A DNA stretch of 64,000 nucleotides from Candidatus Gastranaerophilales bacterium. GTDB lineage: Bacteria > Cyanobacteriota > Vampirovibrionia > Gastranaerophilales > Gastranaerophilaceae. Positions 1-64,000 of the stretch are shown here, piece by piece (the first letter of the stretch is position 1; each line of letters starts with the position of its first letter). The translations under genes were made by a program, and so were the position numbers. The notes under the pieces are model-generated. The model was not told the DNA's origin, ran no database searches, and saw only the letters and a list, made by a program, of their open reading frames with translations. The stretch is taken from the NCBI GenBank assembly GCA_944325655.1, contig CALVAW010000003.1, positions 1 to 64,000 of the forward strand. The letters are read 5' to 3'.

Positions 1-90
1 CTATATTATGTATGTGGAGGTTTAAATTTATATTTAAATTTACTTTCAATTTTATGTGATGGTAAGAATAAGTTATAAGGACAAAAGGGG

Positions 91-780
91 ATGACACAAG
101 GCGTTGCTTCAGGTCTAAACCTAACGCTTATGCGTTTAAATTCTATAGAAAATAATTTTTCAGCCCTGCAAGGAATTTCAGAAAAACTAAATTCAGCAGA
201 GACAGATTCTGCTTCAAATATTCAAAACAATGACTTTAAAACAATTTTAGAAAAGAAAATCTCGGAAAATTCTCCTTCAACCGAAAAACTTCCTGATATA
301 GAAAAAGACACGATTTCAAAAGAAATAGAACCTTCAAAAAAAGAAGCAATTAATTTGAAATCAAAAATCGATTTAAAAGCACAAATGACAGATATTGATG
401 AAATAGTTGAAACATTTTCATCAAAATATAATATTGATGGCGACTTCATAAAAGCCATTATAAAACAAGAGTCGGGATTTAACCCTAATGCGACGAGTAA
501 AAAAGGTGCTATGGGTTTAATGCAATTAATGCCTTCTACCGCTAAAAGTCTTGGGGTAATTAATGCCTATAACCCTTGGGAAAATATAGAAGGCGGAGTT
601 AAATATCTTAAAGGTCTGATGGATAGGTTTAATAATGATGAAAAATTAGCACTTGCAGCCTACAATGCAGGCCCTAATGCCGTTAAAAAATACGGAGGAA
701 TACCGCCATATAAAGAAACACAAAACTATGTTAATTCAATAATGTCTGCATATAACAAAATAAAAGAGGCAAAATCATGA
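91..780 (+). CDS. Lytic transglycosylase (SLT domain), flagellum-associated
   Basis: The protein has 229 residues. The C-terminal half (about 103-225) is a family 1 SLT lysozyme-like domain with the KQESGFNPNA motif (catalytic Glu127), GLMQLMP and AAYNAGPNAV. Such enzymes cut peptidoglycan strands between MurNAc and GlcNAc. Residues 1-100 lack a signal peptide and are polar and probably disordered, as expected for a protein exported by the flagellar apparatus. It heads the rod/ring operon and overlaps flgF by 4 bases. The FlgJ encoded downstream has no muramidase domain, so this enzyme probably opens the wall for the rod. That role is inferred from context; the enzyme family is secure. Confidence 0.88.
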   Translation: MTQGVASGLNLTLMRLNSIENNFSALQGISEKLNSAETDSASNIQNNDFKTILEKKISENSPSTEKLPDIEKDTISKEIEPSKKEAINLKSKIDLKAQMTDIDEIVETFSSKYNIDGDFIKAIIKQESGFNPNATSKKGAMGLMQLMPSTAKSLGVINAYNPWENIEGGVKYLKGLMDRFNNDEKLALAAYNAGPNAVKKYGGIPPYKETQNYVNSIMSAYNKIKEAKS

Positions 781-1637
781 TTACAAGAGGAATTGGAACA
801 GTTGCTAAAGGCATGCAGGCACTCATTGATTTTGAAGATGTGACTGCACACAACCTTGCAAACGTAACTACAACAGGTTTTAAAAGAACCAATATAACTT
901 TTCAAGATATTATGCAATCGCAAATACAAGCTCAAAATGCACAAGGCAATTATAGAAATGTCGGTTCTCTCAGCATAGGAGCAAGAACAGACAGAACATA
1001 CATAGATTTTTCACAAGGCGGCTTACAAGATACCGGATACAAACTCGATTTAGCCTTTCAGGGAGACGGTTTCTTTAAAATAAGACATCAGGACGTACCG
1101 GATAATGCACCTTATGATGAAAGTCATTATTACTACCAAAGAGTCGGTGATTTTGCACTCACCGTAGACAATTATCTTGTAAATAAAGATGGCGACTATG
1201 TTATGGACGTTAATAATCGCAGAATTAGAATAACAAGAGATCCTGAAACAGAAGACTTGAATGAAATGAACAGGCTGGATTTAACCGAAGATTTGATGAT
1301 TGGTGAAAACGGTCAAATAGAATTATTAAACCATAACTACAGAGCTTTTCTTCAAAAAATTCAAGTTGTTGATTTCGCCGATAAAACTAAAATTTCAGGA
1401 ATTGGCGAAGGAAAATATCTTCCAATATATGGTCAAGACCCGGGAATGTTTATAAAAACAGACGGTACATACAGCTTGCAACAAGGTATGCTTGAAATGT
1501 CAAACGCAAATACAATCGTTGAAATGCTGAATTCAATCAATGTTTCAAGAGGGTATGAATCAATGAGCACAATTTTAAGACAAGAAAGCGAATCTTTACA
1601 GCAAGCAATTAGCTTAGGTAATATTTCATCAAGATAA
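777..1637 (+). CDS. flgF: Flagellar rod/hook-basal body protein, FlgF-like
   Basis: The 286-residue protein belongs to the FlgG/FlgF/FlgE axial family. The N-terminus carries the rod signature (AHNLANVTTTGFKR, about residues 23-36) and the C-terminus the matching coiled segment (VEMLNSINVSRGYESM). Axial proteins assemble into the periplasmic rod after export by the type III flagellar machinery, so no signal peptide is present. The start codon overlaps the stop of the transglycosylase gene (ATGA). The better FlgG match follows directly, so this one is taken as FlgF, the proximal-rod subunit. It is longer than enteric FlgF (about 250 residues); the FlgF versus FlgG naming is less certain than the family. 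Confidence 0.85.
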   Translation: MITRGIGTVAKGMQALIDFEDVTAHNLANVTTTGFKRTNITFQDIMQSQIQAQNAQGNYRNVGSLSIGARTDRTYIDFSQGGLQDTGYKLDLAFQGDGFFKIRHQDVPDNAPYDESHYYYQRVGDFALTVDNYLVNKDGDYVMDVNNRRIRITRDPETEDLNEMNRLDLTEDLMIGENGQIELLNHNYRAFLQKIQVVDFADKTKISGIGEGKYLPIYGQDPGMFIKTDGTYSLQQGMLEMSNANTIVEMLNSINVSRGYESMSTILRQESESLQQAISLGNISSR

Positions 1638-1647
1638 AGGAGTTTAA

Positions 1648-2433
1648 ATGTTAAGAGCGTTAACCACAGCAGCAACAGGGATGATAGCCCAGCAAAATAA
1701 TTTAGATATAATTTCAAACAATATTGCAAATTTATCTACATACGGATATAAAAAAGTCAGAGCAGAATTTAAAGATTTATTGAGTCAAATTCACAGAACG
1801 CCCGGAGCTCAAATGGGCCAAGGAACGTATCAACCGGTAGGCTTGGAAGTTGGATTAGGTGTAAAAACGGCTGCTACAACAAGAATATTTACAACCGGCA
1901 CACTTCAATCAACAGACCGACAACTCGACATGGCAATAGCAGGAGACGGTTTCTTTCAAATTACTTTAGATGACGGCTCTTTAGCATATACTCGTGACGG
2001 CGCTTGGCAAATGGATGCAAACGGTCAATTAGTAACTTCGGACGGTTATCAATTACAACCTCCGATTACAATTCCAGTTAATGCAAAAGAAATCACCGTT
2101 TCACAAGCAGGTATTGTATCTTGCACAACAGGAACAAATTCCGAACAAACTCAGTTAGGACAAATCCAGCTTGTAAAATTTCAAAATCCTTCGGGTCTAA
2201 TGGCAATAGGACATAATTTATATCGTGAAACTCAAGCGTCAGGAACTCCTTTGCAAGGAACAGCAGGTGAAGAAGGCTATGGGACAATCGAACAATGTTT
2301 TATAGAAGGTTCTAACGTCCAAACAGTAGAAGAGCTAATCGGACTAATCAAAACAGAACGTGCTTACGAATCTAATTCCAAAGTTATTACCGCAGGTTCT
2401 GAAATTCTTCAACAAACCAATCAAATAGTATAG
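1648..2433 (+). CDS. flgG: Flagellar distal rod protein FlgG
   Basis: At 261 residues it matches the usual length of FlgG. The N-terminal motif NNLDIISNNIANLSTYGYKK (about residues 16-35) and the C-terminal VEELIGLIKTERAYESNSKV are the paired helices that polymerise into the distal rod, and QLDMAIAGDGFFQI in between is characteristic of the family. An AAAGGAG ribosome site lies 6-7 bases before the ATG. It sits 10 bases after flgF and 8 bases before flgA in the same operon, the order seen in many flagellated bacteria. Confidence 0.95.
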   Translation: MLRALTTAATGMIAQQNNLDIISNNIANLSTYGYKKVRAEFKDLLSQIHRTPGAQMGQGTYQPVGLEVGLGVKTAATTRIFTTGTLQSTDRQLDMAIAGDGFFQITLDDGSLAYTRDGAWQMDANGQLVTSDGYQLQPPITIPVNAKEITVSQAGIVSCTTGTNSEQTQLGQIQLVKFQNPSGLMAIGHNLYRETQASGTPLQGTAGEEGYGTIEQCFIEGSNVQTVEELIGLIKTERAYESNSKVITAGSEILQQTNQIV

Positions 2434-2441
2434 GAAAATAA

Positions 2442-3164
2442 ATGAAAAAAATAATTAAAAATTTAATATTTTTAATTTTTATGCTTGCAATAGAGCAGAG
2501 TGCTTATTGCTATACTTTAACAAACGAAGAATTAACAAACATAATTAGCTTAAATATTTCAAAAGAAATTAAATCGATGGTGTCCAAATATTCTGATGAT
2601 ATAAAAATTAATATTACCGGAATTCCAAAAGAAACAATCCAAACAAACGAAAACATCCGTCCAAAAATAGAAATTTTATCTCAAAATTCAAAATTTCAAC
2701 CGAATCTATACAAAAGGATTGTTATAAAAGATTCTAAAAATAACATCATAAAGGCTTTTCCTATAAATGTTCGCACTTATGTATATAAAAATGTTTTGGT
2801 TGCAAACACTATAATCCCATATAATGCGGAAATTAACCCAAAAAACAGTAATTTGGAAAAAAGGGAAATCTCAAAATATTTAGACAAAGTTTTATATGAT
2901 AATTCTAAAAATTATATAGCAGGAAGAAATTATTCAAAGGGAAGTATCATATTGAAAGATTCTTTAAAAGAAAAAGCACTGGTTTTGAAGGATTCTTGCG
3001 TTGATATTATTTTTCTTTCCAACAAAGGTTTAAAAATAACATTACAAGGTAAAGCATTAAAAGAAGGGGGAATAGGAGATACTATTCTTGTACGATCAAA
3101 CAAATACAACAAAATTTACAACGCAACGGTAAATTCTCCAAATGAAGTAATAGTAAGGATATAA
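2442..3164 (+). CDS. flgA: Flagellar P-ring assembly chaperone FlgA
   Basis: This 240-residue protein starts with a Sec signal peptide (basic start, hydrophobic 7-17, likely cleavage after residue 23 at AYC). The rest carries the SAF/ChapFlgA fold: a segment beginning VLVANTIIPYNAEI, the linker YIAGRNYSKGSIIL and a C-terminal part ending ITLQGKALKEGGIGDTILV. FlgA works in the periplasm to help FlgI polymerise into the P ring around the rod. Its position directly before flgH and flgI supports the call. Sequence conservation in the N-terminal half is low, as usual for FlgA. Confidence 0.88.
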   Translation: MKKIIKNLIFLIFMLAIEQSAYCYTLTNEELTNIISLNISKEIKSMVSKYSDDIKINITGIPKETIQTNENIRPKIEILSQNSKFQPNLYKRIVIKDSKNNIIKAFPINVRTYVYKNVLVANTIIPYNAEINPKNSNLEKREISKYLDKVLYDNSKNYIAGRNYSKGSIILKDSLKEKALVLKDSCVDIIFLSNKGLKITLQGKALKEGGIGDTILVRSNKYNKIYNATVNSPNEVIVRI

Positions 3165-3169
3165 GGAAG

Positions 3170-3775
3170 ATGAAAAAGTTAGCTGTAACATTAATTATAA
3201 TTTCAACTTTAAGTGCCGGAGCAGAGAGCCTTTTTTCATTAAATGCATCTCAAAATGCGGTTATTGAACCAAGAGCGCTGTATTCGTCAGTCAGAGCAAG
3301 AGGAGTAGGGGATTTAGTTTCGATTGTAATTGACGAAGCACCAAGTATGTCTGATTCCGGAACTTATTCGACATCAAAATCAAGCTCGTTAGCAGAAAAT
3401 TTTACAAATGCACTAAATACAATTTTTAAAACAAGCTTAAAAGGAGCGCTTGACGGAACAAACGGAACCTTAGAAGTTTCGGGCGGAACACAAATGACAA
3501 GAAGTATGGTGTTGACCGATACCGTTGTAGCTCAAGTTGTACAAGTGCTGCCGAACGGTAATCTGCTTGTTCAAGGCAAAAAAAGTTTAGTCAATCAAAA
3601 CGAAAGAATTGATTTAATTATATCGGGTATAGTTGATCCAAAATGGATAAATCAATCAGGAGAAATCTTATCCAGCCAAGTTGCAAATCTTCAATTTGCA
3701 ATGAACGGAGCCGGTACGGTATCACGCGGTCAGAACGAAGGTATTTTGGATAGAGCAATTAGGACAATATTCTAA
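3170..3775 (+). CDS. flgH: Flagellar L-ring protein FlgH
   Basis: The 201-residue protein shows the FlgH pattern: SLNASQNAV, the GDLVSIVIDE segment, VQVLPNGNLLVQGKK (about residues 123-137), SGIVDPKWI and a C-terminal ANLQFAMNGAGTVSRGQNEG. It forms the outer-membrane ring of the basal body, which is direct evidence that the organism has an outer membrane. A signal peptide ends near residue 18 (SAGA). Enteric FlgH is a lipoprotein, but this protein contains no cysteine at all, so it cannot be lipidated in the usual way. It lies 5 bases after flgA. Confidence 0.93.
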   Translation: MKKLAVTLIIISTLSAGAESLFSLNASQNAVIEPRALYSSVRARGVGDLVSIVIDEAPSMSDSGTYSTSKSSSLAENFTNALNTIFKTSLKGALDGTNGTLEVSGGTQMTRSMVLTDTVVAQVVQVLPNGNLLVQGKKSLVNQNERIDLIISGIVDPKWINQSGEILSSQVANLQFAMNGAGTVSRGQNEGILDRAIRTIF

Positions 3776-3790
3776 AATAGGATGATAATA

Positions 3791-4909
3791 ATGAAAATTA
3801 GAAAAAAAATAGCACTACTGCTTTTATTGATCATGACAATAATTGCACCAATAGCCCAAGTTAGCGCAATAACTGAACAGACACTCAGAATAAAAGATAT
3901 AACTCATGTTAAAGGCATCAGAGAAAATCAAGTTGTTGGCTACGGACTTGTGGTAGGTTTGCAAAACACAGGTGATAATTCACGTCACACTCAAATGACA
4001 AGTCAACAAATGCTTCTGGCACTTGGCACAGTTATTGACCAATCAAACTATATTCAAAAAGGTACAACAGCCGCAGTTATCGTAACCGCAACAATACCGC
4101 CTTTTGCAAAAGAAGGAGACAAACTAGACGTTACGGTATCAGCTATGGCAGATGCCAAAAGTTTATCAGGCGGTGTTTTGGTTCAAACTCAACTAAGAGC
4201 ACCAAATGGTGAAATAGTAGCAGTAGCGCAAGGTCCCGTAACTGTAGGCGGTATTAGAGCATCTCAAGGCGGAGCAAGTGCCTCTAAAGGAGTAACTACG
4301 ACCGGAAGGGTTCCTAACGGAGCAATTGTGGAACGTGATATATTATCTACAATAGGTGATGAAAATTCTCTTACACTGCTTTTGGACAAAGCAGATTACA
4401 CGATGGCAAGCAGAATTTCAAAAACGATTTCAACAAGGGTCGCTCCTGCAAGAGCTGTTGACGGCGGAGCAGTCGAAATCACAATACCCCAAAAATACAA
4501 AAATGACAGGGTTACATTCTTATCATTAATAGAAAATCAAATCGTAGGAGCTGTTAGTGAAAAAGCCAAGGTAGTTGTAAATGAGCGCACCGGAACAGTT
4601 GTAATCGGCGGAAACACAAAATTAATGCCTGCTGCCGTTGCCCATGGCGGAATCACAGTAACCATTCTTGCAGAAAATAATGTTGTACAGCCCAATGCAT
4701 TCGCAGGAGGCAACACTGCAATAGTACAAAATGCCCAAATAGAAATTACCGAAAAACAAGGTTCTTTAATTCAAATGGAAGCTAATTCAAGTTTATCTGA
4801 TTTAGTCAGTGCATTAAATAATATTGGCGTAACACCATTAGATTTAATTGCGATTTTACAGGCTCTATCCTCAGCAGGAAGCCTGCAAGCAGAATTAGAG
4901 GTGATATAA
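3791..4909 (+). CDS. flgI: Flagellar P-ring protein FlgI
   Basis: FlgI forms the peptidoglycan-level ring. The start at 3791 is preferred: an AGG lies at 3779-3781, giving normal spacing, whereas the in-frame ATG at 3782 would touch it; the chosen start also gives a tidy signal peptide (MKIRKK, hydrophobic core, VSA cleavage near residue 26). The mature part has the family blocks RIKDITHVKGIRENQVVGYG, GLQNTGDNS, VTATIPPFAKEGDKLDVTVS and a C-terminal SLSDLVSALNNIGVTPLDLI. Length is 372 residues, typical. The stop codon overlaps the flgJ start by one base (TAATG). Confidence 0.95.
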   Translation: MKIRKKIALLLLLIMTIIAPIAQVSAITEQTLRIKDITHVKGIRENQVVGYGLVVGLQNTGDNSRHTQMTSQQMLLALGTVIDQSNYIQKGTTAAVIVTATIPPFAKEGDKLDVTVSAMADAKSLSGGVLVQTQLRAPNGEIVAVAQGPVTVGGIRASQGGASASKGVTTTGRVPNGAIVERDILSTIGDENSLTLLLDKADYTMASRISKTISTRVAPARAVDGGAVEITIPQKYKNDRVTFLSLIENQIVGAVSEKAKVVVNERTGTVVIGGNTKLMPAAVAHGGITVTILAENNVVQPNAFAGGNTAIVQNAQIEITEKQGSLIQMEANSSLSDLVSALNNIGVTPLDLIAILQALSSAGSLQAELEVI

Positions 4910-5244
4910 TGAACAACTATATTGGAAACGTCGGAACAAGCTATATGCAAAACAGCTCAGATTTAGCGGAAATTGAAAACATAAAACGGGGGTCAAAATC
5001 CGAAAAAGAACAACTGCAAAAAGTAGCTAAGGAATTTGAATCAATATTTGTTGCAAAAATGTTAAATGAAATGGAAAAAACAGTTGATAAAGAAGGATCT
5101 TTGTTTCAAGAATCTAAATATTTAGATAATTTAAAATCATTTATGTATAATGATATTGCACGTACAATAGCCAATGACCCGAGATCAAGCATAGGTATAG
5201 CTAAACAAATGTACGCACAACTAGAAAAAACAGTTAAAGGTTAA
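4909..5244 (+). CDS. flgJ: Single-domain FlgJ rod-binding protein
   Basis: This 111-residue protein consists only of the FlgJ N-terminal rod-scaffold domain: AKEFESIFVAKMLNEMEKTV, FMYNDIARTIA and a C-terminal IGIAKQMYAQLEK. Enteric FlgJ carries a muramidase as a second domain; that domain is absent here, as in many other phyla. The transglycosylase at the head of the operon is the natural candidate for the missing activity. Translation is probably coupled to flgI through the one-base stop/start overlap. Confidence 0.88.
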   Translation: MNNYIGNVGTSYMQNSSDLAEIENIKRGSKSEKEQLQKVAKEFESIFVAKMLNEMEKTVDKEGSLFQESKYLDNLKSFMYNDIARTIANDPRSSIGIAKQMYAQLEKTVKG

Positions 5245-5248
5245 TAAA

Positions 5249-5551
5249 GTGGATATAAATAACAATACAAATGTCAGTTCATTAATTTCTTCATCAATTT
5301 CAAAATTGAACTTAAATGCTGCAAATAAAACATCTCTGAACTCAAAAAATGAAACAAATGAGAAAGATAAAAACGTTGAAGATTTTAAACAACAAGATAT
5401 TGCTCTTATTGAAGAAAGCAATGTTAAAAATAAGATAGATGTTGATGAAATACAAAAATATGCGGAAATTATGGGCGAAAAATTGACCGTTGAAGATATA
5501 AACTACGGCATTATGTATGGAAGAAGCGTAATTGCAGATTATAGCGCATAA
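5249..5551 (+). CDS. flgM: Possible anti-sigma factor FlgM
   Basis: The ORF of 100 residues starts at GTG (5249), 4 bases after flgJ. Residues 1-60 are polar and Asn/Lys/Ser-rich, which suits the disordered N-terminus of FlgM; residues 62-97 (VDEIQKYAEIMGEKLTVED and following) could form the two helices that hold sigma-28. The strongest support is the gene order flgJ-X-flgN-flgK-flgL, in which X is very often flgM. The classical FlgM helix motif is not clearly visible, so the assignment depends largely on position. It may instead be an unrelated small flagellar protein. Confidence 0.5.
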   Translation: MDINNNTNVSSLISSSISKLNLNAANKTSLNSKNETNEKDKNVEDFKQQDIALIEESNVKNKIDVDEIQKYAEIMGEKLTVEDINYGIMYGRSVIADYSA

Positions 5552-5561
5552 AGGATAAAAT

Positions 5562-5957
5562 ATGATATACAATGAAGTTTTAGAAGCTTATAAAGAATTA
5601 GAAAGCAACTTAATTGCAAAAAAAGAAGCAATAATCAAAAAAGATTTAGAAAAACTCAACAAAACCGATGAAAACTTAAAAGTTTTATGTGAAAAAATCA
5701 GCAAGTTTGATTTAAAAAATTTGCACAATAACTTTACGGATGAACAAAAAAAGGAATTAAAACAATTAGGAGAAAAAATTAAAATTATAGAGGAAAATAA
5801 CGAAATATTAATAAAACATTCATTAGGTGTTATAAATGGTATATTATCTGGCATATTAAATATAGCGCAATCTGAAAAAAGTTCATACAATTCAAAAGGA
5901 TTGAGCTGTAGCGATGATGAGAGTTTAGATATTTCATCAATCACGGAAGAAGCATAA
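5562..5957 (+). CDS. flgN: FlgN-type export chaperone for FlgK/FlgL
   Basis: This 131-residue, almost wholly helical, charged protein is predicted to form an antiparallel coiled coil (heptads through about residues 5-105). It lies directly before flgK and flgL, which encode the two hook-filament junction proteins that FlgN keeps unfolded and delivers to the export gate. A short Ser/Asp/Glu-rich tail follows, as in FlgN. FlgN proteins diverge fast, so the call rests on size, secondary structure and position rather than on an invariant motif. Confidence 0.72.
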   Translation: MIYNEVLEAYKELESNLIAKKEAIIKKDLEKLNKTDENLKVLCEKISKFDLKNLHNNFTDEQKKELKQLGEKIKIIEENNEILIKHSLGVINGILSGILNIAQSEKSSYNSKGLSCSDDESLDISSITEEA

Positions 5958-5975
5958 TTAAAAGGATTTATTATT

Positions 5976-7523
5976 ATGTCGCTAAATCAAAGCATGAATA
6001 TTACTTTAGGTTCCATGAAGAACAACCAATATGCGTTAACTGTTGTTGCGCAGAATATTGCAAACATAAATGTGGAGGGCTATCACAGACAAAGAGTAAA
6101 CTTTGTTACAAACGAATATACAACAAGATGTCAAAATGTAATAGAGACTATAAAAGGCATGAATGGTGCAAGCATTTCATCTCTGACCAATTACATAGAT
6201 GAAGGTGCACTTAATGACTTAATAGGCAAAAAATCGGATGCATCATATTACAACACTCTTGCAGATGCATTGAGCGGTTTGGAAGATATAGCAGATGACC
6301 TTGGCGATAATGGTTTAAATGCTCTGTTAAACGATTTCTTTACAGCAAGTGCAAATCTTGAAAAATATCCGACCGATATGGCTATAAGACAACAATACGT
6401 GCTTGCTGCTCAAAGCGTTGCGGAAAAATTTAATGACATTTCAACAAAATATGATAATCTCCAAGAGGACACCTTCCAAGATGTCGGCTTAGAAATTCAA
6501 AATATTAACTCTTTACTCTCAAAACTTGCCGATGCAAATACTGCTCATGCAAAAAATAATCAAAGCGGCGAAACTCAAGCAAATATAAATGCCATTTTGG
6601 AAGAACTTTCAAATTATGTTGATATTACAACAGATAAAAATGACAACGGTACAGTTAATTTATATATAGGCGGAATAGCAGTTGTACAGGGCGGTGAGCA
6701 GAAATACACGATTAATGCGGAATTTGATTCTCAAAATCCTGATCAGGCAGTTAAATTTACACTGCAATCTACAGAAAATCCCGACTATATAATAGAAAAC
6801 GGAGTAAATGATTCATTTAAATCAGGTTCAATAAAAGCTTATGTTGATTTCTTGAACGGCTCAGGAGGCTCCTTTTCAAACATAAATGACATGAAAAATG
6901 CGTTAAACAGTGCCGCTAAAGCATTTGCAGAAGCTCTAAACGGAGTTCAAACCTACGACAACGGAGATGTTTTTGCAGCATCAATAACAACAGATGCAGA
7001 CGGCAACCTGATTCTTGAAAAAGCAACAAATGCAATGTTTACAACAAAAGACGGTTCTCTTGATTTTAACGCTTCAAACATACAAGTAAATGCAGCAATT
7101 ATTGAAAATCCGTTTTTAGTTTCTGCAGCAAGAATAGATTTGGCAGACTACACGGATAATCTTGGCAATGTTGATCCTAACTGGATAAAATCCATAGGGA
7201 ACTCCGATAATGCAACAGAAATTACCGCACTGCAAAATGCAAAAATATGCAGCTATGGCGGTGGTGCAAATAACTGTACTTTATCGCAATTTTTAATAAA
7301 TAATGCCGCAAAAAACGGCATGGATATAGCAGGTATTGAAGCTAAAGCAGATACTGCTCAAGGACTTGCCGATAGCGCAATAAATAATTATGCAAATTTA
7401 GTCGGTGTCAATCTGGATGAAGAATTATCAGACATGATTAGATACCAAAGAGCTTATGAAGCTTCCGCAAAACTGTTTTCAACAATAAATGACCTTATAG
7501 GCACAATTATAGGCATGGTATAG
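5976..7523 (+). CDS. flgK: Hook-filament junction protein FlgK (HAP1)
   Basis: The 515-residue protein has the axial N-terminus (LTVVAQNIANINVEGYHRQR, about residues 23-42) and the typical C-terminal helix VNLDEELSDMIRYQRAYEAS leading into a hydrophobic end. FlgK caps the hook and connects it to the filament. The middle (about residues 190-430) is a variable domain. It is preceded by a weak AAAGGA ribosome site and followed 21 bases later by flgL. It is a secretion substrate of the flagellar type III apparatus and so has no signal peptide. Confidence 0.95.
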   Translation: MSLNQSMNITLGSMKNNQYALTVVAQNIANINVEGYHRQRVNFVTNEYTTRCQNVIETIKGMNGASISSLTNYIDEGALNDLIGKKSDASYYNTLADALSGLEDIADDLGDNGLNALLNDFFTASANLEKYPTDMAIRQQYVLAAQSVAEKFNDISTKYDNLQEDTFQDVGLEIQNINSLLSKLADANTAHAKNNQSGETQANINAILEELSNYVDITTDKNDNGTVNLYIGGIAVVQGGEQKYTINAEFDSQNPDQAVKFTLQSTENPDYIIENGVNDSFKSGSIKAYVDFLNGSGGSFSNINDMKNALNSAAKAFAEALNGVQTYDNGDVFAASITTDADGNLILEKATNAMFTTKDGSLDFNASNIQVNAAIIENPFLVSAARIDLADYTDNLGNVDPNWIKSIGNSDNATEITALQNAKICSYGGGANNCTLSQFLINNAAKNGMDIAGIEAKADTAQGLADSAINNYANLVGVNLDEELSDMIRYQRAYEASAKLFSTINDLIGTIIGMV

Positions 7524-7544
7524 CAATAAAAAAGGATTTTTATT

Positions 7545-8456
7545 ATGCGTATTTCAACATCCGTAATGACAAGTTTAGCAACTAACTCAATGAACAATGC
7601 ATACAACAATTATGCAAACATTCTGGCAAAAATTGCATCTAACAAAAATTTCACAAAAGTCTCTGAAAACGTTGTTGATGCTACAAGAGTTTTAAAGCTA
7701 AACGACCAATTGGCAAAGTTAAATGAATATCAAAGTAACATAACACACGCAACAAATGAAATGAACCTTGCTTATGATACATTAGCAAATGTTACCGAAC
7801 AATTAACTGAAATAAATTCCCTTATCGTCCAAGCTGCAGACGGTTCAACCACTCCCGACTCCGCTAAAGCAATAGCTGAAGAAATTAAACAAAGAGTTGC
7901 AACAATTAGCGATCAAATGAACACCAAATATATGGACAATTTTATTTTTTCAGGCACCTATGTTGAACAACAGCCCTATGTAACAAACGATGCAGGCGAA
8001 ATAATATATGAAGGCAGTTCAAAAAAAGCCGGAGAAAGAAATCTTACCATATCGGAAGATACGATATTTACCTATAATTTCACCGGAGAAGCAATTTTTG
8101 GAGAACAAGACGGTGTTAATGATTTCTTCTCACAAATGCGTGATTTAGACAATTTATTAAATGCTGATGCGCTTGATTATGATGCTATAAGAGAAAAACT
8201 GAGCGTTTTAGATTCTGCTTCAAAGGCAATCACGCTTGCAAACGGGCAGATATCCGCAAAAGTATCAAAACTTGAATCAACATCAGAAATTAACAATGAT
8301 ACAATAACCTCTCTTACAGAAAAAAAAGTAGACCTTGAAGAAGTAGATATAACAAAAGCAGCAACAGAACTCGCGAGCGCTCAAGCCGCTCTCCAAGCAA
8401 GTTATCAAGTTGGAACGGCAATTCTGGGAAGCGTTTCTCTGCTTGACTACATCTAA
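7545..8456 (+). CDS. flgL: Hook-filament junction protein FlgL (HAP3)
   Basis: At 303 residues this is a flagellin-family protein: the start MRISTSVMTSL, the segment KVSENVVDATRVLKLNDQLA and the helix LAYDTLANVTEQLTEINSLI in the N-terminal coil, the FSGTYVEQQPYV turn near residue 131, and a C-terminal coil rich in Ala/Gln ending AILGSVSLLDYI. FlgL joins FlgK to the filament. It is the last gene of the operon and is followed by a clear terminator at 8484-8511. It is not flagellin itself: the partner flgK directly upstream and the FSGT motif separate it. Confidence 0.93.
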   Translation: MRISTSVMTSLATNSMNNAYNNYANILAKIASNKNFTKVSENVVDATRVLKLNDQLAKLNEYQSNITHATNEMNLAYDTLANVTEQLTEINSLIVQAADGSTTPDSAKAIAEEIKQRVATISDQMNTKYMDNFIFSGTYVEQQPYVTNDAGEIIYEGSSKKAGERNLTISEDTIFTYNFTGEAIFGEQDGVNDFFSQMRDLDNLLNADALDYDAIREKLSVLDSASKAITLANGQISAKVSKLESTSEINNDTITSLTEKKVDLEEVDITKAATELASAQAALQASYQVGTAILGSVSLLDYI

Positions 8457-8483
8457 AAATAATTAAATTTAACTTACCATTGT

Positions 8484-8511
8484 CCTCTTAAATCAATAAG
8501 AGGCTTTTTTT
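8484..8511 (+). terminator. Rho-independent terminator of the flagellar operon
   Basis: A 7-base-pair stem (CCTCTTA / TAAGAGG) with a 6-base loop is followed by C and seven T residues. It lies 28 bases after flgL and ends the operon before the convergent GGDEF gene. Confidence 0.85.
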
Positions 8512-8566
8512 ATATTTACATTATAAACCCAAAGGTGTATCTTTCCATAAAAATCATCTAAATGTA

Positions 8567-10483
8567 TTACATTTTTTTAAATTCTTCAATCGAATAAATG
8601 AAGGCATCAACCAATTCTTTTGAATATTTTTTATTCACATTTTGTTTAATTTCTTCTATTGCTTCATCCGTTGTATAAGCTTTTCTATAAGGACGATAAG
8701 ATATCATGGCAAAATAACTGTCGGTTATCAAAATTATTTGTGAAGTAGTAGGTATTTCTTCACCTTTTTTATTATTCGGATAACCTGTTCCGTCCCAATT
8801 TTCATGATGATGTTCAATAATGGGTATAATATTTGAAACCGAACTAATTGGTTTTAAAATTTCTTGAGCTCCAACTATAGGATGCTTTTTAATTTCATCT
8901 TTTTCTTTCTGATTTAAAGGCGCCGGTTTTTTCAAAAGCTCTTTGGGCATCATTGTATTGCCGATATCATATAAAAGCATTGCAATCTTTAATTTATCTA
9001 TATCGGCCTTTGAAAGATTCATTCTCTTTGCAATTAAAGTTGCGAGAGTAACTTTGTTTTTCGTACTGCCTTCCTGATATAAAGGAAAATAAGATTTTGA
9101 AATTGAATCCACAATACTATACAACATTTCTTGTGTTGACGCACCGGAAGAGTCAGTTTGTTTAAGTTGCAGCTTTTGAATTAAATCTGAAGCAACCTTT
9201 TTATTAAAAGGAATTCTATGTTGAGTTAAAATATCAACAAACGCATCAATTGCAATGTCTTGCCATGATGTCATATTGTCCGTATCTGCAAGCGTAACCT
9301 GATTTCTGCCTTTTTGCTTTGATAAATACATTGCTTTATCGCACATTTCAAAAAGTTCATCGATATTGGTTGTTTGTTCTATAAAACTTGCAACACCTAA
9401 AGAAGCCGTTATTCCGCCTTCAAGACCTTCAACATCTGCAGATTCAATAGAAGCTCGTAAACGTTCTGCTGCAGCTAATCCGCCTTTTGCATCAATACCG
9501 GGCAAAATTATAAAAAACTCTTCGCCGCCAAAACGAGAAGGAATATCAACACTTCTTGCATTTTTTATGATAACACTTGCAATTGTGGCAATCGCTTTAT
9601 CACCCATAGAATGTCCGTATGTATCGTTTATTTTTTTAAGATGGTCCAAATCAAGCCCGATTAAACAAAAAGGTTGTTTTGTTCTGAGAGAACGTGTTGC
9701 TTCCCTGTGAAGAGCATCTTCAAAAAACCTTCTGTTAAATAAGTTTGTCAAATGATCGGTTACCGCTTGTTTTTTAACGGTTTCAAAAAGATTAGCAATT
9801 GTTATAGCAAGCTCAATTTGCCTTGCAAAAAGATTTAAAAAACTTAACTCATCATCTTTTAATTCTTTTCTCGGAGAAAAAACCGATAAAAATCCCTTAA
9901 ACTGGTCTTTAACTGAAATAGGAAAAATAATTATGGTTTTTACATTGTTATTTTCTATATATTCTTTATATTTTTCCTCTTTAATATCAGGTATATTTTC
10001 TTCAATAAAATCTTTTAAACTGACATAGTAGCTTATTTCTTTATTTTTAACCGCATTTTCTATTATTCCGTCTACTTTTGGATGAAGCTTGAAATCATAA
10101 ATATTTTCTTCGGTTAAATCTGACATTTTCGTTGAAAAATCATTTTCAAGATAAGTCTTTAATGCATAACAAGGACCTTTTTCATCATATTGTTTTTGAG
10201 CTATAAAACTGTATATATAACCAAATTCGCCGTATAAACTCGAAACAATCGTCTCTAAAACACTTGAAAGAGGACGAGAAGAATTCATCATATCCCAAAC
10301 TTGTTCTAAAGTTAAAAGGGTCTGATTTGCAAGACGAAGCTCTTCCGTACGTTGAGCTATCTCACGCTCAAGAATAACGTTTCTCTGGTAGACTTCATAC
10401 ACATCTTTTGTTTCTTCGCCTATTTTGCTTTCAACATCTTTAAGTTTCTTAGCAGATTGCGAAATCCAATCCAATATTCCCAT
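8567..10483 (-). CDS. GAF-GGDEF-HD-GYP cyclic-di-GMP protein
   Basis: From the preferred ATG at 10483 the protein has 638 residues (a TTG 6 codons upstream is also open; numbers here count from that TTG). A short coiled coil (30-65) is followed by a GAF-like region (75-240), a GGDEF domain with GGEEF at 325-329, and an HD-GYP domain (about 410-640). GGEEF is an active diguanylate cyclase signature and the inhibitory site RSVD lies exactly 5 residues before it. HD-GYP enzymes degrade c-di-GMP; GTGYP (571-575) is kept, but the HD pair reads Tyr511-Asp512, so hydrolysis may be impaired. No membrane segment is seen. A TATAAT box ends 6 bases before the ATG. It is divergent from pilT, fitting a motility/surface switch. 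Confidence 0.92.
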   Translation of the reverse strand: MGILDWISQSAKKLKDVESKIGEETKDVYEVYQRNVILEREIAQRTEELRLANQTLLTLEQVWDMMNSSRPLSSVLETIVSSLYGEFGYIYSFIAQKQYDEKGPCYALKTYLENDFSTKMSDLTEENIYDFKLHPKVDGIIENAVKNKEISYYVSLKDFIEENIPDIKEEKYKEYIENNNVKTIIIFPISVKDQFKGFLSVFSPRKELKDDELSFLNLFARQIELAITIANLFETVKKQAVTDHLTNLFNRRFFEDALHREATRSLRTKQPFCLIGLDLDHLKKINDTYGHSMGDKAIATIASVIIKNARSVDIPSRFGGEEFFIILPGIDAKGGLAAAERLRASIESADVEGLEGGITASLGVASFIEQTTNIDELFEMCDKAMYLSKQKGRNQVTLADTDNMTSWQDIAIDAFVDILTQHRIPFNKKVASDLIQKLQLKQTDSSGASTQEMLYSIVDSISKSYFPLYQEGSTKNKVTLATLIAKRMNLSKADIDKLKIAMLLYDIGNTMMPKELLKKPAPLNQKEKDEIKKHPIVGAQEILKPISSVSNIIPIIEHHHENWDGTGYPNNKKGEEIPTTSQIILITDSYFAMISYRPYRKAYTTDEAIEEIKQNVNKKYSKELVDAFIYSIEEFKKM

Positions 10484-10495
10484 AGAATGATTATA
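10484..10495 (-). promoter_or_regulatory. -10 box placed for leaderless transcription of the GGDEF gene
   Basis: On the minus strand TATAAT (10495-10490) is followed by CATTCT and then ATG at 10483. TTTACT lies 18 bases upstream as a weak -35. No Shine-Dalgarno sequence is present, so the transcript would begin at or next to the start codon. Confidence 0.5.
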
Positions 10496-10551
10496 ACTCA
10501 ATATTTTATTAAAAGTAAAGAAAATAGTTTAAATTATTGATTAACAAACAA

Positions 10552-10580
10552 TTCAAACATAGTATGCTATTAATTATAAT
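10552..10580 (+). promoter_or_regulatory. Promoter of pilT
   Basis: A TTCAAA -35 (10552-10557) and a perfect TATAAT -10 (10575-10580) are separated by 17 bases. The AGAGG ribosome site at 10591-10595 follows with normal spacing to the pilT ATG. Confidence 0.65.
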
Positions 10581-10601
10581 CAGTATATACAGAGGTTAAA
10601 T

Positions 10602-11693
10602 ATGATAATTGAAGAAATTTTGGAATTAGCTGTTACAAAAAAAGCGAGTGACGTTCATATATCAGCAAACTTACCGCCGGTTCTCAGAATTGACGGAAAA
10701 CTCTTCAGAACAAATTTACCTATTTTATCATCCGATGACGTTGAAACAATTATTTTTCCGATTTTATCAAATGACCAAAGACGTGAACTTGAACAAAATT
10801 GGGAACTTGATTTCGGATACGGGCTGCATGGAGTAGGTCGTTTTCGTGTAAATGTATATCGAGACAAAGGCTCTTATGCGGCAGCATTTAGGACAATTAA
10901 TTCAACTCCTCCAAATTTTGATGATTTAGGATTACCTGATGTTATGAAAAAAATTGCAGAACGACCCAGAGGACTTATACTTGTTACCGGTCCTACAGGT
11001 TCCGGTAAATCAACAACTCTTGCTGCTATGATTGACTATATTAATTCAACAAGAGTAGAGCATGTACTTACAATTGAAGATCCTATCGAATTTATACACC
11101 AAAGCAAAAAATGCATAATACACCAACGTGAATTAGGACAAGACACAAAATCTGTTGCAAACGCACTTAAATCTGCTCTGCGTGAAGACCCTGACGTAAT
11201 TCTGGTCGGAGAAATGAGAGACCTTGAAACAATGAGACTTGCTTTGACGGCCGCCGAAACAGGACACCTTGTGTTAGGAACTCTTCATACATCAAGCGCT
11301 TCGCAAACCATAGACAGAATTGTGGATATTTTCCCGGAAGTTCAACAACAACAAATAAGACTACAACTCTCAATCAGTTTAATTGCCGTATTTTCTCAAT
11401 GTTTGCTGCCAAAACTGCAACCGAACGGCATGAAAAAAGGTCGTGTAATGGCACAAGAAATAATGATTGTTAACTCAGCTATTGCAAATCTTATTCGTGA
11501 ACAAAAAACAGCACAAATATACTCGGCAATTCAAACCGGAACAGGAATGGGAATGCAAACACTGGATATGTGCTTAAAAGATTTGGTTAACAAAAAACTT
11601 GTCGACCCTATGGATGCAATTACAAAATCACAAAGACCTGATGAATTTAAACGCTCAATCGGCATGATTGACAGCGGCAGAAATTATATGTAA
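10602..11693 (+). CDS. pilT: Type IV pilus retraction ATPase PilT
   Basis: The 363-residue protein is a secretion-superfamily hexameric ATPase. It has the PilT N-terminal start (KKASDVHIS, residues 13-21), Walker A GPTGSGKST (about 128-136), the Asp box TIEDPIEF, Walker B DVILVGEMRDLETMRLAL and the His box TGHLVLGTLHT. The C-terminal AIANLIRE block is the hallmark that separates PilT from the assembly ATPase PilB. It powers pilus retraction (twitching, DNA uptake) at the inner membrane. It stands alone with its own promoter; no other pilus gene is in the window, which is common for pilT. Confidence 0.96.
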   Translation: MIIEEILELAVTKKASDVHISANLPPVLRIDGKLFRTNLPILSSDDVETIIFPILSNDQRRELEQNWELDFGYGLHGVGRFRVNVYRDKGSYAAAFRTINSTPPNFDDLGLPDVMKKIAERPRGLILVTGPTGSGKSTTLAAMIDYINSTRVEHVLTIEDPIEFIHQSKKCIIHQRELGQDTKSVANALKSALREDPDVILVGEMRDLETMRLALTAAETGHLVLGTLHTSSASQTIDRIVDIFPEVQQQQIRLQLSISLIAVFSQCLLPKLQPNGMKKGRVMAQEIMIVNSAIANLIREQKTAQIYSAIQTGTGMGMQTLDMCLKDLVNKKLVDPMDAITKSQRPDEFKRSIGMIDSGRNYM

Positions 11694-11728
11694 TTGTTAA
11701 GAATCTATAAAATAAATAAAATTAATAT

Positions 11729-11756
11729 TTGTAAAAATTTATGTTCCTGTTAAAAT
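11729..11756 (+). promoter_or_regulatory. Promoter of the rpmG-trnW-secE-nusG unit
   Basis: TTGTAA (11729-11734) and TAAAAT (11751-11756) are 16 bases apart. The leader of roughly 90 bases holds a 9-base-pair hairpin (AGAATGTCC at 11780-11788 with GGACATTCT at 11797-11805) without a T run, so it is not a simple terminator and could be a regulatory leader structure. Confidence 0.5.
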
Positions 11757-11853
11757 AAAAGCATAAATTAAAATTAATCAGAATGTCCTCAAATCGGGAC
11801 ATTCTATTAATAAGAAGATGTTAAATATTTTAGCCCCAAGAAAGGTAGTAAAA

Positions 11854-12021
11854 ATGGGAATAAAGGGTAAAAACGATAAAATGGTTGTTCTTGCGTGCGA
11901 AGATTGCAAGGAAAGAAATTATACCACGACAAAAAATAAAAAAACAAACAAAGAAAGAATGGAATTAAACAAATACTGCCCGACTTGCAGAAAACACACC
12001 GTTCACAAAGAAACCAAATAA
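11854..12021 (+). CDS. rpmG: 50S ribosomal protein L33
   Basis: The start at 11854 gives 55 residues, the usual size for bL33; an AAAGG ribosome site at 11841-11845 is correctly spaced, whereas the in-frame ATG at 11818 would add a 12-residue tail not seen in the family. Cysteine pairs at C15/C18 (CEDC) and C42/C45 (CPTC) form the zinc ribbon of the zinc-binding L33 type. The order rpmG-tRNA-Trp-secE-nusG is a classic conserved arrangement. The protein binds the 50S subunit near the E site. Confidence 0.95.
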
Positions 12022-12039
12022 TTAAGTTACGCTAAATTA

Positions 12040-12112
12040 GCGTCCTTAGTTCAGTTGGTAGAACGTCGGTCTCCAAAACCGGATGTCGAGGGTTCGAGTC
12101 CTTCAGGGCGCG
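12040..12112 (+). tRNA. trnW: tRNA-Trp (CCA anticodon)
   Basis: All four arms fold: acceptor GCGTCCT/AGGGCGC, D stem GTTC/GAAC, anticodon stem TCGGT/ACCGG around loop CTCCAAA (anticodon CCA), five-base variable loop, and T stem GAGGG/CCTTC around TTCGAGT. The discriminator is G and the 3' CCA is not encoded. The gene lies between rpmG and secE, as in many bacteria. Confidence 0.97.
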
Positions 12113-12144
12113 ATTTAAAAGATAAATAATCAGAAAGTAGAAAT

Positions 12145-12363
12145 ATGGCACCCGTTGAAAAGAATATACAAAATAAAAATTACAAAGAAATGCTTACAAC
12201 TTATTTTAGAGGTGTGAAAGCAGAATGGTCAAAAATCTCTTGGCCTACACGTAAACAAGTCATTGTAGAAACCGGCATAGTTCTTGCTGTTGTCATATTT
12301 TTTACATTAGTAGTATATTTCATGGATATTATTTTTAAAGCTCTCTTAGGTTTAATTAAGTAA
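12145..12363 (+). CDS. secE: Preprotein translocase subunit SecE
   Basis: At 72 residues this is the short, single-span form of SecE. The amphipathic helix motif RGVKAEWSKISWPTRKQV (about residues 22-39) precedes one membrane segment (about 43-66). SecE clamps SecY and is essential for the translocon in the inner membrane. The gene lies between tRNA-Trp and nusG, its standard location. Confidence 0.96.
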   Translation: MAPVEKNIQNKNYKEMLTTYFRGVKAEWSKISWPTRKQVIVETGIVLAVVIFFTLVVYFMDIIFKALLGLIK

Positions 12364-12373
12364 AGGTTGAAAA

Positions 12374-13009
12374 ATGGCAGAAAAAGAAAACGAAATTCAA
12401 AACTCCGTTAACGAAGAAGTTAATGAAAATATTGAAGAAAACATTCGAATAAGCAAAGAACCGACTCATAATATTGAGAAGGCTCCGAAAAAAAGATGGT
12501 ATGTTGTTCATACTTATTCCGGATATGAAAACAAGGTCAAAGTTAACCTTGAAAAACGTATTGAATATATGAACATGGGCGAAAAGATTTTTAGAATAGA
12601 AGTTCCGCAAAAAACAATTACTCAAGTTCGTGCCGGAAAGAAAACAAAAAAAGATGAAAAAATATTTCCCGGTTACGTATTGGTTGAAATGATTATGGAT
12701 GATGATTCTTGGTATGTTGTAAGACATACTGCAGGAGTTACAAAATTTGTCGGTACTGCTAAAAAGCCAATTCCCGCTAAAGATTCCGAAATCAAAAAAA
12801 TCATTCACAGAGGTCAACAAACAACCGCAAAAATTGAACTTGACGTTAAGGTCGGAGATAAAGTTCGCATTGTTTCAGGACCTTTTGCAGAATTTATCGG
12901 AGATATTACCGAAGTTTATCCGGATAAATCAAAATTAAGAGCTATGGTTTCTATATTCGGTCGTGAAACTCCCGTCGAATTAGAATATAAACAAATTCAA
13001 AAAGTATAA
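12374..13009 (+). CDS. nusG: Transcription termination/antitermination factor NusG
   Basis: The protein has 211 residues. An acidic, disordered extension of about 38 residues comes first, then the NGN domain beginning KRWYVVHTYSGYENKVK, with the FPGYVLVEMIMDDDSWYVVR segment, and a C-terminal KOW domain with VGDKVRIVSGPFAEFIG. NusG couples RNA polymerase to Rho and to the ribosome. The acidic N-terminal extension is longer than in E. coli, a feature also met in other phyla. The gap to secE is 10 bases. Confidence 0.97.
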   Translation: MAEKENEIQNSVNEEVNENIEENIRISKEPTHNIEKAPKKRWYVVHTYSGYENKVKVNLEKRIEYMNMGEKIFRIEVPQKTITQVRAGKKTKKDEKIFPGYVLVEMIMDDDSWYVVRHTAGVTKFVGTAKKPIPAKDSEIKKIIHRGQQTTAKIELDVKVGDKVRIVSGPFAEFIGDITEVYPDKSKLRAMVSIFGRETPVELEYKQIQKV

Positions 13010-13019
13010 TGTGCATATA

Positions 13020-13050
13020 GTGGAAGGGTGAAAACCCGCAATTACCACGA
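13020..13050 (+). promoter_or_regulatory. Putative L1-binding operator before rplK
   Basis: GTGG (13020-13023) pairs with CCAC (13045-13048), enclosing an inner hairpin GGGT/ACCC with a GAAA loop and an asymmetric internal loop (2 bases on one side, 7 on the other). The 3' strand ATTACCACGAAAGGA also appears before rplA. The layout resembles the 23S rRNA target of L1, by which L1 is known to repress the L11 operon in other bacteria. Confidence 0.55.
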
Positions 13051-13062
13051 AAGGAGAATAAA

Positions 13063-13500
13063 ATGGCACCAAAATCAAACAAAAAAATTACCGGCAAAAT
13101 TAAATTGCAAATCGAAGCCGGAAAAGCAAATCCGTCACCTCCGGTTGGTCCTGCATTGGGTCAAAAAGGTGTAAATATTATGGATTTTTGCAAACAGTTT
13201 AATGAAAGAACCGCTTCTCAAGCAGGTTACATTATTCCTGTTGTAATTGATGTATATGAAGACAGGTCATTTGACTTTGTAGTTAAATCTCCTCCTGCGG
13301 CAGTTTTAATCAAAAAAGAATTAAATCTTCCAAAAGGATCTTCTGTACCAAACAAAACAAAAGTTGCTCAAATTACACAAGAACAACTTGAAAAAATTGC
13401 AAAAATTAAAATGAATGACTTAAACGCAACAACTCTTGAAGCTGCCGTTGAAATGATTAAAGGTACTGCAAGAGCAATGGGCGTAACTGTTGCGCAATAG
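13063..13500 (+). CDS. rplK: 50S ribosomal protein L11
   Basis: The 145-residue protein has all uL11 landmarks: [20 protein letters not shown] at about residues 10-29, the following [15 protein letters not shown], and the C-terminal RNA-binding half with GTARAMGV. L11 organises the GTPase centre of the 50S subunit with 23S rRNA. An AAAGGAG site sits 7 bases before the ATG, inside the conserved leader element shared with rplA. Confidence 0.97.
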
Positions 13501-13505
13501 TTAAG

Positions 13506-13538
13506 ATGGGAGGCAATTTTTGCCGCTAATTACCACGA
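13506..13538 (+). promoter_or_regulatory. Second putative L1-binding operator, before rplA
   Basis: TGG (13507-13509) pairs with CCA (13533-13535) around an inner hairpin GGCA/TGCC. The 5' side reads GATGGGAGG and the 3' side AATTACCACGAAAGGA, matching the element before rplK in sequence and geometry. A copy at each gene suggests that both cistrons can be controlled by L1 separately. Confidence 0.5.
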
Positions 13539-13550
13539 AAGGAAGAAAAA

Positions 13551-14276
13551 ATGTCTAAATTAACAAAAAAACAAAAGAAAATAAACGAGATGTTGGAAGG
13601 TTTCACTCAACCCACATCTGCTCTTGAAGCAATTAAAAAACTTCAAGAAGTTGCAAATGCTACATCAAAATTCGATGAAACTCTCGAATGCCACATGCGA
13701 CTTGGTATTGATGTAAAACATGCAGATCAACAAATCAGATCAACAACGGTCCTACCTGCAGGGCTTGGTAAAGAAGTAAGAGTTTGCGTTATAGCAAAGG
13801 CTGATCTTGTTGCTTCCGCTAAAGAAGCAGGCGCTAACGAAGCAGGCTCTGAAGAAATCATAGATAAAATTGCAGGCGGTTGGTTTGAATTTGATACGCT
13901 AATCGCAACACCTGATATGATGCCAAAACTTGGTAAATTAGGTAGAGTATTAGGACCTAAAGGTTTAATGCCAAACCCTAAAACAGGAACAGTTACCGTT
14001 GACGTTGCAAAAGCTGTTAAAGATGCCAAAGCAGGTAAAGTTGAATTTCGTGCCGATAAACAAGGTATGATTCACGTACCTCTCGGAAAAATGAAATTTA
14101 CAACCGATGACCTTATGAAAAACTTTGCAACCTTAGCCGATGCTGTACTAAAAGCTAAACCTTCAAGCGCTAAAGGAACCTATTTAAAATCGGTGTACCT
14201 GTCTACAACTATGGGTCCCGGAATTAAATTGGATGCAAAAAATACTCCGGCAGAAGTTAAAGCTTATGTCGGCTAA
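13551..14276 (+). CDS. rplA: 50S ribosomal protein L1
   Basis: The 241-residue protein has the uL1 signature [19 protein letters not shown] (about residues 127-145) and the paired segments [18 protein letters not shown] and [15 protein letters not shown]1 forms the mobile stalk at the E site and in many bacteria represses its own operon by binding mRNA. rplJ and rplL, which often follow, are not present; instead a strong hairpin terminates the unit at 14298. Confidence 0.97.
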
Positions 14277-14748
14277 TATAAAACAAAATATATTAAATAG
14301 CACAGCCTATAAAAAATTTAGGGCTGTGCTATCTTTTACCTTTCATTATCTTCATAAAAGATTCTTATGGGGTATATTTAAAAAAATTAATGAAAAATTT
14401 TTCAAATTTTTATTTGTAGGTTTTCTAAATACAATAGTAAGCTATCTTCTATATGCCTTTTTTGTAACAATCGGTTTAATTCCAAATCTGGCATTATTTT
14501 TTCAATATATTTTAGGTGTTCTTTGGAACTTTAAAACAACAGGTATAATCGTGTTTAAAAATCACGACAACAAACTTATATTTAAATTCATTGGAACTTA
14601 CATTATAACATTTTTTATAAACAGTTTGTTCTTAAATATTCTTGCAGTCCAATTAAAGCTTAATGAATATCTTTCTCAAGCAATTCTTGTTCTCCCTGTC
14701 GCAGTATTATCTTTTTTATTGTTTAAATTTTGGGTATTTAAAAAATAA
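14266..14748 (+). CDS. GtrA-family membrane protein
   Basis: Four hydrophobic segments (in the 160-residue form about residues 47-67, 72-92, 105-128 and 136-157) and the motif [20 protein letters not shown] match the GtrA/DPMS-associated family, small flippase-like proteins that move lipid-linked sugars in surface polysaccharide synthesis. The start is uncertain: ATG 14233 and ATG 14266 lie in the rplA end, and GTG 14326 lies in a terminator stem. ATG 14266 is listed because it overlaps rplA by only 11 bases. Expression probably depends on read-through of that terminator. No sugar-transfer partner is adjacent. Confidence 0.78.
14298..14336 (+). terminator. Terminator of the rplKA unit, inside the next ORF
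   Basis: A perfect 10-base-pair stem (TAGCACAGCC 14298-14307 with GGCTGTGCTA 14322-14331) with a 14-base loop is followed by TCTTTT. It lies 22 bases after the rplA stop and within the 5' end of the GtrA-like ORF. Confidence 0.7.
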
Positions 14749-14751
14749 TTT

Positions 14752-14868
14752 TTACAGACAATACATCAAACCGTATAATGTTAATATTCCAACCGAACTT
14801 ATGATAATCCAAAAGTGGGTCATAGGGTGAAGATTATTCCAAATTTCTATTATAGTTGCTTTTAACAT
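14752..14868 (-). CDS. Possible 38-residue membrane peptide, leaderless
   Basis: A short ORF on the minus strand encodes 38 residues beginning MLKATIIEIWNNL, with one hydrophobic span (about residues 17-37, FWIIISSVGILTLYGLMYCL). The ATG follows a perfect TATAAT by 6 bases, and TTGAAA is found 16 bases before that box. There is no ribosome site, as in several other genes here. It sits downstream of tcdA. The ORF is short enough to be chance; the good promoter is the main support. Confidence 0.4.
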   Translation of the reverse strand: MLKATIIEIWNNLHPMTHFWIIISSVGILTLYGLMYCL

Positions 14869-14902
14869 AGACTGATTATATAATCAATTCATTTGTTTTC
14901 AA
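14869..14902 (-). promoter_or_regulatory. Promoter directly abutting the 38-residue ORF
   Basis: On the minus strand TTGAAA, a 16-base spacer and TATAAT (14880-14875) are followed by CAGTCT and ATG. The expected transcription start coincides with the start codon. Confidence 0.5.
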
Positions 14903-14945
14903 TCATCTTGTTATACTAGTGCATTCGGTTGAGTTTTTATTTCGG

Positions 14946-15731
14946 TTATTTGCCTATTTTGCCGTCACATAAACCATGATTTAAAAAATTAATATAAAAA
15001 TAATTCAAAACATAATTAGCCATCATATATCCCGCTACAGCAGGCACAATCGGCGTTGAGGCAGGTGTGAACTTAATATATTCCGTTGTATTTCCTTTTT
15101 TATCAACTATATTCTCAACTGTTCTGATTTTTCTTAAATTTTTTGCTTTTTCTTCGCTCCAAACAACTGGCAAATCATCTAATATATTTTCTTTTTTTAG
15201 CTTTGATAAAACGTTTTTTGAAAAACTGTCATTTGGTTTAATTTCAGATAAATCACTTATTCTTAGCTTTGTACAATCTGCTCGATTTCCTGCTCCAAAA
15301 CTGGTTATGATATTAATATTATTATTTTTTGAATATTTTATAAGTTTAATTTTTGATTTCAAAGTATCAATAGCATCAACTACAAAATCAGGCTTTTCTG
15401 TAAAAATTTCTTTATTTTTTTCTTCTGTATAAAAATCATCTATAATTTTTATTTCAATATTTTTATTAATATCAAATAGTCTGTTTTTAAATAATTCGGT
15501 TTTTTTGCATCCTACTGTGGAATTTAGCGCAATTATCTGTCTGTTTATATTGCTTTTTGAAACAATATCGTAATCCACAAGGGTAAACTTTTCTATTCCG
15601 CAACGGGCAAGAGCATCAACAACATAACCACCCACACCCCCTAAACCGAATACAAAAATATTTTTTAAAGAAAGAATATTTTGAAAATCTTCTCCCCAAT
15701 ACAAAATATTTCTTGAAAATGCTTCATCCAT
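14946..15731 (-). CDS. tcdA: tRNA threonylcarbamoyladenosine dehydratase TcdA
   Basis: This 261-residue member of the ThiF/MoeB/E1 superfamily carries the ATP-binding FGLGGVGGYVVDALARCGIE (about residues 33-52), DYDIVSKSNINRQIIAL and the C-terminal FTPASTPIVPAVAGYMMA, which is diagnostic for TcdA/CsdL. TcdA cyclises t6A37 of ANN-decoding tRNAs to ct6A using ATP. The length is close to the E. coli enzyme (268). The stop of the upstream Clp-N gene overlaps its start by one base, so the two are translationally coupled. Confidence 0.9.
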   Translation of the reverse strand: MDEAFSRNILYWGEDFQNILSLKNIFVFGLGGVGGYVVDALARCGIEKFTLVDYDIVSKSNINRQIIALNSTVGCKKTELFKNRLFDINKNIEIKIIDDFYTEEKNKEIFTEKPDFVVDAIDTLKSKIKLIKYSKNNNINIITSFGAGNRADCTKLRISDLSEIKPNDSFSKNVLSKLKKENILDDLPVVWSEEKAKNLRKIRTVENIVDKKGNTTEYIKFTPASTPIVPAVAGYMMANYVLNYFYINFLNHGLCDGKIGK

Positions 15732-17095
15732 TATAAATCCATTCCGCCAAGAAGTTCTTGTTTAATTCCTTGACGAATTTCAAGAACATCAGTACCAAGA
15801 TTACTTAAAACTTGCATAGCAGCGCATGCAGGCATCTTTGTAATGCCATAAAGAAGATTTTCGGATTTAATCTTTGTACGCTTATGTTCACGAGCAGTTT
15901 CGTATGCAACTTCCAAAATTTTTTTTGCTCTTTGACTATATGAAAAATTTTCTTTATTCATTTGGGGTTTAATTATTTTCTCAACTTCTTTTCTTACATC
16001 TTTAAGATTTATACCCAATCTTCTTAACGTATCGGCAGCAATTCCCGTCCCATAAGATAAAATCCCAAGAAGTATCATCTCTGTTCCTATAGTATAACTG
16101 TTTAAATTAATTGCTTCTTCTTTAGCCAGTCTTAAGATTGCAAGAGTTTCAGGAACTTTATCGTTCAATTTTTTCATAACTATATCTTCAAAATCAATTG
16201 AAGGCGGAATTAATTCCGATAAAATTTTATATGCTATACCTCTTTTAGACTTTAAAATCCCTAAAATAACATGCTCCGGCAAAATTCCGACACTTCCGGA
16301 TTCTTTAGCGCAATCAAGCGCAAGCATAAGCGCCAAAAAAGCATTTGGAGTGAATATGATTTGTTTTTCCGAATTTTCAAACTCATCTTTTCTTGATGTA
16401 AAACTACTTAATTTTTCGGAAAAAGTTTCACTTGTAATTGAATATTTATTTAATATTTCAACAATAGGATATTCTTTATTATCTAAAATAGACTGTAAAA
16501 TTTGTTCGCTGCCGACTATCTCATAATCAGATGTTATTGCTTTAGCTTTTGCATTTTCAAGAATTTCAGATATTATTTTTTCTTTAAAGAAATTATTTAT
16601 ATTAGAAAGTTCAGTATTTTCAATATTTTCTTCCGGATGAAGTGTTTTAATTTCTGAGCTTTTATCCAATATTCTCTTTAAATTTTGAATTATTTTTTCT
16701 TCATCAATATCAAATTTTTTCAATATTTGATAAGCGCCGCAATTTTTTTGCATAAGAATAGAAAGCGCTATATGCTGCGGCATAACAAATTTTGAATTTA
16801 ATTCATCAGAAAGTTCAACTGCTTTTTTTAAAATGTCTCTGGCTTCTTTAGAAAAAAGAATATCATCATTTTGTTTTCTATTCGGATAAATTTCTGTACT
16901 ATTATGAACTTCGATTGTTAATTCACCGAAATTTATTTTATCAAAGTTTAAAATCTTAGCTTGCACTCCCTTTAATTGGACAACAAGACCTAAAAGCAAA
17001 TGCTGAGATAACACCTTGCTATGACAAAACTTCGCCGCATAATTCTGCGCACTCTGAACAACATCTATTGCTTTTTGTGTGAATCTTTCAAACAT
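15731..17095 (-). CDS. Protein made of six Clp-N half-repeats, no ATPase
   Basis: The 454-residue protein has six helical half-repeats of the Clp N-terminal type at about residues 1-50, 80-145, 166-230, 247-308, 314-376 and 385-448, recognisable as F(T/S)..A..(I/V)L..A ... HLLLGLV/HVILGIL/MILLGIL ... G.A...L. This equals three tandem Clp_N domains. ClpA/B/C carry one such domain before two AAA+ modules; here no Walker motif is present. Clp_N domains bind substrates or adaptors, so a substrate-capturing or adaptor role is possible. It follows carB by 27 bases and precedes tcdA. TATATT lies 7 bases before the ATG with TTCAAA 17 bases further up, so it may also be transcribed alone. Confidence 0.82.
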   Translation of the reverse strand: MFERFTQKAIDVVQSAQNYAAKFCHSKVLSQHLLLGLVVQLKGVQAKILNFDKINFGELTIEVHNSTEIYPNRKQNDDILFSKEARDILKKAVELSDELNSKFVMPQHIALSILMQKNCGAYQILKKFDIDEEKIIQNLKRILDKSSEIKTLHPEENIENTELSNINNFFKEKIISEILENAKAKAITSDYEIVGSEQILQSILDNKEYPIVEILNKYSITSETFSEKLSSFTSRKDEFENSEKQIIFTPNAFLALMLALDCAKESGSVGILPEHVILGILKSKRGIAYKILSELIPPSIDFEDIVMKKLNDKVPETLAILRLAKEEAINLNSYTIGTEMILLGILSYGTGIAADTLRRLGINLKDVRKEVEKIIKPQMNKENFSYSQRAKKILEVAYETAREHKRTKIKSENLLYGITKMPACAAMQVLSNLGTDVLEIRQGIKQELLGGMDL

Positions 17096-17122
17096 TGTTT
17101 TTAATATATACCAAATATGAAT

Positions 17123-20100
17123 TTATTTGAATAGCTCTATAAAATTTTTCTTTCTGTAATTTGTTATTGTATCATAAGTCAATACCGTATTTTTATCAAA
17201 AACTTTATACGCTCTTAAAAAAGCGCTTGCGGTATCAATTGAAGTAAAGCTCGGGACTCCATACATTTGCGCTATTGTTCTTATTTGAAATCCGGAATGT
17301 TGAGAATTTTTTCCCGTAGTCGGAGTATTAATTATAAAACTTAAACGTCCGTTTTTCATACGTTTTTGAAGCTTATCAATCATAAATTTTTCAATCATTT
17401 TTGACGGAATTCCATTTTTTTCAAGAAATTTATGTGTGCCCCAGGTTGCCATTATAAAAAAGCCTTGTTTAAACAGTCTTTTTATAACAGGCAACGCAGG
17501 CTTTTTACAGTGATCATTCAAAGACACAAGAACTCTTTGTTTGGATTTTGAAAATTTATAACCACCCGCCAAAAATGCCTTATAAAGGGCCTTTTTATAA
17601 GTTGTATCAATTCCCAATACTTCTCCTGTCGATTTCATTTCAGGAGCAAGAGCAGGGTCTATTCTGTTTAGCTTTTGCCAAGAAAAAATAGGCATTTTAA
17701 CGCTCACAAGTTTTGGTTTTTTATATAAACCGACTCCAAATCCGGCTCTTCTTATAGATTTTCCCAGTATTGCCCTAATAGCAATATTAACCATAGGAAT
17801 ACCGGTTACTTTACTCATAATAGGAACTGTTCTTGAAGCACGCGGGTTAACTTCTATGACATACACTTTATCATCTTTTATAATGAATTGAATATTCATT
17901 AAACCTTTAATATTCAATTTTCTTGCAATTTTTGTTGCATATTTTGTCATAATCTTTTCATTTTTTCGAGAAATATTCTGACTTGGATAAATACTCATAG
18001 AATCACCCGAATGAACCCCTGCGCGTTCTATATGCTCGCAAATTCCGGGGATTAATATGTCTCTTCCGTCTGAAATTGCATCTAATTCAACTTCTTGTCC
18101 TTCAACATATTGATCAATCAAAACAGGATGTTCATTAGAAAATTTAAAGGCCTCTGTTATATATGTTAAAAGCTCTTCATCATTATATACAACCTGCATT
18201 CCTCTGCCGCCGATAACATAACTTGGACGAACCAACACAGGATATCCGATTTCTTTGACTGCATTCAAAGCCTGTGCTGTTGACATAACGGCACAACCTT
18301 TCGGTTGAGGTATATTAAGTTCTCGAAGAAGTTTTTCAAATACTTTTCTGTCCTCAACAGCATTAATACTATCTAAACTTGTCCCTAAAATTTTAACTCC
18401 TTCGGACTGCAATTTTTCTGCCAAATTGATAGCCGTTTGACCGCCAAATTGAACAAGAACACCCTTAGGATTTTCTTTTTTTACAATGTTCATAACATAT
18501 TCAGACTTCATCGGTTCAAAATACAATCTGGTTGCTATATCAAAATCTGTTGATAAGGTTTCGGGGTTAGAATTTATCATGACCGATTCATAGCCCGCTT
18601 TTAAAAGTTCATCAGCTGCATGTACCGAACAATAATCAAATTCAATACCCTGTCCTATTCTAATTGGACCGGAACCAAGAACGATTATATTTTCTTTTGC
18701 CTTTTTATATTCCGACTGACTTTTTTGTTTATATTCTTCTACTTCGTCTTCTTCGCCCCAGGTAGAATAAAAATAAGGCGTAGAAGCGCTAAATTCTGCA
18801 GCACAAGTATCAACCAACCTAAAAGCCGCCTCAAGATTAAAACTCTGTATTTTTTCTATTGTTGTTTGAGTTAAATTCATAATCTCATCATCCAAAAAAC
18901 CAAACTGCTTGGCTTTTAAATACAGTTCTTTTGAAATCGGTTTAGAGGCAAGCTCTTTTTCAACGTCTACAATTTCTTTGATTTTTGCAACAAACCATTT
19001 ATCTATTTTTGTAATTAAGCATAACTTATTTATTTCATTCCCGTTATAGATAGCCTGAGCAAGTCTGAAAATTCTTCTGTCATCTTGAATATACAACTCT
19101 TTTAAAAGCTCATCATTATTCATAGATTCAAATTCTCTATGCAAAAGACCCGTATATCTATCCTCTAGTGAAGCAACAGCTTTTTTAAAAGCAGCATGGA
19201 ATGTCCTTCCTATTGCCATAATTTCACCTGTTGCCTTCATTTTTGTTCCTAAAATTCTATCACCGGAAGAAAACTTATCAAAAGGCCATTTTGGAATTTT
19301 TACAACAACATAATCAAGCGCAGGTTCAAAAGCAGCAGTTGTTTTACCTGTAATTGAATTTTTGATTTCATGCAAATTATAGCCTATTGCAATTTTTGTA
19401 GCTATTTTTGCAATAGGATAGCCGCTTGCTTTGCTTGCCAATGCAGAAGAACGAGAAACTCTGGGGTTAACCTCAATTACATAATACTGATTTGATATTG
19501 TATCAAGAGCAAATTGGACGTTACACCCGCCTTCAATTTTTAATGCTCTGATTATTTTTATTGCACTTGTTCTCAACATTTGAAACTCATTGTTTGTTAA
19601 TGTTTGACTTGGCGCAACAACAAAACTATCTCCCGTATGAATACCAATAGGATCAATATTTTCCATATTACATATAATTATACAAGTGTCATTAGCATCT
19701 CTTATAACTTCATATTCAATTTCTTTAAATCCGGCAATTGATTTTTCGACAAGCACCTGATTTATTGGGGATTGCGTTAAACCTTGATGAACTATTTCTT
19801 CATATTCTTTTTCATTTCTCGCAATTCCGCCTCCTGCACCGCCTAGAGTAAAGGCCGGACGAATTATAATAGGAAATCCGATTTTATGACTAAAATCAAG
19901 CGCCTCTTGCCAATTTGACACTATTGAACTTTCAGGAACAGGTTCATCTATTTCTTGCATAAGATTTTTAAAAAGTTCCCTATCTTCAGCTTTTTTTATT
20001 GAATCAATCTGAGTTCCTAATAACTTAACTTTATATTTATCCAAAACTCCGGCTTCATCAAGCTCGCAAGCAAGATTAAGCGCGGTTTGTCCGCCCAGTG

Positions 20101-20362
20101 TGGCAATAAGCCCTTGGGGACGTTCTTTTTTTATTATCTCCGACAAAGAATCTAAAGTTAAAGGTTCGATATATACTTTTGAAGCAATCTCCTCATCTGT
20201 CATTATAGTTGCAGGGTTAGAATTAACAAGCACAATTTCAATTTTTTCTTCCTTTAATGCTCTGCATGCCTGTACTCCGGCATAATCAAATTCTGCCGCC
20301 TGTCCTATCACAATAGGCCCCGAACCTATTACAAGAACTTTTTTAAGAGATTTATCTTTCAT
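17123..20362 (-). CDS. carB: Carbamoyl-phosphate synthase, large subunit
   Basis: At 1079 residues it is full length. Two homologous ATP-grasp halves are visible, each opening with a VLGSGPIRIGQGIEFDY-type segment (first copy VIGSGPIVIGQAAEFDYAGV near residue 11) followed by NPAT/NPET; a C-terminal MGS-like regulatory domain begins near residue 940. It makes carbamoyl phosphate from bicarbonate, ammonia (tunnelled from CarA) and two ATP. The gene overlaps the end of carA by 11 bases. The C-terminal domain is where UMP and ornithine act in E. coli; arginine genes are absent from this window. Confidence 0.98.
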   Translation of the reverse strand: MKDKSLKKVLVIGSGPIVIGQAAEFDYAGVQACRALKEEKIEIVLVNSNPATIMTDEEIASKVYIEPLTLDSLSEIIKKERPQGLIATLGGQTALNLACELDEAGVLDKYKVKLLGTQIDSIKKAEDRELFKNLMQEIDEPVPESSIVSNWQEALDFSHKIGFPIIIRPAFTLGGAGGGIARNEKEYEEIVHQGLTQSPINQVLVEKSIAGFKEIEYEVIRDANDTCIIICNMENIDPIGIHTGDSFVVAPSQTLTNNEFQMLRTSAIKIIRALKIEGGCNVQFALDTISNQYYVIEVNPRVSRSSALASKASGYPIAKIATKIAIGYNLHEIKNSITGKTTAAFEPALDYVVVKIPKWPFDKFSSGDRILGTKMKATGEIMAIGRTFHAAFKKAVASLEDRYTGLLHREFESMNNDELLKELYIQDDRRIFRLAQAIYNGNEINKLCLITKIDKWFVAKIKEIVDVEKELASKPISKELYLKAKQFGFLDDEIMNLTQTTIEKIQSFNLEAAFRLVDTCAAEFSASTPYFYSTWGEEDEVEEYKQKSQSEYKKAKENIIVLGSGPIRIGQGIEFDYCSVHAADELLKAGYESVMINSNPETLSTDFDIATRLYFEPMKSEYVMNIVKKENPKGVLVQFGGQTAINLAEKLQSEGVKILGTSLDSINAVEDRKVFEKLLRELNIPQPKGCAVMSTAQALNAVKEIGYPVLVRPSYVIGGRGMQVVYNDEELLTYITEAFKFSNEHPVLIDQYVEGQEVELDAISDGRDILIPGICEHIERAGVHSGDSMSIYPSQNISRKNEKIMTKYATKIARKLNIKGLMNIQFIIKDDKVYVIEVNPRASRTVPIMSKVTGIPMVNIAIRAILGKSIRRAGFGVGLYKKPKLVSVKMPIFSWQKLNRIDPALAPEMKSTGEVLGIDTTYKKALYKAFLAGGYKFSKSKQRVLVSLNDHCKKPALPVIKRLFKQGFFIMATWGTHKFLEKNGIPSKMIEKFMIDKLQKRMKNGRLSFIINTPTTGKNSQHSGFQIRTIAQMYGVPSFTSIDTASAFLRAYKVFDKNTVLTYDTITNYRKKNFIELFK

Positions 20363-21458
20363 CTTCTACCTCATTAATTTTATTTAATTTTTTTTTCATT
20401 ATATTGACCCACTCATCAAAAATAACAGATGCATCTTCAGGTCCGGGATTTGCTTCAGGATGAAATTGAACGGCATAAACCCCAAGACCGGATATCTCAA
20501 AACCTTCCAATGTACCGTCGTTTAAATTCTTATACGTAGGCCTCATTGATTTTGTTATACTCTTAATATCAACGGCATATCCATGATTTTGACTTGTTAT
20601 CAAGACTTTATTATTTTCCAAATTTATTACAGGATGATTAGCACCCCTGTGGCCGTATTTAAGTTTATAAGTCTCTGCTCCCGATGCGATAGCTAAAAGT
20701 TGATAACCTAAACAAATACCAAATATCGAAATTTTTCCCACCAGTTGTTTAATTTGAGATATTTGAAAAATGAAATCCGCAGGGTCGCCTGGACCGTTTG
20801 ATAAAAATAATGCATCATAATTATTTTCAAGTATTTCATTTGCACTTACTGATGCCGGAAAAACGGTAATTCTGCAATTCCTTTTAGCTAAAGATGCCAA
20901 AATTCCCTTTTTAGCTCCATAATCAATAAAAGCAAGGTTCACTTTGCCTTTGGGATTAAATATATATTTACTTTTACAAGACACATCCAAAATAATGTCG
21001 CCTTTAATTTTAAAATCTTGTATTTCATTAATTTTTTTAGAAATAAAATCATCATCCAAATCATTAGAGGTAATGAAAGCGCTCATAGTGCCGGCTTCTC
21101 TTATCTTTTTAACCAAACTCCTTGTGTCGATACCTTCCAGAGCAACAATATTTTTACTTTTTAAATAACCGGAAATATTTTCTCTTGATTTATAATGACT
21201 TTCATTTTTGCAAGCATTTTTAACAACAAATCCAACCAAAGCAGGGTTATTTGATTCAAAATCAAAATCATTTATTCCATAATTTCCTATCTCCGGATAT
21301 GTCATCACAATAATTTGTTTTGCATAACTGGGATCGGTTAAAATCTCTTGATATCCGGTCATTGAAGTATTAAAAACAATTTCACCCTCGTATCCTCCGA
21401 TTGCACCGAAAGACTCTCCTTTTAAAACTGTTCCGTCTTGTAAAATCAACGTTCCCAT
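20352..21458 (-). CDS. carA: Carbamoyl-phosphate synthase, small (glutaminase) subunit
   Basis: The 368-residue protein has the CarA N-terminal domain (FGAIGGYEGEIVFNTSMTGY) and a class I glutamine amidotransferase domain with the catalytic triad Cys249 (GICLGYQ), His333 and Glu335 (QFHPEANPGP). It hydrolyses glutamine and passes ammonia to CarB. It sits 3 bases after pyrF and overlaps carB by 11 bases, so the two subunits are translationally coupled. Confidence 0.98.
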   Translation of the reverse strand: MGTLILQDGTVLKGESFGAIGGYEGEIVFNTSMTGYQEILTDPSYAKQIIVMTYPEIGNYGINDFDFESNNPALVGFVVKNACKNESHYKSRENISGYLKSKNIVALEGIDTRSLVKKIREAGTMSAFITSNDLDDDFISKKINEIQDFKIKGDIILDVSCKSKYIFNPKGKVNLAFIDYGAKKGILASLAKRNCRITVFPASVSANEILENNYDALFLSNGPGDPADFIFQISQIKQLVGKISIFGICLGYQLLAIASGAETYKLKYGHRGANHPVINLENNKVLITSQNHGYAVDIKSITKSMRPTYKNLNDGTLEGFEISGLGVYAVQFHPEANPGPEDASVIFDEWVNIMKKKLNKINEVEDER

Positions 21459-21461
21459 TAT

Positions 21462-22196
21462 TTAATTTCCTTTAATCTCTTCATATACTTTTTTTATTGC
21501 TTCTACAGGATCAAAAGCTTTCGTCACCGCACGTCCTAAAACAATATAATCAGCCCCGTCCTGAAGCGCACCCATGGGAGTTGCAACCCTTTTTTGATCA
21601 TCTTTAGATGCCCACAAAGGTCTTATACCGGGGGTGAGGACAATGAAATCCTGTCCCAATTCTTTTTTAATCAAAGAAAGTTCGTTTGCAGATGCCACAA
21701 CTCCGTCAAGACCCGCTTTCTTAGCGTTTGTTGCCAATTTTAAAACAAAATCTTTTGTTGAATTTGTGTTATCCAATTCATTTTTTAATATTTCATCCGA
21801 TATGCTTGTCAAAACAGTAACCGCTAAAATTACGGGTTTTTTGCAATTATATTTTTCGCACGCACTATAGGCGCCTCTTTTTGCAGCTTCCATCATTTCT
21901 ATTCCGCCTGTTGCGTGTACATTAAAAAAATTCGCTCCGTTTTTTATTATATTATAAGAAGCTTTTTCAACAGTATTCGGAATATCATGGAGCTTAACAT
22001 CCAAAAAGAAATCAGCATTTTTTTCTTTAATATAATTAATAATTTCAAGTCCGAAACCGCAAAAAAGCTGCAAGCCAACCTTAAAAGTTCCAATATAAGG
22101 ACTTAATTTTTCTACAAGATTTTTTGCTTCTTCTATTTCTTCAACATCAAGTGCAAGTGTAAGTTTCTTTTTAATTTCTTCATCAATCTTATTCAT
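21462..22196 (-). CDS. pyrF: Orotidine 5'-phosphate decarboxylase
   Basis: This 244-residue class 1 enzyme shows DVKLHDIPNTVEKA, the catalytic Lys/Asp array of OMP decarboxylase, plus LTPGIRPLW and DYIVLGRAVTKA at the phosphate-binding end. It converts OMP to UMP, the last step of the pathway encoded here. The start overlaps the end of pyrC by 8 bases. Confidence 0.97.
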   Translation of the reverse strand: MNKIDEEIKKKLTLALDVEEIEEAKNLVEKLSPYIGTFKVGLQLFCGFGLEIINYIKEKNADFFLDVKLHDIPNTVEKASYNIIKNGANFFNVHATGGIEMMEAAKRGAYSACEKYNCKKPVILAVTVLTSISDEILKNELDNTNSTKDFVLKLATNAKKAGLDGVVASANELSLIKKELGQDFIVLTPGIRPLWASKDDQKRVATPMGALQDGADYIVLGRAVTKAFDPVEAIKKVYEEIKGN

Positions 22197-23178
22197 TTAT
22201 AATTTTTCCTTTTAATTTCATTCCTTTATAGGGAGATACTTTACATTTTGTTTTAAAAAACTTCGGTACAACAACCCATTGTTCATCAAGTGCAACTTTT
22301 ATCATTTTTTTATTCACTATTTTTAAAATTTTTCTGGGATTATATGCCATCTTTTCTAATGTTTTTTCCAGCCCCAAAAGTTGATACGTAAGAGAAAATG
22401 CCGTTTCAAGCCCTGTTATTCCGTTTGGCGAATCTATATAAGGCATTAACTTTTCTTCATCGCTATGCGGCGCATGATCAGTTGCAACAACATCTATGGT
22501 ATTATCCATAAGCCCTTCCATAACAGCTCTCTTATCAGCTTGCGTACCAAGAGGCGGATTCATTTTAAACATACCGGTATTATCTATGTTCTCATTTGTA
22601 AAAGTAAAGTAGTGCGGCGCGGTTTCAGCTGTAATATTCACACCTTCTTTTTTTGCAAATCTTATCAATTCGACACTTTCTTTTTTTGAAATATGACAAA
22701 AATGCAATCTCGGGTTATATCCTTCCGCTAAAGCTTTTTTAAATATTTCAATCTGCCATTGAACTTCTTCTGCTTCATTTTCACAATGAGAAAGAATTAA
22801 TTCCCCGCTCTTAAGAGCCTGAAAAAAAACATCCTTATTTAATATCGGCAAACCGTCATTTGAAAAAGCAACGGCACCTGCCTTTTTAAGTTCTGCAAAA
22901 TCTACAAGTTCATCAGAGTTTAAATTTTTTGTTACCGCTCCTATTGGATATATATTAAACTTATATTTTTTAGCTTTTGACAAAATCTCCTTAATCACTT
23001 TTTTATTATCCGCCACAGGATTTGTATTCGGCATTGTGCAAACTCCCGAAAAACCGCCTGCAATAGCAGATTTAATTCCGGTTTCTATTGTTTCTTTGTA
23101 TGTGTATCCCGGTTCTCTAAAATGCACATGCATATCAATTAAAGAAGGTATTTGAGTAATTTTAATATTTTTTTCCAT
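22189..23178 (-). CDS. pyrC: Dihydroorotase, short class I type
   Basis: Zinc-site motifs are intact: DMHVHFREPGYTYKET with His17/His19, the LSHCENE and HFCHIS segments, and VVATDHAPHS with the catalytic Asp. It closes carbamoyl-aspartate to dihydroorotate. At 329 residues it is about 100 shorter than usual class I enzymes (about 425): the N-terminal beta-sandwich strands before DMHVH are almost absent, although the C-terminal strand region is kept. As all active-site residues remain and it sits in a full pyr operon, it is expected to work. Confidence 0.93.
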   Translation of the reverse strand: MEKNIKITQIPSLIDMHVHFREPGYTYKETIETGIKSAIAGGFSGVCTMPNTNPVADNKKVIKEILSKAKKYKFNIYPIGAVTKNLNSDELVDFAELKKAGAVAFSNDGLPILNKDVFFQALKSGELILSHCENEAEEVQWQIEIFKKALAEGYNPRLHFCHISKKESVELIRFAKKEGVNITAETAPHYFTFTNENIDNTGMFKMNPPLGTQADKRAVMEGLMDNTIDVVATDHAPHSDEEKLMPYIDSPNGITGLETAFSLTYQLLGLEKTLEKMAYNPRKILKIVNKKMIKVALDEQWVVVPKFFKTKCKVSPYKGMKLKGKIINE

Positions 23179-23180
23179 AT

Positions 23181-24071
23181 TTATAAACCTTGAGCGGTAA
23201 GTATCATATCCAAGACAGCCATTCTGACATAAACACCATTTTTAGCCTGATTTAATATTGTCCTTGCATTTTGCAATTCTAATACGTCGGAACTAATTTC
23301 TATATCTCTGTTTACAGGTCCGGGATGCATTAAAAAAGCAGCATAAGGCAAATTATCCTTAGTAATTTGATAATTTTTTATATATTCTTCAAAGTCAATT
23401 TTTTCTTGTATTCTTTCCCTTTGAATTCTCAAAGCCATTACAATATCTGCTTGTTCAAATGCTTCTCTTAAAGATGTAAAATATTCAACACCTTCAATTT
23501 TCTCGCCAATTAAATTTTCAGGTGCGGCACATCTTATTTTCATTCCAAATTTTTTAAGAAGATTTATATTTGAATGAGCTACCCTCGAATGTCCTACATC
23601 TCCTACAATTACAAGAGTTTTTCCATACAAATTGAGAAAATGTTTTTTAATTGTATAAAAATCCAAAAGTGCCTGCGTAGGATGAGCATCAGTACCGCTT
23701 CCGGCATTTATAAAAGAAATTTCCTGAAAATAACTCTTAGCGCACAATTTTTCTATTAACTTATTGTCGCTATGACGCATTATAACAACATTCATGCCAA
23801 TTGCGGAGAGATTATTAATCGTATCATATAAATCTTCTCCCTTTTGAATAGAAGAAGTATCCGCAGTGAAATCATATTTATTTGTATGAATTTTATTTTC
23901 AGCCATTTCAAAAGACATCTTTGTTCTTGTTGAATTTTCAAAAAACATATTCACAACATGAGAATTTATATGATTAGCTTTTCTTATGCCTTTTTCAAAT
24001 TCTAATGCACGATTATATATTTGATTAATTTCATCAATATCCAAACTATTTATGTTAATTAAATGTTTCAT
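23181..24071 (-). CDS. pyrB: Aspartate carbamoyltransferase catalytic subunit
   Basis: The 296-residue protein has the carbamoyl-phosphate loop FFENSTRTKMSFE (about residues 48-60), HPTQALLDFYTI and the closing MHPGPVNRDIEI that binds aspartate. It forms carbamoyl-aspartate, the committed step. No pyrI regulatory subunit is next to it, so it probably acts as the simple unregulated trimer. It is separated from pyrC and pyrE by 2 and 1 bases. Confidence 0.97.
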   Translation of the reverse strand: MKHLININSLDIDEINQIYNRALEFEKGIRKANHINSHVVNMFFENSTRTKMSFEMAENKIHTNKYDFTADTSSIQKGEDLYDTINNLSAIGMNVVIMRHSDNKLIEKLCAKSYFQEISFINAGSGTDAHPTQALLDFYTIKKHFLNLYGKTLVIVGDVGHSRVAHSNINLLKKFGMKIRCAAPENLIGEKIEGVEYFTSLREAFEQADIVMALRIQRERIQEKIDFEEYIKNYQITKDNLPYAAFLMHPGPVNRDIEISSDVLELQNARTILNQAKNGVYVRMAVLDMILTAQGL

Positions 24072-24072
24072 T

Positions 24073-24642
24073 TTACTTTCCGCTCCTGCTTCCCGGTTTA
24101 ACTAACTCGACACCCTGTTTACAAAGAGGACAATTCTCAGGTTCATAAGTAACAGGTGAAGATTTTAAAAGAGAATATATCTTAAACTCGCTGTCTAATT
24201 TTCCTTGTGTCCTATCTACTATACAAGCAACTCCTTCAACTTCACAATCATATTCCCTCAAAGCCTCTTTTGTTTCAAAAATTGTTCTTGCTGTCGTAAT
24301 AACATCTTCAACTATTATTATCTTTTCACCTTTTTTAAGCGAATATCCTCTCCTTAACTGCATTATACCATCTTTTCTTTCTACAAAAAGATTTCTTTTT
24401 TTTGTTTGACGTGCAACCTCATAACCAAAAATAACTGCTCCGATTGCGGGAGATACTACAGTTTCAAATTTCAAACCTTCAAGCTTTTTAGCAAGTTCAC
24501 AAGCTAAAGTTTCCACAATATCAGGATACTGATATAACTTTGCACACTGAAAATAAGTATCGGAATGTAAACCTGAAGTAAGACAAAAATGTCCTTTTAA
24601 AAGTCCTTCTGCTTTTATTAATAAACTTTGAACATCACTCAT
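24073..24642 (-). CDS. pyrE: Orotate phosphoribosyltransferase
   Basis: The 189-residue protein is a type I PRTase with the PRPP-binding IIIVEDVITTARTIFETKEA segment; the usual TTG/TTGG is replaced by TTAR. LFVERKDGIMQLRRGY forms the flexible loop. The C-terminus CPLCKQGVELVKPGSR is typical of the PyrE subgroup of thermophiles and several deep phyla rather than of E. coli. It joins orotate and PRPP to form OMP. Confidence 0.95.
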   Translation of the reverse strand: MSDVQSLLIKAEGLLKGHFCLTSGLHSDTYFQCAKLYQYPDIVETLACELAKKLEGLKFETVVSPAIGAVIFGYEVARQTKKRNLFVERKDGIMQLRRGYSLKKGEKIIIVEDVITTARTIFETKEALREYDCEVEGVACIVDRTQGKLDSEFKIYSLLKSSPVTYEPENCPLCKQGVELVKPGSRSGK

Positions 24643-24644
24643 TA

Positions 24645-25580
24645 TTATGCTTCCCTTATCTTTCTTTTTAATTCTTCAAAATCCTTAAAATTATTCTTTA
24701 CCATAAAATCATCAAGCTCATAAGCTAAATCACTGCATATTGAAGGATTAATAAAATTTGCCGTTCCTATCTGAAAAGCATCGGCACCTGCCGAAATAAA
24801 TTCAAACAAATCAACCAACTTAGAAATACCGCCCATTCCTATAATCGGTATATTAACAGCACTTCTTATTTCTTCCACCATATACAAAGCGACAGGTTTT
24901 ATACATGGCCCTGACAATCCGCCCTTTACACTTTTTTTATAAAATTTCTCACCGTCAAAATCAATTTTAATTCCCAATCCTCTTAATGTATTAACGGCGC
25001 TTATTGCGTCTGCTCCGGCATCTTCAACGGCTTTTGCCAATAATTTTATATCACTCGTATTTGGAGATAATTTAACGATTAAAAAACCGTCATATTCTTT
25101 TCTCACTTCCTTAGTTAATCCAAACAATCCTTCAGAATTTAAACCAAACTCAAGACACCCTGTTTTTACATTAGGACAAGATACGTTTACTTCAATTGCC
25201 TTTATATCATTTTGCTGTGCAATATGTGCAATTTGTTTATAGTCTTCAATGGTGTTGCCTGCAATATTTAAAATAAAATCAATTTTCTTTGATTTTAATA
25301 CAGGCAGCTTTTCTTTTACAAAAGCTTCTATACCGACATTTTCAAGTCCTATTCTGTTTATCATCCCGCCTTGAACTTCAAAAATTCTTTCGCCGTCGTT
25401 ACCTAACCTTTTTTCTAAGGTCATACCTTTTGTTGAAATTGCACCAAAATAATTAAAATCAACGAAATCCTCAAACTCATCATTGTAACCGTAAGTACCG
25501 CTTGCTCCAATTATGGGCGTTTTCAGCTCCAATATATGTTCTTTATTTTTAAGCGTTGTTCTTAACTTATCTAATCCCAT
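24645..25580 (-). CDS. pyrD: Dihydroorotate dehydrogenase, class 1B catalytic subunit
   Basis: The 311-residue FMN barrel has EVNVSCPNVKTG with the catalytic cysteine of class 1 enzymes and IGMGGISKLVDLFEFISAGA for FMN phosphate. The adjacent pyrK makes it class 1B: a soluble NAD+-dependent heterotetramer, in contrast to the quinone-dependent class 2 enzyme of most cyanobacteria and Proteobacteria. Class 1B suits an anaerobic, fermentative lifestyle (inference). The gene overlaps pyrK by 10 bases. Confidence 0.96.
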   Translation of the reverse strand: MGLDKLRTTLKNKEHILELKTPIIGASGTYGYNDEFEDFVDFNYFGAISTKGMTLEKRLGNDGERIFEVQGGMINRIGLENVGIEAFVKEKLPVLKSKKIDFILNIAGNTIEDYKQIAHIAQQNDIKAIEVNVSCPNVKTGCLEFGLNSEGLFGLTKEVRKEYDGFLIVKLSPNTSDIKLLAKAVEDAGADAISAVNTLRGLGIKIDFDGEKFYKKSVKGGLSGPCIKPVALYMVEEIRSAVNIPIIGMGGISKLVDLFEFISAGADAFQIGTANFINPSICSDLAYELDDFMVKNNFKDFEELKRKIREA

Positions 25581-26296
25581 AAAATTTCTTTTCCTTCAAA
25601 AACAGGTCCATCCTTACAAACAGAAGCACGAATTATCTCATTATTTTTTTTCAAATTAATTACACAACCTCTACAAACCCCAATTGAACAAGCCATAACT
25701 TTTTCCATGGCGACCTGACAATCAATATTGTGTTTTTCTGAAATTTCACATACCCCTTTTAAAACAGGAACAGGTCCGCAAGAATATATTATTTCAATAT
25801 TTTTTTCTTTTATAATATTTTCAAGATTATCTAAAACACTGCCGCCTATAACTGTTTCGTCACTTCCTTCAATGGTTTCATCTTTTGATTTAAAGCCTGT
25901 TATAAAATAATTTTCTATGTGTTCTTTTTCTAAATTTTTTTTCAAAAAAAGCATAGGAGCAATCCCTATTCCGGCTCCGACCAGCAAAGCCTTTTTATTC
26001 TTAATTTGAAATCCGTGTCCCAAAGGAGCTAAGAACTTAACCTTATCTTTCTTTTCTAAACCGGCAAGATACTCGGTTCCTTCACCTTTTAATTTAAAAA
26101 GAATTGTAATTATATTATTATCCAAATTTGATATTGAAAAAGGACGCCTTAAGGTCTTATTTGGACAAAGTATGGAAATGAACTGCCCTGCATAGGCTTG
26201 TTTTAAAGAAGAAAAAATATCCATCTTGCAAGTATCTTTTGCAATTTTTTCAATGTTAATTATTTCTCCTGTAAAATCATTTTTGATTTTATCCAT
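25571..26296 (-). CDS. pyrK: Dihydroorotate dehydrogenase electron-transfer subunit
   Basis: This 241-residue protein has an FAD-binding barrel with RRPFSISN (about residues 50-57), an NAD-binding half with LVGAGIGIAPMLFL, and a C-terminal 2Fe-2S site using the cysteines of MACSIGVCRGCV and ASVCKDGPVF. It passes electrons from PyrD to NAD+. It is the first gene of the pyrimidine operon. Its GGAG ribosome site (26309-26312) lies 12 bases before the ATG, directly after the T run of the attenuator hairpin, so termination and translation signals adjoin. Confidence 0.95.
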   Translation of the reverse strand: MDKIKNDFTGEIINIEKIAKDTCKMDIFSSLKQAYAGQFISILCPNKTLRRPFSISNLDNNIITILFKLKGEGTEYLAGLEKKDKVKFLAPLGHGFQIKNKKALLVGAGIGIAPMLFLKKNLEKEHIENYFITGFKSKDETIEGSDETVIGGSVLDNLENIIKEKNIEIIYSCGPVPVLKGVCEISEKHNIDCQVAMEKVMACSIGVCRGCVINLKKNNEIIRASVCKDGPVFEGKEILWD

Positions 26297-26312
26297 TTTT
26301 ATTTAATACTCC

Positions 26313-26348
26313 AAAAAAAGAAGGCTAAAATACTTGATTTTGCCTTCT
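26313..26348 (-). terminator. Attenuator terminator before pyrK
   Basis: On the minus strand AGAAGGC pairs with GCCTTCT (7 base pairs), extended inward by AAAA/TTTT across one bulged base, and is followed by seven T residues (26319-26313). It lies 17 bases before the pyrK start, in the leader, not behind any gene, so it acts as an attenuator of the pyr operon. Confidence 0.8.
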
Positions 26349-26419
26349 CTCTTTCATACTTCAATATTTAAAATCAATTCTTTTTTTATTCATAACTTAT
26401 ACCGACTTCAATCATTATA
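26349..26419 (-). promoter_or_regulatory. pyr operon leader: promoter, two 10-codon ORFs, antiterminator arm
   Basis: A TATAAT box lies at 26419-26414 (minus strand). The leader holds two back-to-back mini-ORFs of ten codons: 26393-26361 (MNKKRIDFKY) and 26357-26325 (MKERRQNQVF), the second running through the terminator hairpin. TTGATTTT at 26377-26370 is perfectly complementary to AAAATCAA at 26341-26334 inside the terminator, so an alternative, terminator-breaking pairing exists. Coupling of leader translation or polymerase pausing to pyrimidine supply is inferred. Neither mini-ORF has a strong ribosome site. Confidence 0.5.
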
Positions 26420-26501
26420 TATGAAATTAATTTTTTAATAAATAATAATTAAAGCTTTGTTAATATATGTAAATAATTGTTACAAAAACCCTTTTAAAAC
26501 C

Positions 26502-26528
26502 TAAAGCTTGAAGCAAAACTGACGATTA
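26502..26528 (+). promoter_or_regulatory. Sigma-28 (FliA)-type promoter
   Basis: TAAA (26502-26505), a 15-base spacer and GACGATTA (26521-26528) match the flagellar sigma-28 consensus TAAA-N15-GCCGATAA at 4/4 and 6/8 positions. It lies 42 bases before the ATG of the unknown gene at 26571. Confidence 0.55.
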
Positions 26529-26570
26529 AAAAATCATAAGGAAATAGACAATATTGCGGGATAAGGTTCA

Positions 26571-27074
26571 ATGAGCTTAAATTTAAATACAGCTTTATAC
26601 AATTTAAATGGTGTTGATGTAAATAGCGTTAATCGTGTTGCCAAAGATATTTTAAACTCCGGTACAAAATCACAACCCGAGATACAAGCAATTGACTACT
26701 CAAAATTCAACAGATCAACCTTAGGAGTCGATTTATATTCCTCAAGAACAAATGTTGATTTGCAAAAACAAATTGCAATGACACAAGCGGGATTATATGC
26801 AAAAGCTGTTGACATTGCTAAATTAAATTCAAGCGCAGCGGCTAATTTATATTCAGCTCAAACAGTTCAAAAAAATGTTGAATTAACACAAAGTATTGCT
26901 TTGGGAGACGAATTAAAAGCCCCCAGACAACTTGAAGCAAACAGAAATGTAATCCAACTTTTTAATATTACAGACAAAAATTCAAATGCTTCTAACGGAT
27001 TTAATCCTTTTGAAGCATCAGAAGAAGTATCAAGAGAGGAAAAAAAAGAAACAGACATTAATTTGTTTGCATAA
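26571..27074 (+). CDS. Unknown protein behind a sigma-28-like promoter
   Basis: I do not recognise this 167-residue protein. It has no signal peptide or membrane segment. The N-terminus (MSLNLNTALYNLNGVDVNSV) and the middle (LQKQIAMTQAGLYAKAVDIA, about residues 65-84, continuing with Ala/Ser-rich helix) look like the amphipathic helices of flagellar axial or secreted proteins; the tail is acidic and polar. AAGG at 26563-26566 serves as ribosome site. The sigma-28-type promoter suggests late flagellar expression, perhaps as an exported or regulatory product. It is monocistronic and closed by the hairpin at 27125. Confidence 0.8.
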   Translation: MSLNLNTALYNLNGVDVNSVNRVAKDILNSGTKSQPEIQAIDYSKFNRSTLGVDLYSSRTNVDLQKQIAMTQAGLYAKAVDIAKLNSSAAANLYSAQTVQKNVELTQSIALGDELKAPRQLEANRNVIQLFNITDKNSNASNGFNPFEASEEVSREEKKETDINLFA

Positions 27075-27124
27075 ATAAGAAAATTAAGTTTATTTTCTAT
27101 ACTTTTCCTTTCAATAACATCAAA

Positions 27125-27144
27125 GCTCCGAAAATTTTCGGAGC
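27125..27144. terminator. Bidirectional terminator
   Basis: A perfect 20-base palindrome (GCTCCGAAAA/TTTTCGGAGC) lies between the convergent gene at 26571 and the lipoate ligase gene. T-rich tracts follow on the plus strand (ATTACTTTTTTT) and, more weakly, on the minus strand. Confidence 0.8.
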
Positions 27145-27145
27145 A

Positions 27146-27814
27146 TTACTTTTTTTCAAACTTTTCTATAAATCCTTCTTTCAGTGCTTCTATTATTTGT
27201 CTGGTTGATAAATTAGGATTAATTTCATTTAAAGTTATGATGTTTTCTTTTTGAACTTTTTGATTAAAAATTTTTTCTATTAACTCAAAATCAAGACTGT
27301 AAGGAATTGACCCATGTTGCAAGAGATAACCTTCTTTTCTGTATTGAGCGGAACCTATAAATTTTTTGTCCTTATATGAAACATCCGCGCCTGACGATAT
27401 ATTCATACAATAATTAAAGTTTTTATGTTCTCCTGTTGCATAATTTAACTCTATTCCAAGTTTTTTAAAACCCAAAATAAGCGCATCGGAGATTTCTTTA
27501 TAGCTTTCAATTATGCTTGAAGTAAAAACAGGTGACACAAAAGAATATGTTAATTCTCTATCATGCAAAAGAGCCCTGCCACCTGTGGGTCTTTTAACAA
27601 CATCGATTTCTAGATTATCGCAACAATCATCCTTTTGATTTCTACCCAACGTGATGCACTTTGGATACCATTGATAAAATCTTACAATTGCATAATCAAT
27701 TTTATTTTTTATCGCAAAATCCAAAGTGGATAAATCGAAATCCATATTAAATTTTCCGTTGTTTACAATGTTACAATTATCACTTATAAAATTGACATTC
27801 ATAAAATAAATCAT
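27146..27814 (-). CDS. Lipoate/octanoate-protein ligase family (LplA/LipM)
   Basis: From ATG 27814 the protein has 222 residues. Family motifs: YQWYPKCITLGRNQ, KRPTGGRALLHDRELTYS and GADVSYKDKKFIGSAQYRKE, whose last lysine is the catalytic position of LplA/LipM enzymes. It attaches lipoyl or octanoyl groups to 2-oxoacid dehydrogenase or GcvH lysines. The size and absence of the LplA C-terminal domain favour the LipM/LplA-large-domain type. The open frame runs upstream to 27946, but that part overlaps the divergent gene. TATTAT lies exactly 6 bases before ATG 27814, without a ribosome site. Confidence 0.85.
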   Translation of the reverse strand: MIYFMNVNFISDNCNIVNNGKFNMDFDLSTLDFAIKNKIDYAIVRFYQWYPKCITLGRNQKDDCCDNLEIDVVKRPTGGRALLHDRELTYSFVSPVFTSSIIESYKEISDALILGFKKLGIELNYATGEHKNFNYCMNISSGADVSYKDKKFIGSAQYRKEGYLLQHGSIPYSLDFELIEKIFNQKVQKENIITLNEINPNLSTRQIIEALKEGFIEKFEKK

Positions 27815-27819
27815 ATCAT
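27792..27819 (+). promoter_or_regulatory. Promoter of the small Sm-like gene
   Basis: A perfect TTGACA (27792-27797), a 16-base spacer and TATCAT (27814-27819) are followed after GATAAT by the ATG at 27826. The minus-strand -10 of the divergent lipoate ligase gene (27826-27821) lies beside it, so the two promoters are back to back. Confidence 0.6.
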
Positions 27820-27825
27820 GATAAT

Positions 27826-28104
27826 ATGAGGATGATACAAAAACTAAAACTTTTTGAACAAAGTGTCGTGTTTTTAAGATGGGCAACCGACGCTGAATTT
27901 GGCAAAATCCTATATGTCGGAGATGATTTTGTTGAATTTTTGGCACTCAATCCGGAGACTATGGAATACGGCGATAAAATTTTAATTAATTCTCAACTTA
28001 TATTGGAAGTTATGGTTTCAGGCTATGAAATTTCAAGATTAATAGCTGAAATTTCGGCAAAAGTTTCCCCTGTTTCATCAGATGCCGATAATTTCTCTTT
28101 TTAA
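27826..28104 (+). CDS. Small protein, possible Sm/SH3-like barrel
   Basis: This 92-residue protein is not assigned to a named family. The section FGKILYVGDDFVEFLAL ... KILINSQLILEVMVSG (about residues 25-67) alternates as in a five-stranded Sm- or SH3-like barrel and resembles the 'G.I..VG.DFVEL' core of bacterial Lsm-like proteins; an RNA- or DNA-binding role is possible but unproven. It is transcribed divergently from the lipoate ligase gene, probably leaderlessly, and its last 27 bases overlap the convergent kinase gene. Confidence 0.72.
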   Translation: MRMIQKLKLFEQSVVFLRWATDAEFGKILYVGDDFVEFLALNPETMEYGDKILINSQLILEVMVSGYEISRLIAEISAKVSPVSSDADNFSF

Positions 28105-28731
28105 ATCCCCTTTAAGTTCAGGAATTTTTAAATTAACAACAGCTGTATTTCTTGTTTTACTAAACTTTAAGTCAACCTTTGTTGCTCTTGATAATTTTTC
28201 ACAAAAATCAAGTCCAAGAGAAAAATTATCGGTTACACTATCATAAGAATTTTTAAAATCAACGCAAATATATCCGCCTTTTCTGTATAACTCGATGACA
28301 GCAGTTTGATTTTTGCTGGCATGCAACGCTATATTTGAAATAACATTTCCGATTATGCTGGATAAAAATATTTCAATTGAATTTACCGTAAAATTTTCAT
28401 CTTGAAAAATTATATCTATATGTATATTTTTATCCATAAAAATATATTTATAGTTTTCTATTTTCTTATTAATCAGCTTTTTAATATCACAAACCGATGT
28501 TTTATTTTCAAATTTACCCAATTTAAAACTGTAATTAACTAAAAAATTCTCAATATACTCAATCATATCAAGAGTTGTTTCAAATATATCTTTATTAAGT
28601 TCACAGTCTAATTTATTTTGTAGTGCAATTTTAATACTATACAAGGGACTTTTAATATCATGCAAAATATTTGCAATTAATTTTTCATTTTCATTAATTA
28701 TCGTTAGTGTCTTGTCTAAAATTTTTTCCAT
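28078..28731 (-). CDS. Orphan histidine-kinase-like protein, degenerate ATPase
   Basis: The 217-residue protein begins with a HisKA dimerisation helix containing NILHDIKSPLYSIKIAL (phospho-acceptor His24) and continues with a HATPase-like domain. The N box is present (IIGNVISNIALHA, Asn129/Asn133) and a LGLDF turn follows, but the DxGxG ATP-lid motif is missing. There is no sensor domain, membrane segment or receiver domain and no response regulator nearby. It may be a phosphotransfer or kinase-like scaffold protein rather than an active kinase. Confidence 0.78.
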   Translation of the reverse strand: MEKILDKTLTIINENEKLIANILHDIKSPLYSIKIALQNKLDCELNKDIFETTLDMIEYIENFLVNYSFKLGKFENKTSVCDIKKLINKKIENYKYIFMDKNIHIDIIFQDENFTVNSIEIFLSSIIGNVISNIALHASKNQTAVIELYRKGGYICVDFKNSYDSVTDNFSLGLDFCEKLSRATKVDLKFSKTRNTAVVNLKIPELKGDLKREIIGI

Positions 28732-28864
28732 AGTACAAAACTAAACCGTAAAAAGAGAAAAATATATTACCCAACAGGGTAATATATTTAAGTTAAAAGT
28801 ATAATTTTTTAGATTACTAATTTTATAAAGATTTAATCTCAATTACTAATTTTTTTTAAAAGAC

Positions 28865-28892
28865 TTTACGTAAAATTATCACTTGATACAAT
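28865..28892 (+). promoter_or_regulatory. Promoter of pgi-speB
   Basis: TTTACG (28865-28870), a 16-base spacer and TACAAT (28887-28892) precede an AAGGTG ribosome site 6 bases before the pgi ATG at 28929. Confidence 0.5.
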
Positions 28893-28928
28893 AGAATTAG
28901 TCGGAGTTTTAATTAATAAGGTGCAATA

Positions 28929-30332
28929 ATGATTAAACTAGATTATACAAATATTTCAAATAAAATCATAGGCGACGAAGGACTTGATTTAGAACAAGTT
29001 TTTAATAATTACGCACCTAAAATCCAAGAAATAATAACAAACTTAAATATGAACAAGGACAAACCCGGCTCTTGGCTTCAATGGATGAATTTGGGCTATA
29101 ACGAAGAAACCGTTTGGTATGTTAAAGAATTTGCCGCTATGGTTGACGGCAGATTTGACAATATTTTAGTTCTTGGCATAGGAGGCTCCGCCCTTGGGGC
29201 TCAAGCATTATCGGAAGCCCTTTTAAAACCGTATTGGAATTATCTAACCAAAGAGCAAAGAGAGAATTTACCGCGCATATTCTTTTTAGATAATATAGAT
29301 CCGGACCAAATAAACGGATTACTCAATATCATCGATTTAAAGAAAACTCTTGTCAATGTAATCACAAAATCAGGCTCAACAGCTGAAACAATGAGTCAAT
29401 TTATGATTATAAAAGACAAATTACAGTCTCTTTTGGGTGATGATTACAGAAAAAACGTCGTTGCAACAACAGACAAACAAGCGGGTATTTTAAGACAACT
29501 GGCTAATGAAGAAGGATATAAAACATTTGTAGTGCCTGATGATGTAGGAGGAAGATTTAGCGTATTTTCCGCTGTAGGACTTGTTCCCTTAGCTCTTGTA
29601 GGGGTAGATATAGATGAAATTATAAGAGGGATTAAAATCATGGATTTAACCCTCAAAAATACTGATGTCAATAAAAACATAGCGGCTCAAAATGCACTTA
29701 TTCACTACTTAATGGACAGAGAAAAAGGCAAATACATATCGGTTATGATGCCTTATTCTTCAAGATTAAAATATGTTTCAGATTGGTATGTGCAGCTTTG
29801 GGCTGAGTCTTTGGGAAAAGAATTTGACAAAGGCGGAAACAAAATTAATAACGGCCCCACACCCATTAAAGCCCTTGGAGCAACGGATCAACACAGTCAA
29901 ATTCAACTGTATAACGAAGGTAAAAACGACAAAATTATCACTTTTATAAGAGTGGATGAATTTGATACCAACCTTGAAATACCTAATATATTTGAATATA
30001 CGGGTTTAAACTATCTGGGCGGAAAAACAATAAACCGTTTAATAAACGCAGAAGCGGACGCAACTGCAGTTGCGCTTTCGGATTATAAAAGACCTAATTT
30101 GACCATACATTTACCGAAGATTAATGAATACTATCTTGCTCAATTATTTTACATGTTTGAAATGGAAACGGCAATAATCGGAGAATTGTATAATATTGAT
30201 GCTTTCAATCAACCCGGAGTTGAACAGGCAAAAAACTACACTTATGCATTGATGGGCAGATTAGGCTACGAAGAATCAGCTCATGAATTAAACGAAAAAA
30301 TTAACAGAAACAAAGAAATAAGCGGTGTATAA
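28929..30332 (+). CDS. pgi: Glucose-6-phosphate isomerase
   Basis: The 467-residue protein has ILVLGIGGSALGAQAL, the sugar-phosphate loop VITKSGSTAETMSQFM, DVGGRFSVFSAVGLVPLAL and DQHSQIQLYNEGKNDKIITF with the ring-opening histidine. The SIS-domain pair and the C-terminal GVEQAKNYTYALMG are complete. It interconverts glucose-6-P and fructose-6-P in glycolysis. It is slightly longer than the short Gram-positive type (about 450) and much shorter than E. coli Pgi (549). It is followed without a gap by speB. Confidence 0.95.
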   Translation: MIKLDYTNISNKIIGDEGLDLEQVFNNYAPKIQEIITNLNMNKDKPGSWLQWMNLGYNEETVWYVKEFAAMVDGRFDNILVLGIGGSALGAQALSEALLKPYWNYLTKEQRENLPRIFFLDNIDPDQINGLLNIIDLKKTLVNVITKSGSTAETMSQFMIIKDKLQSLLGDDYRKNVVATTDKQAGILRQLANEEGYKTFVVPDDVGGRFSVFSAVGLVPLALVGVDIDEIIRGIKIMDLTLKNTDVNKNIAAQNALIHYLMDREKGKYISVMMPYSSRLKYVSDWYVQLWAESLGKEFDKGGNKINNGPTPIKALGATDQHSQIQLYNEGKNDKIITFIRVDEFDTNLEIPNIFEYTGLNYLGGKTINRLINAEADATAVALSDYKRPNLTIHLPKINEYYLAQLFYMFEMETAIIGELYNIDAFNQPGVEQAKNYTYALMGRLGYEESAHELNEKINRNKEISGV

Positions 30333-31169
30333 ATGCTCAAAGGACCTTTTTTATCAAAAGATTTCATAGGCGCAAATCCCGATTATAAAAACTCAAAAAT
30401 CGTAATGCTCGGTATGCCGTATGATTGCACTTGTTCAAACAGAGCAGGTTGCCGTTTTGGTCCTCAAGCAGCAAGACTTGAAAGTATAGGGATTGAAACC
30501 TATTCTGTTTATTTTAATCGTGAAATGGAAGAAACTTTATTTTATGATGCGGGAGATTTGGAATATCCTTTCGGAAATGCTCATAAAGCACTTGAAATAA
30601 CGGAAAAAAACGTTGATTGTATCTATGATGACAATAAAAAACTTCTTGGGGTGGGTGGTGAACATTTAATTACCCTTGCAAGCGTTAAATCAATTCTGAA
30701 AAAATTCGAAAATGTTGCAGTTATTCAATTTGATGCTCATACTGATTTAAGAGAACAATATTTAGGTGAAGAACTGACGCACAGTGGGGTTATGTATCAA
30801 ATTGCACAACTTACAGGCTATGAAAATATTGCTCAAATAGGCTTAAGAAGCGGAGAAAAAGCGGAATTTGAAATTGTAAAAAAATATTCAACATTAAAAA
30901 CAAAAAAAGAAGAATTGGATAAATTCAAAGACAAAAACATCTTTTTGACCATTGACCTGGATGTTTTAGATCCTTCTTTAATGTCCGGGGTCGGAACGCC
31001 TGAAGCAGGTGGAATGACATATAAAGAATTAATGGATTGGATAATTTATCTTAAAGATTTTAATATCATAGGAGCAGATATTATGGAGCTGGCTCCGGAT
31101 ATAGATATCACAAAAACCTCAACAGCAACCGCCTGCAAATTAATCAGGGAAGTTTTAATGCTTTTATAA
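30333..31169 (+). CDS. speB: Agmatinase / ureohydrolase
   Basis: The 278-residue protein carries the manganese-binding motifs of the arginase family: GVGGEHLITL, FDAHTDLREQ and TIDLDVLDPSLMSGVGTPEAGG. The length and the GMPYDCTCSNRAGCRFGPQA start favour agmatinase (agmatine to putrescine and urea) over arginase, though formiminoglutamase is not excluded. It follows pgi directly, and its last 26 bases overlap the convergent coaE. No arginine decarboxylase is in the window. Confidence 0.85.
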   Translation: MLKGPFLSKDFIGANPDYKNSKIVMLGMPYDCTCSNRAGCRFGPQAARLESIGIETYSVYFNREMEETLFYDAGDLEYPFGNAHKALEITEKNVDCIYDDNKKLLGVGGEHLITLASVKSILKKFENVAVIQFDAHTDLREQYLGEELTHSGVMYQIAQLTGYENIAQIGLRSGEKAEFEIVKKYSTLKTKKEELDKFKDKNIFLTIDLDVLDPSLMSGVGTPEAGGMTYKELMDWIIYLKDFNIIGADIMELAPDIDITKTSTATACKLIREVLMLL

Positions 31170-31698
31170 CCTCAATTACCGAAGATTTTAACTTTTTAAT
31201 ATCAAAATTGTTTTTAACAATAAAATCAGACTTATATTTGCCTTCTTGAGTTTGTGAATTTATTCTCAAAAGAGCATCTTCTCTGTTATAACTATTTCTT
31301 TTAATAAGACGTTCAATTCTTAAATTTTTATCCGCATCAACATATATTATTTTATCAAAAAGCTTATCAAAACCTGACTGAAAAATAAGAGCGCCTGAAA
31401 TGAAAACTGCGGGTTCATCTTTATATTTGTCAAAAATTAATGCGATTTTTTTCTTTAAAACAGGATGTATTATATGTTCCAGCTTTTCTTTTTCTTCTTT
31501 ATCTCTAAAAACAATCTTGCCTATTTTTTTTCTTTCCGTTGTTTTAAATTGATTTAAAATTTCATCCTTACATTCATTTTCAAGAACTTCATGAGATAAC
31601 TTATCTAAATCAAAAACTTTATAATTAAGCTCCAGAAGAATTTTTTCCACTTCACTTTTTCCGGAAGCAATATTACCTGTTATACCTATTTTTTGCAT
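31144..31698 (-). CDS. coaE: Dephospho-CoA kinase
   Basis: The 184-residue protein has the P-loop GITGNIASGKSEV (residues 4-16), the acceptor-binding VFDLDKLSHEV and IHPVLKKKI, and the lid RLIKRNSYNREDALLRI. It phosphorylates dephospho-CoA in the last step of CoA synthesis. The start codon lies 6 bases behind TAAAAT with no ribosome site, so it may be translated from a leaderless message. Its 3' end overlaps speB by 26 bases. Confidence 0.92.
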   Translation of the reverse strand: MQKIGITGNIASGKSEVEKILLELNYKVFDLDKLSHEVLENECKDEILNQFKTTERKKIGKIVFRDKEEKEKLEHIIHPVLKKKIALIFDKYKDEPAVFISGALIFQSGFDKLFDKIIYVDADKNLRIERLIKRNSYNREDALLRINSQTQEGKYKSDFIVKNNFDIKKLKSSVIEVIKALKLP

Positions 31699-31761
31699 AT
31701 CTTTATTTTAACTTAAAATTGGTGTATAATTCAAATGAAATATTTTAGAGAAGGGGAGATT

Positions 31762-32490
31762 ATGACATCCAATCCAATGTTAAATTCAAGAGTTGTCGAA
31801 AATGTAATCACTGATTCAAAACCGATGACAGTTCAAGGTGCAATTAATAAAACAATGATTCTTTTAGCGATAGTTGTCTTGAGCGGGTACTATACTTGGA
31901 CACTATGTGCACAAGGCTTTGCGGATAAAGCATCACTTTTAGCTATGGTTTCTGCTATTGCAGGTTTTATTCTTGCTTTGATTGCTTCTTTTAATCCAAA
32001 ATCTTCAAAAATAACAGCCCCTGCTTATGCGCTTTGCGAAGGACTTCTGGTTGGCTCCGTAAGTTATATGTATGCTGCGGTTTACGAAGGAATAGTTCTG
32101 CATGCCGTTGGAATAACACTTCTGACAATGTTTGTAATGTTATTTTTATACAAAACACGAGCAATCCAAGCAACAGACACCTTCAGAAAAGTAGTATTTA
32201 TTTCGACCGTTGCAATTGCAATATTTTACTTAGCAGGTTTTATCGGCGCACTTTTCGGACATCCTATGACAATTTTCAACGGCTCTATGATAGGAATTGG
32301 GGTAAGCCTTTTAATATGTGTTATTGCTGCATTAAACTTTGTTTTAGACTTTGACTTCATAGAAAAAGGAAGCAACAATAATCTGCCGGATTATTTTGAA
32401 TGGTACGGCGGCTTTGCTCTTTTGGTTACCGTTATTTGGTTATACTTTGAAATTTTAAGACTTTTAGCTCAACTAAACCGAAGAAATTAA
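31762..32490 (+). CDS. Bax inhibitor-1 / YccA-family membrane protein
   Basis: The start at 31762 follows AAGGGGAG by a few bases and gives 242 residues; the ATG at 31735 has no ribosome site. Seven hydrophobic segments and the C-terminal FVLDFDFIEKGSNNNLPDYF, ending in membrane span and LLAQLNRRN, identify the BI-1 (TMBIM) family, in particular the bacterial subgroup close to YccA. Members are pH-sensitive calcium leak channels or modulators of FtsH. The local neighbours give no hint of a specific partner. Confidence 0.88.
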   Translation: MTSNPMLNSRVVENVITDSKPMTVQGAINKTMILLAIVVLSGYYTWTLCAQGFADKASLLAMVSAIAGFILALIASFNPKSSKITAPAYALCEGLLVGSVSYMYAAVYEGIVLHAVGITLLTMFVMLFLYKTRAIQATDTFRKVVFISTVAIAIFYLAGFIGALFGHPMTIFNGSMIGIGVSLLICVIAALNFVLDFDFIEKGSNNNLPDYFEWYGGFALLVTVIWLYFEILRLLAQLNRRN

Positions 32491-32506
32491 CATCTGACAG
32501 GAAAAA

Positions 32507-34849
32507 ATGCAATACAGAAAAATTGTTATAAAAGATAAACAACAATCAAAAAGCTCAACAAAAGATTCTCTTTTGGATGAGCTTTTGGTTTTGAGAAATA
32601 TAACCTCAAAAGAACAAAAAGATAAATTTTTAAATCCTTCAAGAGATTATTTTATTTCGCCTTATGCTTTTTTAGATATGGAAAAAGCAAAAAACAGGAT
32701 TTTTGAAGCGATTGAAAAAAACCAAAAAATACTGATATGGGGTGATTTCGATTGCGACGGAGTTACATCATCTTCAATTTTATATAAAGCTCTAAAGTCA
32801 ATTAACGCTAATGTAGAAGTTTTTATACCCGACAGACTGCTCCATGGTCATGGTCTCAATTCCAAAGAATTAATCAAATTAATTTCAAAAGAAAAAGTTA
32901 AACTTGTAATAACTGTTGATTGCGGCATCTCAAATATTAGCGAAGTTAATTTGCTAAAAGGACTCGGAATAGATGTCATAATAACCGACCATCACACAAC
33001 AGAAGGTGAAATTCCGAACGCATTTGCAATAATTAACCCTCAAATAAAAGATGCGATAAAAACTGATGTTTCAATGGAGAATATAACTTCTCTGAGTTAT
33101 AATTCAGGATCCGCTATAGCGTATAAACTTGCTGTGTCATTGTTGGAAAATATTGAAAATGATGACCTGAAAGACGAGTTGCTTGTAATTTCAGCCTGCG
33201 GAATTGTTGCCGATGTAGTCCCTTTAATCGGCGAAAATCGCTCTATGGTTTCTGTTGCATTAAATATTTTAAATCAAAAAAAAGAAAAATCTCATTACGG
33301 AATATATACGCTTTTATCAAAACACTGCAAAGAAGAAATCAAAAGCTATGATATAGCATTTATACTTGCACCGAGAATTAATGCTGTAGGAAGACTTGCA
33401 AATGCCTCTCTTTCATTCGAATTTTTAACAACAGGCGATAATTCCAAACTCGAAATTATAATTGAAAAACTTGAAAATTATAACAAAATAAGACAAGCAA
33501 AGTGTCAAGAAACATACAATGACATATTCTCGTACTTAAAAAATAATGAAAAAGAAGCAAATAATCCGGCTGTTATTTTAATAAATAAAGATTGGCACAT
33601 CGGAATAATAGGCATTGCCGCAGCTAAAGCAGTTGAAGAATTTAATAAGCCTTGTTTTTTAATGACTGTTGACGAAAACAACAACGCAAGATGCTCCATA
33701 AGAAGCAATGAATTAATAAATGTTTATAAAATTATCAAAGAAAATGAAAAATTGTTTCTGGGTTTTGGAGGACACAAACTTGCAGGCGGTTTTAGTTTTG
33801 ATTTAAACAAAATTTCATTTGAAGAAGTTAAACAAGCCCTTTTAAAAACAATAGAAGAAGATACAAAAGAAAAAAAAGTCGAAGAAACTTTATATGCAGA
33901 TATAGAACTTCAGGCAAATGAAATTGAAACTGACATAATAGAAACAATTAATAAACTTGAACCTTTTGGAGAAGGCAATAAAATGCCATTATTTGCAATG
34001 TTTGATGTTTATTTAAAAGAACAAAAAGCTATAGGCAAAGATTTAAACCATCTTAGTCTTGTTATTGAAAAAGATGATAAAAAATTCAAATGTGTCAAAT
34101 GGGGCGAAAATTTAGTTGAAATTCCAAACAATGCAAAATGTGACATAGCTTTTTACCCTCGTTTAAATTCTTTTAACGGAGAAACTACGGTGCAATTTGA
34201 AGTAGTTGATATGTTTTTTGAAGGTTTAAAAAAAGAAAAAAAATCATTCAAAATTTTTGATCACAGAAAAAAAACGGGTATCTTAAATTCTGTTTTAGAT
34301 TATTTAAAAAAAGACACAATTGACATGGGAATTTGGGTAAAAAACCCTGAAATTAAAGAGAAACTTGTTTCAGTAAAAGAAAAATTTATAGAAAATTTAT
34401 CTCAGCACAGAGGACTTATGTTCTTTGACTACCCTGCCAACAGAGAAGAATTTTTTGAAATTATATCAAAAATAAAACCTGAAAAAATTCATTTTATGAA
34501 CATAAAAATCGATGAAAATCTTGAAAATTATATAAGAAAACTCAACGGAATGATAAAATACTGTAATAATAAACTGTCAGGTAAAATTGAAATTCTAAAA
34601 TTAGCTCAAGCATTATCAGTAAGCGAAAATTTTGTTCAAATAGCTCTTGAAATATTGGAAGACATAGGATCAATAAAAATTTTAAACACAAATAAAATTC
34701 AATACATAAATTCTTTTGATTATGAAAAATTTCAACAAAATTCACTATATGAAATTTTAAACGAAGAATTTGAAATTATTTTAGAATTTAAAAAATCACT
34801 TTTAAATTGCAAAATTGAAGAAATCGAAGATATGATGATTAAAAATTAA
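32507..34849 (+). CDS. recJ: Single-stranded-DNA exonuclease RecJ
   Basis: The 780-residue protein has the DHH phosphoesterase motifs: ILIWGDFDCDGVTSSSILY (about residue 76), ITVDCGISN, IITDHHTTEGEIP and RINAVGRL, then the DHHA1 region GGHKLAGGFSF and an OB fold. A C-terminal region of about 200 residues follows, as in Bacillus RecJ (786 residues) and unlike E. coli (577). It degrades 5' ssDNA ends in recombination and mismatch repair. The AGGAAAAA site gives a clear start. Confidence 0.95.
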   Translation: MQYRKIVIKDKQQSKSSTKDSLLDELLVLRNITSKEQKDKFLNPSRDYFISPYAFLDMEKAKNRIFEAIEKNQKILIWGDFDCDGVTSSSILYKALKSINANVEVFIPDRLLHGHGLNSKELIKLISKEKVKLVITVDCGISNISEVNLLKGLGIDVIITDHHTTEGEIPNAFAIINPQIKDAIKTDVSMENITSLSYNSGSAIAYKLAVSLLENIENDDLKDELLVISACGIVADVVPLIGENRSMVSVALNILNQKKEKSHYGIYTLLSKHCKEEIKSYDIAFILAPRINAVGRLANASLSFEFLTTGDNSKLEIIIEKLENYNKIRQAKCQETYNDIFSYLKNNEKEANNPAVILINKDWHIGIIGIAAAKAVEEFNKPCFLMTVDENNNARCSIRSNELINVYKIIKENEKLFLGFGGHKLAGGFSFDLNKISFEEVKQALLKTIEEDTKEKKVEETLYADIELQANEIETDIIETINKLEPFGEGNKMPLFAMFDVYLKEQKAIGKDLNHLSLVIEKDDKKFKCVKWGENLVEIPNNAKCDIAFYPRLNSFNGETTVQFEVVDMFFEGLKKEKKSFKIFDHRKKTGILNSVLDYLKKDTIDMGIWVKNPEIKEKLVSVKEKFIENLSQHRGLMFFDYPANREEFFEIISKIKPEKIHFMNIKIDENLENYIRKLNGMIKYCNNKLSGKIEILKLAQALSVSENFVQIALEILEDIGSIKILNTNKIQYINSFDYEKFQQNSLYEILNEEFEIILEFKKSLLNCKIEEIEDMMIKN

Positions 34850-34933
34850 AATATTTGATGTAAAATTTTGTAATAATTAGGTTTAAGTTTAATTCTATGC
34901 TATAAATAAAAATATATAGGGGAGTTATTTTTA

Positions 34934-35221
34934 ATGCCTGAAGAATTTATTGAAAAAACAAACGATTTTAGAAACATATCTAAAGTTGCAAATGTTGAAG
35001 TGAAATTATGCGCTGAATTAGGCAAAACAAAACTTCTTTTAAAAGATGCAATAGAATATGATTCAGGCTCTATTATACCTCTTGACAGAAACGAAAATGA
35101 ACCAATTGATATTTATGTGGATGATATTTTAATTGCGAAAGGTAAAATTGTAGCAATAGAAGACAGTTACGGCATTAAAATAGTTGAAATAATAGAAAAC
35201 GAGAATTTAAAAAAGCAATAA
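34934..35221 (+). CDS. fliN: Flagellar motor switch protein FliN (SpoA domain)
   Basis: This 95-residue protein is a single SpoA domain: VEVKLCAELGKTKLLLKDAI, GSIIPLDRNENEPIDIYVDD, ILIAKGKIVAIEDSYGIKI. It corresponds to FliN, the C-ring component that controls rotation and docks export substrates. It lies far from the other flagellar genes, after recJ, with an extended -10 (TGCTATAAA, about 34899) and a GGGGAG ribosome site. A ThiF-like gene follows after one base. fliM is not in the window. Confidence 0.9.
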   Translation: MPEEFIEKTNDFRNISKVANVEVKLCAELGKTKLLLKDAIEYDSGSIIPLDRNENEPIDIYVDDILIAKGKIVAIEDSYGIKIVEIIENENLKKQ

Positions 35222-35222
35222 A

Positions 35223-35957
35223 ATGATTAAATTTGCAAGATACGAAAAAAATTTTGAAAAAGAAGGCATCACAAAGGAAGCTCAAGAACGTTTATTAGCT
35301 TCTAAAGTTCTTATTATGGGAGCAGGCGGATTAGGCTCAGGGGTCATTATGAACCTTGCGGCTATGGGCGTAGGTCAAATAAAAATAATAGATGATGACA
35401 TTGTTGAAGAATCAAATTTAAACAGACAAATAATTCATAAATACAAAAACATAGGAAGAGCAAAAGTAATTTCCGCAAAAGACTGGGTACAAGAATTTAA
35501 CTCTGATATTAAAGTCGAATTAGACAAAATAAATCTTAATGAACTTAACTATTTCAACGTTATTCAAGGTTATGACATTATTGTTGATTGCTTCGATTCT
35601 TATGAATCAAAATACATGTTAAATGAGATAGCTTTAAGACATAATAAAATATTAATCCATGGCGGCACTCAAGGTTTTAGAGGTCAAATAACAACCATAG
35701 TACCCTCAAAAACAGGCTGTCTTGCTTGTGTTATGCAAAAGCCAAAAATATTTAAAGAAGAACACTTAGCCTCACTTTCTCCTGTTGTAAATGTAATTTC
35801 TTCCCTTCAAGCACTTGAGGTTTTAAAAATTGTAACAGGAACAGGTGAGCCATTGATGAACAAAATTATGATTTTTGACGGTTTAAAATCCGAATTTAAA
35901 ATTTTAAATTACGCAAAAAATATTGCTTGTGAAGTTTGCAGTGCTAATGAAAGGTAA
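35223..35957 (+). CDS. ThiF/MoeB-family adenylyltransferase
   Basis: The 244-residue protein has the E1-like fold: VLIMGAGGLGSGVIMNLAAM (about residues 29-48), DDDIVEESNLNRQIIH and DCFDSYESKYMLNE, and two zinc CxxC pairs (CLAC, CEVC). Such enzymes adenylate the C-terminal Gly-Gly of a sulfur-carrier protein (MoaD, ThiS or similar). No thiamine or molybdopterin gene is nearby; its only close neighbour is fliN. It differs from the TcdA homologue at 14946, so the substrate is open. Confidence 0.88.
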   Translation: MIKFARYEKNFEKEGITKEAQERLLASKVLIMGAGGLGSGVIMNLAAMGVGQIKIIDDDIVEESNLNRQIIHKYKNIGRAKVISAKDWVQEFNSDIKVELDKINLNELNYFNVIQGYDIIVDCFDSYESKYMLNEIALRHNKILIHGGTQGFRGQITTIVPSKTGCLACVMQKPKIFKEEHLASLSPVVNVISSLQALEVLKIVTGTGEPLMNKIMIFDGLKSEFKILNYAKNIACEVCSANER

Positions 35958-35959
35958 CC

Positions 35960-36712
35960 ATGGAAGAACTTAGTTTGAAATACGCTAAAATTTTAATTGT
36001 TTTCATTATTGTGATAGCCGTCTCTTCAATTACCGTAAAAAATCATATTAAAACAATAACGGATGCGAAGAAAAAAGCTGAAGTATTAAAGGTTATCAAT
36101 AAAGAACTTGAAAAACAAGCATTAGAAGAACAACAAGCACCTTCCGAAGAAAATATAAAACAAGTAAAAATCGCCGAAGAATCGCAAACAACAACAGAAC
36201 AAAATTATAACAATACGCAATCCCAAGATATTCGGGCAAATAATTTTGAAAGCAAAGGCATCAGATATATGGCTGAAGGTAATTATGATGAAGCTATATA
36301 TAATTTTGAACAGGCATTTGAAATAGGCGGTTTAGAGCTTAAGAGAAATGTTTTTAGGAGTCTTGCCGATTGCTACAGGCAAAAAAATGATATATCGGGT
36401 GTTATAAATACCTATAATAAAATGCTGCCATACCTACAAGATGCAAGAGAAATAAATGAAATTAATTCAAAATTAGCAACCAGCTACATTGAAATCGGAG
36501 ATAAAGAACAAGCTCTTGCCCGCTATGAAGCAAATTACTCCATGGGTCAATCAGTCTATGATTTAATAAATGTTGCCGATTTATTGGTGGAACTGAATTA
36601 CATCGATAAATTAAGAGATTATATCCAAACCCACATAACAAATTTTCCTCAAGACGAACAAACTCTTCAAAAATATACGGACATAATTAACAGCGAAAAT
36701 ATTCAACAATAA
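35960..36712 (+). CDS. Membrane-anchored TPR protein
   Basis: The protein has 250 residues. One membrane segment near the start (about residues 9-25) is followed by a coiled coil rich in Lys/Glu (36-60), a polar linker, and TPR-like repeats from about residue 95 (GIRYMAEGNYDEAIYNFEQA, then SLADCYRQKNDISGVINTYN and others). It probably exposes a protein-binding platform on the outer face of the inner membrane. It is only 2 bases behind the ThiF-like gene, so it belongs to the fliN transcript. Its last 26 bases overlap wecB on the other strand. Confidence 0.82.
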   Translation: MEELSLKYAKILIVFIIVIAVSSITVKNHIKTITDAKKKAEVLKVINKELEKQALEEQQAPSEENIKQVKIAEESQTTTEQNYNNTQSQDIRANNFESKGIRYMAEGNYDEAIYNFEQAFEIGGLELKRNVFRSLADCYRQKNDISGVINTYNKMLPYLQDAREINEINSKLATSYIEIGDKEQALARYEANYSMGQSVYDLINVADLLVELNYIDKLRDYIQTHITNFPQDEQTLQKYTDIINSENIQQ

Positions 36713-37799
36713 TATTTTCAATATATTCACATGCATGCCCGTCGCCATAAGGATTTACGGATTTTGACATTCTTTCATATTCATTTTTATTATCTAAAAG
36801 CTCCTGAATAGTGTTTACTATTTTTTCCGTATTTGTTCCCACAAGCTTAACTCCGCCATATTCAATTGCTTCGGGACGTTCTGTTTCTTCTCTTAAAACC
36901 AAAACAGGCTTACCTAAAGCCGGTGCTTCTTCTTGTATTCCGCCTGAATCAGTCAAAATGATATGAGATTTTTGCATCAACGTGCAAAAAGGTGCATAAT
37001 CAAGCGGTTCAATCAATTTAACTCTTTCAATATTTTCAAGAATTGGAATAACCGTATTTCTTACATTTGGATTTAAGTGCATAGGATACACGATTTCTAT
37101 ATCCTTATTTTTTTCAATTAATTTTTTAATTGCAAAACAAATATTTCTGAGCGGTTCGCCAAAATTTTCACGCCTATGAGAAGTTAAAAGTATTGTTTTT
37201 AAATTATTATTTAAACCTATAAAATCTAAATTTGCCGGCTTATTATTTACTACATACAAAAGAGCATCTATAACCGTATTTCCCGTTTTATACATTCCTT
37301 TTTTTATACCGGAATTTTTAATATTTTGAATTGATTTTTCGGTAGGACAAAACATTAAATCCGAAATAGAATCAACTATAACTCTGTTAATTTCTTCAGG
37401 AAAAGGATAATTTTTATCAAAAGTCCTTAAACCCGCTTCTACATGTCCTATTTTTGTTCTTGAATAAAAAGCACTTAACGCACTAAAGCTTGCTGTCGTA
37501 GTATCACCATGAACAAGAATTAAATCAAATTTTTGTTCTTCAAAAATCTCTTTTGTCTTAAGAAGAATATCGGACGACAATTCCCATAAATTTTGATTAG
37601 GTTTCATTAAATTTAAATCAAAATCAGGAACAACGTCAAACAATTCCAATACACTGTCAAGCATTTGCCTGTGTTGAGCAGTAACAATAGTAAAAACTTG
37701 AAAAATTTCATTCTCTTTCAATTTTTTAACTAAAGGACACATCTTAATTGCCTCGGGACGTGTTCCGAAAACAAGTGCTATTTTGATTTTTTTATCCAT
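36687..37799 (-). CDS. wecB: UDP-N-acetylglucosamine 2-epimerase
   Basis: The 370-residue GT-B-fold enzyme has VFGTRPEAIKMCPLVKKL (about residues 10-27), VHGDTTTASFSAL, IGHVEAGLRTFDKNYPFPEE, LTSHRRENFGEPL and the active-site LTDSGGIQEEAPALGKPVL. It converts UDP-GlcNAc to UDP-ManNAc for surface polysaccharides. A glycosyltransferase gene lies upstream on the same strand. TAAAAT lies 9 bases before the start codon and no ribosome site is seen. Confidence 0.95.
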   Translation of the reverse strand: MDKKIKIALVFGTRPEAIKMCPLVKKLKENEIFQVFTIVTAQHRQMLDSVLELFDVVPDFDLNLMKPNQNLWELSSDILLKTKEIFEEQKFDLILVHGDTTTASFSALSAFYSRTKIGHVEAGLRTFDKNYPFPEEINRVIVDSISDLMFCPTEKSIQNIKNSGIKKGMYKTGNTVIDALLYVVNNKPANLDFIGLNNNLKTILLTSHRRENFGEPLRNICFAIKKLIEKNKDIEIVYPMHLNPNVRNTVIPILENIERVKLIEPLDYAPFCTLMQKSHIILTDSGGIQEEAPALGKPVLVLREETERPEAIEYGGVKLVGTNTEKIVNTIQELLDNKNEYERMSKSVNPYGDGHACEYIENIIVEYFRC

Positions 37800-37840
37800 A
37801 ACGTCTTAATTTTACATAAAGACAAATTTTTAATCAATCA

Positions 37841-39052
37841 TTATTTTATATTGAATCTTGAATAAAAAAATTTCACTAACGATGCTATATTCTTAATTCC
37901 TCTCACATGAAAAATTGCCGGATTTTTATTATATAAAAAATCATGATAACTGATTTGATAATTATCTTGAACGGCTAAATCAATCCATAAATTTTCATGG
38001 AATTTTGTTTTACTATAATCATCAACAATATCTTTATAATAAGGAATATATGAAGTCAAAATATCTACAAAATTTTTTCTTCCGTTAAATTTAAGATAAT
38101 TTTTTCTTGGAGAATAATTTTTTTGATTTGTAATAACTTTATGAATAGAATCGCATAAAGCTTCAGAACTATAATCAGCCAACTCACCCGAATTTTCTGA
38201 AAAAATAGGATAATTACCTCTTGCATACTGATTATGCTCTTTAAACAGCACAACGGGAGTATTACAGCTTAAAGATTCATTTATGGAACGATTTTTTCCC
38301 TCAAATAAAGAAGCAAGCACGCAACATTTTGCGCTGCTATAATATTTTGCAAGCTCGATATACGGAACAAAAGGTATTATCGTGATATATCCTTCATTTT
38401 TTATAATATCCTTAACTTTTTTTATCTCCAAACGATAATCTTCTCTTATGTCGGAAAAATCTTTTTTATCAGACTTCACCCCCATTACCCAAACCGCATT
38501 TAATATCTTTTTATACTTTCTTTTATACTCAAGTAATGCATTAGCAAGCATAGGAACATTCTTTACCTGAGCAGGAGTCGAAACACATAAAACATCTATT
38601 GTTTTTGGAGTATTAAAAGTAGGCGCCATCATATATTCATTTGTAAAATCCGCATCTTGCAAAGGAACAAAAATTATATCTTTTTTATTTTGGTATTTAT
38701 TCTTATGATAAATTTCACGCTCTTTATTTTCATAACATGCAAGATAAATATCGGCTTTATCGCACCATGAATAATTTGACCACATTGTATAAGCTGCTGC
38801 AAAAAATATCTTTTTTAAATCAGGGAACAATTTCAATATATACTCGCACCCCTGTGAAAAAAATACTCCTTTTATAATTTTATTTTCATAATTAAGAGGC
38901 GGTATTGGAATTACAAAATCGATTTTATCATGCAAATCAATTTCCTCTTCCATAAATTCACCCGTATAGCTTTCAATATCATCCCAAATTTGCTCTATAG
39001 GTTTATTTACATTCGGGTTAAAAAAATAATCTGTCTGATATCTGCCTTTCAT
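37841..39052 (-). CDS. Glycosyltransferase, GT4-like
   Basis: The 403-residue protein has a GT-B C-terminal half with KYYSSAKCCVLASLFEGKNR continuing to SINESLSCNTPVVLF; EGKNRSINE is the EX7E pattern of retaining family 4 transferases. A nucleotide-binding VLCVSTPAQVKNVPMLANAL begins the second domain near residue 153. The acceptor is unknown; the partner wecB suggests surface polysaccharide or lipopolysaccharide work. TATTAT lies 7 bases before the ATG and no ribosome site is present. Confidence 0.78.
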   Translation of the reverse strand: MKGRYQTDYFFNPNVNKPIEQIWDDIESYTGEFMEEEIDLHDKIDFVIPIPPLNYENKIIKGVFFSQGCEYILKLFPDLKKIFFAAAYTMWSNYSWCDKADIYLACYENKEREIYHKNKYQNKKDIIFVPLQDADFTNEYMMAPTFNTPKTIDVLCVSTPAQVKNVPMLANALLEYKRKYKKILNAVWVMGVKSDKKDFSDIREDYRLEIKKVKDIIKNEGYITIIPFVPYIELAKYYSSAKCCVLASLFEGKNRSINESLSCNTPVVLFKEHNQYARGNYPIFSENSGELADYSSEALCDSIHKVITNQKNYSPRKNYLKFNGRKNFVDILTSYIPYYKDIVDDYSKTKFHENLWIDLAVQDNYQISYHDFLYNKNPAIFHVRGIKNIASLVKFFYSRFNIK

Positions 39053-39111
39053 AGACTTTATAATATCAAATATTATATTTTTTTAAAAATTTTTTATATC
39101 AATTAATCTTT

Positions 39112-39140
39112 TTGCTTTACTTTTGCCTTTATTGTATAAT
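39112..39140 (+). promoter_or_regulatory. Promoter of gyrA
   Basis: TTGCTT (39112-39117), a 17-base spacer and TATAAT (39135-39140), followed by an AAAAGGAG site at 39161-39168 that fixes the TTG start at 39175. Confidence 0.65.
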
Positions 39141-39174
39141 ATAAGCTATAAGACTAGACGAAAAGGAGTTTATT

Positions 39175-41745
39175 TTGGCTCAAACTAACCTATTTGATGA
39201 TGGAAAAATTATTCCTGTTAATATTCGCGATGAAATGAAAAGATGTTATATAGATTACGCTATGAGTGTAATTGTCGGACGTGCGCTGCCTGATGTGAGA
39301 GATGGCTTAAAACCGGTACACAGACGTATTTTATACGCAATGAACGAACTGGGCATGACACCTGATAAACCCTTTAAAAAATGTGCACGTATAGTAGGTG
39401 AAGTTTTGGGTAAATATCACCCCCATGGTGACAGTTCGGTATATGAAGCACTTGTACGTATGGCTCAGGATTTTTCAACAAGATACTTAACTGTTGACGG
39501 CCATGGTAATTTCGGTTCGGTTGACGGCGACGGTGCTGCAGCAATGCGTTATACAGAAGCAAGAATGCACAAAATTACAACCGCAATGCTTGCAGATATT
39601 GATTGCGAAACTGTTAATTTTGTTCCGAATTTTGATGGCTCATTAGAAGAACCTGCTGTTCTGCCCACCAGATTGCCTATGCTTTTATTAAACGGCACCT
39701 CGGGTATTGCAGTCGGTATGGCAACAAATATTCCACCACACAACCTTGATGAAGTTGTAGACGGAACTATAGCATTAATTGATAATCCTGATATTACAAC
39801 CGAGGGCTTAATGCAATATATCAAAGGTCCTGATTTTCCTACTGCTGCAACTATTGTGGGAACTTCAGAAATTAAAAAAGCTTATGAAACAGGCAGAGGC
39901 TCAATTAAAATGCGTGCCGTTTCAACAATTGAAGAATTACAAGGGGGCGCAGGACGCCAAGGAAGAAGCGCCATTGTCGTAACCGAAATTCCTTATCAGG
40001 TAAACAAAGCAGAACTTATCAGAAAAATAGCGGAACTGGTTAAAGATAATAAAATTCAAGGTATATCGGATTTAAGAGACGAATCGGACAGAGACGGCAT
40101 GCGTATAGTAATTGAATTGAAGCGTGATGCTAAACCCGATGTTGTAAGAAATAATCTTTACAAACAAACAGCTCTCTCAACAAGTTTTGGATTTAATATG
40201 GTTGCTCTTGTCGGTCAACAACCGAGATTATTAAATTTATACGAAGTTCTCTCGGAATTTGTTGAACACAGAGTAGATGTTATAACCAGAAGAACCATAT
40301 TCTTCTTAAAAAAAGCAAAAGCCAGAGCTCATATTTTAGAAGGCTTAATGATAGCTCTTAATTCTTTGGATGAGGTAATTGAATTAATCAAAAAATCCCC
40401 AAATACAGAAGTGGCTCGCTCAGGTCTTATTAACCGTTTCGGATTAGACACCGAACAGGCAAATGCAATTCTTGAAATGCAATTAAGACGCTTAACGGGC
40501 TTAGAGCAAGACAAAATTAGAGCAGAACATGCAGAATTATTGAAAAAAATCGAAGAATACGAAGAGCTTTTATCTTCAAGAGAAAAGATTCTTGCTTTAA
40601 TTAAAGTTGAGCTTCTGCAAGACAAAGAAAAATATGGAGATGAAAGAAAAACACAAATTGTTCCGGATGAAGGTGAAGTTACCGTTGAAGATTTAACGCC
40701 TAATACACAAATGGCAGTGTTTATAACTCGCCAAGGTTATATAAAAAGAATTTCTCTGGACACATTTGTACGTCAAAACAGAGCCACAAGAGGAAAAGGC
40801 GGAATGAAAACCAAAGAAGACGATGATGTTGCTCATTTCTTCACCGCTATGATGCATGATAAGGTATTATTCTTCTCTTCCAAAGGACTTGTATATTCAC
40901 TATCAGTATACGATTTTCCGGAAGGTTCACGTCAGTCAAAAGGTTTGCCTATTATAAATGTTTTACCTATAGAACAGGATGAAACAATAACAGCCATTGT
41001 ACCTGTCAGTGAATTTAAAGAAGATTTGAATTTAATAATGTTGACCAAAAAAGGCTATATTAAAAGAATATCTTTAGATAACTTCAAATCAATAAGAAGA
41101 AACGGTCTTATTGCAATAGGACTGGAAGAAAAAGACACTTTGAATTGGGTAAAATTGGCTCACGGCAACGACGAGATTATAATCGGCACATCTTGCGGTA
41201 TGGCAATAAGATTCCCGATTGAAGATTTAAGACCGTTAGGTCGTTCAGCAAGAGGTGTAAATTCAATGAAATTAAGAGCATCTGATGAAATAATCGGTTG
41301 CGATGTTGTTCCAAAGAATTACGATGCGGATCTTTTGGTTATAACTTCGGACGGCTTCGGCAAACGTTCAAAAATTTCAGAATTCAGAACACAAAACAGA
41401 GGCGGAATAGGCTTAATAGCAACAAAATTCAAATCATCTGCTTCAAGACTTGTTGATTTAAGCATAGTAAAAGAAACCGATGAAATTATGGTTGTAACCG
41501 CAAACGGAATAGTAACAAGAGTGAGCGCTTCGGATATCTCACGTCAAGGCAGACCTGCAACAGGCGTTAGAGTTCAAACGCTTGACGGAAATGATTATGT
41601 TGTCTCCGTTAATAAAATAGTTGATCCTGATGAAGAAGAAACCGAAAAAAAAGAAAGTCTTGCGGCTGCGGCTAAAGAAGAAATTAATTCAGGAATAGAA
41701 CAAGTAAACATATTTGAAAAAACTATTGAAAACATTGATGAATAA
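39175..41745 (+). CDS. gyrA: DNA gyrase subunit A
   Basis: The 856-residue protein begins at TTG 39175, 7 bases after AAGGAG. It has the full breakage-rejoining domain with [20 protein letters not shown], the quinolone-resistance region [12 protein letters not shown] (Ser87 and Glu91 at the positions of E. coli Ser83 and Asp87) and catalytic Tyr126 in [10 protein letters not shown]. The C-terminal half is a six-bladed pinwheel. The GyrA box, which allows DNA wrapping, reads QNRATRG in place of Q(R/K)RGG(R/K)G. ParC is the alternative, but presence of the box at the expected place and the acidic tail favour GyrA. gyrB is not nearby. Confidence 0.93.
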
Positions 41746-41747
41746 TT

Positions 41748-41774
41748 AAAAAGAGCAGAAATCCTGCTCTTTTT
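41748..41774. terminator. Bidirectional terminator between gyrA and the kinase gene
   Basis: AAAAAGAGCAG pairs with CTGCTCTTTTT around a five-base loop (AAATC), giving A and T runs on both sides for convergent genes. Confidence 0.88.
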
Positions 41775-42438
41775 AAGTTTTTAAATCCAAAAGTTTACTT
41801 ACTTTTTCTTTAATAATTAAGTGAATTTCCTCTTTTGGTTTTTTACCGTCTATTTCAATAAAATTATATTCCTTTTCAAGTTTCTTATATTCTTCCAAAC
41901 ATCTTTTTTGATAAATTTCAAAACTGTTATATATATCAGTTGAAAGTCCTATATCCCTGCCCGATTCAAAATAATCGAGAGCACCATTTTTTGCAATAAG
42001 TCTTTTTATTAAAGTCTCCGGTGCCACATTCAAATAAAAAACCAAATCCGGCTTTGGAGCAAAACTGTAAAGATTTTTCACCCAATTAATATCATGACCT
42101 CTCACAGAATCTCTAACATAAGCAGTGTAAATATATCTGTCCATCAAAACAACAAATCCGGCTTTTAAAGCTGGAATAATCTCATTTTCCAATCTATCCG
42201 TATAATCTGCTGCATACAATAGAGAAAACGTTGTGGTATTAAGCAAATTCTTCTCTTTCGCCTCATTTATTACGCCGGAGATAAGTCTCGATGTTTTCCA
42301 CTCCGAAACAGTGCAACCATAGCATCTGTTTTTAATATATTCAGACAACATATTAACCTGTGTAGATTTACCGGAACCGTCCGTTCCTTCTATCACTATT
42401 AGCAATCCGTCATATCCGTGTGATTTATCTTTATTCAT
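41773..42438 (-). CDS. Thymidylate-kinase-like protein, copy A
   Basis: The 221-residue NMP-kinase fold protein has the P-loop VIEGTDGSGKSTQV (residues 15-28) and the DRYIYTAYVRD motif, akin to the DRY of dTMP kinase. The canonical REPGGT dTMP-binding motif is missing; SEWKTSRLI stands in its place. It therefore belongs to a divergent thymidylate_kin subfamily whose substrate is not certain. It overlaps its paralogue upstream by 8 bases. A standard tmk is not present in the window, so one of the pair could be the housekeeping enzyme. Confidence 0.8.
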   Translation of the reverse strand: MNKDKSHGYDGLLIVIEGTDGSGKSTQVNMLSEYIKNRCYGCTVSEWKTSRLISGVINEAKEKNLLNTTTFSLLYAADYTDRLENEIIPALKAGFVVLMDRYIYTAYVRDSVRGHDINWVKNLYSFAPKPDLVFYLNVAPETLIKRLIAKNGALDYFESGRDIGLSTDIYNSFEIYQKRCLEEYKKLEKEYNFIEIDGKKPKEEIHLIIKEKVSKLLDLKT

Positions 42439-43120
42439 ATATATCCTTTAAAATTATTTTATTCTTAACAAGCAATTCATTTACTTTTTCACGTATAAAT
42501 TTTTGTTTTTCATGAATGCTTGCAAGGGCGTCAATCTTAATTAATCCAAATTCATCAATCATATTTTTATATTGTTCTACAATTCTGTTTTGAAATATAA
42601 CATAACTTTTATATGGATTATTTGATAATTTCATATCCATACCTGCTTCATAGAATTTTGGTTGACGATTTGAACATATCCTATTCAAGCTATCCTTTGG
42701 CGAAACATCAAAATAAAAAGTCAAATCCGGTTTAATTGCAAAACCATACATATTTCTTACCCACTTAGGATCAACTTCTCTTGCAACATCTCTTGCAAAT
42801 GCAGTATAAACATACCTGTCGGCAAGGACTATAAATCCTGCTTTTAGAGCCGGTTTGATAGTGCGTTCCAGTCTGTCTGCAAAATCTACCGCATGCAAAA
42901 GAGAAAATGTTCTGCCTGATAAAAGATTTTTTTTCTTGGCCTTTTTTGTTGTATTAGCAATCAGTTCCGATGAATTCCATTGAGTCAAAATTACATCTGC
43001 ACCTCTTGATTTTAACCAACTGTTCAATAATTCAATTTGAGTTGACTTACCTGAACCGTCAATTCCCTCAACACAAATCAATACACCCGAGTAGGTATGT
43101 TTTTTTGAAAATCTTAACAT
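42431..43120 (-). CDS. Thymidylate-kinase-like protein, copy B
   Basis: This 229-residue paralogue of copy A shares the P-loop CVEGIDGSGKSTQI, the unusual TQWNSSELI in place of REPGGT, FSLLHAVDFADRLE and LADRYVYTAFARD. The two proteins align over their whole length, so they arose by tandem duplication and have diverged considerably. AAGG lies 6 bases before the ATG. Both could form a heterodimer or act on different nucleotides; neither is proven. Confidence 0.8.
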   Translation of the reverse strand: MLRFSKKHTYSGVLICVEGIDGSGKSTQIELLNSWLKSRGADVILTQWNSSELIANTTKKAKKKNLLSGRTFSLLHAVDFADRLERTIKPALKAGFIVLADRYVYTAFARDVAREVDPKWVRNMYGFAIKPDLTFYFDVSPKDSLNRICSNRQPKFYEAGMDMKLSNNPYKSYVIFQNRIVEQYKNMIDEFGLIKIDALASIHEKQKFIREKVNELLVKNKIILKDIYE

Positions 43121-43227
43121 TTCTTACCTTGTTTTTTTAATTGTTCGATACTAATATTAATAATAGATTATATCTTTAAAATTGTAAATCAAAATACTAA
43201 TAAATGGTGACTAGCAGAGGAATTAAA

Positions 43228-44094
43228 ATGTTTTCAGGTTTAATTAAAAAATCTTTTGATACGGTTAATGAAAATTCTACAATAACGTTGTTTTTGGTCT
43301 TATTTTTAATTGTAGTTAATTTTCTTTTGCCATATATATTCTCTGCAAGGTCTCTCACCACCTCAACCGTTTTAACGGTCTGCCTTTTTTTATTCACAGC
43401 TGTATTCATAGCGGGCTGGATAAATGTTTTAAAAGAATCTGTTAATAATGAAAAAATAAAAGAAAAAAATTTTTCTGCAATCTTTTTCGAAGGAGTCGGC
43501 AAAAACATTATCCCCGTTGCAATTACTTTTTTTATTTACTTATTCTTATTAGCGTTCGTGCTTTTTTTAACAGGCAAATTAGCTCAACAATTTTTTGGAA
43601 GTCTTGATTTTCTTTTTCAAGATATATTTAACTTAGCCCCCGAACAAAATGCATTTATGGATTACATAAAAACTCTGTCGGTCGATAAGTTATTTATAAT
43701 ATACGGCTGGCAACTGAGTTTTATGTTGGCAATTACAATTTTTAATTTTCTGTTTTTATTTACTGCTCCCGCATTGGCATGTGAAATTAAAACAAATGCA
43801 CTTTTAAAAGCCTTTTTAGCATTTAAAAATTCTATTTGTTTCACTTTTAAAAAATTCTTCCCCGTGTTATGGTTATATTTTTTAATTTGTATATGTGCTT
43901 CATTCTTAAATATAATAAGAGCTCTTCTTTCATTCAACATTATTTTTGCCATTATTTTTCTTTTTATTAATATTTATTTTGCATCTTATGTAATTATGCT
44001 AATATTTAACTATTATGAACAAAATAATAGTAATAACGGGTCCGACTGCATCGGGAAAAACGGAACTTGCGATAAAACTTGCAACAGCGATTGA
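43228..44094 (+). CDS. Polytopic membrane protein of unknown function
   Basis: The start at 43228 (AGGA 7 bases upstream) gives 288 residues. Five or six hydrophobic segments are spread over about residues 22-260, with Phe and Ile in great excess. No named family is recognised; the layout resembles bacterial 'glycerophosphoryl diester phosphodiesterase membrane domain' or DUF975-type proteins. The last 26 codons (NNSNNGSDCIGKNG and following, rich in Asn, Cys, Gly) are read in a different frame over the beginning of miaA, an 80-base overlap. Confidence 0.72.
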   Translation: MFSGLIKKSFDTVNENSTITLFLVLFLIVVNFLLPYIFSARSLTTSTVLTVCLFLFTAVFIAGWINVLKESVNNEKIKEKNFSAIFFEGVGKNIIPVAITFFIYLFLLAFVLFLTGKLAQQFFGSLDFLFQDIFNLAPEQNAFMDYIKTLSVDKLFIIYGWQLSFMLAITIFNFLFLFTAPALACEIKTNALLKAFLAFKNSICFTFKKFFPVLWLYFLICICASFLNIIRALLSFNIIFAIIFLFINIYFASYVIMLIFNYYEQNNSNNGSDCIGKNGTCDKTCNSD

Positions 44095-44890
44095 TGCCGA
44101 AATCATCTGTGCGGATTCAAGAATAGTATATAAAAATCTGGATATAGTAAGCGCCAAGCCCACAATTGAAGAAAGAAAAGGAATAAAACACCATCTGATT
44201 GATATTTTGGAACCATCGAAAGAGTTTTCTGCGGGAGATTTTGTTTTGCACGCAAAAAACTCAATAAAAGAAATAAAAAAAAGAAATAAAAATATAATCA
44301 TTTGCGGCGGTACTTGGTTTTATATAAAAAATTTACTCGGTGATGAAATTTTATTGGATTGCCCTTCTGATATGGAATTAAGACGAGAATTAGCAAAATC
44401 GGAAAGCAATATTTTGTGGGACAAGCTCAATTTAATTGATAAAAAAAGAGCGGAAAAAATCCACCCGAACAACAAAGATAAAATAATTCGAGCAATTGAA
44501 ATGTGTGAATATTTAAAAAAACCCGTAAGCGAAATTAAAAGAATTAAAAAAAATGAATTCCAATCCGCTTGGTTTATGCCTGAAACAGAAAGGCAGGAAT
44601 TATACAAAAAAATCAATAAAAGAGTTGATATAATGTTAGAAATGGGCTTATATAACGAATGGGAAAAAAACAGCAAAAAATATCCCGACTCCTCAATTTT
44701 AAAAAATACTATCGGGTATAGTGAATTTTTTAATTTAAAAGAAGGAGTTTATTCCGACTATAAAGAAGCTATAGAAAAAATAAAACAACATACAAGAAAT
44801 TTTGCAAAAAGACAATTAACTTATTTCAGAAATCACAAAGAAATACAGTTAATTAAAAATTACGATGAAATTTTAAGGATAATACAGTGA
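44015..44890 (+). CDS. miaA: tRNA dimethylallyltransferase
   Basis: The 291-residue protein has the P-loop VITGPTASGKTELAIKLA (residues 6-23), ADSRIVYKNLDIVSAKP for tRNA and substrate binding, HHLIDILEPSKEFSAGDF and the C-terminal TRNFAKRQLTYFR. It adds a dimethylallyl group to A37 of UNN-decoding tRNAs. The start cannot be moved because the P-loop begins at residue 9, so its first 80 bases do overlap the preceding gene. The stop overlaps the next start (GTGA). Confidence 0.96.
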   Translation: MNKIIVITGPTASGKTELAIKLATAIDAEIICADSRIVYKNLDIVSAKPTIEERKGIKHHLIDILEPSKEFSAGDFVLHAKNSIKEIKKRNKNIIICGGTWFYIKNLLGDEILLDCPSDMELRRELAKSESNILWDKLNLIDKKRAEKIHPNNKDKIIRAIEMCEYLKKPVSEIKRIKKNEFQSAWFMPETERQELYKKINKRVDIMLEMGLYNEWEKNSKKYPDSSILKNTIGYSEFFNLKEGVYSDYKEAIEKIKQHTRNFAKRQLTYFRNHKEIQLIKNYDEILRIIQ

Positions 44891-45432
44891 AAAAAATTCT
44901 GTTTATATTTGTTATCTTTTGTTTAAACTGCTCTTTTGCGCAAGAAGCAGTTAGAGCGGGAATTAAATATAATGAAGCAAGCGCAAAAATAGAAGCATTT
45001 AAAAATGTTCAAAGAAAAATAGAAAAAACATTTTACAAAGATTACCTTAAAGATAAAGACTATAAGGAAAATCTTGATTTAATCGAAAAAAAAATTTATA
45101 TAGTTAAAAACAAAAGAACCATCTGCCCTTTTTATTTTAAAAAAACATTATTAGCTTATGCAATTGTGTATGTCGATATGCCAAATAGAGTTTTTTACTA
45201 TAATATTTTAGGTAACCTTGTTAAATTCGATATTACTGAAAATAACGATTTTCCAAGAAAAACTTTCGGATATTCCAGATATGGCAATTTGATAAACGTA
45301 GCATTTGAAGCAGATAAAGACGAACAATTTATTTATGACAAAAACGGCAAACTTATTGCTCACTGGTCAGGTAACATTATGATAGATGAAAAAACCAAAT
45401 TTTTTAAAATCACCAGAATGCAAAACGAATAA
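44887..45432 (+). CDS. Secreted protein with YD/RHS-like repeats
   Basis: The ORF starts at GTG 44887, overlapping miaA by 4 bases. The 181-residue product has a signal peptide (hydrophobic 4-17, cleavage near SFAQ). The C-terminal half has three repeats with the Y...G.L pattern: YYNILGNLVKFD (104-115), YSRYGNLINVAF (129-140) and YDKNGKLIAHW (150-160), as in YD/RHS repeats that form beta strands. Residues 20-75 are helical and highly charged. No function is known; it is probably periplasmic or cell-surface. Confidence 0.75.
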   Translation: MKKILFIFVIFCLNCSFAQEAVRAGIKYNEASAKIEAFKNVQRKIEKTFYKDYLKDKDYKENLDLIEKKIYIVKNKRTICPFYFKKTLLAYAIVYVDMPNRVFYYNILGNLVKFDITENNDFPRKTFGYSRYGNLINVAFEADKDEQFIYDKNGKLIAHWSGNIMIDEKTKFFKITRMQNE

Positions 45433-45533
45433 AAAATAATTAAAATTGCAAAAAAAAATCTTTTTGAGTATTATATTAGTACTCACTCAAAACCTCGCAA
45501 GATACGTTAGTAATTTTGTGAAAGGAAATGAAA

Positions 45534-45803
45534 ATGGCAAATATTAAATCTGCAAAAAAAAGAGTACTTGTTGCTCAAAGAAACACTGAAAGAAACACTG
45601 CTTTCAAAACAAGCATTAAAACTGCTGTTAAAAAAGCTTTAGCAGTTGCAAATTCACAAGATAAAAATGAATTAAACGCTGCATTATCCAAAGTGTATCA
45701 ATTATGCGACAAAGCAGTAAGTAAGGGTATTTTACACAAAAATACCGCTGCCAGAAAAAAATCAAGATTAACTAAAGCTATCAATAAATTAACTTCCAAA
45801 TAA
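45534..45803 (+). CDS. rpsT: 30S ribosomal protein S20
   Basis: The start at 45534 yields the canonical MANIKSAKKR beginning (89 residues); an AAAGGA site (45522-45527) lies 6 bases before it, whereas the ATG at 45528 directly touches it. The basic helical repeats RNTERNTAFKTSIKTAVKKA and GILHKNTAARKKSRLTKAIN are typical of bS20, which binds the 16S rRNA 5' domain. It is monocistronic with its own terminator. An 8-base dyad flanks its promoter region. Confidence 0.96.
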   Translation: MANIKSAKKRVLVAQRNTERNTAFKTSIKTAVKKALAVANSQDKNELNAALSKVYQLCDKAVSKGILHKNTAARKKSRLTKAINKLTSK

Positions 45804-45831
45804 GTTAAGATAGAAAAGTTATGATTTTATT

Positions 45832-45864
45832 AAAAAGCTCGGGAGTCATTAACCCGAGCTTTTT
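45832..45864. terminator. Bidirectional terminator between rpsT and the AGCS gene
   Basis: AAAAAGCTCGGG pairs perfectly with CCCGAGCTTTTT around a nine-base loop, with A and T runs on the two sides. Confidence 0.9.
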
Positions 45865-45865
45865 G

Positions 45866-47389
45866 TTATGCTGTTTTGTTTTCTTCGCTTTTAAAAAGCT
45901 TGGTAACCTTATATCTTTTACAATAATCAATTAAATCCCTTTTTATTTCAGGACACAAAATGTATAGCGCAATTATATTAGGTACACACATTGCTATCAT
46001 CATCGCATCTGTTATTTCAATAACGGATTTAACATTCATAACGGAACCTATTACAATAAACACGCAATATATAAGATTAAAAGCAAGAGCTCTTTTTTTG
46101 CCTTCTCCAAAAAGAAATGTCCAAGCTTTCTGACCGTAATATGCCCAAGAGATAAGAGTAGATAAAGCAAACATTATTGCAACTAAAGACAAAATAAAAG
46201 GGAAAAATGGAATTACCGATTGAAATGCATTTGATGCAAGCTCAATACCGGATATTTCTTTTGCTGCATGGGTGCAAGCACCTGAAAAAATAATTGCAAA
46301 AGAAGTAAATAAACATAAAACCCCTGTTAAAAATGTCTCCAAAAGAGCAACGAAACCTTGAGAAACAGGTTCTTTTGTTTGCGCTGTCGCATAAACAATA
46401 GCTGCAGCACCTGTTCCTGCCTCATTTGATTGAACGGAACGTCTCAAACCAATTATTATTGTCCCAAAAACGCCTCCTGCAACTGCAGTAGGATGAAATG
46501 CTTCTCTTAAAATTAACGCAAGCGCACTTGGAATATTCATAATATTTGCAAATATAACAATTAATCCGGAAACAATATACATTATGCACATTGTCGGCAC
46601 TAAAACAGTCGTAATTTTTGCTATACTTTTAATACCGCCTACTGTTACCAAACCGACAAGAATTGCTATAACAAGCCCAAATATCCAGCCGCTGCCGTGC
46701 ATAAAGCTTTCAGTTCCCCCTGTAATAAACACGAATTGATGAGTAGATTGATTTATCTGAATCATATTACCGCCGGTTATACCGCCGCCTATGCAAAGTA
46801 TTGCAAACAAAACAGACAAAGGTTGACCAAGCCATCGCATTTTACGACGAGTCAAACCATGAGCTATATAATGCATAGGACCGCCTGAAACCGAACCGTC
46901 TTCATTAAATCTTCTATATTTAACCGCAAGAGTAGCTTCAACAAACTTAATAGACATACCCAAAATAGCACCGGCAAAAATCCAAAATGCCGCTCCGGGG
47001 CCCCCTATTGAAATTGAAATAGCAACACCGGCTATGCTTCCAATTCCGATTGTTCCGGATAATGCCGTCGCAAGAGCTTGAAACGACGATACTTCACCAC
47101 ATCCGTTTTCACTTTTTTCCGCAGGTTTTGAAACTGTTTCAAGGGCATGTTTAAAGCCCCAAATTGCAATTCCTTTAAAATATATAGTAAAAAATATTCC
47201 TGCCGTTAAAATCCAAAAAATAATCAGAGGAACCTGTTGATTAAAGAAAGTAATTTTGTAAAAAATAATATCAGCTATAAAATCAGACACCGGTGCAATA
47301 TTTTTATCCATAAAAGCATCAACATTCATCGCATTTACAGTGCTCATTCCAAATAATGTTGTTAAAACCAAAGCTAAAATCTTCCTCAT
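45866..47389 (-). CDS. Sodium:alanine/glycine symporter (AGCS family)
   Basis: This 507-residue transporter has about eleven membrane segments and the family signature FQALATALSGTIGIGSIAGV (about residues 104-123), then GGPGAAFWIFAGAILGMSIK, DGSVSGGPMHYI and RSVQSNEAGTGAAAI. AGCS proteins import alanine or glycine with Na+. The first 20 residues resemble a cleavable signal peptide (TLFGMSTVNA), an addition found in AGCS proteins of several Gram-negative groups. AAAGGG precedes the ATG. A convergent terminator adjoins the stop codon. Confidence 0.94.
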   Translation of the reverse strand: MRKILALVLTTLFGMSTVNAMNVDAFMDKNIAPVSDFIADIIFYKITFFNQQVPLIIFWILTAGIFFTIYFKGIAIWGFKHALETVSKPAEKSENGCGEVSSFQALATALSGTIGIGSIAGVAISISIGGPGAAFWIFAGAILGMSIKFVEATLAVKYRRFNEDGSVSGGPMHYIAHGLTRRKMRWLGQPLSVLFAILCIGGGITGGNMIQINQSTHQFVFITGGTESFMHGSGWIFGLVIAILVGLVTVGGIKSIAKITTVLVPTMCIMYIVSGLIVIFANIMNIPSALALILREAFHPTAVAGGVFGTIIIGLRRSVQSNEAGTGAAAIVYATAQTKEPVSQGFVALLETFLTGVLCLFTSFAIIFSGACTHAAKEISGIELASNAFQSVIPFFPFILSLVAIMFALSTLISWAYYGQKAWTFLFGEGKKRALAFNLIYCVFIVIGSVMNVKSVIEITDAMMIAMCVPNIIALYILCPEIKRDLIDYCKRYKVTKLFKSEENKTA

Positions 47390-47525
47390 AATTGAAAACC
47401 CTTTCTATTTTGTGGGGTAGGTTAATATTATCAAGAATATAGAAAAATTACTATTTTGAAACGCAATATTTTAACATTTTGTAAATTAGTAAGCAAACAA
47501 AAGGTTTTTATATTATTCTATACTT

Positions 47526-48302
47526 ATGAAATTATTTTTTAAAATATGTGTGATTTTTGCTTTTTTTAATTTGTTAAATCTATCTGTTTTTGCTTCGGAA
47601 GTTAAATTTATCCAAATTACGGATATCGGATTAAACAAACAAAACGCATACAAACTCCAAGAAACAATAAAAGAATTAAACTCATATAAAGATGTTGATT
47701 TCATCATATTTGGCGGCAACAATATCCAAAAAGCCAATATAGAAAATCTTAATTATTTTACTCATCTTCTAAGAAAAGTAAATAAAAAATGTATTGTATT
47801 ACTTGGAAACTCAGATGTTTTATCCAGTTCGGGAATAAACAAAGACTATTATTTAAAAAGAGTAAGGCGTGCCTTGTGGTGGCATCACAGCAAGAAACCA
47901 AATTATACATTCAAATCTAAAGGTAATTTATTTGTTGTAATGGATGGCTCCAAGCAATATTTTCAATCTTCTAACGGTTATTATTCAAAAGAAGAATTAT
48001 TTTGGTTAAACAAAGTTCTTGAACAAAATAAAAAAAAGAAAATAATAATTCTGCAACATTTTCCTTTGCTTGAAACTAAATCAAAATGGTTAGAAACAGC
48101 AAAAACAGAAGATTATTATAACATTTTAGATAAATATAAAAATGTGAAAGTAATTGTATCAGGTCATTATGGAGATGATACGGAAATCTTGCAAAACGGA
48201 ATTTATCACATAATAACCGAAAAATATTCTGAAACAGGCGCATATAAAATAATTGAGGTTGACTTAAAAAAAGATTTTATAGGAACTTATCTTGTTAAAT
48301 AA
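47526..48302 (+). CDS. Secreted calcineurin-like phosphoesterase, degenerate
   Basis: The 258-residue protein has a signal peptide (about 1-23) and the fold of metallophosphoesterases, but metal-ligand motifs are eroded: DxH is DIG (33-35), GD is GGNN (63-66), GNHD is GNSD (94-97), and GHxH is GHYG (213-216). Only Asp33, Asn95, His178 and His214 of the usual ligands remain. Catalysis is therefore doubtful and a binding role is possible. No ribosome site is seen; TATTAT lies 9 bases before the ATG. It stands alone between the AGCS and glnA genes. Confidence 0.78.
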   Translation: MKLFFKICVIFAFFNLLNLSVFASEVKFIQITDIGLNKQNAYKLQETIKELNSYKDVDFIIFGGNNIQKANIENLNYFTHLLRKVNKKCIVLLGNSDVLSSSGINKDYYLKRVRRALWWHHSKKPNYTFKSKGNLFVVMDGSKQYFQSSNGYYSKEELFWLNKVLEQNKKKKIIILQHFPLLETKSKWLETAKTEDYYNILDKYKNVKVIVSGHYGDDTEILQNGIYHIITEKYSETGAYKIIEVDLKKDFIGTYLVK

Positions 48303-48428
48303 AAATGATATTAAGGATGTATTAAAAAAATGTCATTTTTTAATTTTTTCGTATAGTATTTTTATTATATTTTTAAAACCTTGTTTTAAAAAAAGTTATT
48401 AACAAAAGAGGTATTTTTAGGAGGTAAT

Positions 48429-49769
48429 ATGTCAGATACCCAAGCAAAAAAATCAAAAATCGTAAAAATGTGTGAAGAAAACAATGTCGGTTTTATCAGA
48501 TTGCAATTTTGCGATATAAACGGAACAATTAAAAATTTATCATTGCCAATCAGCCAGTTAAACAAGGTTTTAAATAATGAAATTATGTTAGACGGCTCAT
48601 CAATTAAGGGTTTTCGTAGTATCGAAACTTCGGATATGTACTTTTTTCCTGATTTAGACACTTTTACAATTCTTCCTTGGTGCGAAAGAGACGGAGAAAA
48701 CGTGGCAAGAATAATCTGCGATATTCATAATGCCGATGGCACACCTTTTGAAGGCTGCCCCAGATGCAATTTAAAAAGAATGATTGCGCGTGCGGAGAAA
48801 CTGGGCTATAAAATGAATGTAGGTCCGGAAGCCGAGTTTTTTATATTTGAATTGGATAAAAACGGAGAAGCAACCACAAAACCCCATGACAAAGGCGGAT
48901 ATTATGATGCTGCTCCAACAGATATGGCTGAAGATATAAGACGCGACATTGTGGGCAGCCTTGAAGCTATGGATTTTGAAATCGAAGCATCGCACCACGA
49001 AGTTGCCGACGGTCAACACGAAATTGATTTTAAATACGCCGATGCTCTTACAACAGCAGACAACATAATAACTTTTAAATATGTAGTAAAAAGTATAGCA
49101 ACAGAATACGGTGTCCATGCCACATTTATGCCAAAACCAATATACGGAATTAACGGTTCAGGTATGCATTGTAATTTATCATTATTCAAAGACGGAAAAA
49201 ATATTTTCTATGCTCCGGAAAATGATTATCAACTTTCAAAAGAAGCGCTATATTCAATCGGCGGTGTTTTAAAACATGTTAAAGCTTTTACTGCTGTCAC
49301 AAACCCTTTGGTAAACAGTTATAAAAGACTTGTGCCGGGATATGAAGCACCTGTGTATCTTGCTTGGAGCCTTGCAAATCGTTCAGCTTTAATAAGAGTA
49401 CCTGCAAAACGAGGTGTTGCAACAAGAATTGAACTCCGCTCTCCGGATCCTTCTTGCAACCCATATCTGGCTCTTGCCGCTATACTTGGGGCAATTTTAG
49501 ACGGTGTGGAAAACAAGATTGAACCTCCGGCTCCTGTTGAAGAAAATATATATGAAATGACAAGAAAAGAATTGAAAAATGCAAATATTCAATCTTTACC
49601 CGGAACTTTGTATGAAGCCGTTGAATTGTTAAAAAATGATGAGATAGTCAAAGAAGCTTTAGGTGAGCACATATACCATGAATTTAAACTTGCAAAAAGC
49701 ATCGAATGGGATAAATACAGAACCTACGTAACACAATGGGAACTTGATTCATACTTAAATGCTTATTAA
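48429..49769 (+). CDS. glnA: Glutamine synthetase type I
   Basis: The 446-residue enzyme has the GS landmarks: LDGSSIKGF near residue 57, [27 protein letters not shown], the ATP-site [13 protein letters not shown] and [20 protein letters not shown] (substrate arginines). The length equals the GSI-alpha form of Firmicutes and Thermotogae (about 445), not the GSI-beta form of cyanobacteria (about 473), and the beta-specific adenylylation segment and insertion are not evident. A strong AGGAGG lies before the ATG. It assimilates ammonia into glutamine, feeding CarA among others. Confidence 0.96.
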
Positions 49770-49770
49770 A

Positions 49771-49796
49771 TTAAAAGCCCTTCAGAGGGCTTTTAA
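49771..49796. terminator. Bidirectional terminator after glnA
   Basis: TTAAAAGCCCT pairs perfectly with AGGGCTTTTAA around a TCAG tetraloop. It serves glnA and the convergent gene ending at 49822. Confidence 0.9.
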
Positions 49797-49821
49797 TTTA
49801 TAAATTCATACAAACATTAAA

Positions 49822-51090
49822 CTATATAATTGCGTATTGTTTGCCTTTTTTAATAATTAAATTTGCCGCACGATTAAGCTCTTTATAATCAATATCTTTC
49901 ATAACGCACAACCTTAAACGACATTCCTTTCGTCTTACTGCAGGATAGGTTACTATATTTACATATACGCCTTCAGCTCTCAATTCTTGATAAAGTCTAA
50001 AAAGCTTAGATTCATCATAAATCATAACGGGTATTATAGCACTTTGCGAATTGCCGATATTAAAACCTGCTTTTTGAAGTTTATCTTTCAAATAAGCGGT
50101 TTTTTTCATTAATTCCTCTCTGCCTGCTTTATCCCTTTCAAAAAGATTAAAAACTTCGATTAATCCCCCTGCAACAGGGGCGCTTATGGCGGTGGAAAAG
50201 AAATAAGTTCTTGCATACAATCTTAAATATTGTACAATCTCTCTTTTTGCCGCACAATATCCGCCAAGACCACCCGGAGCTTTTGATAGCATACCGACAT
50301 TCAAATCAATTTTTTCTCTCACATTCCAAAATTCACTTGAACCTCTGCCTGTTTTTCCGACAATACCAATACCATGAGCATCGTCTACCATTATTTTGCA
50401 ATTATATTTTTTTGCCAACTCAACTATTTCATTAAGCGGCGCAATATCGCCATCCATAGAAAACACGCCGTCAGTAATTATGAGTCTGCCTGTTACATTA
50501 TCGGGAATTTTACTTAATATTTTTTCCAAATACCTCATATTTCTATGAGGATATATTTTTATTTGAGCGCCGGATAATTGACACCCGTCAAAAATAGAAG
50601 CATGATTAGCACTGTCATTTATTATTATATCTTCACTGTTACACAATGCGGAAATTACACCTATATTTGTCCCGTATCCTGAAGGAAACACGATAGCATC
50701 TTCCGTTCCGTAAAATTTAGCTATTTTTTCCTCTAAGACTCGGTGCAAATCACTTATGCCTGCATAATTAGAAACCGCACCCATGCCCATTCCAAATCTT
50801 TCTAATGCCTTCTTTGACGCTTTAAGCACTTTGGGATTATTTTGGATATTTAAATAAGAATTTGAACCAAGCATAATAACATCGTGCTTATAACCGTTCT
50901 TTTCTCTGAGTTTTACAACAGATGATAATCTGTTTAAACTAACCATTCCGAGCGCTTCATTCCCTGTTAAGACTCCGCTTTGCAAAATTTCATCAACTCT
51001 TCTTGTTTTTCCGAATAAATCTTCATTTTCAAGTGTATGAACAAAATTTTCAAATTTAATATTCCTTGTTTCAATTTCTAATGTAGACAA
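49822..51090 (-). CDS. Alpha-oxoamine synthase (BioF/Kbl/SPT family)
   Basis: The 422-residue PLP enzyme begins at TTG 51090, 6 bases behind GAGG. It has LGSNSYLNIQNNPKVLKASK, GAVSNYAGISDLHRVLEEKI, the cofactor Asp236 and His239 in VDDAHGIG and the Schiff-base Lys270 in MLSKAPGGLGGY. The family condenses an amino acid with an acyl-CoA: BioF (biotin), Kbl (threonine breakdown), HemA or serine palmitoyltransferase. The N-terminal extension of about 50 residues is longer than in BioF. No biotin or threonine gene is nearby, so a sphingolipid-like or autoinducer synthase role is equally possible. Confidence 0.87.
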   Translation of the reverse strand: MSTLEIETRNIKFENFVHTLENEDLFGKTRRVDEILQSGVLTGNEALGMVSLNRLSSVVKLREKNGYKHDVIMLGSNSYLNIQNNPKVLKASKKALERFGMGMGAVSNYAGISDLHRVLEEKIAKFYGTEDAIVFPSGYGTNIGVISALCNSEDIIINDSANHASIFDGCQLSGAQIKIYPHRNMRYLEKILSKIPDNVTGRLIITDGVFSMDGDIAPLNEIVELAKKYNCKIMVDDAHGIGIVGKTGRGSSEFWNVREKIDLNVGMLSKAPGGLGGYCAAKREIVQYLRLYARTYFFSTAISAPVAGGLIEVFNLFERDKAGREELMKKTAYLKDKLQKAGFNIGNSQSAIIPVMIYDESKLFRLYQELRAEGVYVNIVTYPAVRRKECRLRLCVMKDIDYKELNRAANLIIKKGKQYAII

Positions 51091-51204
51091 TTTTACCTCG
51101 CTTTTTTTAATAAAGTATTAAAAAAAGCATGTATTTCCAATTCACTATCAGGATAATATTATCTTGTATTTTTTTTATTGTATAATTGTATATCGGGAGT
51201 AGTT

Positions 51205-52473
51205 ATGGAACAAAAAACATTTGAAAAAATTTTTAAATTCTTTTGCCGCACTATAAATGTGAGCATGGTTAAAAGTATTATCCCTTCTGTGAATTTTATA
51301 AGAAAAATTAAAAACAAACCTCCGATTCCGCTAAAAGAGAAATTAGGAGAATTTACCTCGCCGAATTTAGGTGAAAAAGTTATTATGCTTCATGGGGTAT
51401 CGGTTGGAGAAATAGTCTCTCTTGAAAATTTAATAAAAAAAATAAAAGCAACATTTCCTGAATATAAGCTTGTTCTTACAACAGGAACTTTAACCGGACA
51501 AGAATTAGCTAAAAAAAAATATTCGGAATTGACTGATTTTATAACATATTTTCCTTTAGACATTTATAGCGCAATTAAAAAATTTTTAAATAAAATTAAA
51601 CCATCAGTTATTTTAATCACAGAAACCGAAATCTGGCCGAATTTTTCGTTTTGCGCTTCCGAAAATAATATACCTCTCTACATAATAAACGGCAGAATTT
51701 CAGATAAATCATATCCTTCTTATTTAAAATTCAAAAAAATATTTGAAATTATATTAAATTGCTATGACGGCATTTTTTCTCAAAGCGAACTGGACAGAAA
51801 AAGATTTATATCGCTTGGCGCAAAAGAAGAAAAAACGTTTGTAATGAAAAATTTAAAATTTGAAATTGAAAAAAAAGAATGCGACATAAATCTTGAAAAC
51901 GGTTCTTCTAAAGTTTTTATAGCAGCATCAACTCACAAAGGAGAAGATGAAATAGCACTTAATGCTTATAAAAAACTAAAAGAAAAAAATAACAATATAA
52001 AAATGGTGCTTGCACCAAGACACTTGACAAGAATTGAGGAAATAGAAAAATTAATAAAAAACACAGGATTTAAATATGGTTTTAGAACAAAAAAAGATAA
52101 TTTTAAAGATAAAGATATAATAATTCTTGATACGCTTGGAGAATTATCAAAAATATACGAAAAAATTGATGTAGCCTACATTGGCGGAAGTTTTAACAAC
52201 ACCGGAGGACATAACCCGCTTGAAGCTGCAATATATTCTAAGCCTACCATTTCAGGGCCATCGATTAAAAATTTCAGGGATATATACTCCATATTAGAAA
52301 GAGAAAATGCAAGCTTTGTTGTTAAAAACAAAACTGAATTTTATTCAATCCTTGAAAAATTATTTTTAGATGATGAATTTTATTCAAAAATATCAAAAAA
52401 TTGTAAACAATGTTTTTCAAATCAACAAGGCGCTGCTGATTTTGTAATTAATAAATTAAAAGAAATTTTATAA
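51205..52473 (+). CDS. waaA: Kdo transferase (lipid A glycosylation)
   Basis: The start at 51205 with GGGAG at 51195-51199 gives 422 residues. GT30 motifs: LHGVSVGEIVSLENLI with the catalytic Glu69, ITETEIWPNFSFCASENNIP, INGRISDKSYPSYLKFK and the GGSFNNTGGHNPLEAAIYSK end of the GT-B donor site. WaaA attaches Kdo to lipid A precursor at the inner membrane, which means that the organism makes lipopolysaccharide. The N-terminal membrane anchor common in WaaA is weak here. A strong terminator follows at 52475. Confidence 0.93.
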   Translation: MEQKTFEKIFKFFCRTINVSMVKSIIPSVNFIRKIKNKPPIPLKEKLGEFTSPNLGEKVIMLHGVSVGEIVSLENLIKKIKATFPEYKLVLTTGTLTGQELAKKKYSELTDFITYFPLDIYSAIKKFLNKIKPSVILITETEIWPNFSFCASENNIPLYIINGRISDKSYPSYLKFKKIFEIILNCYDGIFSQSELDRKRFISLGAKEEKTFVMKNLKFEIEKKECDINLENGSSKVFIAASTHKGEDEIALNAYKKLKEKNNNIKMVLAPRHLTRIEEIEKLIKNTGFKYGFRTKKDNFKDKDIIILDTLGELSKIYEKIDVAYIGGSFNNTGGHNPLEAAIYSKPTISGPSIKNFRDIYSILERENASFVVKNKTEFYSILEKLFLDDEFYSKISKNCKQCFSNQQGAADFVINKLKEIL

Positions 52474-52474
52474 T

Positions 52475-52502
52475 TTAAAAGCTCCCTTAAAGGGAGCTTT
52501 TA
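52475..52502 (+). terminator. Terminator after waaA
   Basis: A perfect 28-base palindrome (TTAAAAGCTCCCTT/AAGGGAGCTTTTAA) gives a long stem with a T run. The next gene on the other strand ends at 52608, so it may also stop that transcript. Confidence 0.88.
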
Positions 52503-52519
52503 ATCTTTGATTAACACTA

Positions 52520-52597
52520 ATCTTCAACGGGAGCAGTCGAGGGCTTTTATCTCCCCGAACGTCAACCCGACACAAAATTAGTTCCCGACAAAACAAC
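52520..52597 (-). other. Structured, GC-richer intergenic segment
   Basis: Behind the serpin-like gene lies a segment much richer in G and C than the surroundings. On the minus strand it contains two TGTCGGG copies 18 bases apart, CGGGGAG and CTCCCG arms that can pair, and GATTA/TAATC ends. It may be a 3' UTR structure, a small RNA or a copy of an interspersed repeat. No ORF of useful length is seen. Confidence 0.4.
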
Positions 52598-52607
52598 TTT
52601 TATAACA

Positions 52608-53642
52608 TTATTTTGTCAAATCTTTTAAATCTTTTACTCTTAAAGCTAAATATGGTTGAGTTTTACCTTTATCTATAAGAAACATTACAAAAGTTTTATC
52701 AAAATCAAAATTTCTTGGTTTTTCTTTTGGATCAACAGCGGGAAGTGCGCACATTTTTGTCATTATTGCAGCTTCTGACTTAACCTTTCCGCCTTTATTG
52801 TCCAATTGCAATTGTATGGTTTCAATTGCATCAGAAAACATAATATCGGTTCCTTTAATTTGTTTATTACAAAGTTCTTTATATTTTCTTTCAGACTTAA
52901 TATTTAAGTTAGGAATTTTAACAGTATCTTGGGCTAAAAAGAATCTGTTTCCTTTGAACTTTTTACTTTGTTTTTGCATTTTTTCAAAAAGTTTATCAAA
53001 AGAATCATTTTTATCTGTTCTATACAGATAAACTATATCGTCATTTTTTGTGTATAGTCTTACTGCATAATCATCTTTGCCATCATAAAATAATACGGCT
53101 AAATTATCATCAAGAACTTTATCAGAATCATTACCTATACCAAAATATTCATATTCCTCTTTTGAGTTATTAAATTTTGAATTTTCCAATTTATCAAATT
53201 CATTCAAAAATTCAAATTCTTTTTTGAGCATTGCATAAGCATAATACTTGCCAAGACCCTTTGTCCAATCCATTGAATCTAAGATATCACTCGTTTCATT
53301 AAATTTCTCTTTAATTGCTTTTTTAATTTCCTCTTTTGCTTCAATTGAAGTTTCACCATAGCTTGTATAATATGATGAAGGATTTAACATCTCAGAAGTA
53401 AATTCTTCACTGTTAAGACCTTTTAAATCTTTTGTTTGTTTTTCTTTTACAAATTCAATATTGTGTTTAATAATATTGTTTTTCATATCATTAAATACAA
53501 GCTGGAATGTTCCGACCCAAATTTTATTATCGGCATTTGATTTTGTTGAAAAAAGTGTCAAAATATCCGTTTTGCCGGAAGCACAAAAAGCAGCTCCCGA
53601 AAGAAAAAGAACGGACAACAAAATTGATAATATTTTTTTCAT
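52608..53642 (-). CDS. Secreted protein with serpin-like features
   Basis: The 344-residue protein has a clear signal peptide (about 1-20, AFCA cleavage). I do not assign it firmly. Several segments recall a serpin: DNKIWVGTFQLVFNDMKNNI near the N-terminus, VKIPNLNIKSERKYKEL resembling the central sheet-C strand, KSEAAIMTKMC at the place of the reactive loop hinge, and FDFDKTFVMFLIDKGKTQPY, then LALRV, like the C-terminal strands. If correct it would be an extracytoplasmic protease inhibitor. Long Lys/Glu-rich stretches and the lack of the canonical NAVYF motif weaken the case. Confidence 0.7.
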   Translation of the reverse strand: MKKILSILLSVLFLSGAAFCASGKTDILTLFSTKSNADNKIWVGTFQLVFNDMKNNIIKHNIEFVKEKQTKDLKGLNSEEFTSEMLNPSSYYTSYGETSIEAKEEIKKAIKEKFNETSDILDSMDWTKGLGKYYAYAMLKKEFEFLNEFDKLENSKFNNSKEEYEYFGIGNDSDKVLDDNLAVLFYDGKDDYAVRLYTKNDDIVYLYRTDKNDSFDKLFEKMQKQSKKFKGNRFFLAQDTVKIPNLNIKSERKYKELCNKQIKGTDIMFSDAIETIQLQLDNKGGKVKSEAAIMTKMCALPAVDPKEKPRNFDFDKTFVMFLIDKGKTQPYLALRVKDLKDLTK

Positions 53643-53712
53643 ATTTTTCTCCTCTTTCTCGTAATTTTAATATAGCACAAAATCTTTTTATTTTTTATGT
53701 TAAAATTTAGCC

Positions 53713-54936
53713 ATGACAGAATTGTTAATGCCCGCAGGAAGCATAGAAAAAATGAAATACGCCTTTGAATATGGCGCAGATGCTTGTTATTTAGGTTTAG
53801 CGGATTTTTCCTTGCGAGCTTTGCGAAAAGGTGAATTAATTGATGAAAACAATATCAAAAGTGCCGTTGATATTGCCAATTCTTTAAATAAAAAAGTATA
53901 CTGTACTTTCAATATTTTTGCTTATGATGACGATATTAAAAAACTCGAAGAAAAAATCGATATTATAAAAGAAGCATCACCCCATGCGCTAATCATAAGC
54001 GATTTCGGAATTTATAGAATAATTAAAAAATATTTACCAAACATTGATATACATATCTCCACCCAAACAAATATCTTAAATTCGGAAGCGGTAAAATTCT
54101 GGAAAGATATGGGAGCCTCTCGTGTAATTTTAGCAAGAGAACTTTCTTTTAAACAAATTGAAAAAATCAGAAAAGAAGTTCCGGATATTGAAATTGAAAT
54201 GTTTGTCCATGGGGCTCAATGCATGGCATATTCAGGAAGATGCCTTTTATCGGATTATATGACAAAAGGCGAACGAAAGGCAAATCTCGGAAATTGCGCT
54301 CAAGCTTGCAGATGGAGCTACAAACTTTTGGAAGAAACAAGACCGAATGAACCCTATGAAATAATTGAAAATGAAAAAGGGACTCACATAATGTCGACCA
54401 AAGATTTATGCCTTGTCAGATATATAAAAGATTTAAAAAATATAGGAATTGATTCCTTTAAAGTTGAAGGAAGAACAAAAAGCTTATATTACGTTTCAAC
54501 TGTTGCAAAGACATACAGAAAAGTTATTGATGGAATTTGGAATGAAGACCATGCATTTTTAGAGCTTAAAAAAGCAGGAAACAGAGGCTATAGCGAAGGA
54601 TTTTTTCTTGGCAACAATAATTCATCAAGTTATTCATACGATATATCAAAAGGTCTTGCAGGAGCTGATTTTTTGGGAATATTTCTTGAAAAAATCAACA
54701 ATAATCAATATGAATTACTTATTAAAAATAAAGTATGTTTAAACGATAAAATTGAAATAATCACCCCAAATTTCTCTTCTGAAGCTGTTGTAACAAAAAT
54801 TATCCACGAAAAAAAGGGGGAAGTAGATGTTGCAAACACAAACGATAAAATAATCTTAGAATTTGACTATATAGATATGCAATGGTTAAAAGAATATAGC
54901 TATGCGCTTATAAGAACTACAGGAATAAAGGAATAA
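53713..54936 (+). CDS. U32 family peptidase-like tRNA hydroxylase (TrhP/YegQ type)
   Basis: The 407-residue protein has LLMPAGSIEKMKYAFEYGAD at the start, CTFNIFAYDDDI, ISTQTNILNSEAVKFWKDMG, MFVHGAQCMAYSGRCLLSDY and ANLGNCAQACRW. The four cysteines (CMAYSGRC, GNCAQAC) correspond to the conserved set of U32 proteins. The YegQ/TrhP branch makes 5-hydroxyuridine at tRNA position 34 using prephenate; RlhA acts on 23S rRNA. A peptidase role is now thought unlikely for this branch. TAAAAT stands 6 bases before the ATG with no ribosome site. The HAD gene follows after 3 bases. Confidence 0.9.
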   Translation: MTELLMPAGSIEKMKYAFEYGADACYLGLADFSLRALRKGELIDENNIKSAVDIANSLNKKVYCTFNIFAYDDDIKKLEEKIDIIKEASPHALIISDFGIYRIIKKYLPNIDIHISTQTNILNSEAVKFWKDMGASRVILARELSFKQIEKIRKEVPDIEIEMFVHGAQCMAYSGRCLLSDYMTKGERKANLGNCAQACRWSYKLLEETRPNEPYEIIENEKGTHIMSTKDLCLVRYIKDLKNIGIDSFKVEGRTKSLYYVSTVAKTYRKVIDGIWNEDHAFLELKKAGNRGYSEGFFLGNNNSSSYSYDISKGLAGADFLGIFLEKINNNQYELLIKNKVCLNDKIEIITPNFSSEAVVTKIIHEKKGEVDVANTNDKIILEFDYIDMQWLKEYSYALIRTTGIKE

Positions 54937-54939
54937 AAT

Positions 54940-55419
54940 ATGTTTATAGCTCCCGATTATAATATTGAATCAATTTATGATATTGATATTGAAGAATTAA
55001 AAAAAAGAAAAATCAAAGGTTTGTTTTTCGATTTAGATTCAACTCTAATGAAATCAAAAAGCGGTAAATTTGCATATAAAACAATTCAATTCCTTGATGA
55101 TTTAAAACCAAATTTCAAACTTGCAATTATAACAAACAACAAAAACTTAAGCTATATTCAAAAAGCAAAAAATCAAATTGATATTCCAATTTATTCTAAA
55201 GCAGCAAAACCCAACGCAACAGTACTTTTTAAAGCTTGTGACGACTTTAACATCAAACCAAGTGAAGTTGCAATGATTGGCGATAGACCCTTGAGCGATA
55301 TATTAGGCGGCAAAAAAGCAGGAATGGTAACTATCCTTGTAGATTCTATATCAAAAAACGAAGAAAATTTTATTGTTCGTTTTGCACGCTTTTTAGAAAG
55401 ATTAACTATTAAAAAATAA
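54940..55419 (+). CDS. YqeG-family HAD phosphatase
   Basis: The 159-residue protein has the HAD class III motifs: FFDLDSTLM (nucleophile Asp in DLD), IITNN as motif 2 and KPNATVLFKACDDFN with MIGDRPLSDILGGKKAGM as motifs 3 and 4. YqeG proteins are close to phosphatidylglycerophosphatase GEP4 and occur in cyanobacteria and Firmicutes; phosphatidylglycerophosphate is a possible substrate. The nucleophile loop has Ser in place of the usual Asn (DLDNT). It is coupled to the U32 gene upstream. Confidence 0.9.
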   Translation: MFIAPDYNIESIYDIDIEELKKRKIKGLFFDLDSTLMKSKSGKFAYKTIQFLDDLKPNFKLAIITNNKNLSYIQKAKNQIDIPIYSKAAKPNATVLFKACDDFNIKPSEVAMIGDRPLSDILGGKKAGMVTILVDSISKNEENFIVRFARFLERLTIKK

Positions 55420-55422
55420 TTT

Positions 55423-55644
55423 TTATTTAAGCAAAAAACCAAGTACAAAAGTCGATACAATAAAAATACCAACAAAAAAATATGTAACTTTGTTTAAACC
55501 TTTTTCAGTTGATTTTTGAGAAGAAAATAATTGACTTGCAGCGCCTATTGAAGCCATCCCGTCGCCTTTTGGAGAATGAAGTAGTATAAGCATAACACTA
55601 AATACAGCGCTTATAATTTGAAGAGTATAGAAAAAAGTTGTCAT
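55423..55644 (-). CDS. secG: Preprotein translocase subunit SecG
   Basis: At 73 residues with two membrane segments (about 3-22 and 52-72) and the linker LLHSPKGDGMASIGAASQLF, it matches SecG. The usual VLLQ before KGDG reads ILLHS here. SecG supports SecYE during SecA-driven export. The stop lies 3 bases from the stop of the convergent YqeG gene. Confidence 0.93.
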   Translation of the reverse strand: MTTFFYTLQIISAVFSVMLILLHSPKGDGMASIGAASQLFSSQKSTEKGLNKVTYFFVGIFIVSTFVLGFLLK

Positions 55645-55709
55645 TTTGTATCCTTTTTATAAAATTCTTATTTTAAAATATCATAAAAATATTTTTTCAA
55701 CAATTCAAA

Positions 55710-56369
55710 TTAAAACTTCACAAAAAGTCTTAATTTACCGTCATTTCCCCTGAAATTTATCCATCCTGTTTTTACCTGATTATTAAAATCATGAACTTTA
55801 ACAAGAAGCCAGTTACCTCTAATAAGCCAAGGGCTTATCATTTTCGGAAGCTCAATCGAGCCTGTGGTATTAGATTGTTTAACAGGAGCAGCATACAAAA
55901 TTTTATCAACCTTTTGAACATCCTTAAACATATATAAACCATATTTTTTACCGTATATATTAAAAAAATCACTCCAATTATAAAATTTATTTTTAGCATC
56001 TTCTTTTACCCATCCGCAAACGGGATTTTGAGATTGGTTAAAACAAACCAAACTCCATCCTTCGGTTTCATCCAATGCTGTTAAAAGAGCTATCTTTTTA
56101 GATTGACTAAACGCAGCAAAAACTTCATCCTGACTGCAACGTGTTTTATTTTCTATACAACTTGTTTCACCTGTAGAAAAATCAAAATTTAAAGAATCCA
56201 AAATTCTTCCGTCTTTATTCGGTGTTTGTCTTAAAACCACAGGACTTGTAACGCTGGTATATCCTATCCCATACCTTCTCAGAGAATTTATATAATATGG
56301 CAGAACATCCGCAAATGTCATATTGCAAACAAACAAAGATATAATTATCGAACTTATGATTTTTCTCAT
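55710..56369 (-). CDS. Secreted protein with two SH3-like segments
   Basis: The 219-residue protein has a signal peptide (about 1-20, TFA). Two regions resemble bacterial SH3 domains: about 43-125 (VVLRQTPNKDGRILDSL to CGWVKED) and about 155-215 (LLVKVHDFNNQVKTGWINFR). Such domains commonly bind peptidoglycan. Four cysteines (CIENKTRC, VCFNQSQNPVC) could form disulfides in the periplasm. It is monocistronic. The exact role is unknown. Confidence 0.8.
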   Translation of the reverse strand: MRKIISSIIISLFVCNMTFADVLPYYINSLRRYGIGYTSVTSPVVLRQTPNKDGRILDSLNFDFSTGETSCIENKTRCSQDEVFAAFSQSKKIALLTALDETEGWSLVCFNQSQNPVCGWVKEDAKNKFYNWSDFFNIYGKKYGLYMFKDVQKVDKILYAAPVKQSNTTGSIELPKMISPWLIRGNWLLVKVHDFNNQVKTGWINFRGNDGKLRLFVKF

Positions 56370-56425
56370 TTTAACTCCATATAAATAATGGCTCTTTTTC
56401 TTCCGAAAAACAACAGCATTAAAGG

Positions 56426-57673
56426 CTAGTTATAATAAAAACCATCCTCTTTCATGCGTTTAATTACCTCTGATAAATCGTTATCGGAAGCGACAACAGA
56501 TAATCTTACATATCTTTTTGCATTTTTTGCAAATCCTATTCCCGGAACAATAACAATTCCCGATTTTTCAAGCAAATCATCAGCAAATGCCTTGCAATCA
56601 GAATATCTTTCGGGAATTTCAAGCCATAAATAAAATGTTGCTTTTGGCATTTTAACTTTATATCCCAAGGAATTCAGGCCATCAACAAATTTTTGGATTT
56701 TATTTTTAAATTTAACATTTTGTTCATCTATATATTTTTGTCCTTCCGGACTTTCCAATAAATCTGCTCCCGCATATTGTATAACTTTAAAAACTCCTGT
56801 ATCCACACTTGATTTAACACGAGATAACATAGTTATAATATCTTTATTTCCGCAAGCCCATCCTAATCTCCAGCCTGTCATAGCATAAGATTTTGAAAAA
56901 CTGTAAAACTCTATACAACATTTCATTGCATCTTTGCACTCAAGAGCAGAATGAGGCTTATAACTTTCATCATAATACATTTCGCAATACGCATTATCTG
57001 AAATTAATATAATATTATGTTTTAAACAAAAATCAACACAATGTTGCAAATAATTCAAATCGCAAGTACAACCCAAAGGATTATTCGGATAATTAATTAA
57101 AAGAGCTTTTATTTTTTCAGGATTATTTCCTTCCTCAATATACTTGTCTAAAACTCGCTCCATATCCGGCATAAAATCATCTTCTTCTTTAAGTTCAACC
57201 TCATAAGCTCTTGCTCCTGCTACTTTAATCATTTGAGTATAGGAAGCATAACCCGGAGAAGGAATTAAAATTACATCTTTTTCTTTTTCATCCTGTTTTG
57301 CATTTGTTAAAGCCTTGATTAAATTCGCTATACCTTCTTTTGAGCCAATGAGCGAAAATATTTCATTCTTTGGATTTAACACTACATTAAATCTTTCTTT
57401 CATTCTCTTTGCAACAGCTTCAAGAAATTTTACCTCGCCTTTCGGTGTTGTATATGTATGTAAATTATCCACATGCATATATTCTATAGCTTTTTTTATT
57501 ACAAAATCAGGAACAGGATCAACCGGGGCACCCATCGAAAGAGGAATAGGCGCACGATTTTTAGCTTTCAATTCAGGAGTTAATTCAACCTGACGAGCTT
57601 TTATTTCAAACATAATATAATTTCTCATATTTTGTATTTCATCGTTAAAAAGTTTTTTAATGTTTTCTCCCAT
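56426..57673 (-). CDS. Class I aminotransferase (DapL/AspC-like)
   Basis: The 415-residue fold-type I PLP enzyme has NYPNNPLGCTC (Asn197), SDNAYCEM (Asp226, Tyr229), the Schiff-base Lys261 in FYSFSKSYAMTGWRLGW, and the C-terminal VIVPGIGFAKNAKRYVRLSV with the carboxylate-binding Arg. The opening SMGAPVDPVPDFVIKKAIEY is similar to LL-diaminopimelate aminotransferase and to the alanine/aspartate group. In oxygenic and non-oxygenic cyanobacteria DapL supplies lysine and peptidoglycan precursors, but substrate cannot be fixed from the sequence. Confidence 0.88.
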   Translation of the reverse strand: MGENIKKLFNDEIQNMRNYIMFEIKARQVELTPELKAKNRAPIPLSMGAPVDPVPDFVIKKAIEYMHVDNLHTYTTPKGEVKFLEAVAKRMKERFNVVLNPKNEIFSLIGSKEGIANLIKALTNAKQDEKEKDVILIPSPGYASYTQMIKVAGARAYEVELKEEDDFMPDMERVLDKYIEEGNNPEKIKALLINYPNNPLGCTCDLNYLQHCVDFCLKHNIILISDNAYCEMYYDESYKPHSALECKDAMKCCIEFYSFSKSYAMTGWRLGWACGNKDIITMLSRVKSSVDTGVFKVIQYAGADLLESPEGQKYIDEQNVKFKNKIQKFVDGLNSLGYKVKMPKATFYLWLEIPERYSDCKAFADDLLEKSGIVIVPGIGFAKNAKRYVRLSVVASDNDLSEVIKRMKEDGFYYN

Positions 57674-57754
57674 AACTACCTCAATTTCCTTATTTAAGTA
57701 TTATACAACTTCATAAAAATTAAGTAAATTAATTTTACTTTCACTTAATTTTGC

Positions 57755-57783
57755 TTTAAAAAAAATTTAAAATGGGGTATAAT
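57755..57783 (+). promoter_or_regulatory. Promoter of hpf
   Basis: TTTAAA (57755-57760), a 17-base spacer and TATAAT (57778-57783) precede a GGAG ribosome site at 57820-57823, 8 bases before the hpf ATG. Confidence 0.5.
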
Positions 57784-57831
57784 ATATAAATGCGAGATGG
57801 AGATAATCTGCGCTAGAAACGGAGAAAACTT

Positions 57832-58185
57832 ATGCACATCCACGTAAACGGACGCAACATCGAAATTACAGATGCAATCAAAGCTTATGTCAAAGAAAAA
57901 GCGGGAAAAGTAGCTGCACATTATGAGCAAATCGATGCGATAGATGCTATTTTGTCCGTAATTAAAAACCCCTCCGTTAGTGATTCTCATATTGCTGAGA
58001 TTAACTGCAAAATAGGCGGTGAAACAATCAGAGTCGAAGAAAAAGCTGAAAGTATGTATGCTTCAATTGACCTTGTTTGTGACAAACTGGACAGACAAGT
58101 AAGAAAATACAAAGAAAAAGGCTTGTCTAAATCCAAAGGCGGCGTTGAATCAATACGAACGACACAAACAGAAATCGAAGCATAG
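57832..58185 (+). CDS. hpf: Ribosome hibernation factor (HPF/RaiA family)
   Basis: The 117-residue protein starts MHIHVNGRNIEITDAIKAYV and continues with KAGKVAAHYEQIDAIDAILS, the beta-alpha-beta core that plugs the decoding centre of idle ribosomes, ending in YASIDLVCDKLDRQVRKYKE. A polar tail of about 20 residues follows. The C-terminal dimerisation domain of long HPF (about 180 residues) is absent, so it is the short type. It is monocistronic with a good promoter and terminator, as expected for a stress-controlled gene. Confidence 0.93.
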   Translation: MHIHVNGRNIEITDAIKAYVKEKAGKVAAHYEQIDAIDAILSVIKNPSVSDSHIAEINCKIGGETIRVEEKAESMYASIDLVCDKLDRQVRKYKEKGLSKSKGGVESIRTTQTEIEA

Positions 58186-58197
58186 AAAATAAGATTT

Positions 58198-58227
58198 AAA
58201 GGTGAAGTTTCAAGCTTCACCTTTTTT
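58198..58227. terminator. Terminator after hpf, shared with the convergent operon
   Basis: AAAGGTGAAG pairs with CTTCACCTTT and is followed by a T run. It overlaps the last codons of the convergent TPR gene. Confidence 0.85.
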
Positions 58228-58830
58228 AATTTCAATCTCTTTTAAAATTATTTTTCTGAATATTATTGCAGGATAATAATCATACACCATATTCAACACT
58301 CTGTTTATACAATCCAGCGCTTCTCCTAAATCATTTTTTAGAAAATAACATTGAGAAAGTATTAAAAATGCCTCAGGATCACAATAAAAAAGTCTTAAGC
58401 TTTTCTTGCAAAAAGTAATGGCAAGATCAAAATAACCGTTTGAATACAACGCACGAGCAATAAATTTGTAACTTTCAGGATTTGCCCTATACAAAAAATC
58501 ACAACAACTTATAAGATTTTCCGCCCATTCAATTAAATTATTTTCAAGAAACAAATTAAGATATATTTCAAGTTGAGCCCTTGTCTCAAAAAAGCTGGGC
58601 AACACATCTGTTTTTAGCTCAATCATATTCAATACTGCAAGTCCAAATCTCGCAGCAGGAGAATTCTTTTTAACCTGAACCCAAAATTTCTTCGCCTCGT
58701 CTTTATTTTTTAACAATAAACAGCAAAGCCCTGCGGCGTACTTATCACCACATTCAACAAAAATTTTGAGGGCTCTTTCATATTCCTTATTATAAAAATA
58801 TTCTCTAGCCTCTTTCTCGCCTTCAATCAT
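58210..58830 (-). CDS. Cytoplasmic TPR-like protein behind csrA
   Basis: The 206-residue helical protein has no signal peptide. TPR-like pairs are visible at about 8-45 (AREYFYNKEYERALKIFVEC), 100-135 and 138-190 (YSNGYFDLAITFCKKSLRLF, then FLILSQCYFLKNDLGEALDC). It overlaps csrA by 8 bases and so is translated with it. It could be a CsrA- or flagellum-related partner, which is inferred from position only. Its 3' end carries the shared terminator. Confidence 0.78.
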   Translation of the reverse strand: MIEGEKEAREYFYNKEYERALKIFVECGDKYAAGLCCLLLKNKDEAKKFWVQVKKNSPAARFGLAVLNMIELKTDVLPSFFETRAQLEIYLNLFLENNLIEWAENLISCCDFLYRANPESYKFIARALYSNGYFDLAITFCKKSLRLFYCDPEAFLILSQCYFLKNDLGEALDCINRVLNMVYDYYPAIIFRKIILKEIEIKKGEA

Positions 58831-59086
58831 TTTTTTGAATTTTCTTCATTAAATCAAAACTGCCCTGCTGTTTTGGCATTATTTCACTGATAGAATCGAC
58901 ATCTATTCCGATAGCTTGTTTATTGGATTTTTTAATTTCATTGTAGATTTCTTCTCGATATATTTGAACATTACTTGGCGCACTAACGCCAATCTTAACG
59001 GAATTTTTATAACTCTCCAATATAACAATTTCTATATTGTCATTTATAATTAATTTTTGATTTATTTTTCTTGTCAAAATCAACAT
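58823..59086 (-). CDS. csrA: Carbon storage/flagellin translation regulator CsrA
   Basis: The 87-residue protein opens MLILTRKINQKLIINDNIEI and continues VKIGVSAPSNVQIYREEIYN, the two RNA-binding strands of the CsrA dimer; the key arginine of the 'RREI' element is kept in YREEI. The C-terminal tail of about 30 residues is longer than in E. coli (61 residues total), as in FliW-dependent CsrA proteins, where the extension binds FliW. It lies 2 bases after fliW. It probably represses flagellin mRNA translation. Confidence 0.95.
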   Translation of the reverse strand: MLILTRKINQKLIINDNIEIVILESYKNSVKIGVSAPSNVQIYREEIYNEIKKSNKQAIGIDVDSISEIMPKQQGSFDLMKKIQKND

Positions 59087-59088
59087 AA

Positions 59089-59544
59089 TTAATCTTCCGT
59101 ATCTTTTTCAAATAACTTATGTCTAATTTCAAAATCCGTATTCTTCAGCACCAATTGCATTGCCTTTTTATTCACAAGATTTATAATAATCGGAGCCATC
59201 ATATTAATCGTTGCTCCTTCGGGATTTGAAGAAGGTATATTTGCAATGTTACATACCAATATATCGTCAGCGTTTTCTATTTTTAATTTTTCCGCTTCTT
59301 CATCAGGAATATCGAATTGATAATCTATTCCAAAAAAACTACATAAAGTTATTGGAAAAGCCAGCTCCCCATCTTCCATAGATTGCAACCACTTAAAAGG
59401 AGAATCGGGTTTATAGTCAATTATCGTATATTGTTTTAAATTCTCAAAACCTATAATAGGAGAAACAAAATCAAATACAGAATTTTTATCTACATCGACC
59501 TCTCCAAATTTTGCTGTTTTAATTTTAATTATATCATTTTCCAT
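59089..59544 (-). CDS. fliW: Flagellar assembly factor FliW
   Basis: The 151-residue protein has KIKTAKFGEVDVDKNSVFDF, the GFENLKQYTIIDYKPDSPFK block and AFPITLCSFFGIDYQFDIPD, as in FliW. FliW binds CsrA and flagellin in turn: when flagellin accumulates in the cell, it displaces FliW, which then no longer blocks CsrA. The adjacent csrA gives the complete pair; flagellin is not in the window. The gene follows a secreted TPR gene by 3 bases. Confidence 0.95.
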   Translation of the reverse strand: MENDIIKIKTAKFGEVDVDKNSVFDFVSPIIGFENLKQYTIIDYKPDSPFKWLQSMEDGELAFPITLCSFFGIDYQFDIPDEEAEKLKIENADDILVCNIANIPSSNPEGATINMMAPIIINLVNKKAMQLVLKNTDFEIRHKLFEKDTED

Positions 59545-59547
59545 ATT

Positions 59548-60384
59548 CTACATTCCGTAATTTGTCAGGCTGTTTTGTTGTCCTGTTAGAGCATTAAATA
59601 AAAACATCTTTGTAATTTCAGGATTTTGTTGAGCGCCGCCCAACATATTTTCATACATATTATTATTCAAAAGCATCATAGGATTTATTTGGTTTAAAGG
59701 CAAAGACGAGCTAAGATTAAAAGCTGTTTGATTTTGATTAAAAGGATTAATGCCTATTTTTGATAAAGTATTCAACGCAAAAGCTATCTCTTCATTTGTC
59801 GGCATTGAAGCATCCGATTTCAAAGGTAAACCCTGTGCTTCTTGTTGCTTTCTCAAATATTCACTTTCTTGAAGCTTTCTTTCCATTCTCTCCTTTGTTA
59901 TTCTATCCATTGCCGCCGGATGAATTTTTTGTCCCGATTCAATAAATTTAGACATATCATCAAGTCCCTCTTCAGAAGAAGTCATTGAAGGCTTAGTTAC
60001 TTGACATTTAGCATTATCAGGGTCGTCCAGACAATCAAGAGCTCTTTGTGAATAATGTGTAAGAGATTGATTATCATTTTTTTCAACAATTTCTTTATAT
60101 AAAGTCTGAGCTTCATCCTTATATCCTAAACGAGTATAGCACAATGCAAGATAATACTTGGCAAGCGTATTATTTTTTTCTTTTTTCAAAAGCTCTTCTA
60201 TATCTTGCATAGCTCCTGTATAATTTTGTTGTTTATATTTTGTTATACAAGGTCTGAGTGCCGGTGAAACATAAGGAGCTTTCGGAACTACATAATTATA
60301 TCCGACATTTGCAAATGTTTCTTTAGAACTGATTAAACCTGCTAATACTACAAACGTAAAAATAAGTAAAAATATTTTTCTCAT
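59548..60384 (-). CDS. Secreted TPR protein with Asn/Gln-rich tail
   Basis: The 278-residue protein starts with a signal peptide (about 1-25). Residues 45-120 form TPR helices (YKQQNYTGAMQDIEELLKKE, YYLALCYTRLGYKDEAQTLY). From about residue 190 the chain is disordered and rich in Asn, Gln, Leu and Met. It is the first gene of the operon with fliW and csrA, so it may share flagellar timing. A weak sigma-28-like sequence (TTAA-N15-TACGATAT, minus strand, near 60455) lies upstream, but normal -10 boxes are also abundant. Confidence 0.75.
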   Translation of the reverse strand: MRKIFLLIFTFVVLAGLISSKETFANVGYNYVVPKAPYVSPALRPCITKYKQQNYTGAMQDIEELLKKEKNNTLAKYYLALCYTRLGYKDEAQTLYKEIVEKNDNQSLTHYSQRALDCLDDPDNAKCQVTKPSMTSSEEGLDDMSKFIESGQKIHPAAMDRITKERMERKLQESEYLRKQQEAQGLPLKSDASMPTNEEIAFALNTLSKIGINPFNQNQTAFNLSSSLPLNQINPMMLLNNNMYENMLGGAQQNPEITKMFLFNALTGQQNSLTNYGM

Positions 60385-60558
60385 TTATAAATCCTTTTAC
60401 TTTTTATTTAATAAATTTTTAAAATATGACAATATAATATTATTATATCGTAACATTTCTATTATACTTAAGAATAATCTTGTTTTTTCCTCTAAATAGT
60501 TGAAGTAAAAAATATTTGATTTGTAAAAAAAATTTAAATTAATATATAATCAAATATT

Positions 60559-60774
60559 ATGAAAATAAAAATAAAAGAAACGGCAAAACTGAAAAAAAAC
60601 TACAGTCTTTACCGCCTTGCAAAAGAATTGAAACTTCCTCAACAAACCGTATATTCATGGGCAAGCGGAAGAACTCAACCTTCATACTTAAACTTAGACA
60701 GATTATGCAATGTTTTGGAATGCAAAATAGAAGACCTGCTGGAAGCAGAACCTTTTCAAAATAAATTATTTTAA
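60559..60774 (+). CDS. XRE-family HTH regulator
   Basis: The 71-residue protein is a single Cro/CI-type helix-turn-helix: SLYRLAKELKLPQQTVYSWA with SGRTQPSYLNLDRLCNVLEC, ending KIEDLLEAEP. It is of the size of small stand-alone repressors that control a neighbouring gene or an antitoxin-like unit; no toxin-like partner is next to it. TATAAT (60545-60550) with TTGTAA 18 bases upstream lies 8 bases before the ATG and no ribosome site is present. A strong terminator follows. Confidence 0.88.
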   Translation: MKIKIKETAKLKKNYSLYRLAKELKLPQQTVYSWASGRTQPSYLNLDRLCNVLECKIEDLLEAEPFQNKLF

Positions 60775-60804
60775 AAGAGGGCTTTTATAATAAAAGCCCT
60801 CTTT
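60774..60804 (+). terminator. Terminator after the XRE gene
   Basis: AAAGAGGGCTTTTA pairs perfectly with TAAAAGCCCTCTTT around TAA, followed by CTTTATT. It also faces the convergent gene ending at 60825. Confidence 0.88.
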
Positions 60805-60824
60805 CTTTATTATATGAAAATAAA

Positions 60825-61340
60825 TTAATAATGTTTAGTTTTTGTTGCATGATCTACATCTGCATTTTTCAAATTTGCATTTATTTTACCTTGGATTGTT
60901 CTAAATGCTAAAACACCCAATGCAGCAACAGTAGCAAGCACAGCCGTTACTTTATTATCTTTTAAATAATTTTTATAAAACTTCTTCGGAAGTGATGCGA
61001 CATTGCTTAAATTTTTAATCGGCGCTTCAGTCAATAAACCGGGTATTGATTTTAATGTTGCTCCAACAACAGCACCTATATCTTTAACCACCCCCCATAA
61101 AGTTTTAAAAATGTTAGATTTTGCAGATTTTATATTCTTTCCTATAAGTCCGACTAATCCGGCTGCAAATATACCTTCTACGACACCTCTTGATACTCCT
61201 TGAACAGTATTTGTCGTTGTATTAAAAACCTTAATAGCGTCAGTAAATCTGGTCTTCAAAGAAGGTTTTGAATTTTCCGAATTAACATTCGTATTAGCTT
61301 TAAAAGATAAACCTGAATTATATTTTAATGGTTGAATCAT
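60825..61340 (-). CDS. Small membrane protein of the AAA+ cluster
   Basis: This 171-residue protein is not recognised. It begins MIQPLKYNSGLSFKANTN. Two hydrophobic, Gly/Ala/Val-rich segments lie at about 48-68 (GVVEGIFAAGLVGLIG) and 130-148 (TAVLATVAALGVLAF), separated by a basic, helical middle part. AAAGGA lies about 12 bases before the ATG. It is the last minus-strand gene after the AAA+ genes (gap 127 bases), so it may be independently expressed. Its FKAN beginning is similar to the FKGK start of the AAA+ protein upstream. Confidence 0.75.
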   Translation of the reverse strand: MIQPLKYNSGLSFKANTNVNSENSKPSLKTRFTDAIKVFNTTTNTVQGVSRGVVEGIFAAGLVGLIGKNIKSAKSNIFKTLWGVVKDIGAVVGATLKSIPGLLTEAPIKNLSNVASLPKKFYKNYLKDNKVTAVLATVAALGVLAFRTIQGKINANLKNADVDHATKTKHY

Positions 61341-61467
61341 TATAACACCATCCTTTTACACTTTCGTCTCCTAAAAAACACCTAAACTTTAATTTTTGCC
61401 CTTATATAACTATATTTTACAAAAATTTACAATGAAAATCAATTCCAAAAAAGATTATTTATTGAAT

Positions 61468-62574
61468 TTATCCTAAACCCAATTTCGCTTTTTCTTCTTC
61501 AAACTTGCTTATTAAAGCAGGAGTCAACAAAGGAGAAACTCTTCCTCTCTTTATTTCAGCTATATATTCAGACTCTTCGGGATATTGATACCTTAACAAA
61601 GTTAAATCCAATATATCTATTATGTCTTTGTTAGAATATAAAGATTTATTTTTAAAAAGTTCTTCCAAAATATTTTCTGTAGCAACTATAAATTTATTTT
61701 TCTTGGCAAGATAATCTTCTATTATTTTTTTGGCATCTTCGACACTGGCGGCAGGAACCGGAATTTTATCCGGAATAATATCATTCGACAAAATACTTTG
61801 ATCTATATCAAGGGGATAATTTGTTGTTAAAAACAAAGTACACTTATAATCCTTTGCACAAGTTTTTATAAAACTCCTTAATTGCTCTAATATCGGGGAC
61901 GACTCATAAGAAATAGTATCGAACTCATCAATTAAAATTATTGTTCTTTTTTTATCTTCGCTTAACTCATAATTTTTCTTGGCAGCTTGCGCTTTATTAA
62001 GAACTTCTTGCATTATTTCTTCAGGCTGTTTTGAACCGGCAGAAATAATTTCTATATTGCATAATGACTGTTCTGCAAGCGCAAGCGCAAATGTTGTTTT
62101 ACCGCACCCCGTAGGTCCAAAAAATAAAAAAGCGTTAGGAATTTCAATATTTTCGGACATTTTTTCCCTCAACATTGTTTTTAAAATGAAGCTATCTTCC
62201 AGTTGTTTTTTTATATCTTCATAACCGCTTATTCTGTTAAAACCTTTATTATTTTTTGCAAGATTTTTTACACCGTCAAAATAAGCTTCTGCAGCATCAA
62301 ATTTCTGAGCTTGGTTATTTTTTTGAAAACCTTCCAATCTGTTTTTTGCTTCTCTAATCTGAGTCATATATCTGAAAAAATTTTGACAAGTATCTTTTAC
62401 TGATTGCTCCTGTCTTGCAATGTCATCCTCAGACATTTTACTTATTCTATCTGCAGCATCATACAAAGTTTGTTTCTCTTGTTTTAATTCTTCCGCTGTT
62501 TTTCCTTTAAATCCGGTTCGAAAAAGTTTTAAAAAAGTATTATTTTGAAATTTATACAATGGCGCTATTTTCAT
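61468..62574 (-). CDS. AAA+ ATPase with intact Walker motifs
   Basis: The 368-residue protein has a helical N-terminal part (about 25-110, charged and probably coiled) and one AAA+ domain of the FtsH/Vps4 class: Walker A GPTGCGKT (153-160), IEIISAGS, Walker B IILIDEFD (212-219) and sensor 1 LFLTTN (Asn252). The usual arginine fingers before the small domain are missing: the region reads SNDIIPDKIPVPAAS. There is no protease domain or signal peptide. Two upstream genes encode relatives with destroyed ATPase motifs. The cluster may form a mixed AAA+ ring; substrate is unknown. Confidence 0.88.
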   Translation of the reverse strand: MKIAPLYKFQNNTFLKLFRTGFKGKTAEELKQEKQTLYDAADRISKMSEDDIARQEQSVKDTCQNFFRYMTQIREAKNRLEGFQKNNQAQKFDAAEAYFDGVKNLAKNNKGFNRISGYEDIKKQLEDSFILKTMLREKMSENIEIPNAFLFFGPTGCGKTTFALALAEQSLCNIEIISAGSKQPEEIMQEVLNKAQAAKKNYELSEDKKRTIILIDEFDTISYESSPILEQLRSFIKTCAKDYKCTLFLTTNYPLDIDQSILSNDIIPDKIPVPAASVEDAKKIIEDYLAKKNKFIVATENILEELFKNKSLYSNKDIIDILDLTLLRYQYPEESEYIAEIKRGRVSPLLTPALISKFEEEKAKLGLG

Positions 62575-62585
62575 TATTTAAAACC

Positions 62586-63431
62586 CTACACACATGCTTC
62601 AATATGTCTTATTATATTTTCGACTTTATAATTAAAACTGATTTGACTGTTTTTAATTCCCCATTTTTCAAAATTCTCAGTCAAAATAGTATCTGAAGTA
62701 ACAAAAGTAATTTTTTTATCCTTAATATATTTAAAAAATTCTACAAAGAAATTTTTTATTTCTTCACTGTTTCTTGAATCACATCCAAGACCATTCCTGC
62801 CTTTTTGAAACATACACACAAAAGCGCGCCCGGAAGGATTAAACTTCTTTTTAAATTTCTGAATTTGTCTTACAAAATCATTAAAATTACCATCATAAGA
62901 CACATTTACAACATTTATACCGGAATCTCTTAAATATGCGTCTATGAAACAAGCAAGAGAATTGCTTTCCATCTTTTTAAAAATCATTAGTTTCGGAATT
63001 TCAAATGCTTGGGGAGAATTTTCAATTTTATCTGACAAAAGAATATATTGCAAAACTTGCAAAGATTTATAATTCTCTTTGCTTCCTCCGACAAATTTGC
63101 CTATATTTAAACTTATTGGAGAATTTTTAACAAAATTTTCAATTTTAGCCTTAAATTCCGGATTTTCATCCAGTAATTTTAAATATCTCTCGTATAATTC
63201 ATTTGTCTCAGCTTTGCAAGCTTGGTTATTTTTATATTTTATAAAACTGCCTATTGCAACTGCCGCCAATGCAAACAAAGCACCTACTTTTAAAAACTTT
63301 TGCAATTTGTAATTTTTATTTTTTGTATCAACAGCACCTTCAGCAGAAGTTTTTGAAGTGAAATTGCAAAATCTTTCCGGTGTCATTTTCCTATATTTTG
63401 GTATGTCAGTTTGAATACTCTTTATGTTCAT
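62586..63431 (-). CDS. Membrane-anchored degenerate AAA+ paralogue
   Basis: The 281-residue protein has one membrane segment (about 46-65, KVGALFALAAVAIGSFI). Residues about 140-280 follow the AAA+ protein downstream strand by strand: IPKLMIFKKMESNSLACFID in place of IPNAFLFFGPTGCGKTTFAL, INVVNVSYDG in place of IEIISAGS, RAFVCMFQKG in place of RTIILIDEFD, and KKITFVTSD in place of KCTLFLTTN. Walker A and B are thus lost while the fold is apparently kept. This is my reading of aligned segments, not a computed alignment. It is 11 bases upstream of the ATPase gene. Confidence 0.72.
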   Translation of the reverse strand: MNIKSIQTDIPKYRKMTPERFCNFTSKTSAEGAVDTKNKNYKLQKFLKVGALFALAAVAIGSFIKYKNNQACKAETNELYERYLKLLDENPEFKAKIENFVKNSPISLNIGKFVGGSKENYKSLQVLQYILLSDKIENSPQAFEIPKLMIFKKMESNSLACFIDAYLRDSGINVVNVSYDGNFNDFVRQIQKFKKKFNPSGRAFVCMFQKGRNGLGCDSRNSEEIKNFFVEFFKYIKDKKITFVTSDTILTENFEKWGIKNSQISFNYKVENIIRHIEACV

Positions 63432-63434
63432 AAA

Positions 63435-64000
63435 TTAATAGTCCATAAATAAATCCTCAAAAGTAATTTTTTCCTTTTGCGGCGTCGGCTCTGTGGGTTC
63501 ATAATATAATTTATATTCGTTATTTAACACAATAAATACATCTTCGTAATCGCTGTCTGCCTTTAACTCAGGGCAATACATCTGAGCTCTTACGCAATAA
63601 TCCTGCAAATAATACTTACAATCTTCATAATATTTATATTCTTCAATCAATTTTTCCAATTCTTTTACTTCTTCGGGCGAAATAGAATTGTAATCTAACC
63701 TTGCTTTTATACCAAAACGCTGTCCGCTAATCGACGATGGCTCGAATTCTTCAACTTCTTTATCCGTTTTAATCAAAAGAGTAACATGATGCTTTGAAGC
63801 ATTTTCAACCAAATTTTTAAATTGACTGATTAAAATTCGATTTTCTCTTGAATTATATTGAGTTAATAAAGAATCAAATTTAGATATATCAATTATAGTC
63901 CTTTTACCTGTTATAGACCAATATGATTCCGCTTCCTGTATTGCTGAAGACAATTGCTCCATTGCATTTCTATAATTATTTCCTGCGAAAGAAATTTGTT
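63435..64000 (-). CDS. Second degenerate AAA+ paralogue (5' end beyond the window)
   Basis: The frame is open to the window edge, so the gene is partial; the ATG at 63962 is internal. The visible part starts QISFAGNNYRNAMEQLSSAI, which corresponds to IISAGSKQPEEIMQEVLNKA of the intact ATPase, and continues KRTIIDISKFDSLL against KRTIILIDEFDTIS, so Walker B has lost its paired acidic residues (D-I-S-K). HVTLLIKTDKEVEEF takes the place of sensor 1. The C-terminus (about 80 residues) is acidic with several Tyr and Cys. Walker A would lie beyond position 64000 and cannot be judged. Confidence 0.7.
   Translation of the reverse strand, partial: QISFAGNNYRNAMEQLSSAIQEAESYWSITGKRTIIDISKFDSLLTQYNSRENRILISQFKNLVENASKHHVTLLIKTDKEVEEFEPSSISGQRFGIKARLDYNSISPEEVKELEKLIEEYKYYEDCKYYLQDYCVRAQMYCPELKADSDYEDVFIVLNNEYKLYYEPTEPTPQKEKITFEDLFMDY

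Follow-up and report, generated by a model that had tools for sequence, protein, structure and literature searches.

At the end of the window, i.e. the whole stretch of 64,000 nucleotides that was analysed from a Candidatus Gastranaerophilales bacterium, a member of a group related to cyanobacteria, three genes lie on the minus strand. They are co-directional and tightly packed, with gaps of 3 and 11 bp, and were named ATP (61468-62574), TM (62586-63431) and BIG (63435 to contig position 65177). The features of the locus are the following:

60825 to 61340, minus strand: neighbour gene of 171 aa, hydrophobic product with an FKA motif at its N-terminus, syntenic flank of the trio
61468 to 62574, minus strand: ATP gene, 368 aa, AAA+ ATPase (Pfam AAA, E 5e-15)
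61750 to 61827, minus strand: sensor 1 and SRH of ATP, residues 250-275, finger position without conserved basic residue
61924 to 61941, minus strand: Walker B of ATP, IILIDE, residues 212-217, read from the translation
62095 to 62118, minus strand: Walker A of ATP, GPTGCGKT, residues 153-160, read from the translation
62586 to 63431, minus strand: TM gene, 281 aa, membrane-anchored, P-loop-less, AAA+-like product
62622 to 63011, minus strand: degenerate AAA+ core of TM, residues about 141-270, from fold and profile comparison
63240 to 63296, minus strand: predicted membrane anchor of TM, residues about 46-64, FLKVGALFALAAVAIGSFI, read from the sequence
63435 to 64000, minus strand: part of the BIG gene inside the window, P-loop-less AAA+ core with arginine finger, cut by the window end
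63717 to 63719, minus strand: Arg487 codon of BIG, SGQ[R]FGIK, arginine-finger position of the SRH
63879 to 63893, minus strand: degenerate Walker B of BIG, IDISK, residues 429-433

Continuation of the contig to position 65177 gave the full BIG of 580 aa, with the N-terminus MKIYPVSIFATPRKY; the ATG at 63962 is internal to BIG and not its start. The trio is flanked on one side by a hydrogenase/complex-I-like gene. On the other side lies either a small gene with a hydrophobic product or two membrane-protein genes, which by reading look like LrgA/LrgB. The 171-aa neighbour was not counted as part of the system because it is present in 25 of the 28 genomes of the genus. In G021 the hydrogenase-like flanking gene is split into two frames (L035, G021:C41:20648-22620).

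According to the original prediction, Walker A, Walker B and sensor 1 are kept by the product of 61468-62574 alone, and direct reading bore this out. ATP displays GPTGCGKTT, IILIDEFD and LTTN at the three places, respectively, and carries an FKG motif near its N-terminus. As predicted, TM has KKMESNSL in place of Walker A, CMFQKG in place of Walker B and a hydrophobic stretch near residues 46-64, and BIG has IDISKFD for Walker B. The sequence past position 64000, which the prediction had proposed to read, revealed GKAAYAKDD at the Walker A place of BIG, where the motif is lost, and IKTD was found at its sensor 1. Both TM and BIG have thus lost Walker A, Walker B and sensor 1. One AAA+ catalytic feature is kept by BIG, namely the SRH arginine Arg487; BIG combines the loss of Walker A with a retained SRH arginine and an adjoining P-loop member, the three traits by which a P-loop-less, finger-bearing AAA+ family of Gastranaerophilales is defined here. 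TM has neither a P-loop nor a finger, and its C-terminus lies just past the core, without a lid.

The classical AAA core (PF00004) was detected in ATP with 56.5 bits against a gathering score of 21.2. The arginine finger of classical AAA proteins was not found in its SRH. No arginine is present in the SRH of ATP (LTTNYPLDIDQSILSNDIIPDKIPV), and no invariant basic residue occurs between N252 and K291 across four ATP orthologues, so that the predicted lack of arginine fingers in the intact copy was upheld. Among curated models, CdvC comes closest to ATP (E 8.7e-13), with 47.9 bits against the NCBIfam equivalog cut-off of 650. Clamp-loader models also scored below their cut-offs (holB, 26.0 vs 180.6; RFC large subunit, 38.5 vs 280).

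A direct Pfam scan for the AAA core gave a score for ATP alone and no match in BIG or TM, and neither of these two could be assigned to a specific family with Pfam, NCBIfam or PADLOC. Profile-profile comparison with hhalign related the BIG family to ATP (probability 98.1, E 9e-14) and TM to the BIG family (probability 94.7, E 5.6e-8). The direct comparison of TM with ATP (15.9, E 0.0016) was not significant on its own, and the tie of TM to the AAA+ family therefore runs via BIG. In the AlphaFold2 model of BIG, residues 360-490 form a confident core with a pLDDT of about 90-98; among solved structures, p97, Vps4 and Msp1 match BIG best (E 4e-5 to 2e-4). For TM, the mean pLDDT is 78 and that of the core about 90. 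Its top fold matches are mostly AAA+ proteins, including RFC, MgsA, FtsH and the T4 clamp loader, with E values only down to 1e-3 (best 1.3e-3, probability 0.97-1.0). The model of TM also shows a long helix over residues 40-88, and the orthologues are hydrophobic at the same place as the anchor. The two degenerate products are thus predicted to be AAA+-like, in line with the original prediction; from profile comparison and predicted folds, an AAA+ ancestry is strongly supported for BIG and moderately supported for TM.

The trio was found in the same order in G000, G014, G021 and G002, at 25-54% identity and with all ORFs intact. It is accordingly syntenic in three further species (G014, G021 and G002), which are all of the relatives with a close ATPase orthologue at the locus; the original prediction had singled out absence from such relatives as an argument against its reading of the trio. 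The close relative G004 has an empty site, where the two flanking genes lie about 290 bp apart. In G001, also among the closest relatives, the BIG and TM genes are intact and the ATPase gene is cleanly missing, so that the BIG/TM pair may act alone.

A two-gene version was identified in G040: one gene encodes a chain of 645 aa that carries a membrane stretch at its N-terminus and contains three dead cores, and the adjacent gene encodes a close relative of ATP. G153 and G096 encode a similar three-core chain, the N-terminal part of which aligns with TM (E about 1e-6 to 3e-7). All three genomes thus have a single chain that joins TM-like to BIG-like cores. In the chains at L080 2499-4436, L121 8114-10033 and L134 4401-6320, a TM-like anchor and core are followed by more dead cores, the last of which is BIG-like and bears the arginine. 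At the level of sequence, these fusions represent the best evidence that TM and BIG would belong to one assembly.

Many related operons exist in the order besides the trio, a point that the original prediction had missed. It belongs to a family of AAA+ operons of 2-5 genes, restricted in the sampled genomes to the order Gastranaerophilales. Matches to the BIG-type profile were obtained in 55 of 240 genomes of the class and 48 of 292 of the phylum, all inside this order. A P-loop member lies within 1.5 kb of 48 of the 60 P-loop-less cores, in 44 of these cases on the same strand, and the pairing of P-loop and P-loop-less genes is conserved across many genera. Operons with one P-loop gene and one to three dead genes were seen in L038, L040 and L128.

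Other architectures were also observed. In two genera, five AAA+-core genes follow one another in a single operon; three of them have a P-loop and two do not (L133:3189-10653, L135:4722-12052). Single proteins of ~1030-1070 aa contain three AAA+ cores, mostly with a P-loop (L043:9673-12879, L083:10335-13415, L084:6649-9729). A glycine-rich hydrophobic N-terminal domain is present on a P-loop core in two genomes and on a P-loop-less core in a third (L055:6820-8919, L037:10181-12319, L040:7959-9671).

The retention by BIG of the finger that ATP lacks is likewise new with respect to the original prediction. An arginine at the position of Arg487 was found in 30 of 32 aligned P-loop-less cores, with a mean identity of 16%; without the BIG orthologues, all 27 of the remaining 27 have it. 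In the same rows the Walker A Lys, the Walker B Asp/Glu and the sensor 1 Asn are all variable. Since the 32 rows had been chosen after the motif was seen, the search was repeated with a profile ending before the finger. Here, 43 of 45 P-loop-less cores (domain E<1e-20) showed the arginine, and about 13 of the cores were non-seeds. The two exceptions are the BIG proteins of G001 (R to S), where the ATPase gene is missing, and of G002 (R to N), where the ATPase has IIDDAE as Walker B, with Glu changed to Asp. Both fit a coupled loss, with two cases only.

The ATPase clade nearest to ATP is fingerless throughout (L003, L034, L035, L080, L120, L121, L054), and each of its members adjoins a P-loop-less partner bearing the arginine. 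A general absence of the finger from P-loop members was rejected, since 26 of the 66 in the wider family have an arginine at the finger column; complementarity between P-loop and finger is therefore strict only in the trio-type clade (support 94). After removal of near-copies, the arginine was carried by 42 of 60 P-loop-less and 14 of 54 P-loop cores (Fisher p 2.7e-6, a value which is too optimistic because the rows are related). On the tree the P-loop state changes about 10 times vs 42 expected under shuffling, which indicates that the P-loop was lost in a few old events, with a long period of co-inheritance thereafter. P-loop loss shows strong clustering on this tree, and an independent-pairs test of P-loop vs finger had no power (1 supported pair, p=1), so that the association may not be an independently repeated one. 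The GKS/GKT present in dead cores of L035 and L079 is out of register in the alignment and does not represent a P-loop.

We consider it somewhat probable that ATP, TM and BIG assemble into a hetero-oligomeric AAA+ machine tethered to the membrane, in which the ATPase site is completed in trans, following a clamp-loader-like logic. TM would hold the three-protein hetero-oligomer at the membrane and, having neither half-site, would serve as scaffold and tether. ATP would bind the nucleotide via its P-loop, with no arginine finger of its own to offer. BIG, predicted to be nucleotide-blind, would offer Arg487 to the ATP-bound site of the adjacent ATP subunit. Because ATP is fingerless and Arg487 would be supplied by BIG, hydrolysis is proposed to occur at the ATP/BIG interface only. 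The resulting motion of a mixed ring or spiral could then remodel some target at the membrane. The hetero-oligomer had already been proposed in the original prediction, and this part stands as a well-founded reading because TM-like and BIG-like cores are fused elsewhere, the folds are AAA+ and the trio is conserved; the physical complex itself is what we infer from them.

Bacterial AAA+ proteins are mostly homo-oligomers. Hetero-oligomeric AAA+ machines with inactive subunits are known in replication, peroxisomes and metal chelation. Clamp loaders (gamma/delta'/delta, T4 gp44/gp62, RFC) are hetero-oligomeric AAA+ assemblies with degenerate subunits, like the trio. In delta', a P-loop-deficient subunit can give its finger to the ATP site of a neighbour. 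T4 gp62 has a degenerated AAA+ module, and the subunit can act as a clasp (PMC8121543). The motor subunits of clamp loaders, however, have their own fingers, which the ATP protein lacks. Furthermore, no collar domain or clamp partner was found for the trio, one of its partners is membrane-anchored, and the similarity is generically AAA+.

The origin recognition complex (ORC), which had been put forward as an analogue, also mixes active and inactive AAA+ subunits with a finger in trans, as read for the trio. In ORC the finger goes from Orc4 to Orc1. The trio differs in being bacterial and in its membrane tether, and no Orc1/Cdc6-type winged helix or DNA-binding part was detected in ATP, TM or BIG with Pfam and NCBIfam. 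ORC is thus retained as one of several possible analogues, but the clamp loader is closer in logic.

Magnesium chelatase offers a bacterial pairing of active and inactive AAA+ subunits like that of the trio, from a different AAA+ clade. Its active AAA+ subunit (ChlI/BchI) needs an inactive AAA+ partner (ChlD/BchD); ChlD of Synechocystis keeps Walker A, Walker B and the Arg, and a finger mutant retains over half of the activity (PMC3789969). No Mg-chelatase model was among the matches listed for ATP, TM or BIG. CdvC/Vps4, CDC48 and FtsH are mostly homo-oligomers with their own finger, and the trio has no protease domain.

Alternatively, a complex might form in which BIG and TM, with their AAA-derived folds, serve as adaptors or substrate receptors, and in which Arg487 is kept for the fold or an interface and not for catalysis. 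Long extra regions are present in both proteins, G001 has retained the two in the absence of the ATPase, and K454, N365 and T466 of BIG are conserved as strongly as R487. The arginine stands, however, exactly at the finger column of the SRH, and BIG orthologues lose it only where the ATPase is absent or its Walker B Glu is altered; we regard this alternative as unlikely.

The trio could also be an accessory defence or conflict system with a hetero-oligomeric AAA+ core, in agreement with its patchy presence, the empty site of G004, the operon types differing between species and the Mu-like or other prophage genes that adjoin several related clusters (L037, L038, L178). The last point means little because Mu-like phages insert widely. 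In PADLOC, ATP was matched through its generic AAA domain only, TM had one marginal match and BIG none, and the system-specific partners of known anti-phage systems were not found. No nuclease or other effector domain was detected in the trio proteins, and the trio is flanked by ordinary chromosomal genes. A role in defence thus appears quite improbable.

AAA+ proteins are usually homo-oligomeric, and some P-loop members elsewhere in the family keep their own arginine. ATP might accordingly be a homo-oligomer with a non-standard trigger residue, BIG and TM being independent old duplicates that merely share the operon. Such an arrangement is difficult to reconcile with an SRH devoid of conserved basic residues in four orthologues, with the P-loop/P-loop-less pairing across genera or with the fusions, and we judge it very doubtful. 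That the system is decaying and its dead copies are being lost, as losses in G004 and (partially) G001 and the G002 substitutions at the catalytic Glu and finger Arg might suggest, is highly improbable, given intact ORFs at 25-54% identity and a finger that is invariant over deep divergence in the 27 other dead cores.

The hetero-oligomer with a site completed in trans may extend beyond the trio. A bolder proposal, which we hold only tentatively, is that Gastranaerophilales possess a lineage-specific family of AAA+ machines with an obligate split site, in which the trio-type ATPases would all be fingerless, the finger donors all ATP-blind and the assembly fixed at the membrane, with operons of 2-5 core genes and fusions as variants. 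Neither the ATPase nor the donor would then work alone, because the former would be permanently fingerless and the latter permanently ATP-blind. If this is true, a group-wide family which splits the halves of the ATPase site between genes would represent a natural experiment on the asymmetry of AAA+ rings and would make it possible to test the trans arginine finger cleanly with two proteins. For a largely uncultivated lineage, it would also open a first way into a conserved machine that has no name yet. No published description of the system was found in the literature library that was searched, and the data suggest a machine type which has been unrecognised so far and has diversified across the whole group.

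Proteins of these operons, and some non-homologous neighbours, repeatedly show a short FKG, FKA or FKS motif within about the N-terminal 70 residues. Among 157 AAA-family proteins, FKG was found in 31 at residues 11-70 vs 2 at residues 101-160. The motif might be a targeting or processing signal.

A viral origin of the system was considered and rejected: IMG/VR contained no relative of BIG, and the phage matches were generic clamp loaders only. A lone ATP-like match on a contig bearing phage genes adjoins host-like genes. By reading, Mu-like or other prophage genes lie beside or inside related AAA+ clusters at L037:12339-15077, L038:3871-4902 and L178. The prophage genes near these clusters include transposase, virion morphogenesis, integrase and reverse transcriptase genes, and one cluster gene of L037 is joined without interruption to a transposase-like reading frame.
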